A program made the translations under genes and the position numbers. Source: Leisingera aquaemixtae (GTDB lineage: Bacteria > Pseudomonadota > Alphaproteobacteria > Rhodobacterales > Rhodobacteraceae). From it: a DNA stretch of 64,000 nucleotides. The stretch spans positions 248,001 through 312,000 of the forward strand of contig NZ_CYSR01000021.1 in assembly GCF_001458395.1 (NCBI RefSeq). Direction: 5' to 3'. Every line of letters starts with the position of its first letter. The stretch's first letter is position 1. Below, piece after piece: positions 1 to 64,000 of the stretch. The notes below the pieces were generated by a model. The model saw only the letters and a list, made by a program, of their open reading frames with translations, was not told where the DNA came from and did no database searches.

Positions 1-2
1 TG

Positions 3-773
3 GTCCTGCGGCCGCGCTTCAGCCGCCCGCATTGGGGCTATCACATCGGGCGCACGTCCTTTGGCTGGGCGGGGGTGACGCTGATGTTTGCCTCCGTGGC
101 CTATATCCCGCTGGCCGATGCCACCGCGATCACCTTCCTCAACCCGGTCTTCGGCATGCTGCTGGCCATTCCGCTGCTGGGGGAACGGGTCGGCCCCTGG
201 CGCTGGGGCGCGGCGCTGATCGCCTTGACCGGCGCGATGATCCTGCTGCGGCCCACGCCTGCCAGCTTCCAGCCCGCGGCGCTGCTGGCCCTGGGCGCGG
301 CGGCGGTGATGGGGCTGGAGCTGATCTTCATCAAGAAGCTGGCGGGCCGCGAGGCGCCCTTGCAGATCTTGTGGGTCAACAACCTCTTGGGGCTGGTGAT
401 CGCCAGCTGCGCGGTGCTGCCGGTCTGGCAGATGCCAAGCCCGGCGCAATGGGCGGCGCTGGCGGCCCTGGGGCTGTTGATGGCCTGCGCACAGGCCTGT
501 TTCATCAACGGGATGGCGCGGGCGGATGCCTCCTTCGTTGCACCGTTCAGCTATGCCACACTGGTGTTTGCTGCCCTTTATGACTTCCTTGGCTTTGGCG
601 CGGTGCCGGATGCCATTTCCGTCCTCGGCGCCTGCATCATCCTGGCCGGGGCCGCCGTGCTGGCCTGGCGCGAGGGCCGAGTGCGGCCGCCAGCAGGCCG
701 CGCCGCAGCCGCCGGGAAGGAACCGCACCGGACCGCGGCCAGCGAGAAAGATATTCCTGCCACTGGCCCATGA
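3..773 (+). CDS. DMT-family (EamA) drug/metabolite transporter, 5'-truncated by window edge
   Basis: This is the C-terminal 256 residues of an inner-membrane EamA permease; the start lies upstream of the window. The open frame runs from base 3 without an internal stop. The alternating hydrophobic helices are typical of the family, including a stretch ending in NPVFGMLLAIPLLGER near residue 50 and the glycine-rich GACIILAGAAVLAW near the end. Family members export or import small metabolites such as amino acids or drugs; the substrate cannot be read from sequence. The last 40 residues are a charged, Ala/Arg-rich cytoplasmic tail without recognisable motifs. The next gene follows on the same strand after 79 bases. 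Confidence 0.85.
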   Translation, partial: VLRPRFSRPHWGYHIGRTSFGWAGVTLMFASVAYIPLADATAITFLNPVFGMLLAIPLLGERVGPWRWGAALIALTGAMILLRPTPASFQPAALLALGAAAVMGLELIFIKKLAGREAPLQILWVNNLLGLVIASCAVLPVWQMPSPAQWAALAALGLLMACAQACFINGMARADASFVAPFSYATLVFAALYDFLGFGAVPDAISVLGACIILAGAAVLAWREGRVRPPAGRAAAAGKEPHRTAASEKDIPATGP

Positions 774-852
774 GCGGCACCTGCGTCGAAAACAGGCATT
801 CTCCGCCTGCCGGGCGCGCCACCCTGCCCCTTAGCAGGACAGGAGCACGCAG

Positions 853-2091
853 ATGCATGAGAGACGGATCCCAGAATGGCTGCGCCATGCGCCGGTGCCC
901 TCGGTGCGGGACTTCGGCATTCTGGCGGGGTTTGAGGCGGTGGTGCGCGGCACGCTGATCTCTGTGTTTCCGCTGATCATCTACCGGGCGCTGGGGGATG
1001 CGGGCCTGGTCTCCGCCTCCTATTTCGCGGTGGGCGTGCTGTCGCTGATTGCCGGGCTGATGGTGCCCGCGCTGGTCCGGCTGGTGCCGCGCCGCTGGGC
1101 CTACACCCTGGGGGCGCTGATGTTCGTCTTGTCGGCGGGCTTTGCCATCGAAGGCAGCCCCGCGTCGGTGCTGGCCGCGCTGGCGCTCAACACCATGGCG
1201 GCGGTCACCACATTCGTCTGCTTCAACGCCTATGTGCTGGACTACATTGCCCCGGTCGAGCTGGGCAGATGCGAGACCTCGCGGATGTTCTATTCGGCCC
1301 TGGGCTGGACCGCCGGGCCGATGACCGGCGTGCTGCTGCTGGAGGTCTGGGCGCCCGCCCCGTTCCTGATCTCCGCCGCAGCGGCCCTCGTGATGCTGGC
1401 GGCCTTCTGGTGGATGCGGATGGGCAACGGCAAGCAGATCGCCCGCGCCCGCGGCCCCGCCTCCAGCCCGCTGAAATACCTGCCGCGCTTCCTGGAGCAG
1501 CCGCGGCTGGTGACCGGCTGGCTGTTTGCGGTGATCCGCTCCTCCGGCTGGTGGATTTACGTGGTCTACCTGCCGATCTTTGCCATCGAGAAGGGGCTGG
1601 GGCAGGAACTGGGCGGCATTCTGCTGTCAATCACCAACGGCTGCCTGTTTGCCGCGCCGCTGCTGCAGCGCTGGGTGCAGCGGCATTCGATCCGGATGGC
1701 AGTGCGCACAGGGTTCCTGACCGTCACGCTCTGTTTCGGCGCGGCAGCGGCGCTGCAGGGCTGGCCTGCGGTGTCGGTGGCTCTGCTGATGGCCGGGTCT
1801 GCGGCGCTGATCCTCCTGGACATCTGCGGCGGGCTGCCGTTCCTGATGGCGGTGAAACCGTCCGAGCGGACCGAGATGTCGGCGGTCTATTCCAGCTACC
1901 GCGACATCTCCGGCATCGTGACGCCGGGGGCCGCCTGGCTGGTGCTGATGGTGTCGCCGCTGGCCGGGATCTTTGCCGCGGGGGCCGGCGCCATGGCCTT
2001 TGCCGCCCTGCTGGCGGGCAAGCTGCATCCGCGGCTGGGGCGCAACAGGGCCGCGGCGCTCCCCGCCGATGACCCGCTGCCTGCGCAGTAG
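853..2091 (+). CDS. Major facilitator superfamily (MFS) transporter
   Basis: The product has 412 residues and about twelve predicted membrane helices, the usual MFS length. The ATG is preceded by AGGAG at a good distance. Helices are Gly/Ala-rich, and the central loop (roughly residues 190-215) carries the basic cluster expected between the two six-helix halves. It should act as a secondary transporter in the inner membrane, but nothing in the sequence identifies the substrate. It lies 79 bases after the EamA transporter and converges on the ABC permease gene on the other strand, with only 13 bases between the two stops. Confidence 0.85.
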   Translation: MHERRIPEWLRHAPVPSVRDFGILAGFEAVVRGTLISVFPLIIYRALGDAGLVSASYFAVGVLSLIAGLMVPALVRLVPRRWAYTLGALMFVLSAGFAIEGSPASVLAALALNTMAAVTTFVCFNAYVLDYIAPVELGRCETSRMFYSALGWTAGPMTGVLLLEVWAPAPFLISAAAALVMLAAFWWMRMGNGKQIARARGPASSPLKYLPRFLEQPRLVTGWLFAVIRSSGWWIYVVYLPIFAIEKGLGQELGGILLSITNGCLFAAPLLQRWVQRHSIRMAVRTGFLTVTLCFGAAAALQGWPAVSVALLMAGSAALILLDICGGLPFLMAVKPSERTEMSAVYSSYRDISGIVTPGAAWLVLMVSPLAGIFAAGAGAMAFAALLAGKLHPRLGRNRAAALPADDPLPAQ

Positions 2092-2104
2092 CGGCGCAGC
2101 GGTG

Positions 2105-2917
2105 TCAGGGTTTCAGCCGGTAGCCGGTGCGCAGCATCACCCAGGCCAGCAGGCAGACGGCAAAGGTTGCACCGCTGCACACCGCCAGCCCCGGCAGCGG
2201 CGGGCTGTCGGAAGTGCCGATCACCCCGAATCGCACCCCGTCGATCAGGTAAAACACCGGGTTCACATGCGAGATCGCCTTGAGCACCGGCGGCAGCGCC
2301 TCCACCGAATAAAAAGTGCCGGACAGGAACGCCAGGGGCGTCACGATGAAATTGGTGATCGCCGCCATCTGGTCGAACTTGTCGGCAAAGACCCCGGCGA
2401 CAATGCCCAAGCCGCCCAGGAAGGCCGCGCCCAGCACGATGAACAACAGCGCCACCAGCGGGTGCGCGGGCACGATCTGCAAGACCGCCATCAGCCCCAG
2501 CCCGATGCCCAGCGCCACCAGCGTGCCCCGCGCCACCGCGCCCGCCAGATAGCCCAGCAGGATCTCCAGACCCGACAGCGGCGGCATCAGCGTGTCGACG
2601 ATGTTGCCCTGCACCTTGGCAATCACGATCGAGGAGGAGGTATTGGCAAAGGCGTTCTGGATCACCGTCATCATCATGATGCCCGGCGCCAGAAAGGTCA
2701 GGAACGGCACCCCCATCACGTCGCCGCGCCGGGGGCCGATGGCGATGTTGAAGATCATCAGGAACAGCGCCGCGGTCACCAGCGGCGCCAGCAGGGTCTG
2801 GGTCCAGACCACCAGGAACCGTTTCACCTCGCGCCAGGCCAGCGCTTTCAGCCCCAGCCAGTTCACCTGCCCGAACCTGCGCGCGCCCAGTTCGACCTGA
2901 TATCCCCGATCCGCCAT
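2105..2917 (-). CDS. ABC-2 type transporter permease (YadH-like)
   Basis: This is a 270-residue inner-membrane permease of the ABC-2 family. Six hydrophobic segments are visible. The conserved ABC-2 region lies around residues 70-130 (FLAPGIMMMTVIQNAF and the following KVQGNIVDTLM), and a GTFYSVEALP segment sits near residue 195. The start at 2917 is preferred over an in-frame ATG 12 codons upstream because AAGGGGA sits just before it. No ATPase gene is adjacent, so its partner must be elsewhere; the KpsT-type ATPase at 8818 belongs to a different class of exporter. It is transcribed away from gcrA, so the two share a divergent control region. Confidence 0.85.
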   Translation of the reverse strand: MADRGYQVELGARRFGQVNWLGLKALAWREVKRFLVVWTQTLLAPLVTAALFLMIFNIAIGPRRGDVMGVPFLTFLAPGIMMMTVIQNAFANTSSSIVIAKVQGNIVDTLMPPLSGLEILLGYLAGAVARGTLVALGIGLGLMAVLQIVPAHPLVALLFIVLGAAFLGGLGIVAGVFADKFDQMAAITNFIVTPLAFLSGTFYSVEALPPVLKAISHVNPVFYLIDGVRFGVIGTSDSPPLPGLAVCSGATFAVCLLAWVMLRTGYRLKP

Positions 2918-3081
2918 GCTGTCCCCTTGCGTTTTTTGCTGCCTTGCCTGCATAACGGCTGCCGCTTGGGGCGCAAGATGCCTTGTAACTCCGCCCGCAG
3001 TGATTAAAATAGAGCCAACATACGGAATATGATGGCGGCCGCAGAACCCCTGGGGCCGCTATTAGCTTGGAAAGGCAACAG

Positions 3082-3681
3082 ATGTCCTGGACAGACGAGC
3101 GCGTCGAACTGCTCAAGAAAATGTGGGGCGAAGGCCAGTCGGCCAGCCAGATCGCAAAAGAACTGGGCGGCGTCACCCGCAACGCCGTGATCGGCAAGGT
3201 TCACCGCCTCGGCCTGTCCAACCGCAACAGCGGCAGCGCCAAGGCCGCAGAGCCCAAGGAAAAGCCCGCAGCAGCACCCGCCGCCGCTGCCGCGCCCAAG
3301 CCTGCGGCCGCGCCCAAGCCCAAGCCGCAGCCCAAGACCGAACCGGCGCGCCCGGCCGCGGCCCAGCCGTCCGCGGACGCCAAGCCCGCAACGCCTGCGC
3401 GCCGCCAGATCATCCCGGCCGGCCAGCCGCTGCCGCCGCAGCCCTCGGCCAATGAAATCAGCCCCGAGGCGCTGGCCAAGGTGAACGAGGTCGAGAAGAA
3501 GGCCAAGAAGCTGGGCCTGATGGAGCTGACCGAGCGCACCTGCAAATGGCCGGTTGGGGATCCCGCGACCGAGGACTTCTGGTTCTGCGGCTTGCCCGCG
3601 CAGCAGGGCAAACCCTATTGCGAGGCGCATGTTGGCGTGGCGTTCCAGCCGATGTCCTCCCGCCGCGACCGCCGCCGCTGA
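3082..3681 (+). CDS. gcrA: GcrA cell-cycle regulator
   Basis: GcrA is an alphaproteobacterial transcription factor that binds sigma-70 RNA polymerase and works with CcrM-methylated GANTC sites to control cell-cycle genes. The 199-residue product begins MSWTDERVELLKKMW, the diagnostic N-terminal helix-turn-helix, followed by GGVTRNAVIGKVHRLGL. Residues ~55-125 form an Ala/Pro/Lys linker of low complexity. The C-terminal polymerase-binding domain shows TCKWPVGDP, FCGLP and PYCEAHV with conserved Cys and His. I chose ATG 3082 over an upstream TTG because the protein family starts here. A strong terminator follows 20 bases after the stop. Confidence 0.96.
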   Translation: MSWTDERVELLKKMWGEGQSASQIAKELGGVTRNAVIGKVHRLGLSNRNSGSAKAAEPKEKPAAAPAAAAAPKPAAAPKPKPQPKTEPARPAAAQPSADAKPATPARRQIIPAGQPLPPQPSANEISPEALAKVNEVEKKAKKLGLMELTERTCKWPVGDPATEDFWFCGLPAQQGKPYCEAHVGVAFQPMSSRRDRRR

Positions 3682-3702
3682 GGCTGGCGGCAGTTTGAGA
3701 TT

Positions 3703-3735
3703 AAAAAGCCCCGGCATTGCGTCCGGGGCTTTTGC
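3703..3735 (+). terminator. Rho-independent terminator after gcrA
   Basis: An 11-bp GC-rich stem (AAAAGCCCCGG / CCGGGGCTTTT) closes an 8-base loop and runs into a T-rich tail. It lies directly downstream of gcrA. Confidence 0.9.
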
Positions 3736-3928
3736 TTTTGCGGGGCTATGTTTGTTAACGGGCGCCGCGTAGCAAAATGCTTCGTCCAGTTTGAGCAGGA
3801 AGCAGACTTTTCAATGCATCGGATGGAATTAGGCCCAGGCGGGACTTTGCTGCCGTCCGCTGCGGCGGATCAAATGACCGCTTTGCAGCTATAGCATGGA
3901 ATTTTTGTAGATCAGTCGCTGACAGAGT

Positions 3929-4741
3929 TTATCTTTCTAGAGCTCGCTCGATTATAGGGTTCATCAGATCAGGCTTCGTCATTGCTGCCATGTGCCCACC
4001 GCGTTCTATCATTTCGAACCTCCAATGAGGTATGTTTTCTCTCATCAGCGATACGATTTCGTCGATGCTTCGGACCGTGTCTGCCGCAGAGACAACAGTT
4101 GTATTGCTTGGCAATTGAGCCTCCCAATCAGATAGTGGTGTCTTTTCATTCATTACCCCATCCCACTCGTGGAAATTAGGCTCCAGAGCCTTAGTGAATT
4201 TTGCTCGTCGCTCTTCCGGCATAGCGTCCCAGCTTCCCTGGCCTGTCCAATAATTCGCAAAAACCTCTGCGGCTATCGGCCAGGTGTTGTCCTTTCCGCT
4301 TTGCTTGATTGTGTTGCGCAGACTTGTTGCTTCTTGAAACGCCACGTCGCGACCATTCTGCTCCAGTAAGTAAAAGGGGTTGGGTTCGATCAAGACCAGG
4401 CGGTCAATATGGTCTTTGAATAGTGCTGCGGCTTTCATCGCTACGCTTCCGCCATACGAATGCCCTACTATGGAAACTTTCTCTCCGTCATCGGGAAGAA
4501 AGGGTTGTAGTAGCCTAGCTTGGTCCTCAAGCGTCTGCGTTTCACTCTTGGGCCAGCCATCGGTGGCTCCGTAACCAAACAAGTTGATGGCTATGAGGTG
4601 AAACTTGTCAGAAAGTGCGCTCATGAGGTTGCCCCATTGCCGCGCACCGGCAACGCTCGAATGAATTAGGATGACCTTTGGTCCTGATCCAGCTTCGATA
4701 AAGTCCGTTCCGCCCAGCCCAGCCACATCGAACCTCCCCAA
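3929..4741 (-). CDS. Alpha/beta-fold hydrolase, low-GC probable acquisition
   Basis: This 270-residue cytoplasmic alpha/beta hydrolase has the nucleophile elbow GHSYGGS (Ser near residue 94), an oxyanion-type HSSV segment near residue 27, an Asp region around DTVRSIDEI, and a C-terminal GGHMA supplying the catalytic His. The triad is therefore complete, but the substrate is unknown. Base composition is clearly lower in GC than the flanking genes, and codon use is mixed (many AGA, TTG, ATA-type codons). The gene sits alone between gcrA's terminator and the YHS gene with about 190 bases of AT-rich DNA on each side. Together this suggests a single-gene horizontal insertion. Confidence 0.85.
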   Translation of the reverse strand: MGRFDVAGLGGTDFIEAGSGPKVILIHSSVAGARQWGNLMSALSDKFHLIAINLFGYGATDGWPKSETQTLEDQARLLQPFLPDDGEKVSIVGHSYGGSVAMKAAALFKDHIDRLVLIEPNPFYLLEQNGRDVAFQEATSLRNTIKQSGKDNTWPIAAEVFANYWTGQGSWDAMPEERRAKFTKALEPNFHEWDGVMNEKTPLSDWEAQLPSNTTVVSAADTVRSIDEIVSLMRENIPHWRFEMIERGGHMAAMTKPDLMNPIIERALER

Positions 4742-4928
4742 CTAATGCGACGAATAACTTAGCATATCGACTAAGCACTTGCGGCGCAAAAAATCTAAGA
4801 GCTGACATTAGTTATTTTGCAGCATTTAGGTAAGTTTGGGCTCTCTGCCGTCTTTCGCTGCACTTTGGCACAACGACTGCTTTTAATTGGGTTTGCAGGC
4901 AAAGCCCCCGCCTTGCCTGCATGCATAT

Positions 4929-5447
4929 TCAGTTCGTCACCGGCCCTTCAGACGTGAACTTCGGGATCACGCTGTCGGAGGCCGCCTTGGGTTCGATCCC
5001 CGGCCAGTTGCCTTCGGCGAGGGTGATATTGCCGGGGATGTCCGCTTCCCAGAAGCCAACCACCACGTCGGTGATGTTCAGATACAGCTTGTCGTCAACG
5101 ATGCGCCACAGGTTCGGGTTGGCGGGCACCTTGCCGCCCTTGGAGACGCCATAGGCGCAGTGGCCGTCGTACTGCGGCGCGTAATAGGCCGGGTTCGCCG
5201 CGAAGGTGTCGCGGTTCTCTGCCGAGGAGAACGCCCAGGTGGCGCCGTTGTACTCGGCGGTATAGGCCGCGTTGCCGCGCACCGGGGCGGTCTGCGGCGT
5301 GCCGGGCGGGTTCATCTCCAGGCTGCGGTAGGCCACCACGTCATAGCCCGACACCGCATAGCCGGTGCCGTCGACATATTGCTCGCCCGCAAAGGCCGGC
5401 AGGGCAAAGGACAGCGCTGCCGCAGCAGCAAATGCAAGACGCTTCAT
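4929..5447 (-). CDS. Secreted YHS domain-containing protein
   Basis: This 172-residue exported protein has an N-terminal signal peptide (MKRLAF, then an Ala/Leu core ending ALPAFA|GEQ). The YHS-type domain follows: AVSGYDVVAY near residue 30, NGATWAF and FAANPAYYAPQYDGHCAYGVS near the middle, then LWRIVDDKLYLN. The YHS family is thought to bind metal or cofactors in the periplasm; the single Cys in GHCAY is typical. ATG 5447 is chosen over a much longer upstream reading frame because AAGGAAAGGG precedes it and a signal peptide follows. The gene is divergent from the YghU gene, with a 274-base shared control region. Confidence 0.88.
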   Translation of the reverse strand: MKRLAFAAAAALSFALPAFAGEQYVDGTGYAVSGYDVVAYRSLEMNPPGTPQTAPVRGNAAYTAEYNGATWAFSSAENRDTFAANPAYYAPQYDGHCAYGVSKGGKVPANPNLWRIVDDKLYLNITDVVVGFWEADIPGNITLAEGNWPGIEPKAASDSVIPKFTSEGPVTN

Positions 5448-5721
5448 GAAATCATCCCTTTCCTTGGTGATCGCTTCGCCGGAGCCGCCAGCGCGCGGCT
5501 CCGGCTTCGCCATTGACATTACTGCCCCGGCGGCAAATGCGAAGGGGGGCTCACGGCTCTGTGTCCGCTGAGGACAGGCGCGTGAGCGGATTGTAAAATT
5601 TCCGCGCGCAGACCTTCCAGTCATTGGAATTTGCAAATAACCCCTTATCTCAGCCGGAGCCGGCCGCCCCAGCGTGCGCGGGTGACCCGGAACAGGAAAC
5701 AATCAGGACAAGGCCCGACAG

Positions 5722-6597
5722 ATGAGCGACACCCCCTATACCCCGCCGAAAGTCTGGAAATGGGAAAAAGGCAATGGCGGCCAGTTTGCCTCCACCAACC
5801 GCCCGGTTGCCGGCGCCACCCACGACAAGGACCTGCCGGCGGGCGAGCACCCCTTTCAGCTCTATTCGCTGGCGACGCCGAACGGGGTGAAGGTCACCGT
5901 GATGTTCGAGGAGCTGCTGGCCGCAGGCCATGCCGGCGCCGAATATGACGCCTGGCTGATCCAGATCGGGGACGGCGACCAGTTCGGCTCCGGCTTTGTG
6001 GAGATCAACCCGAACTCCAAGATCCCGGCGCTGCTGGACCGCAGCGGCGCAGAGCCGGTGCGGGTGTTTGAGAGCGGCTCGATCCTGGTGCATCTGGCGG
6101 AGAAATTCGGGGCGTTCCTGCCCAAGGACGGCGCGGCCCGCACCGAGACCCTGAACTGGCTGTTCTGGCAGATGGGCAGCGCGCCCTACCTGGGCGGCGG
6201 CTTTGGCCATTTCTATGCCTATGCGCCGGAGAAGTGGCAGTACCCGATCGACCGCTTCGCGATGGAAACCAAGCGCCAGCTTGACGTGCTGGACCGGCAG
6301 CTGGCGGAGCGCACCTATATCGCAGGCGAGGACTACACCATTGCCGACATCGCGATCTGGCCCTGGTACGGCCAGCTGGTTCTGGGCCGCCTGTATGATG
6401 CCGCCGAATTCCTGGACGCCGAAAGCTACAAACACGTGGTCCGCTGGGCCAAGGCAATCGACGCCCGCCCGGCAGTGCAGCGCGGCCGCATGGTGAACCG
6501 CTCCTTCGGCGAGCCGCACATGCAGCTGCACGAGCGCCACGACGCCAGCGATTTCGAGACCCGCACCCAGGACAAGCTGGAGCCGGCGGCGGAGTAA
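5722..6597 (+). CDS. yghU: Glutathione-dependent disulfide-bond oxidoreductase (YghU-type GST)
   Basis: The 291-residue cytoplasmic product matches the YghU branch of nu-class glutathione S-transferases, which reduce small disulfides using two bound glutathiones. The characteristic N-terminal extension (YTPPKVWKWE, NRPVAGATHDKDLP) precedes the thioredoxin-like domain, which begins HPFQLYSLATPNG near residue 50 and contains NPNSKIPAL with the cis-Pro and FESGSILVHLAEKFG. The all-alpha GST-C domain follows, with YTIADIAIWPWYG near residue 210. Length and motif order are full. A hairpin terminator lies 28 bases after the stop, between this gene and the convergent NTF2-like gene. Confidence 0.92.
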   Translation: MSDTPYTPPKVWKWEKGNGGQFASTNRPVAGATHDKDLPAGEHPFQLYSLATPNGVKVTVMFEELLAAGHAGAEYDAWLIQIGDGDQFGSGFVEINPNSKIPALLDRSGAEPVRVFESGSILVHLAEKFGAFLPKDGAARTETLNWLFWQMGSAPYLGGGFGHFYAYAPEKWQYPIDRFAMETKRQLDVLDRQLAERTYIAGEDYTIADIAIWPWYGQLVLGRLYDAAEFLDAESYKHVVRWAKAIDARPAVQRGRMVNRSFGEPHMQLHERHDASDFETRTQDKLEPAAE

Positions 6598-6624
6598 CCG
6601 CACCCGCCCCCTAAGTTGACCCGA

Positions 6625-6650
6625 GCGCCCGCGGCAACGCGGGCGTTTTC
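6625..6650. terminator. Hairpin between convergent genes
   Basis: CGCCCGCG / CGCGGGCG form an 8-bp stem with a GCAA tetraloop followed by TTTT on the plus strand. It lies where yghU and the NTF2-like gene converge, so it mainly serves yghU. Confidence 0.8.
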
Positions 6651-6663
6651 GCTTCTCGCGGCC

Positions 6664-7077
6664 CTACATCCAGCCCAATTGGGTCAGGGCATGAACATCG
6701 TTCCAGACCTTGGTCATGCCGCGGATCTTCGGCCCGTCGAAATCCAGAACATAGACGTAATCCGAGGCCACTTTCCTGCCCGTCGGTGCGCCGTTGCCGG
6801 CATCCGCCGTATGGGTGCCGTGAAAGACCGCAAACAGGATCGCGCGCCCGGCGTCCTCATCCACGGCCAGCGATTTGAACTCCGCATGGGCGTCCGGCAT
6901 CGGGGTCAGCAGCCCCTTGGCCCATTCCGTATAGTCCGCAAGCGTCGTGATCTCCGCCAGCGCATCCGCCTGGACAGAGAACGTGGCATCCTCCGCGCAC
7001 CACTGCTTGCAGACGTCCCACCCCTTGCCCGCATCGCAGGCTTCGCAGAAATCATGTGCTGTCTGTTTGATGGACAT
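6664..7077 (-). CDS. SnoaL/NTF2-like family protein
   Basis: This small 137-residue cytoplasmic protein has the cone-shaped NTF2/SnoaL fold pattern: an N-terminal helix pair (AHDFCEACDAGKGWDVCKQW), then CAEDATFSVQ, a beta-rich centre (RAILFAVFHGTH) and a final strand with YVYVLDFDGPKI. Family members are isomerases, hydrolases or ligand binders; no catalytic residue set can be assigned. The start at 7077 is favoured because GGGAGGGAGA lies just upstream; an in-frame ATG 11 codons earlier lacks this. The gene stands alone between yghU and the sseB-like gene. Confidence 0.78.
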   Translation of the reverse strand: MSIKQTAHDFCEACDAGKGWDVCKQWCAEDATFSVQADALAEITTLADYTEWAKGLLTPMPDAHAEFKSLAVDEDAGRAILFAVFHGTHTADAGNGAPTGRKVASDYVYVLDFDGPKIRGMTKVWNDVHALTQLGWM

Positions 7078-7171
7078 CGTTCTCTCCCTCCCTGCCGGGT
7101 TGCCGGGCATGGCGCCTGGCCATGCCCCTGCAGCAGCAGATAAGGCGAAACCGGCGCGAGGCGAGGACGCG

Positions 7172-7963
7172 CTACTTCAGGCGCGGCGGCTTCTCGGGGT
7201 CGCTGCCCGGCGTCACCGGCCTGTATTCCTGCGGCGCTGGCGGCTGAGGCAGGTCGAACCGCAGCCCGACGCGGGCCAGGCTGGCGGCCGCCGGATCCTC
7301 CGCCGCGAAGAATGCCACATCCATCGCCCCGGCCTCGATGCCGGAAAAGGTCAGTGCCTCGCTGGCCGCCTTGGCGAGCGAGGACTGCGCGGCCTCCTTG
7401 GCGCCGACAAAGCCCAAGAGATGCCCCTGCCCGCCCCCGGCATAGCGCACACCCGCCAGATAGGCCGCCGCCGCTAGCCCGCCCGCGGTGGCGAGCTTGG
7501 CATCCAGCGCCGTCAGCAGCGCCTCGGGCAACCCCTTGGGCGCGGTGAACATCTCCACTGCGGCCTCAACCTCATCCGGCGCGTGGCCCAGCGTCTGATG
7601 CAGCCAGCCGACCGCCTCTGACGGGATCAGGATGGCAGAGGGCGCCACCTCCAGGTTCAGCCCCAGGCCGATGCCCTGCCCGGCCAGCATCTGCGCGATC
7701 ACCCGGCCCGACAGCGCCGCGTAAGGCACAGGCTTGCCTGCAAACTGCGCCAGCCGCTCCTCGCGGTCGAACACCAGCACAAAGGCCCCGTCCGGCGTCT
7801 CGAACAGCTCCGGCGAGATCTGCTCCCCCTCAGCCTCCGCTGCCAGCATCAGGAACAGCTCTGCATCGGCCAGCCGTTCGTAAAACCGCAGGCGGGCGGC
7901 ATCCTCGGCGGGCGCTGCCTCCATCGCGGCATGGGCCAGATCCAGCGGGGTTTCTTCTGTCAT
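7172..7963 (-). CDS. SseB family protein
   Basis: The 263-residue product has the SseB N-terminal domain: an Asp/Glu-rich start (TPLDLAHAAMEAAP), RLRFYERLADAELFLML, and GAFVLVFDREERLAQF. A second, weaker SseB-like half follows, with LEVAPSAILIPSEAVGWL. SseB proteins are poorly understood; those studied are linked to serine sensitivity or used as type III chaperone-like factors. ATG 7963 overlaps the stop of the upstream glycosylase gene by four bases (ATGA), so the two are translationally coupled. A longer upstream frame is rejected because it would lie inside that gene. Confidence 0.82.
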   Translation of the reverse strand: MTEETPLDLAHAAMEAAPAEDAARLRFYERLADAELFLMLAAEAEGEQISPELFETPDGAFVLVFDREERLAQFAGKPVPYAALSGRVIAQMLAGQGIGLGLNLEVAPSAILIPSEAVGWLHQTLGHAPDEVEAAVEMFTAPKGLPEALLTALDAKLATAGGLAAAAYLAGVRYAGGGQGHLLGFVGAKEAAQSSLAKAASEALTFSGIEAGAMDVAFFAAEDPAAASLARVGLRFDLPQPPAPQEYRPVTPGSDPEKPPRLK

Positions 7964-8553
7964 CGCATCAGCTCCTTCACCCGGGCCTGCAGCACCGGCA
8001 GCAGCTCGGCCTCGAACCAGGGGTTTTTCTTCAGCCATGCGGTATTACGCCAGGACGGATGCGGCAAGGGGAAGACCTGCGGCGCATGATCCCGCCAGCC
8101 GCGCACCAGCTCTGTCACCGGCGCCTTCACCCCCAGGTGATAGCGCTGCGCATGGGCGCCCACCAGCACCTTGAGCCGCACACCGGGCAGCTCTGCCATC
8201 ACCAGATGATGCCAGGTTCTGCTGCAAACGGCAGGCGGCGGCAGGTCGGCTTTCTTGTCGTTATAGCCGGGGAAACAGAACCCCATCGGCACCACCGCCA
8301 CCCGGTCCTTGTCGTAGAACTCCGCCTCCGTCAGCCCCAGCCAGGCGCGCAGCCGGTCGCCGGAAGGGTCGGTAAACGGCCTGCCGCTGCCGTGCACCCG
8401 CGCCCCCGGCGCCTGGCCCGCGATCAGGATCCGGGCCGCGGGGCGGAACCAGACAACCGGCCGGGGCGCGTGCGCGGTGGCGGTGGCGGCAAAGCGCTCC
8501 GCACAGATCCGGCAGTTGCGAATCTGCGTCTTAAGCTGCCCGCTGCCGCCCAT
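7960..8553 (-). CDS. Uracil-DNA glycosylase family protein
   Basis: The 197-residue product belongs to the uracil-DNA glycosylase superfamily. The family's first active-site motif appears as LIAGQAPGARVHGSGRPFTDPSGDRL near residue 40, and the C-terminal substrate-clamping region reads LPHPSWRN near residue 165. A CRIC-type Cys pair near residue 15 and a further Cys (FCFPG) in the middle could be Fe-S or zinc ligands, as in family 4 enzymes, but a full four-Cys set is not obvious. ATG 8553 follows GGAGGTGAAACA, one of the best ribosome sites in the window. It is coupled to the downstream SseB gene. Confidence 0.85.
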   Translation of the reverse strand: MGGSGQLKTQIRNCRICAERFAATATAHAPRPVVWFRPAARILIAGQAPGARVHGSGRPFTDPSGDRLRAWLGLTEAEFYDKDRVAVVPMGFCFPGYNDKKADLPPPAVCSRTWHHLVMAELPGVRLKVLVGAHAQRYHLGVKAPVTELVRGWRDHAPQVFPLPHPSWRNTAWLKKNPWFEAELLPVLQARVKELMR

Positions 8554-8643
8554 TGTTTCACCTCCGGAAACAGTCATGCCCCGCCCCACTGGTCCGCTCC
8601 GCCCCTGCAAACCGCCCCAAACCCACGGCTGCGGGCCAGACTG

Positions 8644-8724
8644 TTAAAACTTCGTTGAATATCTATGACACAATTCGACATAATAAGGCCAAATTCGCCG
8701 CGTAGGCCATTAACACTCTTTTGA
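8644..8724 (+). promoter_or_regulatory. Two CtrA-like sites in the AT-rich promoter region of the capsule operon
   Basis: Two TTAA-N7-TTGA motifs (8644-8658 and 8710-8724) match seven of eight bases of the CtrA consensus TTAA-N7-TTAA. They lie about 95-175 bases before the kpsT start, in a locally AT-rich stretch between divergent genes. Binding is inferred, not shown. Confidence 0.4.
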
Positions 8725-8817
8725 TAAGAAAGAGACGCGGGCACGGCAGAAAGCCCGCGCAACTTGAGGCAGACAGAGCCCCCTTGCGGGGCCGCACGGG
8801 CAGCACCGGACCAAGCA

Positions 8818-9477
8818 ATGCTTGAATTTGAAAACGTCAGCAAGTCCTTCTGGACGGGAACCCAGCGCAAGGTGATCCTTGACCGCGTGTCGTTCTGCGT
8901 CGAGCCGGGCAAATCGCTGGGCGTTCTGGCCCCGAACGGCACCGGCAAGACCACGCTGATCAACATGATGGCCGGCCTGGAAAAGCCGGATGAGGGCGAA
9001 ATCCGCCGCAACTGCAAGATTTCCTTTCCCCTCGGCTTCATGGGCGGGGTGATCAGCCGCCTGTCGGCGATGGAAAACAGCCGTTATATCGCCAAGCTTT
9101 ACGGGCTGGACCCGGATTACGTCGAGGCCTACTGCCGCTGGCTGTGCGGCCTGCGGGAGTATTTTGACCAGCCGATCGGCACCTATTCCGCCGGCATGCG
9201 GTCGCGGTTCAGCTTTTCGCTGATGCTGGCGCTGGATTTCGACATCTACCTGATCGACGAAGGCATGCCCAGCACCACCGACGTCGAGTTCAACCGCAAG
9301 GCCGGCGAGATCCTGCAGGAGCGGTTGCAGACCACCACCATCATCATCGTCTCGCATCAGGCCAAGACGCTGGAGAAGTTTGCCCGTTCGGCGGCTGTCC
9401 TGCTGCAGGGACAGCTGCATATGTTTGACACTTTGGAAGAAGCGAAACAGCTCTATGACTACGAAACCGAGAGCTAA
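8818..9477 (+). CDS. kpsT: Capsule polysaccharide export ABC transporter ATP-binding protein (KpsT-like)
   Basis: This 219-residue ATPase drives export of capsular polysaccharide across the inner membrane together with a KpsM permease. It shows Walker A (APNGTGKTT near residue 41), the shortened signature YSAGMRSRF typical of KpsT/BexA instead of LSGGQ, Walker B (FDIYLIDEG) and the switch His (IIIVSHQ). ATG 8818 fits the family N-terminus (MLEFENVSKSF); an earlier in-frame start lacks support. Its stop lies 23 bases inside the next gene, so the two are coupled. No KpsM-type permease is encoded in the window. Confidence 0.88.
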   Translation: MLEFENVSKSFWTGTQRKVILDRVSFCVEPGKSLGVLAPNGTGKTTLINMMAGLEKPDEGEIRRNCKISFPLGFMGGVISRLSAMENSRYIAKLYGLDPDYVEAYCRWLCGLREYFDQPIGTYSAGMRSRFSFSLMLALDFDIYLIDEGMPSTTDVEFNRKAGEILQERLQTTTIIIVSHQAKTLEKFARSAAVLLQGQLHMFDTLEEAKQLYDYETES

Positions 9478-11128
9478 GAAGTTCCGCATCCGCCGCAGCC
9501 CCGCTGCGGCCGAAGCCCGCGAAACCGGCACCGCGGCGGCGCCTCAGGGCGCGGCCGCTGCTGCCGTGCAGCCGCACGCCCGGCCGGTCCCGCAGAGCAC
9601 CGCCGCTGCCGCCGATGCAGCAGCGGGGAACCGGACCGGCGGCGCGCCGCTGTCCGGCATGGTCAGCTCCGCCCGCGAAACCAGCATGGAAACCGATATC
9701 GAGGCGATCCGCCGCGAAGGCCTGACCGGCCGCCAGCTGCGGCTGGCCCGGCGGATGGCGCAAAAGCACAACCTGACCCCCACCTCGGATTTCGAGGCGG
9801 TGCGGATGCTGCGCGAACGCGGCATCGACCCGTTCGCCCGCGCCAACATGCTGGAGCTGGTGGTGCCCCAGAACAAGACCCAGCCCGCAGGCACGCCGCC
9901 GGCGCCGGGGTCTGTGCAGCTGCCGCAGACGGTGCCCGCCGGCAAGACCACCCTGCCCTCCACCGAGCTGAGCCCGGCAGAGCGGCGCGCCCGCGAAATC
10001 CAGGAGATCCAGCGCGATATCGCGCGCCGCCGCCGCCGCAAGCTGTCGCTGCTGGGAGCCCGGCTGGCGTTCTTCGTGCTGCTGCCGACCCTGGCCGCGG
10101 GCTTTTATTTCAATTCGGTGGCGACGCCGATGTATTCCTCCAAGTCCGAGTTCCTGGTGCTGAAGGCCGACAGTGCGGGCGGCGGCGTCGGCGGGCTGCT
10201 GTCCGGCACCCAGTTTGCCACCAGCCAGGACTCCATCGCGGTGCAAAGCTACCTGATGTCCAAGGAGGCGATGCTGCGGCTGGACCGCGAGGCGGGCTTC
10301 AAGGCGCATTTCACGCAAGAGTGGCTGGACCCGATCCAGCGGCTGGAAAGCGACCCCACCAACGAGGAGGCCTATGCCACCTACAGCCGCAACGTGAAGA
10401 TCGGCTATGACCCGACCGAAGGCGTGGTGCGGATGGAAGTGTCGGCTGCCGCCCCCGACGCCGCGGCGGAGTTTTCGCGCAAGCTGATTTCCTATGCCCA
10501 GGAAAAGGTGAACAGCCTGTCGCAGCAAAAACGCGCAGACCAGATGTCGGAGGCCGAGGCCGCCCTGGACGAAGCCGAAGCCCAGCGCCGCGCCGCGCAG
10601 CAGCGGCTGGTGGTGCTGCAGCAGCAGGGCTCCGTGCTGGACCCTGAGGGTGTGGTCGCCGCGCTGCGCCAGCAGATCAGCACCTTTGAAATCCAGCTGG
10701 AGGAAAAGCGCCTGGAACTGGCCGCCCTGGAGGACAACGCCCGCCCCAACCGCGCCAAGGTCAGCGGCGCCGAGGCCGACATCCGGCGGCTGGAGACGGT
10801 GATCGCCAGCCTCAACAACCGGATGGTCGATGCCTCGGCCGGCGAAAACTCGCTTGCCAATCTGCGCATCCAGATCCAGATGGCGCAGGCCGACCTTGCC
10901 ACCCGCGACCTGATGCTGCAATCGGCCTTGCAGCAAGTGGAAACCACCCGCCTGGAGGCCAACCGCCAGGTCCGCTACCTGACCACCGCGGTGGAGCCGG
11001 TGCCCAGCGATGAACCCTCCTATCCGCGCAAGTTCGAGAATACCGTTTTGGCATTCCTGATCTTTTCCGGTATTTACCTGATGTGTTCGCTCACCGCGTC
11101 CATCCTGCGGGAGCAGGTGTCATCGTAA
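9455..11128 (+). CDS. kpsE: Capsule polysaccharide export inner-membrane protein (KpsE/RkpR family)
   Basis: The 557-residue product is a polysaccharide co-polymerase/adaptor that bridges the inner membrane ABC exporter and the outer-membrane channel. An unusually long cytoplasmic part (residues 1-~195) comes first: an Ala/Pro/Arg-rich disordered segment, then a helical block with LTGRQLRLARRMAQKHNL. The first membrane helix (LAFFVLLPTLAAGFYF) follows, then the conserved YSSKSEFLVLKAD, a long periplasmic coiled coil (~345-500, many Gln/Ala/Glu heptads), the PSYPRKFEN motif and the second helix (LAFLIFSGIYLM). It overlaps kpsT by 23 bases and precedes kdsA by 15. Confidence 0.86.
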   Translation: MTTKPRAKKFRIRRSPAAAEARETGTAAAPQGAAAAAVQPHARPVPQSTAAAADAAAGNRTGGAPLSGMVSSARETSMETDIEAIRREGLTGRQLRLARRMAQKHNLTPTSDFEAVRMLRERGIDPFARANMLELVVPQNKTQPAGTPPAPGSVQLPQTVPAGKTTLPSTELSPAERRAREIQEIQRDIARRRRRKLSLLGARLAFFVLLPTLAAGFYFNSVATPMYSSKSEFLVLKADSAGGGVGGLLSGTQFATSQDSIAVQSYLMSKEAMLRLDREAGFKAHFTQEWLDPIQRLESDPTNEEAYATYSRNVKIGYDPTEGVVRMEVSAAAPDAAAEFSRKLISYAQEKVNSLSQQKRADQMSEAEAALDEAEAQRRAAQQRLVVLQQQGSVLDPEGVVAALRQQISTFEIQLEEKRLELAALEDNARPNRAKVSGAEADIRRLETVIASLNNRMVDASAGENSLANLRIQIQMAQADLATRDLMLQSALQQVETTRLEANRQVRYLTTAVEPVPSDEPSYPRKFENTVLAFLIFSGIYLMCSLTASILREQVSS

Positions 11129-11143
11129 AGCCATCGGAAGCTC

Positions 11144-11977
11144 ATGAAAAACATCGATATCGCCGGTCTCACCGTCGGCAATGATCGTCCCCTGACCATC
11201 ATTGCCGGCCCCTGCCAGCTGGAAACCGCGGACCACGCCCGGATGATTGCCGGCAGCCTTAAGGACGCCTGCGAAAAATCCGGCGCCCAGTTCGTGTTCA
11301 AGGCCTCTTACGACAAGGCCAACCGTACCTCGCTGTCGGGCAAGCGCGGGCTTGGCCTAGACGAGGGGCTGAAGGTGCTGGACACCATCCGCCGCGAATT
11401 CGATGTGCCGGTGCTGACCGATGTCCATACCGAGGCGCAATGCGCAGTGGCGGCGGAGGCCGTGGACATCCTGCAGATCCCGGCGTTCCTGTGCCGCCAG
11501 ACCGATATGCTGCTGGCCGCAGGCAACACCGGAAAGGCGGTGAACATCAAGAAAGGCCAGTTCCTGGCGCCCTGGGACATGGCCAATGTGGTCGCCAAGG
11601 TGGAAAGCACCGGCAACCATAACATCCTGCTGACCGAGCGCGGCACCTCCTTTGGCTATAACACCCTGGTTGCTGATATGCGCTCGCTGCCGCAGATGGC
11701 GCAGGGCGGCTACCCGGTGGTGATGGATGCCACCCATTCGGTGCAGCAGCCCGGCGGCAAAGGCGGCTCCACCGGCGGCCAGCGCGAATTCGCGCCGCTG
11801 ATGGCGCGCGCGGCTGTCTCGCTGGGTATTGCCGCGGTGTTCATCGAGACCCACCAGGACCCGGACAACGCGCCGTCCGACGGGCCGAACATGATCTATC
11901 TCGACCAGATGCCGCAGCTGATCGAAAGCTTGATGCGCTTTGACGCGCTGGCCAAGGCCGATCCCATTCGCATTTAA
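11144..11977 (+). CDS. kdsA: 3-deoxy-8-phosphooctulonate synthase
   Basis: KdsA condenses arabinose 5-phosphate and phosphoenolpyruvate to Kdo 8-phosphate, needed for LPS core and for the poly-Kdo lipid anchor of group 2-type capsules. The 277-residue protein is full length and shows IIAGPCQLE (residue ~20), FKASYDKANRTS (PEP/A5P binding), LTDVHTEAQC, the Gln-Pro loop LQIPAFLCRQTD, and DATHSVQQPGG. It has the metal-type Cys in AGPCQ. Its place directly behind kpsT-kpsE suggests a copy dedicated to capsule; whether another kdsA exists elsewhere cannot be seen here. Confidence 0.96.
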   Translation: MKNIDIAGLTVGNDRPLTIIAGPCQLETADHARMIAGSLKDACEKSGAQFVFKASYDKANRTSLSGKRGLGLDEGLKVLDTIRREFDVPVLTDVHTEAQCAVAAEAVDILQIPAFLCRQTDMLLAAGNTGKAVNIKKGQFLAPWDMANVVAKVESTGNHNILLTERGTSFGYNTLVADMRSLPQMAQGGYPVVMDATHSVQQPGGKGGSTGGQREFAPLMARAAVSLGIAAVFIETHQDPDNAPSDGPNMIYLDQMPQLIESLMRFDALAKADPIRI

Positions 11978-11998
11978 CCAGCAAAGAGATTTTGAGAC

Positions 11999-13495
11999 AT
12001 GACCAAACCGCTGTCCGAGGTGACCCCGAACACCTGGAGCTTTCTGCGCGACGCGATGATCAAGCCCACGGGCTTCCGCGAATATGACGCGCGCTGGAAA
12101 TACCCGGAGGAGATCAACCTCCCCGGCATGACCGCCCTGGGCCTGGGCCTCGGCACCCAGATGCGCAAGCGCGGGATCGAGCCGGTGATTGCGGTCGGCA
12201 ACGACTACCGCGACTATTCCCTGGCGATCAAAAACGCGCTGATCCTGGGCCTGATGCAGGCCGGCATCCAAGTGAAGGACATCGGCCCGGCACTGTCGCC
12301 GATGGCCTATTTCGCCCAGTTCCACCTGGACGTGCCCGCGGTCGCCATGGTCACCGCCAGCCACAACCCCAACGGCTGGACCGGCGTCAAGATGGGCTTT
12401 GAACGCCCGCTGACCCACGGCCCCGACGAGATGGCAGAGCTGCGCGATATCGTGCTGAACGGCGAAGGCCAGGCCGCGCCGGGCGGCTCTTACGAGTTTG
12501 TGGAGGGCGTCAAGGAAGCCTATCTCGACGACCTCGCAGGCGACTTCAAGATGTCCCGCCCGCTGAAGGTGGTCTGCGCCACCGGCAACGGCACCGCCTC
12601 TGCCTTTGCGCCGGAGCTGTTCAAGCGCATCGGCGTCGAGGTGGTCGAGAGCCACAACGAGCTGGATTACACCTTCCCGCATTACAACCCCAACCCCGAA
12701 GCGATGGAAATGCTGCACGACATGTCGGCATCGGTGAAGGCTTCCGGCGCCGATCTGGCGCTTGGCTTTGACGGCGACGGCGACCGCTGCGGCGTGGTCG
12801 ATGACGAGGGCGAGGAGATCTTTGCCGACAAGGTCGGCGTGATCATGGCCCGCGACCTCAGCAAGATCTACCCGAACGCCACCTTTGTCGCGGATGTGAA
12901 ATCCACCGGCCTGTTCGCCTCCGACCCGGAGCTGAAAAAGAACGGCGTGACGGCGGATTACTGGAAGACCGGCCACAGCCACATGAAGCGGCGGGTGAAG
13001 GAAATCGGCGCCCTGGCGGGGTTTGAAAAATCCGGCCACTACTTCCTGGCCGAGCCGGTGGGCCGCGGCTATGACTGCGGCATGCGGGTGGCGGTTGAGG
13101 TCTGCAAGATGCTGGACCGCAACCCGGAGCAGTCGATGTCCGACCTCAGGAAGGCGCTGCCCAAGACCTGGGCCACCCCGACCATGTCGCCCTATTGCGC
13201 CGACACCGAGAAATACCAGGTGCTGGAGCGGCTGGTGCAAAAGCTGGTGGCCAAGCATGAGGCTGGCGAACAGCTGGCAGGCCGGGCGATCAAGGAAGTC
13301 GTCACCGTGAACGGCGCCCGGGTGATCCTCGACAACGGCTCCTGGGGGCTGGTCAGGGCATCCTCCAACACCCCGAACCTGGTGGTGGTCTGCGAAAGCT
13401 CTGACAGCGAGGCGGAGATGCGGGCAATCTTTGCGGATATCGACGCCGTGATCCGCACCGAACCGCTGGTGGGCGATTACGATCAGACCATCTGA
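11999..13495 (+). CDS. Phosphomannomutase/phosphoglucomutase
   Basis: This 498-residue cytoplasmic alpha-D-phosphohexomutase interconverts hexose 6- and 1-phosphates to feed sugar nucleotide synthesis. The active-site serine loop is TASHNPNGWTG (Ser near residue 119), the metal loop is FDGDGDRCG (~256), the sugar-binding loop is GFEKSGHYF (~340), and the phosphate-binding loop is VRASSNTPNL near the C-terminus. All four functional loops are intact. The gene lies 21 bases after kdsA and completes the kpsT-kpsE-kdsA operon, consistent with making precursor for capsule. A strong terminator follows. Confidence 0.93.
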   Translation: MTKPLSEVTPNTWSFLRDAMIKPTGFREYDARWKYPEEINLPGMTALGLGLGTQMRKRGIEPVIAVGNDYRDYSLAIKNALILGLMQAGIQVKDIGPALSPMAYFAQFHLDVPAVAMVTASHNPNGWTGVKMGFERPLTHGPDEMAELRDIVLNGEGQAAPGGSYEFVEGVKEAYLDDLAGDFKMSRPLKVVCATGNGTASAFAPELFKRIGVEVVESHNELDYTFPHYNPNPEAMEMLHDMSASVKASGADLALGFDGDGDRCGVVDDEGEEIFADKVGVIMARDLSKIYPNATFVADVKSTGLFASDPELKKNGVTADYWKTGHSHMKRRVKEIGALAGFEKSGHYFLAEPVGRGYDCGMRVAVEVCKMLDRNPEQSMSDLRKALPKTWATPTMSPYCADTEKYQVLERLVQKLVAKHEAGEQLAGRAIKEVVTVNGARVILDNGSWGLVRASSNTPNLVVVCESSDSEAEMRAIFADIDAVIRTEPLVGDYDQTI

Positions 13496-13513
13496 TCAGG
13501 CAGGAAAGAGGGA

Positions 13514-13568
13514 TTTCGCCTGCTGACGCAGGCGGCTGTCTGACTGGTTTCGCCTGCTGACGCAGGCG
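13514..13568. repeat. Tandem 21-bp hairpin repeat after phosphohexomutase
   Basis: TTTCGCCTGCTGACGCAGGC plus one further G occurs identically at 13514-13534 and 13548-13568 (34-base period). Each unit contains the inverted repeat GCCTGC-TGAC-GCAGGC. They sit just before the operon terminator. Confidence 0.75.
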
Positions 13569-13572
13569 ACCG

Positions 13573-13603
13573 GCGCCCGCCTCCGGCGGGCGCTTTTTCT
13601 TTT
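13573..13603 (+). terminator. Terminator of the capsule/Kdo operon
   Basis: GCGCCCGCC / GGCGGGCGC form a 9-bp stem with a three-base loop followed by TTTTTCTTTT. Confidence 0.88.
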
Positions 13604-13714
13604 GCTGAGAAGCGATCTAAGGACAGGCCTGCCCTTAGATGCGACATATCGAGTGTAAGACGCCTGCAGCCGCGTCAACGACAGGCCGGGCTGCGCCCGG
13701 GGGCCTGCGGCCCT

Positions 13715-13729
13715 CCTTGACCCGGCTGC
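13715..13729. repeat. 15-bp dispersed repeat (inverted copy at 29066-29080)
   Basis: CCTTGACCCGGCTGC here is the exact reverse complement of 29066-29080. Both copies continue into further GC-rich palindromes (GGGGGCCTGCGGCCC here; CCGGCAAAGCCG there), so they are probably parts of one larger intergenic element. Confidence 0.55.
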
Positions 13730-13741
13730 AGGCTGGGGGGC

Positions 13742-15652
13742 TCAGTCGCCGCCGAGGAGCTTCAGAAGCTGGTCGCGGGCTTCCTGCTTGATCCGTTCCT
13801 TAAGCAGGTCGTTCAGGTCCTGTTCCGGCGTGATCCCGGTGTCCAGCTCCTCGCTCAGCTTCTGGCGCACCCGGTCCTTGGCCTCCTGCTCGATGCCGTC
13901 CAGTTTCGGCTGCAGCGCCTGGCTGAAATCCGGGCGGATGTCCGGATTGCCCCAGCTGCCGCGGATGCGCACCGGAATGGTCAGCACCTGATCGCGGCCC
14001 GCCCGCACCAGCTGCGGCGTGAACAGATAGTCGATGTCGCGCGCGCCCAGCCCGATCCGCCCCTTGCCTTGCGCCCTGAACCCCTTGAGCAGCACCAGCA
14101 GGTCCTCATTGCGCAAATTGCCGCCCTCGACCGTATAGCTGGCGGTCAGCTGGTCGAACACGGTGCTGCCGCCATTGCCACCGGAGCGCATCAGCTGCTC
14201 CAGGTCGAAGCCGGTAAAGAACCCCTTGCCCGCTTCCAGCCAGCCCTTGCCGCTCAGCGAGCGCATGATCGCGTCCACCGAATTGCCGGAGCCGAGGAAC
14301 TCCACCCCGCCCAGCGCCTCGCCGTTGAGGCGGCGGTAGCCCGCGGTCTCGCCCAGCGCGCGCTCCAGCCGGATGCCGGTGAAGCTGAGGTTCCCGCCCA
14401 CCGACAGCCCGTTGCGGTTGTTGGCCACCAGCTGCCCCTGCACCTCGCCGCCGAACATCGACGCCGGCAGGAATTTCACCACCGCCCGCTCGCGCTCAAC
14501 CGTCAGGTTCAGCTGGCTCGGCCCCAGCTGGACGCTGCCGGTATCCAGACTGTCAAACGACAGATCCACCGTCCCGTCAGCCAGCCCCAACACCGAGGCG
14601 TCGATGCGCTGGCCGGGCCAGCCCTCCGCTGCCGCGCCGCGGCCGTCCGGCGGCTCCGTGCCCGTGACGCCGCCGAAATCCAGCGCCCCGCCTTGCAGCC
14701 GGGCGGTGATCCGCGGCCGCTTGGCGAAGTCCACATCCGCCGCGCCGCTCAGCCTGTTCATGCCCAGCTCCAGCGCCAGGTCGCGCATCGACAGCCGCCC
14801 GTCCGCGGTATAGGTCACATCGGCGCCGAACACCGCCTTTTGCGCCAGCGCCTGCGGCAGAACCGCCCCCAGCGCCGCGCCGGTCCGCACGGCATCCTCC
14901 GCGCCGAAGGTCAGCCGCCCGCTGGCCTCGCCATTGATATCGGCATGGCCGTCAAACCGCCCGGTGCCGCCGGGCGCCGTCACCGTTGCGCCGACCGAGG
15001 ACACCTCGCCCGCCAGAAACGCCGCAAAGGTGCCGATCTCCGCATCGATCTCCACCGGCTCGCCCGCCGGGCGCAGGGTCACCTTCGCATTCACCGTGCC
15101 TGCGGGATCGGGCCACAGCAGGCTGAGGTCAACATTCTTCATCTCAACCGGCTGTTCCCCATGCGCGGCATAGCGCAGGGAGGCCCCGGTCAGCTCCACC
15201 GCCTCGATCCGCAGCGGCTGCCCGGTGCCCTCTCCAGTCCCGGTGCTGCCCGCCGCCGCGCCGCCGCCGCCGCCAAAGACCCAGTTGCCAATGCCCTCCG
15301 CGTTGGTGGCCAGGTTCAGATGCGGCAGGATGGCAGAGACCTCGGTGACCCGCACATTGCCCTGCATCAGATCCGCCGCCGCAACGCCGATGGTCACCCG
15401 CTCCGCCCGCAGCATCGGCTCCGGCCCGGCCCAGTCCGCATTGGACAGCGTCACCGCATCCGCCTTGACCCCCAGCGTGGGCCAGAAGGTAAAGCTCACC
15501 TTGCCGCCCAGCCCCAGCTGCCGCCCGGTCTGCACCTCCAGCTGATCGGCGGCCAGCCGCGCGATTTTCTCGCCCGGCAGCAAGAGCACCAGCCCCGCCA
15601 GCAGCACCACCGTCAGCACCAGCGCCGTCACGACCCGGATTATCAGCTTCAT
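13742..15652 (-). CDS. AsmA family protein
   Basis: The 636-residue protein is anchored in the inner membrane by one N-terminal helix (IIRVVTALVLTVVLLAGLVLLL) with a large periplasmic body. AsmA-type bridge proteins are linked to phospholipid transport to, and assembly of, the outer membrane. The AsmA N-terminal pattern is visible: LEVQTGRQLGLGG, FWPTLGVKADAVTLSNADW, RAERVTIGVAAADLMQG. The C-terminal conserved block has GKGWLEAGKGFFTGFDLEQLM, then YTVEGGNL and the final IRGSWGNPDIRPD. ATG 15652 is preferred because GAGGAG precedes it and the membrane anchor follows at once; the earlier in-frame ATGs lack this. Confidence 0.88.
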   Translation of the reverse strand: MKLIIRVVTALVLTVVLLAGLVLLLPGEKIARLAADQLEVQTGRQLGLGGKVSFTFWPTLGVKADAVTLSNADWAGPEPMLRAERVTIGVAAADLMQGNVRVTEVSAILPHLNLATNAEGIGNWVFGGGGGAAAGSTGTGEGTGQPLRIEAVELTGASLRYAAHGEQPVEMKNVDLSLLWPDPAGTVNAKVTLRPAGEPVEIDAEIGTFAAFLAGEVSSVGATVTAPGGTGRFDGHADINGEASGRLTFGAEDAVRTGAALGAVLPQALAQKAVFGADVTYTADGRLSMRDLALELGMNRLSGAADVDFAKRPRITARLQGGALDFGGVTGTEPPDGRGAAAEGWPGQRIDASVLGLADGTVDLSFDSLDTGSVQLGPSQLNLTVERERAVVKFLPASMFGGEVQGQLVANNRNGLSVGGNLSFTGIRLERALGETAGYRRLNGEALGGVEFLGSGNSVDAIMRSLSGKGWLEAGKGFFTGFDLEQLMRSGGNGGSTVFDQLTASYTVEGGNLRNEDLLVLLKGFRAQGKGRIGLGARDIDYLFTPQLVRAGRDQVLTIPVRIRGSWGNPDIRPDFSQALQPKLDGIEQEAKDRVRQKLSEELDTGITPEQDLNDLLKERIKQEARDQLLKLLGGD

Positions 15653-15779
15653 CGGCCCACTCCTCATCTCTCGTCCCCCTGTTGCCCGAGGGTCTTTTTG
15701 CAGCTTACCGCCTCTGTGCGGGGGTGCAATGCAGGAAGCCTCCTCCTGCATCACAGCTTCGCGCGTTCGAGGCGGGAGG

Positions 15780-17402
15780 TTACCGCAGCCGGAACCGCTG
15801 CCGCAGGCCCAGGCCGAGGAAGAACAGCAGCGGCAGGCTGGCGACGGTCTGGAGGCCGGACAAAACCTTCAGATGCTGCGGCAAGGCCTGCAAGAACTCG
15901 GCACCGAAATAGACCCGCCCGAAACTGAAGACTGGAAACAAGTTGGAGAAGCTCAGCGCCATGGCTGTCCAGTCATCGGAGCCGAGCAGTGGCTTGGCGG
16001 TTTCATCCACAAAGTGCTCCGCTATGACGAAGGTGCCAAGCAACCAAATCGCGAACAGCCACCAGAACGGGCGTGCGATAGAATAGCCGTACTCCGAGAA
16101 CCAGCCAAACAGCAGATAGGGCAGCCGCTGCCAGATGGAGCCGATCTTGCCGGCAAAATGCATTTCGCGGCGAAAGAAGAAGTGCTCGTCTTCGGGGAGG
16201 CCTTGTTTGGCGAGGAGATGCCGGATGGTGGCGCAGCTTTGGCGCGCAAACTCCGGGAGCGGAACTTCGCCAACTGGCCAAAGGCGCGCGTCAGCAGAAA
16301 AAGTTGTTTAGTCGTGCAAAATTGTTCCCTGGAACACCGGATAAGTTACTTGAAACTTGGCCCCAGAGAAGTTTGCTGGCTTTTCAAAGGAACAGCCAGA
16401 AAAAAGAATTTCGCTCGACATTGCGGTCGCGCCTAGGGAGAAACTTGTGTCCGGAAAGTTAGCGAACCCTCGAAAGGAAACATATGAAAAGTCCGCGGAA
16501 AATCCAAACGAGCTTTCAAAGAAGTCGAAATCCCCGCTAATACGTGACCTCTGAAAGGAAACTTTCCTATTAAACCAAGATGCGAGACTCTCAATACTTC
16601 CTTCGATGTTAATGTGTGAAAAATAAGCTTCTCCAATACTGCACCCACTTAAGACCATTCCTCTGGACAGTCTTGAATAACTGGCATCGAGACTGCTCAC
16701 TGCGTGAATGTCTTCGAAGCTTAGCCAGCCAACAAAATCACTATCAGAAAATAAAACATTATCTTTAAAGTAGGTCCCGAAGAAACTCGTTTTTCCGAGA
16801 AAGCTACAGCTTGAAAAATTTACCTCCCCGGCGAAGCGGCAGCTCTTGAACGTTGCATCCGCCAAGAAAACCGCTCCGCTTGAATCAAAACCTTCAAGAA
16901 AAATAGCGGCCACTGCTGTTAAATTTCCGGAAAACGCTGCGTGTTCAAACGTGCTTCCCTTCGAAAAGTGGGACCCAGTTAGCTCGATAGCACGTGGGAA
17001 CACAAACTGAGAAACGTCAAAGTACTGCGAAAAGCTACATCTCTTGAGGTCTATCTTTTGGCTTTCAAAAATAGAAAAATCGGCCCTAGCGCCTGGGTTC
17101 CTCCTACAAAACTCCCTTTCGAAGCTCTGTTTTATTCTGTCCCAATCTTTGTTCCAGCTATCCCGTGGCGGCATTTGCAGACCTTTTTTCTGCAACCGAT
17201 CACGCGTGCTCTCCGGAAGATCCTTTGATGCCCAAGCATTCCAAGCTTGGCGGTTCCGCTGACTCAGTTCGACGTCAATCTCCTCCCCCTCCTGCTCCCC
17301 ATAAAGCGTCATCAGCACATACCAGGGGTTCTCATTGGCGGGTGTCAGCTTGCGCTGCGGGGCGGCTGGGGCCTCCGGTGCTTCATTCTCGTCACGCATC
17401 AA
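15780..17402 (-). pseudogene. Pentapeptide-repeat membrane protein interrupted by one in-frame TAA (16308-16310)
   Basis: Reading from 17402 gives 364 residues: a Pro/Ala-rich head, a helical segment (LPESTRDRLQKKGLQMP), then about 220 residues of pentapeptide-like A(D/N)F-type units (FSKGSTFEHAAF, FANFPDTSF). The frame stops at TAA 16308. The same frame then stays open without loss of register for 176 more codons: TTFSADARLWPV, a helix (ARQSCATIRHLLAKQGLPED), HFFFRREM, and three hydrophobic segments ending in a basic tail. Known members of this family continue past the repeats in just this way, so one substitution probably split an intact 540-residue gene. GC is low compared with neighbours. 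A sequencing error or readthrough cannot be excluded. Confidence 0.8.
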
Positions 17403-17503
17403 TCGCTCTCGTCATGCAAATCACTTTTGCCGCAGGCTACGGGCTTTGGCGCTCCGGCTTCAACACCTAACGGAGGGCAGCCCTCGGCCTCGGGCGGGGG
17501 TGA

Positions 17504-17553
17504 AGCCCCCTCCCGTGGGGGAAGTCGGGGGCTGCCCGGCCTATCGTCCGGGC
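17504..17553. repeat. Two-hairpin intergenic element, copy A
   Basis: Hairpin 1 pairs AGCCCCC with GGGGGCT around a conserved TCCCGTGGGG core; hairpin 2 pairs GCCCGG with CCGGGC. Copy B at 19795-19843 has the same layout with compensating stem changes. Confidence 0.65.
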
Positions 17554-17574
17554 AAGGGGAAAATGCAGCCCCTG

Positions 17575-17614
17575 GTGCACAGGGGGGTGCACAGGCAGTG
17601 CACAGGGAGTGCAC
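17575..17614. repeat. Four helically phased GTGCAC repeats upstream of rimO
   Basis: GTGCAC starts at 17575, 17587, 17598 and 17609, spaced 12, 11 and 11 bases, each followed by AGG or a close variant. The cluster ends 57 bases before the rimO start, within the likely promoter or leader. Confidence 0.6.
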
Positions 17615-17670
17615 GCCTGGCACCCCCCGTTTTCCTTGCCTCCTGCCGCAATCCTGATATATGCGCGCGC

Positions 17671-19086
17671 ATGACCAGTTCCCCGTCCAGCAACCCGCCC
17701 AGCCTCCGCCCTGACCTCGCCCCGGAACCGCAGTTCCGCGAGGCGCCCCGTGACGGCCAGCCGACCCTCGGCATGGTCTCGCTCGGCTGCCCCAAGGCGC
17801 TGGTCGACAGCGAGCGCATCCTGACCCGGCTGCGCGCCGAAGGCTACGGCATCTCGCCCGACTACGCGGGGGCTGATGCGGTGATCGTCAACACCTGCGG
17901 CTTCCTCGACAGCGCCAAGGCCGAAAGCCTGGAGGCGATCGGCGAGGCGCTGAAGGAAAACGGCAAGGTGATCGTCACCGGCTGCCTGGGCGCCGAGCCG
18001 GACTATATCCGCGAGCATCACCCACGCATTCACGCGGTGACCGGCCCGCACCAGTACGAGCAGGTGCTGGACGCGGTGCATTCCGCGGTGCCGCCCTCCC
18101 CGGACCCTTATGTGGACCTCTTGCCCGCAACCGGTGTCAGGCTCACCCCGCGGCATTTCAGCTATCTGAAGATCTCCGAGGGCTGCAATCACAAGTGCAA
18201 GTTCTGCATCATCCCGGACATGCGCGGCAAGCTGGCGTCGCGCCCGGTCCATGCGGTGCTGCGCGAGGCGGAGAAGCTGGTGGAGGCGGGTGTGCGCGAA
18301 CTCTTGGTGATTTCGCAGGACACCTCCGCCTATGGCCTTGACCGCAAGTATTCCGCCCACCCCTGGAAGGGTGAGGAAGTGCGCAGCCATATCCTCGACC
18401 TCTCCCGCGAGCTGGGCAAGCTGGCGCCTGCGGAGGACCTTTGGGTGCGGCTGCACTATGTCTACCCCTACCCGCATGTACGCGAGCTGATCCCGCTGAT
18501 GGCAGACCCGGACAATGCGCTGCTGCCTTATCTGGACATCCCCTTCCAGCACGCCCACCCGGACGTGCTGCGCCGCATGGCGCGGCCCGCAGCGGCGGCC
18601 AAGACGCTGGACGAGATCAAAGCCTGGCGCGCGACCTGCCCGGATATCACCCTGCGCTCCACCTTCATCGTCGGCTTCCCCGGCGAGACGGAGGCGGAGT
18701 TCCAGCACCTGCTCGACTGGATGGACGAGGCGCAGCTGGACCGAGTGGGTTGTTTTAAATACGAAAACGTTGACGGCGCGCGCTCGAACGACCTGCCGGA
18801 CCACGTGCCGGAAGAGGTGAAGCAGGAGCGCTGGGAGCGGTTCATGGAGAAGGCGCAGGCGATCTCCGAGGCCAAGCTGGCGGCCAAGGTCGGCCAGACG
18901 ATGCAAGTTATCGTGGACGACATCGACGAGGACGGCATCGCCACCTGCCGCACCAAGGCCGACGCGCCGGAGATCGACGGGAACCTGTTTATTGATGAGG
19001 GAACGGAGGGGTTGCAGGCGGGTGATCTGGTGACCGTTGAGGTGGATGAGGCGGGGGAGTATGACTTGTGGGGGCGTACGAAATAA
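17671..19086 (+). CDS. rimO: Ribosomal protein S12 methylthiotransferase
   Basis: RimO is a radical-SAM enzyme that methylthiolates the conserved Asp of ribosomal protein S12. The 471-residue product has the MTTase N-terminal domain ([33 protein letters not shown]; three cysteines for the auxiliary cluster), the radical SAM motif CNHKCKFC near residue 171, IGFPGETE-type FIVGFPGET near 330, and a C-terminal TRAM domain ([12 protein letters not shown] to [10 protein letters not shown]). A Ser/Pro-rich 30-residue N-terminal extension precedes [13 protein letters not shown] 17671 is preferred to longer frames that would translate the upstream repeats. The next gene starts within its last 19 bases. 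Confidence 0.95.
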
Positions 19087-19778
19087 CTGAAGGATCTAAT
19101 TTCGATTTTTTTCAGAAAGCGCGCCATTACAGGCAAGCGCTTAAGTACTTGCAGTCAGGTCTGCCCGATTGGCGCATGGAGTTGACTGATTTGGCCTTCG
19201 CCAGCGACTGCGCCCTTTCAGCCGTGATTTCAGTCTTTGAAAGAAGCGAAGGCATTTGTCTGCTTCATATCAACGAAGATTTACGACGGCGCGGCGCCGT
19301 TTCGGCAGCTATGTTTCAAAATATTGGCTTAATAGAAACGGCAATTCAAAACGCTCAATATGTGGGCGCTTCGGCGCTAGTACGACAGGAACTTGAAGGG
19401 CTTGATGTCTTGCGCGGTATCTTTGCCGGGAAGCAAATCGACAGCAAACCTCCGCGTGTTATTGCACTGCGAAACCTAGGACTGGGAAATATCTACGGGA
19501 AGTTATCTGGAATTGCTCATCTGACGTTTCACAAAGGGTTGGCCCACCTTACCGGTGGAAGTCCCTACTCATATGACTCTCAATACAACCGTCAGGTCTG
19601 CGAACTACTGGTCAATTGTCATGTGTTGTCGATGGTGGGATTAGCTCAATTCGTGGCATTCGACAGCCGAGGTCGTGATCAAGAAAAGCTAACTGACGTC
19701 GAAGAACGGCACATTGCACTCGCACTCTCGGTGCTTGGCGAGAATGGGTTTCTGAAGCTAGCTACCCCCAGCGCCTGA
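19068..19778 (+). CDS. Hypothetical helical protein, low GC, coupled to rimO
   Basis: I do not recognise this 236-residue protein. It looks soluble and mainly helical, with no signal peptide, membrane segment or metal motif. Notable stretches are [24 protein letters not shown] near residue 30, a His-rich block [14 protein letters not shown] near 160, and a conserved-looking acidic helix [14 protein letters not shown] near the end. The GTG start at 19068 lies inside rimO, with GGGGGAG eight bases before it. GC content and codon use are clearly lower than in rimO, which points to acquisition. The copy-B two-hairpin repeat lies just downstream. Confidence 0.7.
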
Positions 19779-19794
19779 CCCTGGGTGAGTGCGA

Positions 19795-19843
19795 AGCGCC
19801 CTCCCGTGGGGAGGGTCGGGCGCTGCCCGCGCTTTGCGCGGGC
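19795..19843. repeat. Two-hairpin intergenic element, copy B
   Basis: Hairpin 1 pairs AGCGCCC with GGGCGCT around the same TCCCGTGGGG core as copy A; hairpin 2 pairs GCCCGCG with CGCGGGC. Both stems differ from copy A by changes that keep pairing. Confidence 0.65.
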
Positions 19844-19922
19844 TTTGGGTTTTCCCTCCCCTCGCGCCAATTCCCTGCTACGCTCTCCCCGAACCGCAAT
19901 CAGCCCGGGAGAGCCCCCAGCC

Positions 19923-20165
19923 ATGACAGACACGCCTGATATCGCGCAAAAAGCCCCCTTCCCCGTCGAGGTGACAGAGGGCAAGACCTACTTCTGGTGC
20001 GCCTGCGGCAAGTCGCAGAAACAGCCGTTCTGCGATGGCTCGCACAAGGGCACGGCGTTCGAGCCGGTGAAATACAAGGCGGAAAAGGACGGCAAGGTGT
20101 TCTTTTGCGGCTGCAAGCACTCGGGCAGGAAGCCCCTGTGTGACGGTACCCATTCGAAACTGTAA
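19923..20165 (+). CDS. CDGSH iron-sulfur domain protein
   Basis: This 80-residue soluble protein contains two CDGSH-type [2Fe-2S] motifs, each with the three-Cys-one-His ligand set: CACGKSQKQPFCDGSH near residue 24 and CGCKHSGRKPLCDGTH near residue 60. Tandem-CDGSH proteins carry two redox-active, labile clusters and are thought to act in electron or cluster transfer. ATG 19923 is chosen because the domain follows directly; a longer frame upstream would run through the copy-B repeat. It converges on the Cys-rich DUF6455 operon, with the latter's terminator between them. Confidence 0.93.
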   Translation: MTDTPDIAQKAPFPVEVTEGKTYFWCACGKSQKQPFCDGSHKGTAFEPVKYKAEKDGKVFFCGCKHSGRKPLCDGTHSKL

Positions 20166-20193
20166 AAGGCCCTGCCTTGGACTGGCGTGCGGC

Positions 20194-20226
20194 AGAAGAA
20201 AGCCCCGCAAGCCGGGCTTGCGGGGC
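20194..20226 (-). terminator. Terminator of the DUF6455 operon
   Basis: A 10-bp stem (GCCCCGCAAG / CTTGCGGGGC) with a five-base loop is followed on the minus strand by TTTCTTCT. It may also stop the CDGSH gene from the other side. Confidence 0.75.
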
Positions 20227-20241
20227 GGGTCGGTTACGGGG

Positions 20242-20517
20242 TCAGGGCATCAGCCGCTTGAACAGGTCTGCGCTGGGGCAGAAGTCCGGCACCGCGGGGC
20301 CTTCCTCGCGGCGCGACGAAATCCACAGGGCGCAGGACTTGCTGCAGCCCGCGCCGCGGCAGGAGGTCACCATCCGCGCGTAGTCCAGCCCGTTCAGCCG
20401 CCCGGCCTTCATTTCCCGGTCCAGGTCGACGCCCGCCGCCTCTGCCACCGCGCGCAGCAGCCACATGTGGCGGAAGATATTGCCCAGGCCCTCGGCCTCC
20501 GCTGCCATGTCCTTCAT
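20242..20517 (-). CDS. DUF6455 family Cys-rich protein (third of three)
   Basis: This 91-residue soluble protein has a helical N-terminal half (GNIFRHMWLLRAVAEAAGVDLDREM) and a Cys cluster: TSCRGAGCSKSC at ~53-64, then a Cys in VPDFCPSADLF near the end. The CxxxxCxxxC plus distal Cys arrangement is shared by the two genes upstream and could ligate a metal or Fe-S cluster; that role is inferred. Its ATG shares bases with the stop of the preceding gene (TGATG), so translation is coupled. It is the last gene of a three-gene DUF6455 operon. Confidence 0.85.
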   Translation of the reverse strand: MKDMAAEAEGLGNIFRHMWLLRAVAEAAGVDLDREMKAGRLNGLDYARMVTSCRGAGCSKSCALWISSRREEGPAVPDFCPSADLFKRLMP

Positions 20518-20774
20518 CAGGCGCGGCCCTTCAGCTCAAGCAGCGCATCCGCATTGCGGCAGCCGGGCATCGGCGCCTCTGCGCGCTCATGGGCGGCCAG
20601 GAAGGCCTCGCACTGATCCGGCACCGCGCAGCCGCGGCAGCGGGTGATCATGGCGGCCCAATCCTCGTGGCTGATCTTGCCTGCGGCAAACGCACCGGTC
20701 AGGTCGGTGCCCGCGGTCTGGCCCATCCGGGCCATCAGACGCAGATGATAGAGGGGATCCCCCAATGGCTGCAT
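20517..20774 (-). CDS. DUF6455 family Cys-rich protein (second of three)
   Basis: The 85-residue product shows the family pattern LMARMGQTAGTDL, then ITRCRGCAVPDQCEAFLAAH with three clustered cysteines (CxxCxxxxxC), then MPGCRNADALLELKG. A clear ribosome site (AGGAG) precedes the ATG. It is a paralogue of the genes on either side, sharing the helix-cysteine-cluster-distal-Cys layout but differing strongly in sequence, so the duplications are old. Function is unknown; the FNR-like site before the first gene suggests a link to low oxygen. Confidence 0.85.
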   Translation of the reverse strand: MQPLGDPLYHLRLMARMGQTAGTDLTGAFAAGKISHEDWAAMITRCRGCAVPDQCEAFLAAHERAEAPMPGCRNADALLELKGRA

Positions 20775-20808
20775 ATCTTGAACTCCTGTTGGATTCCGGA
20801 CGGGCGCG

Positions 20809-21072
20809 TCAGGCCTGCTGCTCGTTCAAATACCCAAGCAGATCGCGGTTGCGGCAGAAATCCGGGGCGTCTGCCCCGGGGCGCACGCCTTCGGCCAGCC
20901 AATTGCGGCACGCCCCGACACCGCCGCAGCGGGTGCAGCGCAGCACCGCCTCGGCAATCTCGTCAAAGCGCAGGGTGCCGGACACCGCCTCTTCTTCCAG
21001 ATCCAGACCGACGGTTGCGGCCATCCGGTCAAACAGCTCGGCGTGCTTTTTCAGGTCGGCATGGGTGGTCAT
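20809..21072 (-). CDS. DUF6455 family Cys-rich protein (first of three)
   Basis: This 87-residue protein leads the operon. It reads LFDRMAATVGLDLEEEAVSGTLRFDEIAEAVLRCTRCGGVGACRNWLAEG, shown here only in outline: a long helical part, then the cysteine cluster RCTRCGGVGAC near residue 47, then APDFCRNRDLL near 75. A GGGAGAGCG ribosome site precedes ATG 21072, and an FnrL-type palindrome lies 60-75 bases upstream. The 34-base gap to the second gene supports a single transcript. Confidence 0.85.
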   Translation of the reverse strand: MTTHADLKKHAELFDRMAATVGLDLEEEAVSGTLRFDEIAEAVLRCTRCGGVGACRNWLAEGVRPGADAPDFCRNRDLLGYLNEQQA

Positions 21073-21131
21073 CGCGCTCTCCCGGAATCATTTATTCCGG
21101 GTGCAGCTTAGCGGCGGCCTGCGGGCCCGAA

Positions 21132-21147
21132 TTTGACACAGGTCAAA
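21132..21147 (-). promoter_or_regulatory. FNR/FnrL-type binding site upstream of the DUF6455 operon
   Basis: TTTGACACAGGTCAAA is a perfect palindrome containing TTGAC-N4-GTCAA, which fits the FnrL consensus TTGAY-N4-RTCAA. Its centre is about 67 bases before the first DUF6455 start codon, a normal position for an activator site. Confidence 0.6.
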
Positions 21148-21158
21148 CGGGATAGAAT

Positions 21159-21551
21159 TTATAAGGATTTCACGCCAAGGTGGTCGAAGTACGCCCGCAC
21201 CGCATCCTGCACCCGGCGGAACCGGTCGCCGCCCAGCTTCTTGCCGCCGTACCAGCGGGTGACGATGATGACGTGGTCCCTGAGGCCCTCGCGCTCCATC
21301 ATCCGCAAGATCACCATGCCCGCGCCGGATTCGCCGTCATCGGCCTTCAGGCCGCCGGATGGCAGCACCGCCGCCCAGGTGTTGTGGGTCGCCTTGGCAT
21401 AGGCGCGGTCCGTTTTCAGCGCCGCCAGCACCGCGTCGACCTCCTCGCGCGAGGCGGCCGGCGCGCCTGTCACCGCGTAGCGCGAGCCGCGGTCGGTCAG
21501 GACCACGCCGAGCCGCGTCAGCGCAGGCCCGGCCTGATCTCCGGTGGCCAT
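21159..21551 (-). CDS. YigZ/IMPACT family protein (UPF0029)
   Basis: The 130-residue product is an IMPACT N-terminal-type domain protein. The defining region is KATHNTWAAVLPSGG, then DDGESGAGMVILRMMEREGL and VIIVTRWYGGKKLGGDRF. Bacterial YigZ proteins are usually about 200 residues with a second ferredoxin-like domain; this one ends after the first domain, so it is a short form. The function of bacterial members is uncertain, though translation-related roles are proposed. Its start lies two bases after the stop of the M48 peptidase gene, so the two are probably co-transcribed. Confidence 0.88.
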   Translation of the reverse strand: MATGDQAGPALTRLGVVLTDRGSRYAVTGAPAASREEVDAVLAALKTDRAYAKATHNTWAAVLPSGGLKADDGESGAGMVILRMMEREGLRDHVIIVTRWYGGKKLGGDRFRRVQDAVRAYFDHLGVKSL

Positions 21552-21553
21552 GC

Positions 21554-22267
21554 TCAGTTCAGCCCGTAGCGGTCGATGGTCGCCTGCACCACCCGCACCC
21601 GGTCGGGGTTGGCCGGGTGGGAGCCCAGGAACCGGTCGCCCGGATCCGGCAGGCGGTTGAAGAAGCGCACGCCGATGCTGGGCCGGTAGCCGGACTTATG
21701 GGTGATGATGGTGCCCAGCTCATCCGCCTCCAGCTCGAAATCCTTGGAGTAGGTGCGCGCGCCGACAAAGCCGCCAAGATCCTGCGCCGTCGAAACGCTG
21801 GACGATCCGCCCCCTGCCAGTGCGGTGATCAGACCGGCGCCGGCGCTCACCAGTGCGGAGTTCTGCGCCTGCCGCGCCAAGTGGCCGCGGATGTGGTGGG
21901 CGGCCTCATGCGACATGACAAAGGCCAGCTCGTCATGATTGGCGATCTGCCCCAGCATCCGCTGGGTGAAGGTGATCACCGGGCGTCCCGAGCGGTCCAG
22001 GCTCTGATAGGCGTTCGGGGCCGCGTTCGGATTCGGGTCCACGCGGATCAGGAAGTCGCAGTTCAAACCCTGGGTGCGGTTGCGGCATTCGCGTTCGGCC
22101 ACCGGCTCCACCCGGCGGGACACGGTGGCAAATGCGTTGCGCGCCTCGGCGGGCGCCATCCCCTGCACCCGCGGCGCCTGAACAACCGGCGCGGACTGCG
22201 AGGCGGGCTCAATCGCCACATTACAGGCGCTGACAGCAAGGGCAAACAGACACATAAAACGGCGCAT
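21554..22267 (-). CDS. M48 family metallopeptidase, probable lipoprotein
   Basis: This 237-residue zinc peptidase has an N-terminal lipoprotein signal (MCLFALAVSACN; Cys near residue 15), so it is probably anchored to a periplasmic membrane face. The zinc site HEAAHH (HExxH) is at about residue 121, preceded by DELAFVMS and followed by an Ala/Gly-rich segment and the third-ligand region FELEADELG near 185, with a final GSHPANPDRV. This matches BepA/YggG-like Ste24 peptidases that monitor outer-membrane protein assembly. ELEADELG supplies the expected glutamate. It is upstream of, and two bases from, the YigZ gene. Confidence 0.9.
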   Translation of the reverse strand: MRRFMCLFALAVSACNVAIEPASQSAPVVQAPRVQGMAPAEARNAFATVSRRVEPVAERECRNRTQGLNCDFLIRVDPNPNAAPNAYQSLDRSGRPVITFTQRMLGQIANHDELAFVMSHEAAHHIRGHLARQAQNSALVSAGAGLITALAGGGSSSVSTAQDLGGFVGARTYSKDFELEADELGTIITHKSGYRPSIGVRFFNRLPDPGDRFLGSHPANPDRVRVVQATIDRYGLN

Positions 22268-22418
22268 GGCAGATCCTTTTGCAATTTGCCGCCAACATAC
22301 CGCGCAAGCCCGGGGGATAGCAATTGCGGCAGCGGCGGAAGATTGCCGTTACATCTGTACGATACCTCGTGTTTGCAAGGTCTTGCCAGCAGGCGGGCCG
22401 CAGTGGCAGGCTGGTGCC

Positions 22419-22658
22419 ATGTTTACCATCGAACATGAATTCGACTCGACGGTCATCACCCTGGTGGATGAGGGCGATGCCCCCCTCACCGAGGATGTGA
22501 CCATCAATTCCTTTGAAGAATGCGTCACGGTCGAACAATACGACCCGCGCACCGACAGCGTGCAGAAAATCACCCTGTCGCATCTTCAGGTGCGCGACCT
22601 GGCCGCGGCGCTGGACCTGCCCGAAGGGGTCTACCGGCTGGTGGCCGGCGACGATTAG
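22419..22658 (+). CDS. Small conserved hypothetical protein
   Basis: I do not recognise a named domain in this 79-residue acidic protein. It has no signal peptide or membrane segment and looks beta-rich (FTIEHEFDSTVITLVDEGDAP, then VTVEQYDPRTDSVQKITLS), with a C-terminal helix (QVRDLAAALDLPEG). ATG 22419 is chosen because the acidic domain follows; the longer frame upstream crosses the promoter of the M48 gene. It converges on yggU, with three bases between the stops. Composition matches the core genes, so it is probably native. Confidence 0.7.
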   Translation: MFTIEHEFDSTVITLVDEGDAPLTEDVTINSFEECVTVEQYDPRTDSVQKITLSHLQVRDLAAALDLPEGVYRLVAGDD

Positions 22659-22661
22659 GCG

Positions 22662-22943
22662 TCAGGCCGGCCCCAGATAGACAAACAGCTTGTCGCGTGC
22701 GGTTGCGCCGCGGCGCAGCTCCAGGCGGGAGGCCGCCGTTGCCATCGCCGCCGCCAGCAGCCGGCGGATGGCTTCGTTGGCCTTGCCGTTCTCCGGCACC
22801 GCGGTGACAGAGATCTTCAGCCCCCCCTCCGCCGCCGCAATCGCATTGCGCGCCGCCTTGGGGGTGGCCCGCACCGCAATTTCCGCGCCCGGCACGCACA
22901 GATGGCTCAGATCCGGCAGGTCTTTCTTCTTCGGCTTTCCCAT
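22662..22943 (-). CDS. DUF167 family protein (YggU-like), 5' leader replaced by prophage end
   Basis: The 93-residue product is a YggU/DUF167 protein: IAVRATPKAARNAI, GGLKISVTAVPENGKANEAIRRLLA and TARDKLFVYLG match the family core, a small alpha/beta fold of unknown function. The likely start is ATG 22943 (MGKPKKK). The left end of the Mu-like remnant begins only five bases upstream (22949), so the native ribosome site and promoter have been cut away; no purine-rich site is visible in the bases now in front. Expression may be reduced or may depend on prophage sequence. Confidence 0.82.
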   Translation of the reverse strand: MGKPKKKDLPDLSHLCVPGAEIAVRATPKAARNAIAAAEGGLKISVTAVPENGKANEAIRRLLAAAMATAASRLELRRGATARDKLFVYLGPA

Positions 22944-22948
22944 GCCGC

Positions 22949-23270
22949 TGTTAGGGGACACTTAATATTGCAGTAACCGGAAGATGGTCGCAGACCACGG
23001 AAGTGCCCGGTTGGACCATGTAAAAATGGGGTTTCAAGGTGGTTTGAGCCTGGGGCAAGGCACGGAGCGTTTGTCCTTCAATACTCGGCAAAATGGCCGA
23101 TATGGCGCCTGAAGGTAATACTGGGACACTTCCCGTTGCAAACTCTCAAACACCTCTGAAAGGCCCGTAAAACAGGGTTTTAACGCGAATGCGGCGGCAG
23201 AAAGCGTGCAGAAACCGCGGTTCCGAACTTGGAACTGACTCCAAAAATTCGCCGACACTTCCCAGAATGG
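22949..23270. repeat. Left-end transposase-site cluster (L1-L3)
   Basis: L1 (22949-22973) ends in GGGGACACTT...TTGCAG; L2 (23123-23140) is GGGACACTTCCCGTTGCA; L3 (about 23253-23270) is a diverged GACACTTCCCAGAATGG. All point the same way. The spacing, one terminal site then a long gap then two inner sites, resembles Mu attL. The rest of 22974-23330 has no convincing gene. Confidence 0.7.
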
Positions 23271-23330
23271 GATTACCCGTAGATAACATAGCCTTAAGCG
23301 ACTTGAGCGGGCGAACTCGGCTTTCAGAAC

Positions 23331-23957
23331 TTGGAATGGGTTTTGGCTGGAGGCTTTCAACCGTCACACGAGCCTAAAGTGGGCCAATGGGTGGCGCCTG
23401 CGGGCGTCTACATGCGCAAGGCAGCGATCCGTAACGGCTCCATCGGCAACGCTGAAATCGCGGGCAGCCTGCAGTCTGACAATTACGCCGAGGACGCCGA
23501 CGGCATTCCTACGGAAGGCGTGAAAATCGACTTCCGCAACGACGTGGTGAAGCTGGCGGGGCCTGTTATCAGCCGGAATATCGAGGCGGCCGCGGGCAGC
23601 TTCTGGACCGGCGGGCCGATCACCGTGAACCCAAATTCCGGCCTGTACCAGGTGGAGACATGGGAATTGGTGGAAACCGGGCTGCAGGTGCCTGTGGATC
23701 AGGTCTGGATGGCATCCAACAAAACCTACCTGGCCTATGCGGCCTTCGACGGCAGCGCGACGGCGCCAGGCGGCATCAGCGGCAACAATGAGTACTGGGG
23801 CTGCAAGGCGGAGGTGTTGCCTTTTGCCCGCTGGAACGGGCCGCAGCAGCTGTATCTGCGGATCGAGCTATGGGCCAAGGGCATCAGCGCGTTGCACCGC
23901 TCAGGCAACACTACGCTGGGCGGAAAAATTCACTGGAAACTCTATGAGGTTACATAA
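23331..23957 (+). pseudogene. C-terminal fragment of phage tail-tip (gpJ-like) protein
   Basis: The frame gives 208 residues, of which the part from about residue 25 on looks like the end of a host-specificity/tail-tip protein: MRKAAIRNGSIGNAEIAGSL, then IDFRNDVVKLAGPVISRN, then a beta-rich domain with TNP-like repeats, ending SGNTTLGGKIHWKLYEVT. Full gpJ-type proteins exceed 1000 residues, so this is a 5'-truncated remnant. The fusion to left-end DNA falls near 23380-23400 and marks where the prophage interior was lost. Its stop abuts the tail-fibre gene. Confidence 0.7.
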
Positions 23958-25083
23958 ATGGCTTGGCCAAAGACAGGAACGGTAAGCGTCACCAATGGCA
24001 GCGCGGTTGTTACCGGCACCGGCACCAGCTTTTTCGGCTCTGCCCAGGCAGGCTGGGGCTTTGTTGGCCCGGATGGGCGGGTCTATGAGGTGCTGACGGC
24101 GGACAGCCCGACCCAGATCACCTTGGCGAGCAACTATCAGGGCGCAACCGCGGCGGGACAGGTCTATTCGCTGTTTCCGACCATGTCGCTGGCGCATGAT
24201 CTGGTTTCCGTTGTGCAGACGCTGATCAGTAACTACCAGACCATTGCCGATGGACCGGGTTCGGGCAAATTTGCCACCGATGTGGTGAAGCAGGGCGATG
24301 AGGACACTGGTCTCGCTTGGCCCGCCAGCAACACCGTGGTGCTGAAAGCAGGCGGCGCGGAGCAGTTGCGCATGACCGGCGGTGTGGCCTCCGGTGCGGC
24401 AGTACAGTCCAGCGTAACTGACGGCACTATTGGCAAGCTCCTGAAGTTTGGGGCCTTCGGTTTGGGGGTCGCTGACGGAATGGTGGCCCCGGATGTTGTT
24501 GATATGGACACGGCCCCAACTGGGTTCGGAAGGATCTCTGGAGCAACCGTAGGGTCAAAGCCGCCGGGCGTGACAAGCGGGACTGTATTCACCGGAGTAA
24601 ACCAGGCAGGGCGAACCAGCCAGCTTGTATTCAGAGCGGCCAGTAATCGGGTGTACGTCCGCACAAAGCATGACAACGTGTGGCGGGTCTTGGTCCGAGA
24701 TCTACTGTGCCGAGAACATACTTGGAGCGGTCTCTCAATCCGCCGGTTTGCCAACCGGCGCGGTGATTGAGCGCGGCAGCAATGCGAACGGCGAATATGT
24801 GCGGTTTGCCGATGGGACGCAGATTTGCTGGAAATACGATGCAGATAATTTCACCACTGCAGCGTCTGGCTCCCTGCATAAGGAAGAAATTCCCGCTTGG
24901 ACGTTCCCAGCAGCTTTCGCCAGCCCGCCGGTTGTAAGTTTTATGCCGCATGGCACAGCATGTTGGGGCGGTGTCGCCTCACCGGGGGCCACAGTAAGCG
25001 GTGCGCGGATTCTCTGGAGCGTGATTTCTGTTTCCGCAACAACAATCAATCACTCAACCCACGCAATTGGCCGCTGGTTCTAA
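23958..25083 (+). pseudogene. Phage tail-fibre gene with frameshift at G run 24684-24686
   Basis: The first frame (23958-24770) begins MAWPKTGTVSVTNGSAVVTG, a typical tail-fibre head, and continues with SLFPTMSLAHDLVSVVQTL and TSQLVFRAASNRVYVRTKHDN. After VWR the homology jumps to the next frame, which reads SWSEIYCAENILGAVSQSAGLPTG and GEYVRFADGTQICWKY and ends at 25083 with ATTINHSTHAIGRW. One extra G in GGG at 24684-24686 explains the switch. Joined, the protein would have about 375 residues. It binds host surface in an intact phage. Confidence 0.78.
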
Positions 25084-25095
25084 AGGAGGCGCACC

Positions 25096-25419
25096 ATGAA
25101 AATCACCTGCATCTGCGGGGCCGGTCTGCCCGGTCATCCTGAAACTGCCGCCAGCGTCAGCGATGACGTTCTGACCGTCGATGGCGCGGCCTACGACCTC
25201 TCTGCTGTGCCGGATGGAGGATATGCTGATCCGGAGGGCGATCACCCCTTTGTCGGTCAGATCCAGCGCATCGGTGGCGAGCTGCATCTATCGCTGCGCT
25301 GGTTCTACGATACGGTCACTGCCGAAGCCAATCAGCCCTCCGCTGCGCCGGAGTTGACGGTGATCAGCGGCCCGTTGCCTGACCCCATCATTCGCAAGCC
25401 CACATTGCAGGAGGCCTGA
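25096..25419 (+). CDS. Phage tail-accessory hypothetical protein
   Basis: This 107-residue protein follows the tail fibre behind a strong AAAGGAGG ribosome site. It opens MKITCICGAGLPGHPE, has an acidic middle (DGGYADPEGDHPFVGQIQR) with a GGELHLSLRWFYD segment, and ends in a Pro-rich tail. I do not recognise a named family, but its position between tail fibre and a DUF4376 gene is typical of small tail-region proteins of Mu-like and lambda-like phages. It is intact here and has normal spacing to the next gene (3 bases). Confidence 0.6.
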   Translation: MKITCICGAGLPGHPETAASVSDDVLTVDGAAYDLSAVPDGGYADPEGDHPFVGQIQRIGGELHLSLRWFYDTVTAEANQPSAAPELTVISGPLPDPIIRKPTLQEA

Positions 25420-25422
25420 GCC

Positions 25423-25848
25423 ATGACCTTCACACTGAACATCACAACCGCCGAGCAGCGGACGGCCGCAACGCGCGAAGCTCTTTTGGCGGATGTCGCT
25501 GGCATTCGCTGGCAGCGTGAAACCGGCGGGATCACCCTGCAGGACGGTTCAGTCGTAGCCACCGATGAGCGAAGCACGGCCAAACTCACTGCCACCGTGA
25601 CCAGCCTGCAAAACGGAATGGTGACGGCCCCCATCAACTTCAAATTCCCGCAGGGCTGGCAGCCGGTTTCGCAGGCGGAGATCGAAGCTGTGGCGGCCGC
25701 GGTCGCGCAGCATGTTCAGAGTTGCTTTGACGCGGAGCTGACCGTCTCCGGACAGATCGACGCGCTGACCGATGCGGAAGTGCTTACCTTTGACGTGGCT
25801 GCGGCCTTTGCCGCCGCAATGGAAATGGCGCTGGAGACGGGCACTTAA
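25423..25848 (+). CDS. DUF4376-type phage tail protein
   Basis: The 141-residue product carries the DUF4376 pattern: an Ala/Arg-rich helix (AEQRTAATREALLADVAGIRWQRE), GGITLQDGSVVATDERS, then a second helical block (QAEIEAVAAAVAQHVQSCFDAE). DUF4376 occurs at the C-terminus of phage tail-fibre assembly and tail proteins; here it stands alone. A structural or assembly role is inferred from family and neighbours. It is intact, three bases after the previous gene. Confidence 0.7.
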   Translation: MTFTLNITTAEQRTAATREALLADVAGIRWQRETGGITLQDGSVVATDERSTAKLTATVTSLQNGMVTAPINFKFPQGWQPVSQAEIEAVAAAVAQHVQSCFDAELTVSGQIDALTDAEVLTFDVAAAFAAAMEMALETGT

Positions 25849-25955
25849 CGGCCTTTTGGCACTAGCGCAAAGCACGGCCAGGGAGCTGGCCGCACGAATT
25901 CACCGAGGAACACAGGCGAGGCCGACGTCAACGCCTGCCAAGAGGAGACAAAAAG

Positions 25956-26237
25956 ATGGCACATGAGCAAACTCCCATCACTGTAGAAAAAGACACCTGG
26001 GTGCAGCTGACGAACGGCGATGTCACCGAAATCAGCTTTCAGGTCCTGGATGGAGAAATCGAATTGAGGCGCGGTGGAACGGCAGCGCCCGGCCTCGAAG
26101 CGCGCGGATGGATCTATCCGGGCGGGACCGGCCGGGAAAAGCTGGCTCTGGCAGATATCAGCGTGGCACAGGGCAGCCGTGTCTGGGCCAAGGGCCGCCG
26201 GGCCGCGAATTCCACGGTTCTGGTCGATCATGCGTGA
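25956..26237 (+). CDS. Small phage structural hypothetical protein
   Basis: This 93-residue beta-rich protein starts after an AAGAGGAGA ribosome site and reads VEKDTWVQLTNGDVTEISFQVLDG, then RGGTAAPGLEARGWIYPGG and a final GSRVWAKGRRAANSTVLVDHA. The pattern (a short beta-sandwich describing a value and its scale) resembles small phage tail or decoration proteins, but I cannot name a family. It overlaps the next gene by eight bases, so the two are translationally coupled. A 107-base gap separates it from the DUF4376 gene. Confidence 0.6.
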   Translation: MAHEQTPITVEKDTWVQLTNGDVTEISFQVLDGEIELRRGGTAAPGLEARGWIYPGGTGREKLALADISVAQGSRVWAKGRRAANSTVLVDHA

Positions 26238-27072
26238 CCCGTTCTTTTCCTGCCGCGGCGGACTGCGCAGCCCCTTTCAGAGCCGCCGATTTCCCATCCT
26301 GGCCCTCAATCCCGCGCTCCTGCTTGACCTTAGAGATGCCACTACAGTCTTTCAGGATGCTTCTGGCAGCGCTCTGGCAGAACCTAGCGGTGATCCGGTG
26401 CGGCTGGTGCTGGACGCTTCGCTGAAGCTTGAGCGCGGCGCAGAGCTTTGGAAGGCGGCGGATGCAGTTTCCCAAGCGATCTGGACGGAGGCGGGCGGCG
26501 TTTACACCAAAGCCGAAACGGGCAGCGCGGAGTTCGGCCTGACAACGCTGTCCGGGCTTGGGTGGTACGAAGTGGCGTTCACCATATTGGCCAGCAGCGG
26601 AGCATTGAACCTGTGGCGGCGCAACAGCGACGGTTCCGCGAATGAACAAGTCGTCAGCAGTCTTTCGACTGGTGACTACAGGCTTAGGGTGCGCGCCGGA
26701 CCTACGGTGAACGGCTTTGGATCGCGCCTGTGGTTCAACGGTTCGAGTTTCGTTGGCACCCTGTCAAACCTTTCGTTCCGCGCGCTCCCTGGCAACCATG
26801 CCATGGCCCCCTCTGACGCTGCCCGGCCGACGTACGAGGCGGACAAGCGGCTGAGCGACGATGGTGTGGATGACGCTCTGATCGCGCCTCTCACGGGCCT
26901 CTACTCCGCCTACGTTGCCGCGGGGGCGTCCCTCATCGTGGATGAAAACGTCGCCATGGCGAATGACTACAACGTGCTGCGGGATGACATGACCGGCGCA
27001 GTGATCGTGCCCGGCATACTGGACGCCGCAAAGCAAAGGCAAATCGCCAGATATTTTGGAGTGTCAGCATGA
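26230..27072 (+). CDS. Phage tail-region protein (receptor-binding type, putative)
   Basis: The 280-residue product starts at ATG 26230 inside the previous gene. An N-terminal stretch (FPILALNPALLLDLRDATTVFQDASGS) is typical of phage proteins that list sample-like values, followed by a carbohydrate-binding-like beta domain with GWYEVAFTILASSG, LNLWRRNSDGSANEQV and YRLRVRAGPTVNG, and a C-terminal helix (AAKQRQIARYFGVSA). It could be an accessory receptor-binding or tail protein; this is inference from context. It ends four bases inside the next gene (ATGA). Confidence 0.6.
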   Translation: MRDPFFSCRGGLRSPFQSRRFPILALNPALLLDLRDATTVFQDASGSALAEPSGDPVRLVLDASLKLERGAELWKAADAVSQAIWTEAGGVYTKAETGSAEFGLTTLSGLGWYEVAFTILASSGALNLWRRNSDGSANEQVVSSLSTGDYRLRVRAGPTVNGFGSRLWFNGSSFVGTLSNLSFRALPGNHAMAPSDAARPTYEADKRLSDDGVDDALIAPLTGLYSAYVAAGASLIVDENVAMANDYNVLRDDMTGAVIVPGILDAAKQRQIARYFGVSA

Positions 27073-27433
27073 CCCAGTTTGTGAACCGTATCGCCTTTTT
27101 CGCTCCAGCGGCCCACGCGGAGGCCTGCAACCGGGCCGCCAACGCGCTTGGCCGGTCTGGACTTAATTTCAGCGTGCGGCTCTCGGCTTCCGGCCAGGAG
27201 CCTGCAACACACAGGGGGGGGCTGCACTTGAAACGGAAGCGTTCGTGCGCAGCGTGGCTATGGCCGGGCGATTCACCCCGCCAGCTGATGACCTTGCCGC
27301 GCAGGACTGGCAGGCGGTCGCCGAGCATTTGGTGCTGACCTCCGGCCCGGCCGAGACTACCCACGCCCGGGACCAGTTTGATACCCTGATGGCGGCCTAC
27401 GGGCTTACGAGGATTGCGTCTGCTTCAGAATAG
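27069..27433 (+). pseudogene. Phage small protein frameshifted in an 8-G tract (27214-27221)
   Basis: The first frame begins MTQFVNRIAFFAPAAHAEACNRAANALG and runs to the G tract. The continuation, LETEAFVRSVAMAGRFTPP and DWQAVAEHLVLTSGPAE, lies in the next frame and stops at 27433. Adding one G, or removing two, at 27214-27221 restores a single frame of about 121 residues. The gene is coupled to its upstream neighbour by ATGA. The homopolymer may be a decayed gene, a phase-variable tract or a sequencing error. Confidence 0.65.
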
Positions 27434-27540
27434 CAGTTCAGCGCGGCCACGGCTTTGCGCACAAATACCGTTTAACCCGGGTTTAAAGACCGTCCGCAGA
27501 GGCCCGGTTTTACGGGTTCAGGCCGCAAACTTACCCTTAC

Positions 27541-27702
27541 TGCAGTTTGAAGTGTCCCAGGCTTGCCGCTTCGGCAGCCGCTATTCCCGCCCCGCTGGGG
27601 CTGGAAACCACCCCGGAAAAGCCCTAGAAATCAGGAAATTTTCAAAAACGAGTTGCTGCAATGGGAAGTGTCCCGCACTGCAACGCGAAATGTCCCGCTA
27701 CA
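27541..27702. repeat. Right-end transposase-site cluster (R3, R2, R1)
   Basis: R1 (27678-27702) and R2 (27656-27680) are adjacent with a 22-base period; R3 (27540-27561) lies about 116 bases further in. Read inward they share GGGACA(C/T)TT...TTGCAG. Adjacent R1/R2 with a distant R3 matches Mu attR. The stretch 27434-27779 otherwise holds no gene. Confidence 0.7.
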
Positions 27703-27779
27703 CCCAAGGCCCGTTGGCCCTTGAAAATACTTCCCTGCCTGCCGAGATAGGCAGCACCAGATGTAAAAAGGTTTCACAT

Positions 27780-28358
27780 ATGCCTGCACGCAACGACGCC
27801 GCACTTGAGTTTCTGCTGTCGCGCCGGTCGCGCCCGGCCAAGACGCTGGCGGCCCCGGCCCCCACACGCGAGGAGCTGCGGCCGATCCTGACCGCCGCCG
27901 CCCGCACGCCGGATCACGGCAAGCTGGAGCCCTGGCGCTTTATCGTGGTGGAACAGCCCGCAATGGCCCGGCTGGCGGAGCTGTGCACGGAAACCGGCGC
28001 CCGGCTGGGCAAAAGCCCCGAGGACATCGCCAAGGGCCGCAGCCAGTTCGATCTGGGCCAGCTTGCCGTGGCCGTGGTCGAGGTGCAGACCGCAAGCCCC
28101 AAGGTGCCCGCCATCGAGCAGAGCTACTCCGCCGGCGCGGTGTGCCTGTCGCTGCTCAATGCAGCGCTGGCGGCCGGCTGGGGCGCCAACTGGCTCAGCG
28201 GCTGGGCCAGCCATGACCGCGGTTTCTGCGAGGCCGCCTTTGGCCTGGCGGAGAATGAGCGCATCGCCGGCCTCATCCACATCGCCACCGAAACCACCGC
28301 CCCGCCCGAACGCCCGCGCCCGGACGTTGACGCAATCACCACCTGGATGAGCGCATGA
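27780..28358 (+). CDS. Nitroreductase family protein (YdjA-like)
   Basis: This 192-residue flavoprotein belongs to the minimal nitroreductases. It shows the FMN-binding N-terminus LLSRRSRPAKTL near residue 8, ILTAAARTPDHGKLEPWRFIVV near 35, and AGAVCLSLLNAALAAGWGANWLSG near 120. It would reduce nitro or related substrates with NAD(P)H; the physiological substrate is unknown. ATG 27780 follows AAAAAGG. The gene starts 77 bases right of the Mu-like terminus, so its own promoter region may be short. It overlaps the next gene by ATGA. Confidence 0.9.
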   Translation: MPARNDAALEFLLSRRSRPAKTLAAPAPTREELRPILTAAARTPDHGKLEPWRFIVVEQPAMARLAELCTETGARLGKSPEDIAKGRSQFDLGQLAVAVVEVQTASPKVPAIEQSYSAGAVCLSLLNAALAAGWGANWLSGWASHDRGFCEAAFGLAENERIAGLIHIATETTAPPERPRPDVDAITTWMSA

Positions 28359-29044
28359 TCCTGACCGCCTTTTTCAAAACCCTCGGCCAGACCGGCGACC
28401 CGCGCTTTCGCAAGGTGCTGTTTCTGGGCCTGGGCCTGACCATTGCCCTGCTGATCGCGGCCTATGCCGGGTTCCTGATGCTGATCCAGTGGCTGGTCGG
28501 CCCCGAAGCCACGCTGCCGCTCCTGGGCGAGGTCACCTGGCTCGATGACCTGCTCTCGGCCGGCTCGCTGGTGCTGATGCTGGTGCTGTCCATTTTCCTG
28601 ATGGTGCCGGTGGCCTCGGCGATCACCTCGATGTTCCTGGACGAGGTGGCGCAAGCGGTGGAGGACAAGCACTACCCCGCCCTGCCGCCCGCGCCCCGGG
28701 TGCCGTTCTGGGATGCGGTCCGGGACACGGTGAACTTCCTCGGCCTGCTGATTGCGGCCAACCTCCTGGCGCTGGTCCTCTATGTGCTGTTTCCGCCTGC
28801 AGCGATCTTCATCTTCTGGGGGCTGAACGGCTTTCTGCTGGGACGTGAATATTTCACGCTTGCCGCCGCCCGCCGGGTGGGCACCGCAGAGGCCAAGAAG
28901 CTGCGCCGCCGCCATGCAGGCACCATCTGGGCCGCCGGAACGCTGATGGCCATGCCGCTGTCGGTGCCGCTCTTGAACCTGGTGGTTCCGATCCTGGGCG
29001 CCGCCACCTTCACCCACCTCTACCACGCGCTGGCCCGCCGGTAG
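28355..29044 (+). CDS. EI24/CysZ-family membrane protein
   Basis: The 229-residue inner-membrane protein has five to six hydrophobic segments and the EI24 pattern: an early helix (LFLGLGLTIALLIAAYAGFLML), VPVASAITSMFLDEVAQAVEDKHYP near residue 90, and FWGLNGFLLGREYFTLAAARR near 150. The family includes CysZ sulfate permeases; sulfate transport is possible but this branch (EI24 domain) is often annotated only by domain. Its start overlaps the nitroreductase stop by four bases, so they are co-translated. Confidence 0.85.
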   Translation: MILTAFFKTLGQTGDPRFRKVLFLGLGLTIALLIAAYAGFLMLIQWLVGPEATLPLLGEVTWLDDLLSAGSLVLMLVLSIFLMVPVASAITSMFLDEVAQAVEDKHYPALPPAPRVPFWDAVRDTVNFLGLLIAANLLALVLYVLFPPAAIFIFWGLNGFLLGREYFTLAAARRVGTAEAKKLRRRHAGTIWAAGTLMAMPLSVPLLNLVVPILGAATFTHLYHALARR

Positions 29045-29065
29045 GACCAGCACCCGGCCCCGGCC

Positions 29066-29330
29066 GCAGCCGGGTCAAGGCCGGCAAAGCCGCCGCGCGG
29101 CACGCGCGGTTCAGCCTTGACGCGGTGGAGGGCGGACTACACTGGAGATGGCGTCTTGAGGGGCAGCCCTGCCCCTCAAGCGCTTCTCAGCAAGTTTCAT
29201 CTGATTACAGGTTTACGATGCAGCCCGCTCCAGCCCGCCAGTGCTGGCCGCACCCGCGCCGCGCGCCAGCGCGGCGCCATGCCCAACCGGCCCCGAGGCA
29301 TTTCAATGCCTCCAAACCGGGCGGGAGGGC
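29066..29330. repeat. Intergenic repeat region: 15-bp repeat plus two-hairpin palindromic element
   Basis: The 317-base gap 29045-29361 holds no gene. GCAGCCGGGTCAAGG (29066-29080) matches 13715-13729 inverted. At 29256-29277 a perfect 9-bp stem (GCGCCGCGC-GCCA-GCGCGGCGC) is followed by GCCCAACCGG, an 8-bp stem (GAGGCATT / AATGCCTC, 29295-29312) and CCGGGCGGGAGGG. This layout resembles the element at 31485-31562. Confidence 0.6.
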
Positions 29331-29361
29331 TGCCTTGCTTGAAAATCGCAGATCCGCGGAT

Positions 29362-29637
29362 TTACCCTTGCTCGGGCATCATCCCCATCCAGTCGAAGTC
29401 GCGCACCGAGATCGCGCCGGACAGGATGATCCCGGCCACGATGGCCCAGATCAGCGCCGCAATCCCGGTTGTGATCCAGGCCTTCTGCTTTAGGAAATGC
29501 TTCTCCGGCGCGCCCGCATGGGTGCCCGGCACCACGTTACCCCTGTCGCCCTGGGTCTGCAGCCGGATCGGAATGATCACCAGGAAGGTCAGGAACCAGA
29601 TCACTGCATACAGAACGATCGCTGATGTAACACCCAT
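29362..29637 (-). CDS. DUF1467 family membrane protein
   Basis: This 91-residue protein has two membrane helices (SAIVLYAVIWFLTFLVIIP and ITTGIAALIWAIVAGIIL) joined by a loop with LQTQGDRGNVVPGTHAGAPE, the DUF1467 hallmark. Function is unknown. In many Rhodobacteraceae it lies directly after the methylmalonyl-CoA epimerase gene, as here (56 bases downstream on the same strand), so the two are probably co-transcribed. Length and motif are normal for the family. Confidence 0.9.
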   Translation of the reverse strand: MGVTSAIVLYAVIWFLTFLVIIPIRLQTQGDRGNVVPGTHAGAPEKHFLKQKAWITTGIAALIWAIVAGIILSGAISVRDFDWMGMMPEQG

Positions 29638-29693
29638 GGCGCCGGCCTTTCGTAGTTGCCCCGCCCCGCAGCCGGGGCAGGACGCTCATAGCC

Positions 29694-30098
29694 TCAAACT
29701 TCTTCGAGTTCCACCAGGCAGCCGTTGAAATCCTTGGGATGCAGGAACAGCACCGGCTTGCCATGGGCGCCGATCTTCGGTTCGCCGGTGCCCAGCACCC
29801 GCGCGCCCTGCGCCTTCAGGTGGTCGCGCGCCGCCAGGATGTCCTCCACCTCATAGCAGACATGGTGGATGCCGCCCGCGGGGTTCTTCTCCAGAAAGCC
29901 GTTGATGGGGGAGTTCTCGCCCAAGGGGTACAACAGCTCGATCTTGGTGTTGGGCAGTTCGATGAAGACGACGGTCACCCCGTGATCCGGCTCATCCTGC
30001 GGTGCCCCCACCTTGGCGCCCAGCGCGTTGCGGTACTGGGCCGAGGCTGCCTCCAGGTCGGGGACAGCGATGGCTACATGGTTCAAGCGGCCAATCAT
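29694..30098 (-). CDS. mce: Methylmalonyl-CoA epimerase
   Basis: The enzyme interconverts (R)- and (S)-methylmalonyl-CoA in the route from propionyl-CoA to succinyl-CoA and in the ethylmalonyl-CoA pathway. The 134-residue product is a glyoxalase/VOC fold protein with two beta-alpha-beta-beta-beta modules: LNHVAIAVPDLEAA at the start supplies the metal His, GVTVVFIELPNTKIELL the first Glu, GGIHHVCYEVEDI the second His, and GCLVELEEV the final Glu. All four metal ligands are present, and length is standard. Confidence 0.94.
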   Translation of the reverse strand: MIGRLNHVAIAVPDLEAASAQYRNALGAKVGAPQDEPDHGVTVVFIELPNTKIELLYPLGENSPINGFLEKNPAGGIHHVCYEVEDILAARDHLKAQGARVLGTGEPKIGAHGKPVLFLHPKDFNGCLVELEEV

Positions 30099-30211
30099 CC
30101 TTTTGTGCTCCTCTCACATATGGTCCTGGGCCCCGGTTATGCGGCGGATGCTGCGCCGCGGCAAGTGCGCCATTGCGCACGGGGGGCCCGGATGCGGCAG
30201 CGCACGCGCCG

Positions 30212-30226
30212 TTAACCGGGTGTTAG
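30212..30226 (+). promoter_or_regulatory. CtrA-like site upstream of the response regulator
   Basis: TTAA-CCGGGTG-TTAG matches seven of eight bases of TTAA-N7-TTAA and lies 47-61 bases before the response regulator start. It is a weak prediction. Confidence 0.3.
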
Positions 30227-30272
30227 CCTAGAGTTCCTAGCGTCGGTTCATATCCCGCAAGGAGGATACGTT

Positions 30273-30992
30273 ATGGACGATTCGGAACTGTTTGCTGCCG
30301 CTCAACGCCTGCCCACCACCCGGCGCCCGCTGCTGGGGCTGACCATTCTGGTTGTCGAGGACAGCCGCTTCGCTTGCGAGGCGCTGCGGCTCCTCTGCCT
30401 GCGCAGCGGCGCCCGCATCCGCCGCGCCGATTGCCTGAAATCCGCCCGCCGCCATTTGCAGGTCTACCGCCCCTCGGTGCTGATTGCCGATGTCGGGCTG
30501 CCGGACGGCTCCGGTCTCGACCTGATCCGCGAACTGGCAGAGGCCAGCCCGCGCCCCGGGGTGATCCTGGCCACCTCCGGCGACCCGGCGCTGGAAAGCG
30601 CCGCGCTTGAGGCCGGCGCCGCCGGTTTCCTGGAAAAGCCGATCACCTCGCTGGCCGCCTTCCAGCAAAAGATTCTCGCCAACCTGCCGGCCGACCGCCA
30701 GTTGTCCGGCCCCCGCGCCATGGATGACGAAACGGTGGAGCCGGATCTCCTCGCCTACCGCGACGACATGGCCCATGCCGCGGACGTGCTCAGCATGTCG
30801 CAGGAGGAGAAGACCCTGGCCTATCTGGCGCAATTCCTCGGCGGTGTCGCCCGCAGCGCCGGCGACGGGCCGCTTGCGGCGGCGGCCGACCGCCTCGACA
30901 GCGCCCGCCTCAAGGGGGAGCCGCTGACCCAGGATGCCGCCACCCTTGCAGGCCTTGTGCAGGAGCGGCTCGAACGCCGCGCGGCGATCTGA
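30273..30992 (+). CDS. Response regulator with N-terminal receiver domain
   Basis: The 239-residue product has a receiver domain after a 20-residue leader: TILVVEDSRFACEAL supplies the acidic pair, VLIADVGLPDGSG the phospho-accepting Asp (near residue 77), ILATSGD the Thr/Ser position and FLEKPI the Lys. No DNA-binding or enzymatic output domain follows; the C-terminal ~100 residues are helical, with Ala-rich AGDGPLAAAADRLD. It may act by protein contact as a single-domain-type regulator. A perfect AAGGAGGA ribosome site precedes the ATG. A small membrane gene follows one base after the stop. Confidence 0.88.
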   Translation: MDDSELFAAAQRLPTTRRPLLGLTILVVEDSRFACEALRLLCLRSGARIRRADCLKSARRHLQVYRPSVLIADVGLPDGSGLDLIRELAEASPRPGVILATSGDPALESAALEAGAAGFLEKPITSLAAFQQKILANLPADRQLSGPRAMDDETVEPDLLAYRDDMAHAADVLSMSQEEKTLAYLAQFLGGVARSAGDGPLAAAADRLDSARLKGEPLTQDAATLAGLVQERLERRAAI

Positions 30993-30993
30993 C

Positions 30994-31134
30994 ATGGCAG
31001 AAGCGTTTCTCATCGCCCTCGCCACGCTTGTCATCGTGCTCTACGGCCAGACCCGGCTGGAGGCGCGCGCGATCCGCCGCAGCCGCGGCAGCGCGGACAG
31101 ACGCCCGATGGTTCTCACCCGCCCGAACCGCTGA
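30994..31134 (+). CDS. 46-residue single-span membrane protein
   Basis: The product begins MAEAFLIALATLVIVLYGQ, one clear membrane helix, followed by an Arg-rich cytoplasmic tail (LEARAIRRSRGSADRR). Its ATG is one base beyond the response regulator stop, so translation is likely coupled. I know no family for it. The tight spacing and the helix-plus-basic-tail design argue it is real, but it could be a chance frame in GC-rich DNA. Confidence 0.5.
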   Translation: MAEAFLIALATLVIVLYGQTRLEARAIRRSRGSADRRPMVLTRPNR

Positions 31135-31608
31135 CGCAGCCCCTGCCCGCCGGCTGTCCCGGTGCAGCTGACGCCGCCCGGCATGAGCCAGGCCGGCCGC
31201 AGGCGCTTCTCCCGCCCGCCGCTCTCCCTGGCGGCCCGCCGGCTGCTATCTTCCAGCAACAGCCAGCCCAGGCGCGTCATGAGCTGCCGCCGCGCGCTTT
31301 CCTTTCCAGCAGCCGCCACCGCCCCCAGTGCCGCCCCCGTCTGCCGCGCCCGTCTTCGGCTGCAGCCGCATTGCCAGCTGGCCTCACCCTGCCAGACCCT
31401 ATGCTGCGGCCCGTCCGCTCCACCCCGCTCCGGTCCTCTCCCGCGCCCGCAGCTGCGCGGCCAGAGCCGCACCGCTTGGCAGCCTTGGGCCCGGCACCGC
31501 CGGCAGGCGGTGCCGGGCCCAACGGCTCAGGTCATTCCCCGAATGATCTGAGCGGGCGGGAGCGGCCCGGCTGGTCTGCACGCTGACGCTCTGCCGGGCT
31601 GCGGCGCC
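31135..31608. other. Gene-free GC-rich stretch
   Basis: This 474-base gap between convergent genes carries several open frames on both strands, all Pro/Arg/Ala-rich and without recognisable protein features. The only structure I can support is the palindromic element at 31485-31562. Confidence 0.6.
31485..31562. repeat. Palindromic element with perfect 17-bp inverted repeat
   Basis: TTGGGCCCGGCACCGCC pairs perfectly with GGCGGTGCCGGGCCCAA around a GGCA loop (31485-31522). A second stem (CTCAGGTCATT / AATGATCTGAG, 31526-31552) and CGGGCGGGAG follow. The same order of parts occurs at 29256-29330, and the first stem's outer bases recur at 36483-36567. Confidence 0.75.
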
Positions 31609-32829
31609 CTACAGCAGCAGCCCCGGATCCTCTTCCATCGCAAGCCCCGGGAAGACCCCGCCTTCAAGACCGCTTTTCTGCGCCCCCGCCAGCCCGTGCA
31701 GCAGCCAAGCCAGGTAGCGGCGCACATCCGCGGTCGGCATCAGGTCGCGCCGGTCGTAAAGATCGGCCTCCGCCAGCCCAGGCCAGCGCCCCAGCACCCG
31801 GCCGCCGCGGACCGCGCCGCCCGCCAGCAGCATCGCGCCGCCGGTGCCGTGGTCGGTGCCGCCGGTGCCGTTCTCCCGCACCGTGCGCCCGAACTCCGTC
31901 ACCGCCGCAACCGCGGTCTTGCCCCAGATCTGTGGCCCCAGACCGCGTTGCAGCTCCAGGACCGTCTCCGCCAGCCGCCCCAGCGCCGCCTTCAGCCCGC
32001 CCGCCTGGCGGTAATGCGTGTCCCATCCGTTGATCGAGAACGCCGCAATCCGGCTGTCGCCACGCAGCTGGCCGGCCGCATAGGCGGCAATCGCGGCATG
32101 CGCCTCGCCCTTCGGCGCCCTCATCATCCCCATCGTCCCGCCGTCCGGGCTGCCGTCTTCGCCTTCCTCAAGACCCAGGGACATATCCTGCCGGGTCAGC
32201 TCCAGCGCGTCGTTCAGGGCGGCGTGAAACAGCGGGTCGTCCTCCATCAGGAGCGCCGCCAGCCGCTCCGCCTGCGGGCTCATCGCCAGCCCGGCCCCCG
32301 GCGCCCATTGCGAGACCGGCGCCGCGCCCTCCAGCAGCAGCATCCGCTCCTGTCCGATGGCAAAGGCAGTGCGCGCGTCCGTGCCCGGCGTCTGCTGCAG
32401 CAGGCGGTTCAGCCAGCCGTCGCGGGCCTCTCCCAGCCCGGCAGTGCCCGCCTCCAGCAGGTCCTGGCCGTCAAAATGGCTGCGCCGGTCGCGGTACGGC
32501 GTGGACACTGCATGCACAAAGCCAAGCTCGCCCTTGCGCCACAAGGGCAGCAGCGGCGCCAGCCCCGGGTGCAGGGCGTAAAACCCGTCCAGATCGGCAG
32601 CCCCGGCGGCAGGCCCGCCCGACAGGGTCCGGCGCAGCCCGGCAAACTGCGGATCGCCATAGGGCTGCACCACATCCAGCGCGTCCATGCCGCCGCGCAG
32701 GATGATCACCACCAGCCGCGTGTCCCATGGGGCGGCGGCGAAACTGACGGGTGTCACCAGCGGGCTGGCGGCCAGCGAACAGCCCAGCAAGGCAGAGCGG
32801 GCCAGGAGAGAACGGCGGGTCAGCTGCAT
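31609..32829 (-). CDS. DUF1501 domain-containing protein, Tat-type signal
   Basis: The 406-residue product has a twin-arginine-like signal (LTRRSLLARSALLGCSLAASPL), so it is probably exported folded. DUF1501 proteins are related to the sulfatase/alkaline phosphatase fold; here WDTRLVVIILRGGMDALDVV gives the first strand, HAVSTPYRDRRSHFDGQDLLEAG the family signature and TEFGRTVRENGTGGTDHGTGG the likely metal-binding region near residue 310. It is paired with a DUF1800 gene 14 bases upstream, a widespread partnership of unknown role, possibly in envelope material. Confidence 0.9.
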   Translation of the reverse strand: MQLTRRSLLARSALLGCSLAASPLVTPVSFAAAPWDTRLVVIILRGGMDALDVVQPYGDPQFAGLRRTLSGGPAAGAADLDGFYALHPGLAPLLPLWRKGELGFVHAVSTPYRDRRSHFDGQDLLEAGTAGLGEARDGWLNRLLQQTPGTDARTAFAIGQERMLLLEGAAPVSQWAPGAGLAMSPQAERLAALLMEDDPLFHAALNDALELTRQDMSLGLEEGEDGSPDGGTMGMMRAPKGEAHAAIAAYAAGQLRGDSRIAAFSINGWDTHYRQAGGLKAALGRLAETVLELQRGLGPQIWGKTAVAAVTEFGRTVRENGTGGTDHGTGGAMLLAGGAVRGGRVLGRWPGLAEADLYDRRDLMPTADVRRYLAWLLHGLAGAQKSGLEGGVFPGLAMEEDPGLLL

Positions 32830-32843
32830 CGGATGGCCTCCTG

Positions 32844-34229
32844 TTAGCGGCGCTGAAAGGCAGGAGAGGCCAGGATCAGCCCGACCCCCTCCGCTTCGGT
32901 TTCGGCGGCGCGGGCGGCAAACATCACCCGCTCATTGGCAAAGCCGCCCAGCGCCGCAGCGGCAAAGCCGCGCGGATCGGGCAACGGCTGCACCAGCCGC
33001 CGCGGGGCCGCCATCGCCCAGCGCAGGCGGGCGGCCAGAGCCTGCGGCGTGACCCAGGCGGCGTCTTCTTCGGGCCAGCCGTCCGGCCCGCCGGAAAACT
33101 CCCACCGCTGCCCCATCGGGGTCAGCGGCGCCAGCAGCAGCCGGTTCAGCTGCCCCGGCCTGAGGCCCGCAACCCTCGTCTCGGGCAGCGCCAGCGCGCG
33201 GCAGGCGGAGGCCACGTAATCAAACGGCGGCTTCACGTTGCGCAGCTGCGGCTCCCAGGCGGCCGGATGCTCCAGCAGCGCCGCATAGACCTGCACAAGG
33301 TCGCCGCCGCTGTCCTGAAACCGGGCCGCCACATGGGACACCAGCGCCGGGTCCGGCGTGTCGGAGAGGAAATGCACCACCAGCTTGCGGGCGATATGCT
33401 GGGCGGTGGCAGGATGTCGGGCCAGATCGCGCAGCGCGCTCAGCACCTGCTCCAGCTCCGGTTTGCCGCCGCCGTAAGTCTTTCCCAGCACCGTTTCCGG
33501 CCCCGGCTCCGCCATGCCGGGGTGAAAGACGAACGCGTCTTCCCTGGAGACGGTGAGGCCGGTGAACAGCTCCGCCAGCTGCCGCACATCGGCTTGGCTG
33601 TAAGGCCCATCCACCCCCAGCGTGTGCAGCTCCAGCACTTCCCGGGCCAGGTTCTCGTTCAGCCCGCTCAGCCGCTTGCGCCGCGCGGCGGCCCGGCTGC
33701 CCGGCCCGGCAGAGAGGTTCTGGTCCAGGTACATCAGCATCAGCGGGCTGGTGGCAGCGGCAATCAGCATGTCCTCAAAACGGCCGCTGACATGCGGCCG
33801 GATCACGCTCTCGGCATAAGGCGCGGCCAGCACCCGCGTCGGCCCGGATTTGCCCTGTGCCGTGAAGTGATCGGCCCAGAACAGCACCAGCCGTTCGCGC
33901 AGCCCGTCGCGGGTGCGGACATGGCGCAGCAGCCGCTGGCCGTGCCACCCGTAGCGGTCATGGTTCTGCGCGCGGCGGAACTCCCTGTAGGCCTTGTCCG
34001 CAGCCTCATAGCCGGGCTTGCCGTCCAGCTGCCTGCGCTGCCGCCGCAGCCGCCGGAATGCGGCGGCCCCCGTCACTGCGTCTTCAAACCGGCTGACCGG
34101 GAATTGCTGCGCCATCTCGTCAGGCCCTTGAAGGCGGCTCAGCATCTCTGCCGCCGACTCCGGCGGCGCAACCGCCGGCGACAGCCCGGCGCCAAAGCGG
34201 ATCTCAGCCAAGTCTCCGTCAAACTGCAT
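32844..34229 (-). CDS. DUF1800 domain-containing protein
   Basis: This 461-residue protein matches DUF1800: RFGAGLSP near the start, RTRDGLRERLVLFWADHFTA near residue 120, DQNLSAGPGSRAAARRKRLSGLNENLAREVLELHTLGVDG (key residues NENLAREVLELHTLGV) near 200, YSQADVRQLAELFTGL, and ARHPATAQHIARKLVVHFLSD near 275. Function is unknown; it is nearly always encoded beside DUF1501. No signal peptide is evident. It is the upstream member of a two-gene operon. Confidence 0.9.
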   Translation of the reverse strand: MQFDGDLAEIRFGAGLSPAVAPPESAAEMLSRLQGPDEMAQQFPVSRFEDAVTGAAAFRRLRRQRRQLDGKPGYEAADKAYREFRRAQNHDRYGWHGQRLLRHVRTRDGLRERLVLFWADHFTAQGKSGPTRVLAAPYAESVIRPHVSGRFEDMLIAAATSPLMLMYLDQNLSAGPGSRAAARRKRLSGLNENLAREVLELHTLGVDGPYSQADVRQLAELFTGLTVSREDAFVFHPGMAEPGPETVLGKTYGGGKPELEQVLSALRDLARHPATAQHIARKLVVHFLSDTPDPALVSHVAARFQDSGGDLVQVYAALLEHPAAWEPQLRNVKPPFDYVASACRALALPETRVAGLRPGQLNRLLLAPLTPMGQRWEFSGGPDGWPEEDAAWVTPQALAARLRWAMAAPRRLVQPLPDPRGFAAAALGGFANERVMFAARAAETEAEGVGLILASPAFQRR

Positions 34230-34412
34230 CGCGCTGCTCTCTCCTTGCCCTGCCGGCCTGCCCGCAGGTTAGAGCATCGCAGCCCTGCCCCACAGGCGAA
34301 TTTCAGATGATACGCATGTTTCCGCGCGTTCCGTCGCCCGCCCCGCAGCTTTCTGCAAAGCTGCCGTTTCCCGGCGCGGAACTCCGGCAGCGGTCCGCCG
34401 CAGATGAGCCGC

Positions 34413-34444
34413 AAAAGAAAAGGCCCGGACAATTGCCCGGGCCT
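34413..34444 (-). terminator. Rho-independent terminator of aspS
   Basis: On the minus strand GGCCCGGGCAATTGTCCGGGCC forms the stem-loop (shown by its halves GCCCGGG and CCGGGC) and TTTTCTTTT follows. It lies 22 bases beyond the aspS stop. Confidence 0.88.
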
Positions 34445-34465
34445 CCATCAAGACGTCTGTGCCGT

Positions 34466-36250
34466 TCACTGATCCTGCGGGATCACCCGCAGGCCCAGCT
34501 CCATCAGCTGCTCCGCCATCGGCTCAGACGGCGCTGCCATCATCAGGTCTTCGGCGCGCTGGTTCATCGGGAACATGATGACCTCGCGGATGTTGGCCTC
34601 ATCGGCCAGCAGCATCACCATTCGGTCGATGCCGGCCGCGCAGCCCCCGTGCGGCGGGGCGCCGTACTGGAAGGCGTTGACCATGCCGCCAAAGCGCTTC
34701 TTCACCTCATCCTCGCCGTAGCCGGCGATCTCAAACGCCTTGAACATGATCTCCGGCTTGTGGTTCCGGATCGCGCCGGACACCAGCTCATAACCGTTGC
34801 AGGCGAGGTCATACTGGTAGCCCTTGACGGCCAGCGGATCGCTCAGCAGCGCGTCCATGCCGCCCTGCGGCATCGAGAACGGGTTGTGCTCAAAGTCGAT
34901 CTTGCCGGTTTCCTCGTCCTTCTCGTAGATCGGGAAGTCGACGATCCAGGCAAAGGCAAAGCGGTCCTTGTCGATGAGGCCCAGCTCCTCGCCGATGACC
35001 GTGCGGGCCTTGCCCGCGACGCCTTCGAACGCCTTCGGCTTGCCGCCCAGGAAGAAGGCCGCGTCGCCAACGCCCAGGCCCAGCTGCTGGCGGATCGCCT
35101 CGGTGCGCTCCGGGCCGATGTTCTTGGCCAGCGGACCGGCCGCCTCCATGCCCTCCGCGCCCTCGCGCCAGAAGATATAGCCCATGCCCGGCAGGCCCTC
35201 TTTCTGGGCAAAGGCATTCATCCGGTCGCAGAACTTGCGGCTGCCGCCGGTGGGCGCCGGAATGGCGCGGATCTCGGTGCCGTCCTGTTCCAGCAGCTTG
35301 GCGAAGATCGCAAAGCCCGAACCGCGGAAGTGGTCGGAAACCACCTGCATCTTGATCGGGTTGCGCAAGTCCGGCTTGTCGGTGCCATACCACAGCGCCG
35401 AATCCTTGTAGGAAATCTGCGGCCACTCGTTTGCGGGGTCGACCTTGCGGCCGCCGCCGAACTCCTCGAACACGCCCGCCATCACCGGCGCGATGGTGTC
35501 AAAGACGTCCTGCTGGGTGACAAAGGACATTTCCATGTCGAGCTGGTAGAAGTCCGCGGGCGACCGGTCGGCGCGCGGGTCCTCGTCGCGGAAGCAGGGC
35601 GCGATCTGGAAGTACTTGTCAAAGCCCGACACCATCATCAGCTGCTTGAACTGCTGCGGCGCCTGCGGCAGCGCGTAGAACTTGCCCGGGTGCAGGCGCG
35701 AGGGCACCAGGAAGTCGCGCGCGCCCTCGGGGGAGGAGGCGGTGATGATCGGGGTTTGGTATTCATTGAAGCCGATGTCCCACATGCGCTTGCGGATCGA
35801 CTGGATCATGTTGGAGCGCAGCACCATGTTGCGCTGCATCTTCTCGCGGCGCAGGTCCAGGTAGCGGTAGCGCAGGCGGGTTTCCTCCGGGTATTCCTGC
35901 TCGCCGAACACCATCAGCGGCAGTTCCTCGGATTTGCCCAGCACCTCGATGTCGCGGATGAAGACCTCAACCTCTCCGGTCGGGATCTTGTGGTTCACCA
36001 GGCTTTCGTCGCGCGCCTTCACCTCGCCGTCGATGCGGATGCACCATTCGGAGCGGACCTTCTCGATCTCGGCAAACACCGGGCTGTCCGGGTCGGCCAT
36101 CACCTGGGTCACGCCGTAATGGTCGCGCAGGTCGATGAACAACAGGCCGCCGTGGTCGCGGACGCGGTGGACCCAGCCCGACAGGCGGACGGTTTCACCG
36201 ACGTTGGATTTGTTCAGTTCGGCGCAGGTATGGCTGCGGTAAGCGTGCAT
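34466..36250 (-). CDS. aspS: Aspartyl-tRNA synthetase
   Basis: The 594-residue enzyme charges tRNA with aspartate. It is the bacterial type with a large GAD insertion. The anticodon-binding OB domain begins with [19 protein letters not shown] near residue 25. Class II motif 2 is [19 protein letters not shown] near residue 215, and motif 3 is [15 protein letters not shown] near 525. ATG 36250 follows AAAGG and matches the family start ([12 protein letters not shown]); the longer frame with 32 extra codons lacks support. Length and motifs are complete. The 371-base gap upstream holds a palindromic repeat. Confidence 0.96.
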
Positions 36251-36482
36251 CGGTTGACCTTTCGTTATACCGGTCTTGTGCCCGGGCGGGCCGTCGTTCG
36301 GGAGTTGCGCACGGAAACGGCGCGGAATTCGTCCGGGGTGGTACACTAGTTTGCGGCTCAGTTGTCAAGCAAACAGGGCCGATTCCGCAGGGGCTGCCGT
36401 CCGGTTTTTGCCGGTTCAGCCTGCTGGCGCAAAGGCTCCCGCCCCTTGCGCGCCCCGCCGCTGCGCGGCCAGACGGCAAGCG

Positions 36483-36567
36483 TTGGGCCCGGCGCCCCGC
36501 CGGCGGCGGGGCGCCGGTGGCGTTCTGCGGCAGCCGCAGCGCGCCGCAGGCGCGCTGCCGGGCCCAA
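36483..36567. repeat. Large GC-rich cruciform element
   Basis: Outer arms TTGGGCCCGGC (36483-36493) and GCCGGGCCCAA (36557-36567) pair perfectly and enclose further hairpins, such as GCCCCGCC / GGCGGGGC. The gap 36251-36621 has no gene. The outer arms and the flanking CTGCGCGGCCAGA match the element at 31485, so they belong to one family. Confidence 0.7.
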
Positions 36568-36621
36568 GGGCACGTGCCGTCTGGCGCCAGCCGGGCGGCG
36601 CGCGTCCGCGGGAGCGCCCCG

Positions 36622-37275
36622 CTACACAATCCGCGCCGGGATCAGCCCGCGCAGGGAATTGCCCATGTGGATGGCCTTCGCCTCTAGCAGATCCTGCACC
36701 CTCAGCACCTGCTGCACGCATTCGCCGCCTTCCAGCAGCGTCTGGCGCAAAATACCCGGCAGCAGGCCGCAGCTCAGCGGCGGTGTCACCCTCTGCCCGT
36801 CTGCACGGGTCACGAAGAGATTGGTGATGGTGCCCTCGCAGACCTCGCCGCGCTCATTCAGGAACAAGAGTTCGTCCACCCCCTCCGGCAGCGCTGCCCG
36901 CGCAGCGTCATAGAGCGCGCGGCGGGTGGTCTTGTGCTGCAGCCAGAGGTCATCGGCCGCCAGCCGGGTGTCCGCGATGCCCAGCCGCCAGTGTGCAGGG
37001 CTGTTTCCCAGAGGGGCCGTGGTCAGTTCCAACTGCCCGTCCGCATCCAAGGTCAGGCAGCAGCGCAGCGGCGCCCCGCCGGCGGCGTCTGCCAACACCG
37101 CCTGCGCCTGTTCAGGATCAAAGGGAATCCCGAACACAGCCGCGCTGCGCCCCATCCGGGCCAGATGCTGCGGCAGGTGCCTGAACCCCGCGCCCGGGTG
37201 CCAGCCCAGCGTCTCGATCAGGCGGAAAGCGGGATCGTTCTGGACGGTGTCACGCGGGCGAACCGGGCTTTCCAT
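36622..37275 (-). CDS. pabC: Aminodeoxychorismate lyase (aminotransferase class IV)
   Basis: This 217-residue PLP enzyme would convert 4-amino-4-deoxychorismate to p-aminobenzoate for folate. The catalytic Lys lies in LWLQHKTTRR near residue 117, followed by DELLFLNERGEVCEGTITNLFV (Glu and Asn for PLP) and GLLPGILRQTLLEGG near 185. It is shorter than typical PabC (~270) at the N-terminus, but this short form is usual next to pabB in the group. Its start overlaps pabB by 58 bases, so the two are tightly coupled. Confidence 0.88.
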   Translation of the reverse strand: MESPVRPRDTVQNDPAFRLIETLGWHPGAGFRHLPQHLARMGRSAAVFGIPFDPEQAQAVLADAAGGAPLRCCLTLDADGQLELTTAPLGNSPAHWRLGIADTRLAADDLWLQHKTTRRALYDAARAALPEGVDELLFLNERGEVCEGTITNLFVTRADGQRVTPPLSCGLLPGILRQTLLEGGECVQQVLRVQDLLEAKAIHMGNSLRGLIPARIV

Positions 37276-38432
37276 AGGGCTTCCTCATATTCGGACTCCG
37301 CAGTGCTGTCCCAAACCACGCCGCCGCCCACATTGAGCGTCGCGCGGCCGTCTTCCAGCATCAGCGTGCGGATTGCCACGTTGAACTCCGACGCGCCGTC
37401 CGGTGCCGCCCAGCCGATGGTGCCGCAATAGATGTCGCGCGCCCAGGGTTCCAGATCCGCGAGGATCTCCATCGCGCGGATCTTGGGCGCGCCGGTAATC
37501 GAGCCGCAGGGAAACAGCGCCGTGAAGATGTCCGCAAGCCCCGCATCGGGCCGCAGTTTCGCCCGCACCAGCGACACCATCTGATGCACGGTGGCATAGC
37601 TTTCCACCGCAAACAGCTCCGGCACATGCACCGAGCCGGTCTGCGCCACGCGGCTGATGTCATTGCGCAGCAGGTCCACGATCATCAGGTTCTCGGCGCG
37701 GTTCTTTTCATCCTGGCGCAGAAAGTCGCGGCGGCGGGCGTCCTCCACCGGATCGTCGCTGCGCGGCTGGGTGCCCTTCATCGGGCGGGTCTCAATGACG
37801 CCGTCCGCCCCGGTGCGGAAGAACAGCTCCGGCGAGCGCGACAACAGGTCCGGCAGGCCGTCCTGCTGGACCAATGCGCCGTAGCCGACCGCCTGCCTGG
37901 CCTGCAAGGCGGCATAGAGCTCTTCGACGGTGCCATAGGCGTCTGCGTCAATCGGGAAGGTCAGGTTGGCCTGATAGATGTCGCCCTTGCCGATGTTTCG
38001 GTTCACTTGCGTGAAGGCTTCAGCATAGCGCTCATAAGTCCAACGGGGCGTGATGCCGTCCAATCCTGCATCGCCCGGCGGCACGCCGGGCAGCGCCCGT
38101 CCGCCCCCCCGGGCGGGCGCCTCGCTTTCCGCCCGCGGACGGGCACTGCCCTCAGCGACAGGTTCAGAAGGCGCCTCATAAACCCCAAAGCAGATCAGCG
38201 GCAGCCGCCGCCCCGCGGGCATCCGGCCCGCCAGTTTCGGCTCCAGCGCATAGCCCAGTTCATAGGACGCATAACCCGCCAGCCAGTGCCCGGCACCCCG
38301 CGCCGCATCCAGCGCGGCCAGTGCGGCGGACACCTCATCCGGCCCGTCCGCACGGATCACCCGCAGCGGCTGGCTGAACACTGTGCCGGCCCCCATGGGC
38401 CCCTGATCAAAGCGAATCCGCACCGCAAGCAA
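37218..38432 (-). CDS. pabB: Aminodeoxychorismate synthase component I
   Basis: PabB makes 4-amino-4-deoxychorismate from chorismate and ammonia, the first step to p-aminobenzoate. The 404-residue product has the short N-terminal region with GHWLAGYASYELGYALEPKL near residue 48, then the chorismate-binding core: GDIYQANLTFPI, LLSRSPELFF, TRPMKGTQPR, NLMIVDLLRNDISRVA, and FPCGSITGAPKIRAMEIL near 325. All catalytic-loop motifs are present. A variable Ala/Arg-rich stretch (~95-120) sits between domains. It is divergent from carB, with a perfect palindrome between them. Confidence 0.93.
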   Translation of the reverse strand: MLAVRIRFDQGPMGAGTVFSQPLRVIRADGPDEVSAALAALDAARGAGHWLAGYASYELGYALEPKLAGRMPAGRRLPLICFGVYEAPSEPVAEGSARPRAESEAPARGGGRALPGVPPGDAGLDGITPRWTYERYAEAFTQVNRNIGKGDIYQANLTFPIDADAYGTVEELYAALQARQAVGYGALVQQDGLPDLLSRSPELFFRTGADGVIETRPMKGTQPRSDDPVEDARRRDFLRQDEKNRAENLMIVDLLRNDISRVAQTGSVHVPELFAVESYATVHQMVSLVRAKLRPDAGLADIFTALFPCGSITGAPKIRAMEILADLEPWARDIYCGTIGWAAPDGASEFNVAIRTLMLEDGRATLNVGGGVVWDSTAESEYEEALWKARFARVTPSRTIPLSA

Positions 38433-38462
38433 CTCCCCGGGCTCTTGAGCTCCACATATATC

Positions 38463-38479
38463 TGTTCGCTATGCGAACA
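38463..38479. promoter_or_regulatory. Perfect 17-bp palindrome between pabB and carB
   Basis: TGTTCGC-TAT-GCGAACA is perfectly symmetrical and lies 31 bases before the pabB start and 144 bases before carB. It looks like a repressor operator. It is not the direct-repeat GTTC-N7-GTTC SOS box of alphaproteobacteria. Confidence 0.5.
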
Positions 38480-38622
38480 AAAGGGGTGGATGCGGCATTT
38501 TCAAATCCGTTTCCGATCCCCCTTGAACCTTTCGGTGCGGTCCCTATAACGCGGAACAATTTGGGCGCACGCCAGCGCCTGTGAATCAAAGCTGCCCGCA
38601 CGTCAATCAAAGGAATATGGCC

Positions 38623-41979
<3,357 letters not shown>

Positions 41980-42010
41980 GCCCCAGCGCTGAGGCATTTT
42001 TTGAACTTCT

Positions 42011-42041
42011 GAAAGCCCCGGCACCGACCGGGGCTTTTTCT
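42011..42041 (+). terminator. Terminator of carB
   Basis: AAAGCCCCGG / CCGGGGCTTT form a 10-bp stem with a six-base loop, followed by TTTC. Confidence 0.88.
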
Positions 42042-42171
42042 TTGCGCCCGCGGCCCTTACCGGCCCGGCCGTCACGCAGCCGTGTAGAGGAGTGACCGCC
42101 CCGCAAGCCGGAACCGTGCGACCCTGAACGGTACCACATGCTTCTCAGTAACAAGTTCAGGGAGACAGGTC

Positions 42172-42747
42172 ATGACATCACGTCTGAAACTCATCGCAGG
42201 ACTTCTGGCCCTCGCCCCCTTGGCCGCATTTGCCCAGGAGTGCCCGGTGGAGGGCGACCCGCTGGACCTCGGGGATGAGGCCGTCAGCGCGCTTTACGAC
42301 TGCATCGAAGCCAGAATGGCCGAAGGCTACGCCGCAAACGGCGACCCGGTCGCGGCAGAATACCGTTCCTGGCAGGTGACTTCGACCCGGCCCGCCCTGG
42401 CCGGGCCGCATGGCGAACGGTTCCTGCAGACCTTCGCCAACGGTATCGCCGCAGACCAGTATCTGAAGTTCGCCGAAGAGGGTGTTGAGATGCCGGCCGG
42501 ATCGGTTCTGGCCAAGGAGAGCTTTGCCGTGAAAGACGGCAAGGCGGTGCCCGGCCCGCTGTTCATCATGACCAAACTAGAGGCCGGAGAAGCCCCTGAC
42601 GCGGGCGATTGGCTCTATGCGGCGCTGATGCCCAACGGCAAGGACATGAAAATCCAGCAAAGCTTCTGCGCGGGCTGCCATCTGAACTGGGCGGCCCAGG
42701 ACAGCCTCGCCTACCCGATGGAGGACGTGCGCCTGACCAGCCAGTAA
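42172..42747 (+). CDS. Cytochrome P460-domain secreted protein
   Basis: The 191-residue product has a signal peptide (LIAGLLALAPLAAFA|QE) and one haem-c binding motif, CAGCH, near residue 168. The layout, YRSWQVTSTRPALAGPHGERFLQTFANGIA then GSVLAKESFAVKDGKAVPGPLFIMTKLEAG, fits cytochrome P460/c'-beta proteins, which carry a c-type haem in a beta-rich fold. Those bind or oxidise small nitrogen species; here the exact role is unknown. Two extra cysteines near the mature N-terminus (ECPVEG and YDCIEA) could form a disulfide. It stands alone after carB's terminator. Confidence 0.82.
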   Translation: MTSRLKLIAGLLALAPLAAFAQECPVEGDPLDLGDEAVSALYDCIEARMAEGYAANGDPVAAEYRSWQVTSTRPALAGPHGERFLQTFANGIAADQYLKFAEEGVEMPAGSVLAKESFAVKDGKAVPGPLFIMTKLEAGEAPDAGDWLYAALMPNGKDMKIQQSFCAGCHLNWAAQDSLAYPMEDVRLTSQ

Positions 42748-42777
42748 CCGCGGGGCGGGCTGACCCCAGACAAATGC

Positions 42778-42800
42778 AGCCCCGGCTCCCGGCCGGGGCT
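42778..42800. terminator. Hairpin between convergent genes
   Basis: AGCCCCGG / CCGGGGCT form an 8-bp stem, but no clear T tract follows on either strand. Confidence 0.4.
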
Positions 42801-42856
42801 GTGTGGTGCTGCGGCTCAGCCAGTCAGCAGGAACGGAGCGTTTGCAGGCGCGGAAG

Positions 42857-43570
42857 TCAGCCCGCCTGCCGCATCAGCGTTTGCAGCGCGTGGCCCAGGG
42901 GGGCGGCCAGCGACACCCGCTTGCCGCCCAGCTCCGCCTTGGAGGAAATCACCGACACCAGCTGCGGCGCGCGGCCCGGGCGGGATTGCAGCACCGGCGA
43001 GCCGGAGGCGCCAAGGTCGACGCGGCAGGTGGTGATCAGCGACATCTGGCGGGCCACCAGCACCTGGCAGGCGGTTTGCAGCCGCGGCGAGGTGGCATTG
43101 CTGTGAGAGTAAGACATCACATCGACGCGCGCGCCCCGCTCCGGCGGGGCGGCCAGCGCCAGCGGGCGCACCACATCGGCGCTGATCGGACGCTCCAGCC
43201 GCAGCACTGCAATATCGGTGCCGGTCTGGAACTGGCCGGTCCGGCCATGCTGATAGCCTGCGTGGATAGCCACCTTGGACACCCTGCGCGACGCCTTCGA
43301 CTGGCGGCCGTTCAGCCCCGCTTCGAACTGGACGCTGCGCGGGTCCACGGCCCGGCCGGTGCGGATGTCATACATGCAATGCGCCGCGGTCAGCACCATG
43401 TCCGGCGCGATCAGGCTGGCGGTGCACATGGCCCGGCCGCCGATGTTCAGGCGGCCCACCGCCTCCCATCCCGGCACCGACTGCACCGCTCCCCGCCTCC
43501 CGTCCGCGACGGCGGCTCCGGCACTCAGCCCCATTAGCACAGCGGCGGCAATTCCTAGCAAACGTCTCAT
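42857..43570 (-). CDS. Secreted trypsin-like serine protease
   Basis: This 237-residue protein has a signal peptide (RRLLGIAAAVLMGLSAGAAVA) and the chymotrypsin-fold triad: His in LTAAHCMYD near residue 72, Asp in GTDIAVLRLERP near 127, and Ser in LGASGSPVL near 200. The usual GDSGGP is changed to GASGSP, as in many Rhodobacteraceae homologues; the Ser remains, but substrate fit may differ. A Cys pair flanks the His (ASL region C and HC). ATG 43570 follows AAAGGAG. A perfect TTAA-N7-TTAA lies about 110 bases upstream. Confidence 0.88.
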   Translation of the reverse strand: MRRLLGIAAAVLMGLSAGAAVADGRRGAVQSVPGWEAVGRLNIGGRAMCTASLIAPDMVLTAAHCMYDIRTGRAVDPRSVQFEAGLNGRQSKASRRVSKVAIHAGYQHGRTGQFQTGTDIAVLRLERPISADVVRPLALAAPPERGARVDVMSYSHSNATSPRLQTACQVLVARQMSLITTCRVDLGASGSPVLQSRPGRAPQLVSVISSKAELGGKRVSLAAPLGHALQTLMRQAG

Positions 43571-44063
43571 AACCCACTCCTTTTCCCACACCGCCATGGT
43601 GGGTGAGTCCTGAGGCTGGAATGGGGCCTGCTGCGGTGCCGCGCTGGCAGAAAGATGGGCAGAATGCGACAGGATTAACAAAAGATTAAGACACGCACCG
43701 CGTGCATCCCTCACCGGCCCGGAAGCCCTTATTTTCTTAACGCTCCCGTTCGATTTTGCGAAAATTCGCCTTAAAACACTGAAAAACCCTACGGTTTTCG
43801 TTAGGAGATCACGCGGCAATTTCCCCGGTTTCCGCGCGGTTTCCACCTCCGGCGGTAACTTCGCGGCCCGAATGCGGCACAAATGAGCCTTAACAAAAGG
43901 CTAAACGCGGGCCGCGGCGCGGACTGAGTCTTTAACGGCGGGCTGCGCCGCCAGGCCGTGCAGATGCGCGCGCAATCCCGCCGGGCACGGGCGGCGGCAC
44001 TTGCCGCGGTTGCGGCGGCAGGGCAAGGTTGCGGCAACCTCAACTACACCAAAGGACCCCTCT
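43571..44063. other. Divergent control region, 493 bases without a protein gene
   Basis: This AT-richer region separates the protease gene from the tiny lipoprotein gene. It holds one perfect CtrA-type site (43675-43689), one weaker one (TTAACAAAAGGCTAA near 43891-43905) and several AT-rich stretches fit for promoters. I see no coding sequence or RNA gene. Confidence 0.6.
43675..43689 (-). promoter_or_regulatory. Perfect CtrA-type site TTAA-N7-TTAA
   Basis: TTAA-CAAAAGA-TTAA matches the CtrA recognition consensus at all eight positions. It lies 105-119 bases before the protease start codon. Confidence 0.5.
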
Positions 44064-44138
44064 ATGCGGCTCCCCCTGCTTGTCACCGCCCTGCTGTTTC
44101 TGTCCGCCTGCGATGTGCCGCTGATTCCGCTGATCTGA
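44064..44138 (+). CDS. 24-residue putative lipoprotein
   Basis: The tiny product reads MRLPLLVTALLFLSACDVPLIPLI: a basic start, a hydrophobic core and a lipobox LSAC, leaving an eight-residue lipidated peptide. AAAGGA precedes the ATG. It is too short for usual gene finding. Peptides of this form recur in Rhodobacteraceae and recall entericidin-like lipoproteins, but no role is known. An arsH-side terminator lies just beyond its stop. Confidence 0.6.
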   Translation: MRLPLLVTALLFLSACDVPLIPLI

Positions 44139-44141
44139 GAC

Positions 44142-44171
44142 ATGAAAAAGCCCCGGCAGAATTGCCGGGGC
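44142..44171 (-). terminator. Terminator serving the arsH operon
   Basis: GCCCCGGCA / TGCCGGGGC form a 9-bp stem; the T tract (from AAAAA at 44145-44149) lies on the minus strand, matching arsH transcription. Confidence 0.75.
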
Positions 44172-44225
44172 ATCCTAACGCGGGCCGGATCATGAGGGCC
44201 GTATCATACAGGCCGGGCCGCCCGG

Positions 44226-44954
44226 TTATTTTTGCGACACCCGCTTATGCACGTCCTCAGCGCTTTCCACCCGTTCGGAGTAACGGTCGACAAGATAGTC
44301 CTTGCGCCCCCGCACCAGCCAGGTGAACTTCACCAGCTCCTCCATCACATCCACCAGACGGCGGTAGAACGGGCCGTCGGGCAGGCGCTCGCCCTCTTCG
44401 AACTCCAGCCACGCCTTTGGGATCGAGCTTTGGTTGGGGATCGTCACCATCCGCATCCAGCGGCCCAGGATGCGCATCTGGTTGACCGCATTGAAGCTTT
44501 GCGAGCCGCCGGAGACCTGCATCACCGCCAGCGTCTTGCCTTGCGTGGTGCGGATGCCGCCCTGCAAGGACAGCGGCAGCCAGTCGATCTGCAGCTTCAT
44601 GATGCCGGTCATCGCGCCGTGGCGCTCCGGGCTGGACCAGACCATACCCTCGGACCAGACCGCCAGATCGCGCAGCTCCGCCACCTTGGGATGCTCCGCC
44701 GCGCCCGCATCGTCGGGCAGCGGCAGGCCGGAGGGGTCGAAAATCCGCGTCTCGCAGCCCAGGGCCTGCAGCACCCGCGCCGCCTCCTCCGCCGCCTTGC
44801 GGGAATAGCTCACCTCGCGCAGGGAGCCGTAAAGCAGCAGGATGCGCGGCGGGTGGCGCGGATCGCCGGGCGCGGCCAGCGCGTCCACGTCAATCGGATG
44901 CAGCTCCGCCGCCGCAATGGCAGGCAGGCCGCTCAGATCCAAGGTGTCAGGCAC
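44226..44954 (-). CDS. arsH: ArsH-type NADPH-dependent FMN reductase
   Basis: The 242-residue flavoprotein matches Ars[27 protein letters not shown] near residue 37 binds FMN phosphate, [24 protein letters not shown] near 110 is the family signature, and [31 protein letters not shown] near 140 follows. ArsH oxidises trivalent organoarsenicals and reduces quinones or dyes. No ars operon genes are near, so the arsenical role is uncertain. Its start overlaps the upstream HTH gene by eight bases. Confidence 0.92.
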
Positions 44955-45411
44955 TCTCTTCTTCCAGGTGCAGTTTCATATCCAGCAGAACCTGTTGCAG
45001 CAGCACGGTTTCCCGCAGCAGCCGCTTGGCCTCATTGACGGTGATGATGCCGTCCTCGATCGCCGCCTGGTATTCGCTCATCAGCTGGGCAAACCGCTGG
45101 CTCAGCGCGATCACATCCGCGTTGACCCCGCCGCTGCGGCCGGTTTCCCCGGCGCTGCCGTTGCCGTTATAGGACAGCGTGATGTTCTTCAGGTCTGCCA
45201 GCGCCGACGTCACATGCGGATAAGACGCCGCGCCTTCCAGCTTGGCCACCGCATCCACCGGCATGAACCGGTCCGCGTGTTCGGCGTTGTCAGAGTAATA
45301 CCGCCCCAGCGTCGCCTTTGACTTGCCGGTGATCTGGCAGGCCGCTTCGATACCGACATCCTTGACCAGCGCTTCGGTGTGCTTCTTCAGATACGTCCCG
45401 ATTTCAGCCAT
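44947..45411 (-). CDS. Hypothetical protein with N-terminal helix-turn-helix-like region
   Basis: This 154-residue protein starts [20 protein letters not shown], then [36 protein letters not shown], which reads like a small HTH (residues ~15-55). A Gly/Asn/Ser linker ([13 protein letters not shown]) leads to a C-terminal helix pair with [17 protein letters not shown] and [23 protein letters not shown], possibly a coiled coil for dimerisation. It may be a regulator. ATG 45411 follows AGGATGTAT. Its stop lies inside arsH, so the two are coupled. Confidence 0.65.
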
Positions 45412-45789
45412 ATACATCCTACCTGGCTTGCCCGCCGCCCCCATGGGGAACGAACCGGTTAATTTCCCATTTCTGAGTTGTAGATCAATTGCGATACCTT
45501 ATCCATCCCTCAGGTTTTCAGGGATTTAGCGAGTGGCATGGTGCGATTGGCATCTGTTGTCCGGTGCGAAGCGGGACGGGTGAGTGACGTCCCGCGGTAA
45601 GGGTAATTGGTCTGCCCGGAACTTGCGCCTTCCGGGGCTATTGGCGTTGGCCGTTACACGGGGTTTTGTTCCACCCCGGCCATGCCAGCCCCGGGGGGCC
45701 ATCCCAGCTGATGCCGGTCTGCCGCTGCCGCGGAAAAACCTGCGCGAATCCGGTTTTCCCTCCGCCCCTGTGCGGGTAAACCCGCCGCC
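45412..45789. other. Intergenic region, 378 bases
   Basis: The gap separates the divergent HTH and tdk genes. It contains an AT-rich part (45455-45530) suited to promoters, and short palindromes (GACGTCCCGC, CCCGGGG). No gene or RNA is apparent. Confidence 0.5.
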
Positions 45790-46371
45790 ATGGCCAAGCT
45801 CTATTTCAATTACTCCACCATGAACGCGGGCAAGTCGACGGTGCTGCTGCAGGCCTCGCACAACTACCGCGAAAACCGCATGGACACCTACCTGCTGACG
45901 GCGCAGCTGGATGACCGGGCCGGCGCGGGCAGAATCGCCTCCCGCATCGGCATCGGCGAGGAGGCCGACATGTTCTCGGCCGGCGACGACCTGTACCAGC
46001 GGATCGAGCAACGCCTGGCCCGCGGCCCGGTGGCGGCCATTTTTGTCGACGAGGCGCAGTTCCTGGAGCCGGACCAGGTCTGGCAGCTGGCCCGCGTGGT
46101 CGACGATCTGCGGGTGCCGGTGCTCGCTTACGGCCTGCGGGTCGACTTCCAGGGCAAGCTGTTTCCCGGCTCCGCCACCCTTCTGGCGCTGGCGGATGAG
46201 ATGCGCGAGGTGCGCACCATCTGCCACTGCGGCAAGAAGGCCACCATGGTGGTGCGCCAGGACGGTCAGGGCCAGGTGCTGACCGAAGGCGACCAGGTGC
46301 AGATCGGCGGCAATGAGACCTATGTGTCGCTGTGCCGCCGCCACTGGCGCGAGGCCGTCGGCAGCCGCTAG
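45790..46371 (+). CDS. tdk: Thymidine kinase
   Basis: The 193-residue enzyme phosphorylates thymidine in nucleotide salvage. It is the type II (TK1-like) fold: P-loop YSTMNAGKSTVLLQA near residue 8, Walker B/catalytic FVDEAQFL near 85, the lasso/zinc domain with CHCGKKATMV and SLCRRHW near the C-terminus (three Cys plus a His visible), and GDQVQIGGNETYVSLC for base binding. Length is normal. It is followed after 76 bases by a small membrane gene. Confidence 0.96.
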   Translation: MAKLYFNYSTMNAGKSTVLLQASHNYRENRMDTYLLTAQLDDRAGAGRIASRIGIGEEADMFSAGDDLYQRIEQRLARGPVAAIFVDEAQFLEPDQVWQLARVVDDLRVPVLAYGLRVDFQGKLFPGSATLLALADEMREVRTICHCGKKATMVVRQDGQGQVLTEGDQVQIGGNETYVSLCRRHWREAVGSR

Positions 46372-46447
46372 CGGCGCGCCGGTGCGGAACCCGGCCTGCC
46401 CCGTTTGCGTTTTCCTCCTGCACAAGCCCTTTATACAGGAGATTGTC

Positions 46448-46705
46448 ATGACCGCACGGGATCCGCTCGCCGGCAAGCTGCGCTTTCACATGGCCAGCCT
46501 GGCAGGCGCCTGCATCGCAGGCGCCCTGATCATCGCCGCCTTCACCCTTGGTTTCTATTCCTGGCAGTCCATCGCCGTCTGCATCGCCGTCGGTGCCGTC
46601 TCAGCGTGGCCTGCAGGCGTCTTTCTGACCCGCAAGATCAAGAGGGAAGACCCCGCCTGGGATCACCGCCGCGACGTGCCCCGCGATGACCCCAAGGACA
46701 GCTGA
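46448..46705 (+). CDS. Small two-span membrane protein
   Basis: The 85-residue product starts after ACAGGAG and has two hydrophobic helices (LAGACIAGALIIAAFTLGFY and SIAVCIAVGAVSAWPAGVFL) with a charged C-terminal tail rich in Asp and Arg (DPAWDHRRDVPRDDPKD). No family is recognised; small proteins of this layout are common in the clade. It converges on the hydroxyacid dehydrogenase gene with nine bases between stops. Confidence 0.75.
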   Translation: MTARDPLAGKLRFHMASLAGACIAGALIIAAFTLGFYSWQSIAVCIAVGAVSAWPAGVFLTRKIKREDPAWDHRRDVPRDDPKDS

Positions 46706-46714
46706 CCGCCCGCG

Positions 46715-47668
46715 TCAGACCCGGTTCGGCAGCGCCGCGCCGGCCAGGAACGCCGCGACGTTGTCAAGCGCCATATGCCCCATATTGCTGCGCACCTCCT
46801 CGGTGGCGGTGCCCAGATGCGGCAGCAGGGTGGCGTTGTCCAGGTCGATCAGCGCCTGCGGCACCTTGGGCTCGAACTCATAGACATCAAGGCCCGCGCC
46901 GCCGATGCGGCGGTTCTGCAGCGCCTCGATCAGCGCCGCCTCCTCCACCACCTCGCCGCGGGCAATGTTGATCAAATGCGCGTGCGGCTGCATCTCGCTC
47001 AGAACCTCGGCGTTGATCAGGTGACGGGTCTCAGGCCCGCCCGGCACAGCCACCACCAGGAAATCCACCTGCCCCGCCATCGCCATCAGGCTCTCGGCCC
47101 GGTCTGCCGGAAAATCCAGATCCTTGGGCGACCGCGCCACATAAGACACATCCATGCCAAAGCCGAAATGGCAGCGCCGCGCAATCGCCTGGCCGATCCG
47201 GCCCATGCCGGCGATGCCAACCCGCTTGCCGGTGGCGTGCAGCCCCAGCATCTGGGTCGGGTGCCAGCCTTCCCACGCGCCCTTGCGCAGCATCCGCTCG
47301 CCTTCCGAGGCGCGGCGCGCCGACATCAGGATCAGCGTCATGGCGATATCGGCGGTGGCGTCTGTCACGGCGCCCGGCGTGTTGGTCACCTCAACGCCAG
47401 CGGCCCGCGCGGCCTCGACGTCGATATGGTTGTAGCCGACCCCGAAGTTGGCCAAGAGCTTGCAACGGGGCGTGCCCGCCTTGGCAAAGATCTCAGCCGA
47501 GAACCTGTCGCCCAGCGTCGGCACCACGATGTCGAACTCGCTGAGCGCGCGCAGCATCTCCGCCTCGCTCATCACCGCGTTGGTTTCACGGATTTCCAGA
47601 CCGGCAAAGGCCTCCCGCGCCCGTGCCGTGACCGCGGCCGTCATCGGCCGCGCAATCCAGATTTTCAT
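46715..47668 (-). CDS. D-2-hydroxyacid dehydrogenase (glyoxylate/hydroxypyruvate reductase type)
   Basis: The 317-residue NAD(P)-dependent enzyme reduces 2-keto acids such as glyoxylate or hydroxypyruvate. It shows the NAD-binding GMGRIGQAIARR near residue 155, catalytic Arg in INIARGEVVEE near 235, Glu in GLDVYEFEPKVP near 262 and the His in LLPHLGTATEEVR near 282. The N-terminal ANFGVGYNHID near 70 supports substrate binding. Length is standard. Its ATG is two bases from the csaA-like stop, so it is in an operon with csaA and proC. Confidence 0.92.
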   Translation of the reverse strand: MKIWIARPMTAAVTARAREAFAGLEIRETNAVMSEAEMLRALSEFDIVVPTLGDRFSAEIFAKAGTPRCKLLANFGVGYNHIDVEAARAAGVEVTNTPGAVTDATADIAMTLILMSARRASEGERMLRKGAWEGWHPTQMLGLHATGKRVGIAGMGRIGQAIARRCHFGFGMDVSYVARSPKDLDFPADRAESLMAMAGQVDFLVVAVPGGPETRHLINAEVLSEMQPHAHLINIARGEVVEEAALIEALQNRRIGGAGLDVYEFEPKVPQALIDLDNATLLPHLGTATEEVRSNMGHMALDNVAAFLAGAALPNRV

Positions 47669-47669
47669 C

Positions 47670-48008
47670 TCAATGCATCCTCCCGCCCAGCGGGACCTTT
47701 CCGTCGGGACCCGCCAGGTAAATTTCTCCATCCTCATCCGGCAGGCCCAGAACCAGGATCTCTGACATGAACCTGCCGATCTGCCGCGGCGGGAAGTTTA
47801 CGACGGCCAGAACCTGCTTGCCCACCAGCGTTTCCGGCATGTAATGCGCCGTAATCTGCGCTGAGCTCTTTTTTACGCCGATTTCGCCCCCGAAATCGAC
47901 CCACAGCTTGATTGCCGGCTTGCGGGCCTCGGGAAACGGCTCCGCACGGACCACCTCGCCGACGCGGATGTCGACCTTCATGAAGTCTTCGAAGTTGATT
48001 TCAGCCAC
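47670..48008 (-). CDS. csaA: CsaA-type tRNA-binding protein
   Basis: The 112-residue product is a stand-alone EMAP-II/OB-fold tRNA-binding domain: FEDFMKVDIRVGEVVRAEPF near residue 6, then KLWVDFGGEIGVKKSSAQIT and VNFPPRQIGRFMSEILVLG. CsaA in Bacillus is a tRNA-binding, chaperone-like protein. The start is a GTG at 48008 that overlaps the proC stop by eight bases; this fits family length and is better than a longer ATG frame. It is the middle gene of proC-csaA-dehydrogenase. Confidence 0.9.
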   Translation of the reverse strand: MAEINFEDFMKVDIRVGEVVRAEPFPEARKPAIKLWVDFGGEIGVKKSSAQITAHYMPETLVGKQVLAVVNFPPRQIGRFMSEILVLGLPDEDGEIYLAGPDGKVPLGGRMH

Positions 48009-48816
48009 GCGACAGCTCCTTGGACCGCTCCGTTGCCGCCGCAACCGCCCGCTTCAGCAAGGCTGGGAAGCCGTTCTGCTCATCCATCAGCACCTCCAGC
48101 GCGGCCTGCGTGGTGCCGTTGGGGCTGGTCACATTGACGCGCAGCTGGCCGGGGCTGTCCTCGGCCGCCTCCGCCAGCGCGCCGGCGCCTGCGACGGTGG
48201 CCTTGGCCAGCTGCATCGCCAGCTCCGCCGGCAGCCCCTGCGCCTCCCCGGCCGCAGCCAGCGTCTCGATCAGGTGGAACACATATGCGGGGCCAGAGCC
48301 GCTGACGCCGGTCACCGCGTCCATCTGGCCCTCGTTGTCCAGCCGCACGGTCTGCCCGACGGCTTGCAGCAGCCCCTCGGCCCGCTCCAGATCCTTGGGC
48401 GCGGCATGGGCGTTGCCGATGATCGCGGTGATCCCGCGGCCCACCGCCGCCGGCGTGTTGGGCATCGCCCGCACGATCGGCGTCTCCGCCCCCAGAATGT
48501 CCTGATACGTCGCAATCGAGGTGCCCGCCGCCACCGAAATGAACAGCGTCTGGCCGTTGCCGTAACTTTGCAGCACGGGCAGCGCCTCGCCCATCATCTG
48601 CGGCTTCACCGCGATCAGCACGATGCCCGGCGCCTTGGGCAGCTCGGCATTCAGGCGGACGCCGGTTCCCTTCAGCCAGTCCGAGGGGTTGGGATCAATC
48701 ACCCAGGCCAAGGCAGCGGGCAATCCGCCCTCCAGCCATCCGGCCAGCATCGCCGATCCCATCTTGCCGCAGCCCAGCAGCACCAGGCCGCGCGCAGCGA
48801 TTTCCTGCATATCCAT
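48001..48816 (-). CDS. proC: Pyrroline-5-carboxylate reductase
   Basis: ProC catalyses the last step of proline synthesis with NAD(P)H. The 271-residue protein has an N-terminal Rossmann GCGKMGSAMLAGWL near residue 16, VKPQMMGEALPVL near 70, RAMPNTPAAVGRGITAI near 115, and the family signature VTGVSGSGPAYVFHLIETLAAAGEAQGLP near 165. TSPNGTTQAALEVL closes the active site near 232. All hallmarks are present. It overlaps csaA by eight bases and lies 39 bases after the YbjN gene. Confidence 0.95.
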   Translation of the reverse strand: MDMQEIAARGLVLLGCGKMGSAMLAGWLEGGLPAALAWVIDPNPSDWLKGTGVRLNAELPKAPGIVLIAVKPQMMGEALPVLQSYGNGQTLFISVAAGTSIATYQDILGAETPIVRAMPNTPAAVGRGITAIIGNAHAAPKDLERAEGLLQAVGQTVRLDNEGQMDAVTGVSGSGPAYVFHLIETLAAAGEAQGLPAELAMQLAKATVAGAGALAEAAEDSPGQLRVNVTSPNGTTQAALEVLMDEQNGFPALLKRAVAAATERSKELSRG

Positions 48817-48855
48817 CGTAAGCCCCTCCCCTAAATCTCAGGTTCAGGGAAAGGT

Positions 48856-49356
48856 TTACGCCCGCCCGTAAGCCTCTGCAATGGCGACCTGCATCGCCTC
48901 CTGCGGGCTGCGCTTGCCCCAGACCGCCAGCTGGATCGCCGGATAGTAGCGCTCGGCATTGGCCACCGCGGCATTCAGCATCGCGTCGATCTGCTGCGGG
49001 CTGGCCATCTGGCCGCCGGACAGCATCAGACCATAGCGGAACAGCATCAGCTTGTGATCGGCCCAATAGGTGAAGGAGCCTTCCCAGCACTGGTCGTTCA
49101 TTTGGTTGATCAGCTCATACAGCCGCGGCAGCTCGGCCTCCGGCGGCTCCATCTCAAAGCTGCACACCAGCCGCAGGCATTCCTCATAGCCCGACCAGGC
49201 CAGCGTCAGCGAATAGGTGCGCCACTGCCCTTCCACCGACATCGCGATCTGATCGTCCCCGACCCGGTCAAAGTCCCAGTCGTGGTGCGACGCCAGGGTC
49301 TCGACGATGTCGATGGGATGGATGTCTTCTTCCAGGTGAAGCTCGGATAGTGCCAT
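48856..49356 (-). CDS. YbjN domain-containing protein
   Basis: The 166-residue soluble protein matches the YbjN family: SELHLEEDIHPIDIVETLASHHDWDFDRVGDDQIAMSVEGQW at the start, then LTLAWSGYEECLRLVCSFEMEPPEAELPRLYELINQMN and FRYGLMLSGGQMASPQQIDAMLNAAV. Family function is obscure; E. coli YbjN affects motility and stress. The fold resembles type III chaperones. It is upstream of proC on the same strand and probably in the same transcript. Confidence 0.88.
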   Translation of the reverse strand: MALSELHLEEDIHPIDIVETLASHHDWDFDRVGDDQIAMSVEGQWRTYSLTLAWSGYEECLRLVCSFEMEPPEAELPRLYELINQMNDQCWEGSFTYWADHKLMLFRYGLMLSGGQMASPQQIDAMLNAAVANAERYYPAIQLAVWGKRSPQEAMQVAIAEAYGRA

Positions 49357-49514
49357 GATGCCACCTCTCTGATTGCCTAGCTAACCGGGCACGTCGGCAC
49401 CCTATAGCTGGTTCTTTTTGCTATGGGCCGGGGAGGCATCCCCGCTCCCATACTAAATATGGTGGGCCTGAATTGATGATCTGGCAACCTTTATTTTGGG
49501 GATATCTGCAATAA

Positions 49515-49536
49515 CTTGTGGATGAACTGTCCACAG
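49515..49536. promoter_or_regulatory. Inverted pair of DnaA-box-like sequences
   Basis: TGTGGA-N7-TCCACA (in CTTGTGGATGAACTGTCCAC) gives two facing sites with one or two mismatches to TTATCCACA. The surrounding 291-base gap (49357-49647) is AT-rich for this genome and has no gene. Confidence 0.3.
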
Positions 49537-49647
49537 ACCCCCAAATGCCGGCCTGGCGACTATGGGGCGGGCAAGGGCAAAGGTAAACCCCGGGCTACCT
49601 GCGGCAGGCCCGGAAAATGCGGCCGCTGGAAACCTGTGCAGCCCGCC

Positions 49648-50724
49648 TCAGGACGGGTTCGCCAGCTCTGCATCCATCGCGTCAAAGGAGACTGGCCAGA
49701 ACTCCGACAGGAACCCCACCGCCTCCTGCTCCGAGACTTCCGACCGGTTGCCCGCGCGGTCACAGGCCCGGCCGATGGTATAGCGCAGCCCGGTCCCGCC
49801 CGCCGCCGGCGTCAGTTCGTAGGTTTCGGGCAATTCTATCCCTTCGCGGCCCGGATCCTTGATCCGGGTCGAGAAATACTTGAACGGCTGCCAGTCAGTG
49901 ACCCGGTAGACAAACTCCGCCAGGTGATGCCCGCAGTGGTACACCGACCCGGCGCCCAGCCGGCCGTCCGGGTTGTCCATTTCCATGGTGCTGACCTGAT
50001 CCATCCAGCGCAGCTTGAACTCCGGCGCGGTCAGCGCCTCCCAGACAAGCTGCGGCGCGGCCTCGAACCGGCGGCGGCAGGTCCAAACCCCGTCCGCCTC
50101 CTCCAGGAAGTCCCGCTCCTGCCCGGCCCGGAACCGGTCCCAGGCGCGGGCCAGGTCGTAGACTTGCATGGACACGTCGCCAAAATGCTCAAACGGCTGC
50201 GAATAGGGCTCCATCGCCGCCTGCAGCTGCATCGCCTGCACCGCCGCATCGCTGAACAGCGCATAGCTGCGCACGCCGGTTTCCGCCGCGGCCGCCGTCT
50301 TTGTCATCCGGTGGACCAGGATCACATCGGCGCCGGACAGGTCCCTGACAGGCCCCACCTGCATTTCCTCAAAGGCGCCGTAATGGACAATCACCTTCAG
50401 ATCCAGCCCGCCCGCATTGGCGCAGGCGCGGCAGGGGCATGTGGTGTTGGCCACGATATCCTGCTGCCGGGCGGCAAAGGCGTTATAGAGGTTCTCGCAA
50501 AACGTCAGCAGCAGATCGCCGGAGACCAGCTCGGCCCGGGTCGAATAGGCCAGCACCGCGTCGCCCTCCAGCTTCCAGAAGTGCAGCGGCTCGCCGACCT
50601 GCTCCGCCACCGCCTGCAGCAGCGACTGCAGGATCGGGTTCGCGTGGTCCAGCTCCGAGGACGTCAGAAACTGCGTGTACCCGGAAATATCCGCAATCAG
50701 CAGATAGCCGTTTTGTGCCGTCAT
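49648..50724 (-). CDS. DUF2652 (cyclase-like) plus SRPBCC two-domain protein
   Basis: The 358-residue protein has an N-terminal DUF2652 domain related to class III nucleotide cyclases: LLIADISGYTQFL near residue 8 and WKLEGDAVLAYSTR near 54 keep both metal-binding aspartates. A cysteine cluster, TTCPCRACANAGG, follows near 95. The C-terminal half (~190-350) is a SRPBCC/START-like lipid or ligand-binding domain with RRFEAAPQLVWEALTAPEFKLRW. No cyclase activity can be claimed. ATG 50724 follows GGGGGAC. It could sense a hydrophobic ligand. Confidence 0.75.
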   Translation of the reverse strand: MTAQNGYLLIADISGYTQFLTSSELDHANPILQSLLQAVAEQVGEPLHFWKLEGDAVLAYSTRAELVSGDLLLTFCENLYNAFAARQQDIVANTTCPCRACANAGGLDLKVIVHYGAFEEMQVGPVRDLSGADVILVHRMTKTAAAAETGVRSYALFSDAAVQAMQLQAAMEPYSQPFEHFGDVSMQVYDLARAWDRFRAGQERDFLEEADGVWTCRRRFEAAPQLVWEALTAPEFKLRWMDQVSTMEMDNPDGRLGAGSVYHCGHHLAEFVYRVTDWQPFKYFSTRIKDPGREGIELPETYELTPAAGGTGLRYTIGRACDRAGNRSEVSEQEAVGFLSEFWPVSFDAMDAELANPS

Positions 50725-50853
50725 CGTACTAGTCCCCCGCCAAACACACCCGCGCGCCGCACGGCGGCGCGGGATCAGTATAGCAGAACACATCGCAGTT
50801 TGCGCATGAATGCCCCCGCGCGCCAAAGCGCGCGGAACAGGCCGGCCGAAGGC

Positions 50854-51405
50854 TCAGCGGAAGGCGGGCCCGTGCGCCCAGACGGTCAGCGACCGGCGCG
50901 TGCCGCGGGTGACCGGCGTCACCTGATGCAGCAGAAAGCTCGGAAACACCGTGGCGCTGCCCAGCACCCGGCTGGCGGTGACCACATGGGCGCCCGGCAT
51001 GATCTCCAGATCGCCGCCGTCATAGGATCCCGGCTTGCTCAGCTGCACCACCAGCGTCAGCTTGCGCTTGCCCGCCACCGGCCCGTCGCCGATGTCGGAA
51101 TGCCAGGTGAAATGGCCGTTGTCCCGGTCCTTGTAGCTGGCAGCCTGCGGGCTTTCGGCAAACTCGCGCAGGTCAAAGTTGAACTGCTCCCGGTTGGCCC
51201 GCCGCACCAGGGTGATCAGCCGTTCCATCACCCAGCCGGTGCCCGGCACATCGTCCAGCCACACCACGCTGGCCCGGCGCAGGTTGTGATCGCGGGTCTG
51301 GCCCACCAGCCGCGCCTCGCTGTCCGGCTCCGCCTCCACCTTCCGCAAAATCTCCGCGCACTCCTGCGTGCTGAACGCACTGGGCACCGAATAGACCGCA
51401 ACCAT
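50854..51405 (-). CDS. 2OG-Fe(II) oxygenase (PKHD-type)
   Basis: This 183-residue enzyme has the double-stranded beta-helix of Fe(II)/2-oxoglutarate hydroxylases. The metal triad is H and D in FTWHSDIGDG near residue 100 and the distal His in FLLHQVTPVTRGTRRSLTVWAHGP near 160; the Arg in TRRSLTVW binds 2-oxoglutarate. GGDLEIMPG lies between. It is somewhat shorter than PiuC/PKHD-type members (~225). The substrate is unknown. It stands on its own between the SRPBCC gene and ubiK. Confidence 0.88.
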   Translation of the reverse strand: MVAVYSVPSAFSTQECAEILRKVEAEPDSEARLVGQTRDHNLRRASVVWLDDVPGTGWVMERLITLVRRANREQFNFDLREFAESPQAASYKDRDNGHFTWHSDIGDGPVAGKRKLTLVVQLSKPGSYDGGDLEIMPGAHVVTASRVLGSATVFPSFLLHQVTPVTRGTRRSLTVWAHGPAFR

Positions 51406-51530
51406 GCCTCACTCCTTTTCAAGCAGCACAGGCAGCATGTACCGGACCGCGCCGCCGGCGCTGGACGGTTTTCGACCCGGCGGGCGGAAAGCGACGCGAA
51501 AATTTGCACGCCAGCCATGCACAGAACGCA

Positions 51531-51575
51531 AAGCAAAGCCCGCCGCAGCAGCCGCTGCGGCGGGCCTGTCATCAT
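51531..51575 (-). terminator. Terminator of ubiK
   Basis: On the minus strand GCCCGCCGCAG and CTGCGGCGGGC pair around GGCTG-like bases and are followed by TTTGCTTT. It lies about 45 bases beyond the ubiK stop. Confidence 0.7.
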
Positions 51576-51619
51576 CGCGGCGCCTGCGCCCGCGGGCCGC
51601 CGGCCCGCGCCGGAAAGGC

Positions 51620-51868
51620 TCAGGCCTTGCCTTTTGCCTCCAGCGCGTCCAGCCGCGCCTTCAGCGCCTCGTTTTCCTCGCGCGCCTTCTGGGCCATTGC
51701 GCGCACCGCGTCGAATTCCTCGCGGGTGACAAAGTCACGGTCGGCCAGCCAGCGGTCGATCATGCCTTTCATCGCGGTCTCGGCTTCGTCCTTGGCGCCC
51801 TGGGCCACGCCCATCGCATTGGTCATCAGCTGCGAAATATCGTCCAGGATCTTGTTGCGGGTCTGCAT
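51620..51868 (-). CDS. ubiK: UbiK-type ubiquinone biosynthesis accessory factor (BMFP domain)
   Basis: The 82-residue protein is a helical BMFP-domain protein: NKILDDISQLMTNAMGVAQGAKDEAETAMKGMIDRWL, then DFVTREEFDAVRAMAQKAREENEALKARLDALEAK, a coiled coil that trimerises. UbiK binds the ubiquinone biosynthesis complex and lipids, helping the late hydroxylation steps. ATG 51868 follows GGAGAAGAAC. It is divergent from lgt; their starts are 97 bases apart. Confidence 0.86.
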   Translation of the reverse strand: MQTRNKILDDISQLMTNAMGVAQGAKDEAETAMKGMIDRWLADRDFVTREEFDAVRAMAQKAREENEALKARLDALEAKGKA

Positions 51869-51965
51869 GTTCTTCTCCGTCTCAAGGTTGTCCCCTATAT
51901 GGGCAAGCAAAGCCGCGGCGGCAAGCCGTTGACTTCCCATAACCCGCAAAGGCATTCAGTCGCAC

Positions 51966-52865
51966 ATGCAGGCCTTGATCCAATTCCCCGACCTTTCGCC
52001 CGAGATTTTCTCAATCGCCATCGGCAGCTTCGAATTTGCCCTGCGCTGGTACGCGCTGGCCTATATCGCCGGCATCGTCATTGCCTGGCGCCTGGCGGTG
52101 GCCGCGCTGCGCCGCCCCGGCTTATGGCCCGCCAGCCAGCCGCCAATGCGCCCCGAGCAGGTCGAGGACCTGCTGACCTGGATCATCCTCGGCGTGATCC
52201 TGGGCGGGCGCCTGGGGTTTGTGCTGTTCTACCAGCCGGCCTATTACCTGGCGAACCCGGCCGAGATCCTGAAGATCTGGCAGGGCGGCATGGCCTTTCA
52301 CGGCGGGCTGATCGGCGTGGTGCTGGCCACCCTGATCTTTGCCGCGCGCCACAATATCCCGAAACTGCAGATTTCCGATCTGGTCGCCCACACGGTGCCG
52401 CCGGGGCTGCTCCTGGGGCGGCTGGCCAACTTCGTCAACGCCGAGCTGTGGGGCCGCCCGACGGAGCTGCCCTGGGGTGTCGCCTTTCCCGGCCCGGCCG
52501 CACAGGACTGCGGCCAGGCGCTGGGAGAGCTCTGCGCCCGCCACCCCTCGCAGCTTTATGAGGCGCTGATGGAGGGGCTGATCCTTGGCGCGCTGCTGCT
52601 GTACCTCGCCTGGCGGCGGGGGGCCTTCCACACCCCGGGCCGCCTCTTGGGCGTGTTCCTGGCGGGCTATGGCCTCGCCCGCTTCCTGGTCGAATTCGTC
52701 CGCCAGCCGGATGCCCAGTTCGTCACCCCCGGCAACCCGCTGGGGCTGGCCTGGCACATCGACGGCATCGGGCTGACACAGGGACAGGCGCTGTCGCTGC
52801 CGATGATCGCGATCGGCCTCTACTTCCTGATCCGCGCCCGCCACGCCGCCCGGAGCCCGGCATGA
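51966..52865 (+). CDS. lgt: Prolipoprotein diacylglyceryl transferase
   Basis: Lgt attaches diacylglycerol from phosphatidylglycerol to the lipobox Cys of prolipoproteins in the inner membrane. The 299-residue protein has seven membrane helices and the family motifs [12 protein letters not shown] near residue 25, [15 protein letters not shown] near 78, [16 protein letters not shown] near 103, [20 protein letters not shown] near 145 (the conserved Lgt signature) and [14 protein letters not shown] near 190. Length is normal. It overlaps midA by ATGA. Confidence 0.96.
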
Positions 52866-53929
52866 GCCTGATGGACCACCTCGCCGCCCGCATCCTGGCG
52901 GATGGCCCGATGTCCGTCGCAGAGTACATGGCCGACTGCCTGCTGCACCCGCAGTACGGCTATTACACCACCCGCGACCCGCTGGGCGCGCAGGGCGATT
53001 TCACCACCGCGCCGGAAATCAGCCAGATGTTCGGCGAGCTGCTGGGCCTCGCCCTGGCGCAGGCCTGGCTGGATCAGGGATCGCCGGCGCCCTTCACCCT
53101 GGCAGAACTTGGCCCGGGACGCGGCACCCTGATGGCCGACCTCCTGCGCGCCACCCGCGGCGTGCCCGGTTTCCACGCGGCGATGCAGATCCATCTGGTC
53201 GAGGCGTCCCCCGCCCTGCGCAGCGTGCAGGCCAAAACGCTGGAGAGTTACGCGCCTGAATGGCTGGACACGGCGGACGCCCTGCCCGATCAGCCGCTTT
53301 TCCTGATCGCCAATGAGTTCTTCGACGCCCTGCCGGTCCGCCAGTTCCTCCGCGAAAGGGAGGGCTGGAGCGAAAGGCGCATCGGCCTCAAGGACGGCGC
53401 GCTTTGCTTCGGCCTCACCCCGGCGGCGCCGCAGCCCGCGCTGGCGCACCGGCTGGCGGACACCCGCGACGGCGATCTGGTCGAAATCTGCGAGCCCGCC
53501 GCCCCCGTTACCCAGGCCATCGCCACCCGAATCGCTGCCCATGGCGGCGCCGCGCTGATCGTGGATTACGGCGACTGGCGGGCGCTGGGGGACACTTTGC
53601 AGGCCCTGCGGGCGCATGAACCTGCCGATCCGCTGCAAACGCCGGGAGAGGCCGATCTGACGGCCCATGTGGATTTCGAGGCGCTGGCAATGGCCGCAAA
53701 AACCGCAGGTTGCGCCTTCACCCGCCTTACGCCCCAGGGGGTATTCCTCGAACGGCTCGGCATCACCGACCGCGCCCGCGCCCTGGCCGCGCCGCTGCAG
53801 GGCGACGGTCTGGAAACCCTGATCGCCGCACATCGGCGGTTGACGCACCCGGAGGAAATGGGAAACCTGTTCAAAGTCCTCGGCCTCTACCCCTCACAGG
53901 CCGCCCCACCGCCGGGATTGAACACATGA
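52862..53929 (+). CDS. MidA/NDUFAF7-family SAM-dependent methyltransferase
   Basis: This 355-residue protein matches the DUF185/MidA family, whose mitochondrial member NDUFAF7 methylates an arginine of complex I subunit NDUFS2. Motifs are [46 protein letters not shown] near the start and [21 protein letters not shown] near 80 (SAM loop), then [19 protein letters not shown] and ALIVDYGDW near 235. A role in respiratory complex assembly is plausible by family. It is coupled to lgt and pgeF by four-base overlaps on both sides. Confidence 0.92.
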
Positions 53930-54681
53930 CGCTTGAAATTCTGACGTCCGATCTGCTTGGCCCGGTGCGGCACGGGTTCTTCACCCGCAGGGGCGGTGCG
54001 TCCTCGGGCATCTACCACGGCCTGAACTGCGGCCTCGGCTCCACCGACCAGCGCGAGGCGGTGCGGATCAACCGCACCCGGGTGGCCGCCGCGATGGAGG
54101 TGCCGCCGGAGAATCTGAGCGCGGTGCACCAGGTCCACAGCGCCGATGTCGCCGTCATCACCGAACCCTCGCAGGACCGCCCGCAGGCCGATGCGATGGT
54201 TACCAATGTGCCGGGGCTGGCGCTGTCGATCCTGACCGCCGACTGCCAGCCGGTGCTGTTTTCCGACCCCGAAGCGGGGGTCATCGGCGCCGCTCATGCG
54301 GGCTGGCGCGGCACCCTGGACGGGGTGCTGGAAGCCACCCTGGAAGCCATGGAGGGCCTTGGCGCGCGGCGCGAAAATACCGCTGCTGTGATCGGCCCGA
54401 CGATCTCCCAGCGCGCCTATGAGGTGGGGCCGGAGTTCTTTGAGGACTTCATGATGCAGGACGAGCGCTACGCCCGCTTCTTTGCCAGCGGCGAGGGCGG
54501 CCGCTACCTGTTCGACCTGCCGGGCCTGGGCCTGCACAAACTGCGCGAGGCCGGCGCCGGCGCCGCGGAATGGACCCGCCACTGCACCTATTCGGACCCG
54601 GAGAAATTCTTCTCCTACCGCCGCGCGACCCACGCGAAAGAGGCCGACTACGGCCGCCTGATCTCCTGCATCCGGCTTTAA
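53926..54681 (+). CDS. pgeF: Peptidoglycan editing factor PgeF (laccase-domain protein)
   Basis: The 251-residue protein belongs to the YfiH/PgeF multicopper-like family; E. coli PgeF removes wrongly inserted L-Ser from peptidoglycan precursors, and others act as purine nucleoside phosphorylases. Motifs are HGFFTRRGGASSGIYHGLNCG near residue 13, AVHQVHSADVAVI near 63 (His), LTADCQPVLFSDP near 100 (Cys) and GAAHAGWRGTLDGVL near 120 (His). The metal-binding His/Cys set is complete. It ends the lgt-midA-pgeF operon. Confidence 0.94.
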   Translation: MTLEILTSDLLGPVRHGFFTRRGGASSGIYHGLNCGLGSTDQREAVRINRTRVAAAMEVPPENLSAVHQVHSADVAVITEPSQDRPQADAMVTNVPGLALSILTADCQPVLFSDPEAGVIGAAHAGWRGTLDGVLEATLEAMEGLGARRENTAAVIGPTISQRAYEVGPEFFEDFMMQDERYARFFASGEGGRYLFDLPGLGLHKLREAGAGAAEWTRHCTYSDPEKFFSYRRATHAKEADYGRLISCIRL

Positions 54682-54692
54682 CAGCGCGTTAA
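54678..54692 (+). promoter_or_regulatory. Perfect CtrA-type site overlapping the pgeF stop
   Basis: TTAA-CAGCGCG-TTAA fits the CtrA consensus at all eight positions. It heads the 285-base gap before a 40-residue gene at 54967; regulation of that gene is inferred from position only. The rest of the gap has no other gene. Confidence 0.45.
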
Positions 54693-54966
54693 CCTTGCAG
54701 ATTGCGGCGGATTCTCTGAAATTTTGCCGCATTTGCCACCGCCCGCTGCGCCATCTCCCCTGCCCGGCGGAATTTTCTGAACGAATCCAGCCGCCTGCCC
54801 CGTATGTCCGCCCCGCCCTCCTGTCCCTGGCGCGGGCCCGGCGGCGGCAAAATTGCCCCGCGCAGGCCTTAATTGCGGCGCAATGATTACCCATAAAGAG
54901 ATCACAAAAATAACCAGCTGCCGTCCCGCAGAGGGGCGGCGCTGCCGGGCGAAGGACAGACAGACC

Positions 54967-55089
54967 ATGAAAATGAACAAGCGTTTCATTGCTTCCATCA
55001 TCCGCGCCGCCAAGAGCGGGACCGCGGACCTGCCCTGGGCCGCCGCACGCCAGCCTGACCGCCAGGCGTCCAAGCGGAAACTGGTTTAA
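54967..55089 (+). CDS. 40-residue basic protein
   Basis: The product reads MKMNKRFIASIIRAAKSGTADL at the start, then PWAAARQPDRQASKRKLV, with a net positive charge. No signal peptide or membrane helix is clear. GAAGGA lies about 13 bases upstream. Small basic proteins with an initial MNKRFIASII-like helix recur in the clade, so it may be real, but the shortness makes this uncertain. It could be DNA- or membrane-associated. The 285-base region upstream has a perfect CtrA-type site. Confidence 0.5.
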   Translation: MKMNKRFIASIIRAAKSGTADLPWAAARQPDRQASKRKLV

Positions 55090-55374
55090 CGCCGGGGACG
55101 GGTGCCCTGGCGGCGGGCCGGACTGGCGCAGCCGCGCCAGCCCAAGTCCGCCGCCGGGGCACCCAGCCCGCCGGGCAAACCCCGGGACAGGCGTGATGCG
55201 CCCTCCGCCGAATCATCCCGTCTCCGCCCCGGCCAGCCGTTAACCAGTTCGCTTCAGATTTTTTGACAATTCGAATTAAATCCCGCCACACTCAGGCACA
55301 CATATCGTTCAAGCGCGTCTGTGTTGCCGGTGGGGGCCGATGCAAACGGGCAGTTTGAAAGGAAAGGTCCGGTT

Positions 55375-56160
55375 ATGACCATCCCCCACTCGCTGCAGCG
55401 GGCTGCAGCCAATGCCGTCGAAACCACGTCAATCCTGCAGGACCCGGCGGTTCTGCGGGCGGCCAACAAGCCGCAATTGCGCCGCTACGAGGTCAGCAGC
55501 CTGCTGCCCGGCGGCGGCATCTCGGAAACCCGCCACATCGCCCCGGCGCTGCCGCTGTTCGAGGACGCCTTCTGCGCGTTTTCCCGCGGCTCGCTGGTGG
55601 AAACCGCCAGCGGCCCGATCGCGGTCGAGGATCTGCTGCCTGGCGATGAAATCCTGACCAGCGGCGGCGGCAGCCAGCCGCTGGTGTGGATCGGCCGCAC
55701 CAGCCTGCTGCCGGCCCGGCCCGGCAGCCGCGGCCGCAGCCACCGGCTCACCAGCTTCATGGCCGACAGCCTCGGCCTGCAAAAACCGTCCGCCAGCCTG
55801 GTGGCCGGCCCTGCCGCCCGGCTGCTCCGCACGCCGCCGCACCTGCAGGGCAGCGGCAAGGGCCCGCTGCTGACCCCCGCGGCCGCGTTTCAGGACGGGA
55901 TGAGCATCTTTGAAACCGCGCCGCCGACGCCGGTGGACATGTACCACCTGTGCCTGCCGCGCCATGCGGTGATCAATGCCGGCGGGCTGGAGTTTGAAAC
56001 CTACCACCCCGGCCCGGATGCGCTGAAGCTCGCCAGCTATGCCATCAAGACCCTGTTTTTGAACATGTTCTCCCACGCCGACAGCATCAGGGACTTCGGC
56101 CCGCTGGCCTACCCCCGTGCCGACGGCCAGGGCGGCAGCGCCGGCGGCCCGCTGCTGTGA
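55375..56160 (+). CDS. Hint (Hedgehog/intein-type) domain protein
   Basis: The 261-residue protein carries a stand-alone Hint domain: [37 protein letters not shown] near residue 60, [22 protein letters not shown] HINT-B His region, and [25 protein letters not shown] near 190. The usual Cys right before F of CFxxGT is replaced by Ala here (the Cys sits one residue earlier), so self-splicing is doubtful. Such proteins abound in Rhodobacteraceae, often as exported or processed factors of unknown use. ATG 55375 follows AAAGGAAAGG. Confidence 0.86.
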
Positions 56161-56205
56161 TTTCCCTGCCGGCGGCCTGTCCGCCGCCGGCACAGGGGCT
56201 GCGGG

Positions 56206-56640
56206 TCAGTTCATGCCGCGCACATAGCGCACCAGCTGGCTGGCATTGAACTGCTCCTCGTCGATGATGCTTTTCATCAGGTCGCCGATCGAAACGATTC
56301 CGGCCAGTTCGCCGTCCTTCAGCACCGGCAGATGGCGGACATGCTTCTCCACCATCACCGCCATGCAGGCCTCGGCGCTCTGCCCCGGCTCGACGCCATA
56401 GAAATCCGTCGCCATCACATCGGCAAGCGGCGTCGTCGGAGAGGTCTTGCCCGCCAGAAACACCTTGCGGGTATAGTGCCGCTCGGTGAAAATCCCGGCC
56501 AGCTTGCCGCCGGACATCACCAGCACGGAGCCCACATCCTCCTCCGCCATCAGCTTCAAGGCGTCGACCACCATGGCCTCCGTCGGAAGCGTGTGCAGGG
56601 TGCCGCCCTTCGCATCGAGAATTTGCTGAACAGTTGCCAT
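56206..56640 (-). CDS. CBS domain-pair protein
   Basis: This 144-residue protein consists of two CBS motifs: residues ~14-62 (TLHTLPTEAMVVDALKLMAEEDVGSVLVMSGGKLAGIFTERH) and ~80-130 (GVEPGQSAEACMAVMVEKHVRHLPVLKDGELAGIVSIGDLMK), forming one Bateman module that usually binds adenosyl ligands such as AMP or ATP. No effector domain is attached. ATG 56640 follows GGAGGTG; an upstream in-frame start is less likely. An FnrL-like site lies about 95 bases upstream. Confidence 0.9.
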   Translation of the reverse strand: MATVQQILDAKGGTLHTLPTEAMVVDALKLMAEEDVGSVLVMSGGKLAGIFTERHYTRKVFLAGKTSPTTPLADVMATDFYGVEPGQSAEACMAVMVEKHVRHLPVLKDGELAGIVSIGDLMKSIIDEEQFNASQLVRYVRGMN

Positions 56641-56734
56641 CGTTACACCTCCAGTCGGCGGAACAACGACCGGGTCAAACCGATCAACCGGCATGCCCCG
56701 CCTTACCAGCATCCGGGGTTTCCCCCTCGCGTCA

Positions 56735-56748
56735 ATGACTTGGATCAA
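56735..56748 (-). promoter_or_regulatory. FnrL-like site upstream of the CBS gene
   Basis: ATGAC-TTGG-ATCAA matches nine of ten bases of TTGAY-N4-RTCAA, about 95 bases before the CBS start codon. Overlapping ACTTGGATCAAGT is also symmetrical. Confidence 0.4.
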
Positions 56749-56807
56749 GTAGCCCCGGCACCGCCCTGCAAAAGGGCCGCCGCCGGCACGCGCCGGGCGG
56801 CTCCGGC

Positions 56808-57308
56808 TCAGGCCTCGCGGGCCAGCCGCTCCTCCAGCACCTCAAACGGCACGCCCGGCTCATCCTTGGCGCCGCGGATCACCAGCGAGGTCTTGACGCT
56901 GGCCACATTCGGCGTGGTCAGCAGCTCGCCGGTCAGGAAGCTTTGAAAGGTGCTCAGATCCGGCGACACGCATTTCAGGATGAAATCCACCTCGCCGTTC
57001 AGCATGTGGCACTCGCGCACCAACGGCCAGCTGCGGCATTTCTCCTCAAAGGCGCTCAGCTCCACCTCGGCCTGGCTCTCCAGCCCCACCATGGCAAAGA
57101 CCTGCACCTCGAAGCCCAGCTCGCGGGCGTTCACATCCGCATGATAGCCGTGAATCAGCCCGGCCTCCTCCAGCGCCCGCACCCGGCGCAGACAGGGCGG
57201 CGCCGAGATGCCGACCCGCTTGGCCAGCTCCACGTTGGTCATCCGCCCATCGGCCTGAAGCTCCGACAAAATCTTGCGATCAATCGGATCTAGACGGGTT
57301 GTGACCAT
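56808..57308 (-). CDS. Lrp/AsnC family transcriptional regulator
   Basis: The 166-residue product has the AsnC-type winged helix at residues 7-60 (LDPIDRKILSELQADGRMTNVELAKRVGISAPPCLRRVRALEEAGLI) and the RAM ligand-binding domain after a strand linker (FEVQVFAMVGLESQAEVE, then ECHMLNGEVDFILKCVSPDL). It would bind amino acids and form octamers. It is divergent from trxB, with 238 bases between, and its own promoter has two GCGCAATA repeats 21 bases apart, a spacing suited to Lrp binding. Confidence 0.93.
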   Translation of the reverse strand: MVTTRLDPIDRKILSELQADGRMTNVELAKRVGISAPPCLRRVRALEEAGLIHGYHADVNARELGFEVQVFAMVGLESQAEVELSAFEEKCRSWPLVRECHMLNGEVDFILKCVSPDLSTFQSFLTGELLTTPNVASVKTSLVIRGAKDEPGVPFEVLEERLAREA

Positions 57309-57358
57309 GCTGGAAACTCCTGTGAACTTTGCGTTTCTTATAGCACCGCCGCCGGGCT

Positions 57359-57387
57359 GCGCAATAATGTTTCATCACCGCGCAATA
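57359..57387. promoter_or_regulatory. Two GCGCAATA direct repeats, two helical turns apart
   Basis: GCGCAATA occurs at 57359-57366 and 57380-57387, an exact 21-base period, in the AT-richer part of the divergent Lrp/trxB region. Lrp-type proteins bind such phased arrays; the link is inference. Confidence 0.4.
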
Positions 57388-57537
57388 TTCTTTGCACTCC
57401 GAAGGTGCAAGCGGCAATCCGGGGCGGCAGCGGCACCAGCGCCAGGCACCCCGGCACGGCTGGGGGGTTTAAGCCAGCGGGTCCTGCCGCTATATGCATT
57501 TCCTGACGGCGGCAAGCCCGCCATGCTGCTTACGTAA

Positions 57538-58488
<951 letters not shown>

Positions 58489-58494
58489 CCCCGG

Positions 58495-58833
58495 ATGCCG
58501 CATGATTTCGCCGCGCAACGGGCCGGAACCGTTGCGGCATTCAACGACATGCAGGCCGAACACGGCCTGCCGGAGGCGGCGGACGTGGATTACTTCTTCG
58601 TCCCCGCCCGCGACGGCGCCGACTGGCGCAAGCTGGCCGATGACCTGAGCCGCGAGTGCTACCTCTGCAACTGGGTCAGCGGAAAAGACGCCGAGGGCGG
58701 CAGCCCGTATCTGGCCGCCACCCTGCCGGATCAGATCATCTCCGCCACCGGCATCTGGATCGGCGAGGAAGTCGCCACCCGCGCTGCCCTCTCCCACGGC
58801 TTTGCCCCCGACGGCTGGGGCCTGGAGGGCTGA
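58495..58833 (+). CDS. RraB-type ribonuclease E regulator domain protein
   Basis: This 112-residue soluble protein resembles the RraB domain: HDFAAQRAGTVAAFNDMQAEHGLPEAADVDYFFVPARDGADWRKLADDLSRECYLCNW, shown by its key residues DYFFVPA and DWRKLADDL. E. coli RraB inhibits RNase E; in alphaproteobacteria the role is unproven. It begins six bases after trxB and is probably co-transcribed. An 81-base gap separates it from the cyclase gene. Confidence 0.75.
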   Translation: MPHDFAAQRAGTVAAFNDMQAEHGLPEAADVDYFFVPARDGADWRKLADDLSRECYLCNWVSGKDAEGGSPYLAATLPDQIISATGIWIGEEVATRAALSHGFAPDGWGLEG

Positions 58834-58914
58834 GCGCCCGCCACCCCCGGCATTGACCCCAGGCCCCCGCCCCCGCAGTCTGCCCTCAGCGGACCGCAGG
58901 ACAGGAGGACCGGC

Positions 58915-60594
58915 GTGGCAAGCGCGCTCTGGCAGGGCAACTGGATCACCCGCACCCGGATCACCACCGGACTGGTGCTGTTCACCTATGCCTTCTTCCA
59001 CTTCCTCAACATCGGCCTGGGCTTGCTGTCGCCAGACTGGATGGAAGCCTTCCAGGACGTCCGCCAGCTGATCACCCGCAGCGTCCTGGGCGGTCTCATC
59101 CTCTATACCGCGCTGATCCTTCATGCCGGGCTGGCGCTGTGGAGCCTGGCCCGCCGCCGCACCCTGCGGATGCGCCCGGCGGCGGCGCTGCAAATGCTGC
59201 TCGGGTTTCTGATCCCGCTGCAGCTGCTCAGCCATCTGGCCTACACCCGCTATTCGCATGAAATCTACGGCGTCAACGACGAGATGGCCTATGTGATCGT
59301 GCTGATGTGGGCCTCGCCCGAGGCCTGGCAGCAAAGCGCGCTGCTGCTGGCGGTGTGGATCCACGGTTGCATCGGCCTGCATTACTGGCTGCGGCTGACC
59401 CGCTGGTGGCGGCGGCTGATCCCGTGGATGGCCGGGCTGGCGGTGCTGATCCCCGGCTTTGCCCTGGCCGGCTTCCTGACCGAAGGCCGCCGCATCCACG
59501 GCCTGTTCGTAGAGGGCAGCCAGCGCCCGGCGCTGATGGAGGACTTCAACTGGCCCAGCCGCGAGGTTTTTGCCGAGCTGCTCCTGACCGACAGCCGCTG
59601 GTTCACGGCGTTCCTGCTGCTCTTGGGGCTGGCGGCGGCGGCGCATGTGCTGAACCGGCTGCTGCGGCGGCGCCGCGCGGTGCGCATCCGCTATGCCTTC
59701 GGCCCGGAAATCCGCGCCGAACGCGGCCTCACCCTGCTGCAGATGTCGCAGGCGGGCGGCGCCCAGCACACCTCCCTGTGCGGCGGCAAGGGCCGCTGCA
59801 CCACCTGCCGGGTGGGGGGGGAGGAAGGCGGCGACACCCTGCCGCCCCCCGCCCCGCCCGAGGCGCGCAGCCTCGCCCGCGTCAAGGCGCCCGCCAATAT
59901 GCGGCTGGCCTGCCAGATCCGCCCGGAGGCGCCGCTGACCGTCACCCGCATGTTCCGCCCCGACGGCCGCAAGACCCGCGCCCATGCCAGCCAGGGCAGC
60001 GAACAGCAGCTGGCGGTGCTGTTCCTGGACATGCGCGGCTTTACCGCCCGCACCGCCGGCCAGCTGCCCTATGACGTGGTGTTCCTGCTGAACCGCTTCT
60101 TCGACGCCATCGTCCCCGCCGTCACCAGGGCTGGCGGCACGGTGGACAAATACCTGGGCGACGGCCTGCTGGCGCTGTTCGAGGCCCCCACCCCCGCACG
60201 CTCCGCCGAGGCGGCGCTGGAGGCCGCCGCCGCCATCGGCACCGCGCTGCAGGACTTCAATGCCCGGCTGGCCGCGGACGGCGAGCCGCAGATCCGCATC
60301 GGCATCGGCATTCATCTGGGCCAATTGGTGCTGGGCGAGATCGGCAGCGCCGGCCACGCCCCGCGCACCATCATCGGCGGCAGCGTCAACACCGCCAGCC
60401 GGCTGGAGGCCAAGACCAAGGATCTGGGAATCGAACTGCTGGTGTCCGCCCGGGTGCTGCAGGCGGCGGGCTACCCGCTGGACCGGTTTCCGCTGCAGGA
60501 GTTCCAGCTCAGGGGCGTCTCCCGGCCGCTGGCGGCGCTGGCGGTGGAGCAGGCCGCCGCGCTGCCGCGGCTGCTGGCCAAAGAACAGGGTTAA
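58915..60594 (+). CDS. Membrane [2Fe-2S] class III adenylate/guanylate cyclase
   Basis: The 559-residue protein has three parts. Residues 1-~265 hold about six membrane helices with inward-facing histidines (H29, H70, H107, H115, H150, H156), a pattern like haem-binding SdhC-type anchors. Residues ~270-345 form a plant-type [2Fe-2S] domain: C289-x5-C295-x2-C298 and C333. Residues ~360-545 form a class III cyclase with both metal aspartates (D372 in FLDMRGFTAR, D416 in YLGDGLLALF) and GGSVNTASRLE. It probably makes cAMP or cGMP in response to quinone, oxygen or redox state. The GTG start follows AGGAGG. Known relatives include CyaC-type cyclases of rhizobia. Confidence 0.88.
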   Translation: MASALWQGNWITRTRITTGLVLFTYAFFHFLNIGLGLLSPDWMEAFQDVRQLITRSVLGGLILYTALILHAGLALWSLARRRTLRMRPAAALQMLLGFLIPLQLLSHLAYTRYSHEIYGVNDEMAYVIVLMWASPEAWQQSALLLAVWIHGCIGLHYWLRLTRWWRRLIPWMAGLAVLIPGFALAGFLTEGRRIHGLFVEGSQRPALMEDFNWPSREVFAELLLTDSRWFTAFLLLLGLAAAAHVLNRLLRRRRAVRIRYAFGPEIRAERGLTLLQMSQAGGAQHTSLCGGKGRCTTCRVGGEEGGDTLPPPAPPEARSLARVKAPANMRLACQIRPEAPLTVTRMFRPDGRKTRAHASQGSEQQLAVLFLDMRGFTARTAGQLPYDVVFLLNRFFDAIVPAVTRAGGTVDKYLGDGLLALFEAPTPARSAEAALEAAAAIGTALQDFNARLAADGEPQIRIGIGIHLGQLVLGEIGSAGHAPRTIIGGSVNTASRLEAKTKDLGIELLVSARVLQAAGYPLDRFPLQEFQLRGVSRPLAALAVEQAAALPRLLAKEQG

Positions 60595-60781
60595 GCCCTG
60601 CCCGCGGCCCCGCGAACACCCGTTTCCGCCCCGGCGCCGGACCCGGACGATCCCGCCCGCATAACACGCCTTAGGAGAACTTTCTGCCGCACACCCGGAT
60701 GCGTTGCAGCACGGCAACGCGGCAGAAAATCGCCAATCCGAGGCAATTCCCCCTTTGATTCCCGGCCGAACCATGCAATGC

Positions 60782-60795
60782 GTTCACGCGTGAAC
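60782..60795. promoter_or_regulatory. Perfect 14-bp palindrome upstream of the MarR-ATP sulfurylase fusion
   Basis: GTTCACGCGTGAAC lies 34-47 bases before the GTG start of the fusion gene. It could be an operator for the fused MarR-like domain itself. The gap 60595-60828 has nothing else notable. Confidence 0.5.
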
Positions 60796-60828
60796 ACACT
60801 TTGACCCCCGCCCTGGACCCGCTGCGCC

Positions 60829-62904
60829 GTGCCTGAGACCCTGACCACATCCACCCCGGACGAGCAAGACCTGCTCTTCCGCCTCCTGCGCCAGCTCGAT
60901 GCGGCGCCGGATGCCTCGCAGCGGACTACCGCCGCGGCGCTGGGGATCTCGCTGGGACGGCTCAACACCTTGCTGCGGTCTGCGGCAGAGGGCGGCCTGG
61001 TCACCGTCAGCGCCCGCCCCGGCCCCGACAAGCGGCAGCGGTTTGCCTATTCGCTGACCACCCGCGGCGCGGCGGAGAAAGTGCGGCTCACCGATCAATT
61101 CCTCGCCCGCAAGCTCGCAGACTACAACGCGCTGCATGCGGAACTCACCGGCTCCGCTAGCGGCCTCCCCCCTCTCAAACACAGGACCAACCCGATGCAA
61201 AGCAACCTGGCTCCCATTCCTGAGCTTTATGTCTCCTACGAAAGCGCCCAGAAACTGAAGGTCGAAGCGGCCGATCTGGTCAGCTGGGATCTGACCCCGC
61301 GCCAGATCTGCGACCTGGAGCTCTTGATGAACGGCGGCTTCAACCCGCTGAAGGGGTTCCTGTCTCAGGCAGACTACGACGGCGTCATCGAAAACATGCG
61401 CCTGGCCGACGGCACCCTGTGGCCGATGCCGATCACCCTGGACGTCTCCGAAGACTTCGCCGCCAAGCTCGAAGCGGGCCAGGACATTGCCCTGCGCGAC
61501 CAGGAAGGCGTGATCCTCGCCACCATGACCGTGACCGACAACTGGGTGCCGAACAAGGCGCGCGAGGCGGAGAAGGTCTTTGGCGCCGATGACGACGCCC
61601 ACCCGGCAGTGAACTACCTGCACAACACCGCGGGCAAGGTCTACCTGGGCGGCCCCGTGACCGGCATCCAGCAGCCCGTCCACTATGACTTCCGCGGCCG
61701 CCGCGACACCCCGAACGAGCTGCGCGCCTATTTCCGCAAGCTGGGCTGGAACAAGGTTGTTGCCTTCCAGACCCGCAACCCGCTGCACCGCGCCCACCAG
61801 GAGCTGACCTTCCGCGCCGCGCGCGAAGCCCAGGCCAACCTGCTGATCCACCCGGTGGTCGGCATGACCAAGCCGGGCGACGTTGACCACTTCACCCGCG
61901 TGCGCTGCTACGAGGCGGTGCTGGACAAATACCCGGCCGCCACCACCTCCATGTCGCTCTTGAACCTGGCAATGCGTATGGCAGGCCCGCGCGAGGCGGT
62001 CTGGCACGGCCTGATCCGCAAGAACCACGGCTGCACCCATTTCATCGTCGGCCGCGACCACGCAGGCCCCGGCAAGAACTCTGCCGGCGAGGACTTCTAT
62101 GGCCCCTATGACGCACAGGAGCTGTTCCGCGAGTTCCAGGGCGAAATGGGCATCGAAATGGTCGACTTCAAACACATGGTCTATGTGCAGGAGCGCGCCC
62201 AGTACGAGCCGAACGACGAGATCGAAGACCGCGACAACGTCACCATCCTGAACATCTCCGGCACCGAACTGCGCCGCCGCCTGGCCGAAGGCCTGGAAAT
62301 CCCGGAATGGTTCTCCTTCCCGGAAGTGGTGTCCGAACTGCGCAAGACCAAGCCGCCGCGCTCCAAGCAGGGCTTCACCGTGTTCTTCACCGGCTTCTCT
62401 GGCTCCGGCAAATCCACCATCGCCAACGCGCTGATGGTCAAGCTGATGGAAATGGGCGGCCGCCCGGTGACCCTGCTCGATGGCGACATCGTGCGGAAAA
62501 ACCTCAGCTCCGAGCTGGGCTTCTCGAAAGAGCACCGCGACCTCAACATCCGCCGCATCGGCTATGTGGCGTCTGAGATCACCAAGAACGGCGGCATCGC
62601 CATCTGCGCCCCGATCGCGCCCTACGCCACCACCCGCCGCGCCGTGCGCGAGGACGTGGAACAGTTCGGCGCCTTCGTCGAAGTGCACGTTGCCACCTCG
62701 ATCGAGGAATGCGAGCGCCGCGACCGCAAGGGTCTGTATAAACTGGCCCGCGAAGGCAAGATCAAGGAGTTCACCGGCATCTCCGACCCCTACGACGTGC
62801 CGCAGAACGCCGAACTGGTGGTCGAGACCGAGAACGTCGACGTCGACAACTGCGCCCACCAGGTGCTCTTGAAGCTGGAAAGCATGGGCCTGATCAAGGC
62901 CTGA
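60829..62904 (+). CDS. MarR-type EPS-associated regulator fused to bifunctional ATP sulfurylase/APS kinase
   Basis: The single frame encodes 691 residues. Residues ~8-105 read like the MarR-family EPS-associated regulators: LLFRLLRQLDAAPDASQRTTAAALGISLGRLNTLLRSAAEGGLV, then a wing and EKVRLTDQFLARKLADYNALHAEL. From residue 123 (MQSNLAPIPELYVSYES) on it is ATP sulfurylase (TRNPLHRAHQELTFRAA, VGRDHAGPGKNS) and then APS kinase (FTGFSGSGKSTIANAL near 523, GDIVRKNLSSELGFS). No stop separates them. An internal ATG (61195) has AGGA eight bases upstream, so a 569-residue enzyme without the regulator could also be made. The product is PAPS from sulfate and ATP. Confidence 0.88.
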   Translation: MPETLTTSTPDEQDLLFRLLRQLDAAPDASQRTTAAALGISLGRLNTLLRSAAEGGLVTVSARPGPDKRQRFAYSLTTRGAAEKVRLTDQFLARKLADYNALHAELTGSASGLPPLKHRTNPMQSNLAPIPELYVSYESAQKLKVEAADLVSWDLTPRQICDLELLMNGGFNPLKGFLSQADYDGVIENMRLADGTLWPMPITLDVSEDFAAKLEAGQDIALRDQEGVILATMTVTDNWVPNKAREAEKVFGADDDAHPAVNYLHNTAGKVYLGGPVTGIQQPVHYDFRGRRDTPNELRAYFRKLGWNKVVAFQTRNPLHRAHQELTFRAAREAQANLLIHPVVGMTKPGDVDHFTRVRCYEAVLDKYPAATTSMSLLNLAMRMAGPREAVWHGLIRKNHGCTHFIVGRDHAGPGKNSAGEDFYGPYDAQELFREFQGEMGIEMVDFKHMVYVQERAQYEPNDEIEDRDNVTILNISGTELRRRLAEGLEIPEWFSFPEVVSELRKTKPPRSKQGFTVFFTGFSGSGKSTIANALMVKLMEMGGRPVTLLDGDIVRKNLSSELGFSKEHRDLNIRRIGYVASEITKNGGIAICAPIAPYATTRRAVREDVEQFGAFVEVHVATSIEECERRDRKGLYKLAREGKIKEFTGISDPYDVPQNAELVVETENVDVDNCAHQVLLKLESMGLIKA

Positions 62905-62931
62905 GCCTGACAGCAGCACAAGACCGCAGAG

Positions 62932-62958
62932 CGGCCCGCCAATTGGCGGGCCGTTTTC
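62932..62958 (+). terminator. Terminator after the sulfurylase/kinase gene
   Basis: CGGCCCGCC / GGCGGGCCG form a 9-bp stem with an AATT loop followed by TTTTCC. Confidence 0.88.
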
Positions 62959-63146
62959 CGATTGGCCGATTGCGGGCAGTGGCAGCCGCCGCACCGTTCC
63001 GGCAGCCCCCGCCTCCCCGCCGGCGCTTTGGTCAAAAAGGCAACGGTCCCCCGCTGATGCGCATGGGGCTGCCCCGGAACGCTTCCCGGATCGGCGGAAA
63101 ACCGCTAATCATCCAGCAAAAATACAGCATTACAGGCGGATTTCAG

Positions 63147-63962
63147 GTGCGTGTCGTTTCTCTTTGGATCGGTGAAGAGCTTCCGCTGCTGACACAGCTG
63201 GCGGTCATGTCCTGGCAGCGCCACACCTGCGGCGTCGACCTCTATGTCACTGACCCCGCCTGCCCGCCCCGCGGCGTGCCGCCCGGCGTCTGCCTCAAAC
63301 CGGCCGGAGAGATCCTGCCGCTGGATACGCTGGAGCGCCTGAAGCCCCTGATCCGCACCCGCTACAGCCCGCGGCAGGAGCGGCTCAGCTACTCCGACAT
63401 CTTCCGGATCGCGCTTCAGAAACAGGGCCTTGGGGTCTGGCTGGATACCGATGTCATCCTGTTCCAGGACTTCCAGCCGGACCCGGCCCGGGCCTGGTTC
63501 GCCTTCGACGGCGCGGCGACGGTGGGCTGCTCGGCGCTGTATTTCCCGCCCGGTGACCCCTTTGTCTGCGACTTCCTCAAGGTGCTTGACCATCCCGAGC
63601 TGTGGCCGGACTGGCTCGGCTTCAAACGGCGGGTGGTCAAACCCGCGCTGCTGCGCGCGCTTGGCCGGAAATTCCGCGCAACCGATCTCGGCATGACCGT
63701 CTATGGCAACGAGGCGATGGTGCGGATCCTCAAGCGGCAGAACCGCTTCGGGGAGGCCAAGCCGATGAAATCAATGTATTACCTGCCGGGCGCCAGCTGT
63801 GATTTCTATGACCCGGCGCACACGCAGGCGCTGCTTGGCCAGCCCGACATCATCGGCCTGCACGTGCATCAAAAAGGCCCCTCTACCCAGCCGCCCCGCA
63901 GCGGCAGCGCGTTTGATGTGACGCTGCGCGCCTACGGCCTGACCGCCGCGGTACCCGCCTGA
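63147..63962 (+). CDS. Putative sugar transferase with DxD motif
   Basis: The 271-residue soluble protein resembles glycosyltransferases of the Gly_transf_sug/GT32-like type: VRVVSLWIGEELPLLTQLAVMSWQRH at the start, LSYSDIFRIALQKQGLGVWLDTDVILF with the metal-binding DTD near residue 100, then AWFAFDGAATVGCSAL and a C-terminal DFYDPAHTQALLG, HVHQKGPS. It probably adds a sugar to a surface polysaccharide. The GTG start at 63147 (AGGCGG upstream) is preferred; a longer ATG frame would add about 30 atypical residues. It follows the PAPS gene after its terminator. Confidence 0.72.
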   Translation: MRVVSLWIGEELPLLTQLAVMSWQRHTCGVDLYVTDPACPPRGVPPGVCLKPAGEILPLDTLERLKPLIRTRYSPRQERLSYSDIFRIALQKQGLGVWLDTDVILFQDFQPDPARAWFAFDGAATVGCSALYFPPGDPFVCDFLKVLDHPELWPDWLGFKRRVVKPALLRALGRKFRATDLGMTVYGNEAMVRILKRQNRFGEAKPMKSMYYLPGASCDFYDPAHTQALLGQPDIIGLHVHQKGPSTQPPRSGSAFDVTLRAYGLTAAVPA

Positions 63963-64000
63963 GGCCGCCGCCCGCGGTCACAGCGCCGCGGGCAGGTCCA

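Follow-up and report, generated by a model that had tools for sequence, protein, structure and literature searches.

Why does an enzyme of sulfate activation in Leisingera aquaemixtae carry a DNA-binding domain at its N terminus, and what would such a composite protein do? The question arises near the end of the 64,000-nucleotide stretch of DNA analysed here (the window), where the original prediction placed a winged helix and an ATP sulfurylase/APS kinase in one frame. We found that this frame indeed runs from GTG to stop (60829-62904) through 691 codons without a stop or frameshift, and that both of its parts are matched by profiles. The gene and its parts are the following:

60829..62904, plus strand: fusion gene, long form with a GTG start, 691 amino acids (open reading frame, profile matches, kept in relatives)
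60850..61149, plus strand: winged-helix (MarR-type) domain, residues 8-107 (profile match, AlphaFold2 model, matches to MarR-family structures)
61150..61194, plus strand: linker, residues 108-122 (in frame across fused loci, sequence variable)
61195..62904, plus strand: short form, the bare enzyme of 569 amino acids from an internal ATG (predicted product, start conserved)
61195..62346, plus strand: ATP sulfurylase part, residues 123-506 (PUA_2 and ATP-sulfurylase matches, QTRNPLHRAH and GRDHAG)
62359..62898, plus strand: APS kinase part, residues 511-690 (APS_kinase match, P-loop GFSGSGKS)

Residues 121-690 matched the profile of the bifunctional sulfate adenylyltransferase/APS kinase (NF004040) with 1050 bits against a cut-off of 669. 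Both halves contain their catalytic motifs (QTRNPLHRAH, GRDHAG, and GFSGSGKS). Residues 13-106 matched TIGR04176 (MarR_EPS) with 78.3 bits in the full protein and 82.8 bits when the N terminus was searched alone, in both cases below the equivalog cut-off of 88. The computed masses of the long and short forms are 76.9 and 63.8 kDa, slightly above the 75 and 62 kDa initially proposed for the two products. The whole protein found a single match in its own 4.6-Mb genome, and this gene is the only sat/cysC match there.

The fusion is widely kept. In 20 of 21 genomes of the genus, its own included, the 122-residue N terminus belongs to an open frame 690 codons long or longer; the sole miss, G017, is a 410-contig assembly with 90% completeness. 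Three other genera carried the fusion among 61 genomes searched with the N terminus. Across 295 Rhodobacteraceae genomes, taken at about one per genus, 277 matched the whole protein and at least 57 of these are fused, which bears out the expectation that this N terminus would be found joined to sat-cysC elsewhere. A class-wide search with MarR_EPS found a match at E 1e-12 in 28 of 142 genomes; two of these matches lie on a frame longer than 600 codons, both in Rhodobacteraceae. A protein search with the N terminus yielded 682 matches, the best 120 of which include entries from Leisingera, Shimia, Pseudophaeobacter, and Aliiroseovarius; the nearest named entry among the matches listed is from Leisingera daeponensis (99% over the N terminus). 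The named entries among these 120 of 682 matches are annotated as sulfate adenylyltransferase and/or APS kinase; none of these names mentions a regulator, and so the front half has apparently escaped notice.

Averaged over 1653 pairs, pN/pS was 0.33 in the winged helix, 0.49 in the 18 codons that precede the internal start, and 0.21 at the beginning of the enzyme; the front part is therefore coding and under selection. The frame between the domains is open and the N terminus conserved, the two points on which the proposed fusion could have failed. One locus, L068 (G281), has a TAG within the genome-search match, yet its reading frame stays open from residue 14 onward. Such a fusion is far beyond chance, and it is nearly certain that it is real and that its front part is under coding constraint. 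A neighboring gene whose stop had been lost in this strain alone was rejected as an origin, as the open frame is shared by the genus and by other genera.

The AlphaFold2 model of residues 1-122 (mean pLDDT 86.8) shows a winged helix of the MarR type with a long C-terminal helix, and its top structural matches are MarR-family and similar regulators. A sequence search of the PDB with the N terminus gave nothing significant (best E 0.45). The solved structures closest to the enzyme, over 548 residues, are 1i2d and 1m8p, both of the Penicillium chrysogenum ATP sulfurylase. The full-length model was poor (pLDDT 61.5) and was set aside; thus, no path from the enzyme to the DNA-binding domain is visible in it.

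If the winged helix binds DNA, its site could be the perfect palindrome that had been noticed just upstream of the frame and that we located at 60782-60795. The features of this promoter region are the following:

60782..60795, no strand: palindrome GTTCACGCGTGAAC, candidate operator for the winged helix of the fusion (co-occurrence with the fusion, single site in its own genome, half-sites in kin)
60753..60758, plus strand: -35-like word CTTTGA (assigned by reading, putative function)
60776..60781, plus strand: -10-like word CAATGC, 17 bases from the -35-like word and abutting the palindrome (assigned by reading, putative function)

We found the pattern GTTCA-N4-TGAAC, with variable middle bases, upstream of the frame in 73 of 75 fused loci, as compared to none of 55 unfused loci within the 400 bp upstream that were searched. 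The expectation by chance, from the genome-wide rate, is about 0.0003 per 240-bp stretch. The two fused loci counted as misses are L049, which has a one-base variant twice, and L053, in which the contig edge cuts through the site. The unfused loci are those retrieved from the 277 matching genomes, 18 of them chosen first because the match reached upstream; L032, a duplicate of G008, was left out, and L065, a relic described below, was counted in neither group. In a named set sharing some genomes with the first, all 30 fused loci had the site and none of the 48 unfused loci did, with L212, which aligns from residue 11, moved by hand from unfused to fused; this set comprises 78 of 80 loci, as L233 and L259 lacked an anchor.

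Alignment of 56 fused promoters showed that a CTTT word is kept at -29 to -26 and TG..ATG at -8 to -2 from the palindrome (the row of L037 is out of register in the promoter logo, its internal start having been moved by 9 nucleotides). These conserved -35-like and -10-like words would put the site over the likely transcription start, a usual position for a repressor. A second similar site lies 29-49 bp upstream in 12 of 58 loci.

The half-sites recur beside kindred winged helices elsewhere in Alphaproteobacteria, most of which carry a different C-terminal part. GTTCA-N4/5-TGAAC was present within 350 bp upstream in 21 of 29 such loci, with a spacer of five bases in 20 and of four in one (L027), and in none of the 29 across 1100 bp downstream of the match start. 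These loci are 26 of the class-wide matches, the fusions L155 and L156 being excluded, and three from the 61-genome search with the N terminus. This ties the half-sites to the domain itself rather than only to the gene for the enzyme. L154 and L025, clear MarR_EPS members scoring above the cut-off, lack the site, as does the similar L026. MarR_EPS proteins and the longer kin resemble the fusion in their homologous winged helix and, for many of the longer kin, in the GTTCA-N5-TGAAC upstream; they differ in having no fused sulfate-activation enzyme and a spacer of five rather than four bases, and the wing of the longer, N5-spacer kin is four residues shorter than that of the fused form. A group among these kin (L157-L181) consists of regulators of about 200 residues with a similar winged helix, often preceded by two or three GTTCA-N5-TGAAC sites, and apparently forms a self-regulating family of its own; no Pfam family matched its C-terminal part in the two members scanned.

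Because the palindrome travels with the DNA-binding domain, self-regulation is likely, in agreement with the autoregulation originally suggested, and the winged-helix protein probably binds its own promoter. This would make the long form a trigger enzyme, a DNA-binding domain and an enzyme sharing one chain. The reading that we favor, and hold to be rather likely from the comparison of loci, is that of a BirA-like trigger enzyme controlling its own promoter, complemented by bare enzyme from the internal start.

The genome of L. aquaemixtae has one perfect site, at the promoter of the fusion gene; sites with up to two mismatches number six as compared to five for the reversed pattern, and sites with a five-base spacer six as compared to none. 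GTTCA-N4-TGAAC occurs 126 times in 30 fused and 132 times in 30 unfused genomes, and the reversed pattern 21 and 26 times. We therefore rejected a wider regulon tied to the fusion, the fused genomes showing no excess of sites. As the motif is five to six times commoner than its reverse in both groups alike, other proteins may use it.

A single site at its own promoter, with no extra sites in fused genomes, would also be expected if self-regulation were real and the enzyme part sensed nothing, the winged helix simply tying the dose of repressor to the dose of enzyme in a plain negative feedback. The variable sequence of the linker fits this explanation too. However, a separate small repressor would suffice for such a loop, and a fusion retained in so many genera suggests a role for the connection with the enzyme; we consider an enzyme part that senses nothing unlikely. 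The favored trigger enzyme differs from it in that the enzyme would inform the DNA-binding domain.

The second unusual feature of the gene is the internal ATG at 61195, reported from the start to have an AGGA of its own, which we found as follows:

61183..61186, plus strand: AGGA, predicted ribosome-binding site of the internal start (present in 74 of 75 fused loci, distance kept)

At the internal start, the codon with which unfused orthologues open, 73 of 75 fused loci have ATG and the other two GTG. AGGA stands 8 nucleotides ahead of this codon in 74 and CGGA in one; the start of L037 was shifted by 9 nucleotides after inspection. In the partly overlapping named set, AGGA was found at the internal start of all 30 fused loci (L212 included by hand). 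The arginine codon of this AGGA, AGG, is otherwise rare in these genes (19 of 3141 arginine codons, 0.6%). The residue after the internal start varies (T in 55 loci, S in 11, N in 5, M in 3, and I in 1), while its codon always begins with A. When the linkers of 58 nonredundant loci were recoded synonymously 1000 times, the mean Shine-Dalgarno run was 1.83 and the maximum 2.36, as compared to 4.28 observed. Thus, a ribosome-binding site and start codon are conserved inside the frame, and the sequence looks selected as a start signal rather than for its amino acids.

The internal start, with a run of 4.28 and a duplex energy of -5.0, also exceeds the first start (2.57 and -2.7), which was defined as the first in-frame ATG or GTG past the palindrome and is GTG in 12 of 58 loci. 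The corresponding values are 3.11 and -4.9 for the starts of unfused enzymes, and 1.84 and -3.1 for 491 other in-frame ATGs of the enzyme. This strong constraint at the nucleotide level makes two products likely; that an enzyme-regulator and a free enzyme come from one gene, as originally proposed, is on this pattern very probable. The weaker ribosome-binding signals of the first start imply that most of the protein would be bare enzyme and a minority sensor.

The AGGA-ATG could instead be a programmed pause or folding signal between the domains, with the long form alone being made. It does lie in the linker, where a pause could aid folding, and AGG is a rare codon. Against this, the codon 8 nucleotides downstream is ATG or GTG in 75 of 75 loci while its neighbors vary, the four valine cases seen (two in each locus set) are all GTG, and unfused orthologues begin at the same codon. 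We regard a pause signal as improbable, and an internal start producing the bare enzyme as the better account.

The neighborhood bears on what the enzyme is for. The original prediction coupled PAPS supply to exopolysaccharide sulfation through the regulator and drew on an adjoining sugar transferase. The similarity of the winged helix to MarR_EPS and eight Sulfotransfer_3 matches in the genome speak for this role. The domain, however, scores below the MarR_EPS cut-off, the adjoining gene (62943-63962) has a homolog in 0 of 78 other loci and matches no Pfam family at E 0.001, and all the Sulfotransfer_3 matches lie on other contigs, so that the search for sulfotransferase genes nearby, proposed as a check, gave a negative answer for this family. 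The genes that recur within 4 kb of fused and unfused loci alike are trxB-, Lrp-, Hsp20-, and purE-like (labels assigned by reading), not those of an exopolysaccharide locus. Neither profile score, neighbors, nor sulfotransferase positions tie the gene to exopolysaccharide, and such a coupling is very improbable. Because this gene is the only sat/cysC match, alongside one PAPS-reductase-family gene, which lies on another contig, ordinary sulfate assimilation is the simpler role. Elsewhere in the window, a frame at 58915-60594 combines a 2Fe-2S ferredoxin domain (PF00111) with an adenylate/guanylate cyclase domain (PF00211), with hydrophobic stretches ahead by reading, and a Hint-domain protein (PF13403) is encoded at 55321-56160.

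Fused and unfused genes occupy the same chromosomal place, the trxB-like gene being found upstream in 30 of the 31 fused loci and in 36 of the 48 unfused ones. An enzyme tree of 561 columns requires 18 changes of the fused state, and starred branches force at least 6 of these; a poorly resolved tree of 115 columns gives 26, at least 4 of them forced. The front module has thus been gained or lost repeatedly in place, the trees being compatible with one origin followed by losses, with transfer, and with several gains. Because the fused state is patchy, the enzyme evidently works without the winged helix. A phage origin was rejected, given that no PHROG match and no near DNA match among phages was found. 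Plasmid records gave 20 weaker matches, and the 15 listed were all named MarR_EPS, none of them covering 80% of the query.

In the 104 regions upstream of unfused genes that were searched, one remnant of the winged helix was found, that of L065 itself (G201, a draft genome 80% complete), in which a decayed winged-helix N terminus precedes the enzyme and the internal start region is kept. Three further matches, at E 0.18 to 0.57, were taken as chance. A long form produced rarely if at all, with a separate or dead frame upstream and an enzyme beginning at 61195, would suit the weak first start and its GTG in 12 of 58 loci; this reading is scarcely credible given a pN/pS of 0.33 in the winged helix, a frame open in fused loci, a confident fold, a site kept alongside, and the contrast with L065, which shows how decay looks.

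We thus return to the self-regulating trigger enzyme. From the comparison of loci we infer that the long product (76.9 kDa) would bind the GTTCA-N4-TGAAC that overlies the likely start of transcription in its own promoter, and that it would most probably repress the gene. The short product (63.8 kDa, from the ATG at 61195) would be an ordinary bare enzyme providing the bulk of the supply. The enzyme part of the long form, perhaps as a member of mixed oligomers, would signal the state of sulfate activation through bound PAPS or APS, and this state would set DNA binding. Whether a ligand controls DNA binding we judge to be an even matter. PAPS is the first ligand to consider, since APS and PAPS are the products of this enzyme and PAPS regulates a close relative; that it is PAPS in particular is a tentative suggestion. 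Equally speculative, and short of an even chance, is a one-gene homeostat, in which long and short forms would share one allosteric oligomer, PAPS occupancy of the enzyme would be passed to the winged helix, and the enzyme's product would thereby set transcription of the enzyme's gene. Winged helix, operator, and internal start would then form one removable module that has repeatedly come and gone at a fixed place.

The elements of this arrangement have precedents. BirA, a biotin ligase and repressor, likewise combines an enzyme with a DNA-binding domain at its N terminus; this domain is a winged helix, and the adenylate intermediate serves as co-repressor. Only some members of the BirA enzyme family have the DNA-binding domain, and BirA targets the biotin operon, with autoregulation confined to one group (PMC5343134). 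In the fusion, by contrast, the site lies in the promoter of the enzyme's own gene, APS and PAPS are the products, and the internal start offers the enzyme alone. PutA, a proline dehydrogenase and repressor, is similar in being an enzyme that represses its own operon and differs in belonging to another pathway; its DNA-binding fold also differs from that of the fusion. PutA is described as a catabolic enzyme repressing its own operon (PMC6978683). AerR of Rhodobacter capsulatus, a related bacterium, comes in two in-frame lengths from one gene via an internal start; these forms are 41 residues apart, use a Leu codon and two promoters, and are both regulatory (PMC6199135), whereas the short form of the fusion would be a plain enzyme. 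The P. chrysogenum ATP sulfurylase is described as a hexamer in which PAPS regulates the sulfurylase via a kinase-like domain (PMC4220642, PMC3734648) that is itself inactive (PMC3734648). It has no winged helix, and in contrast to its inactive kinase-like domain, the Leisingera enzyme has an intact P-loop. Thus, DNA-binding enzymes (BirA and PutA) and two-length proteins from one frame (AerR) are already known kinds. In the open-access literature we found no description of a winged helix on an ATP sulfurylase/APS kinase with its own operator and internal start, in agreement with the original remark that no description of such a fusion was known.

Rhodobacterales are major sulfur cyclers of the ocean. 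The open-access literature contained nothing that settles how sulfate activation is controlled in this order, and our results suggest that this control may reside inside the enzyme itself. The locus is a small and testable system in which an enzyme may sense what it produces, and relatives with and without the fusion provide natural controls; it is also an instance in which two proteins encoded in a single frame were predicted purely from comparison. In many marine bacteria of the Roseobacter group, one gene may thus encode both an enzyme and its own sensor-regulator.
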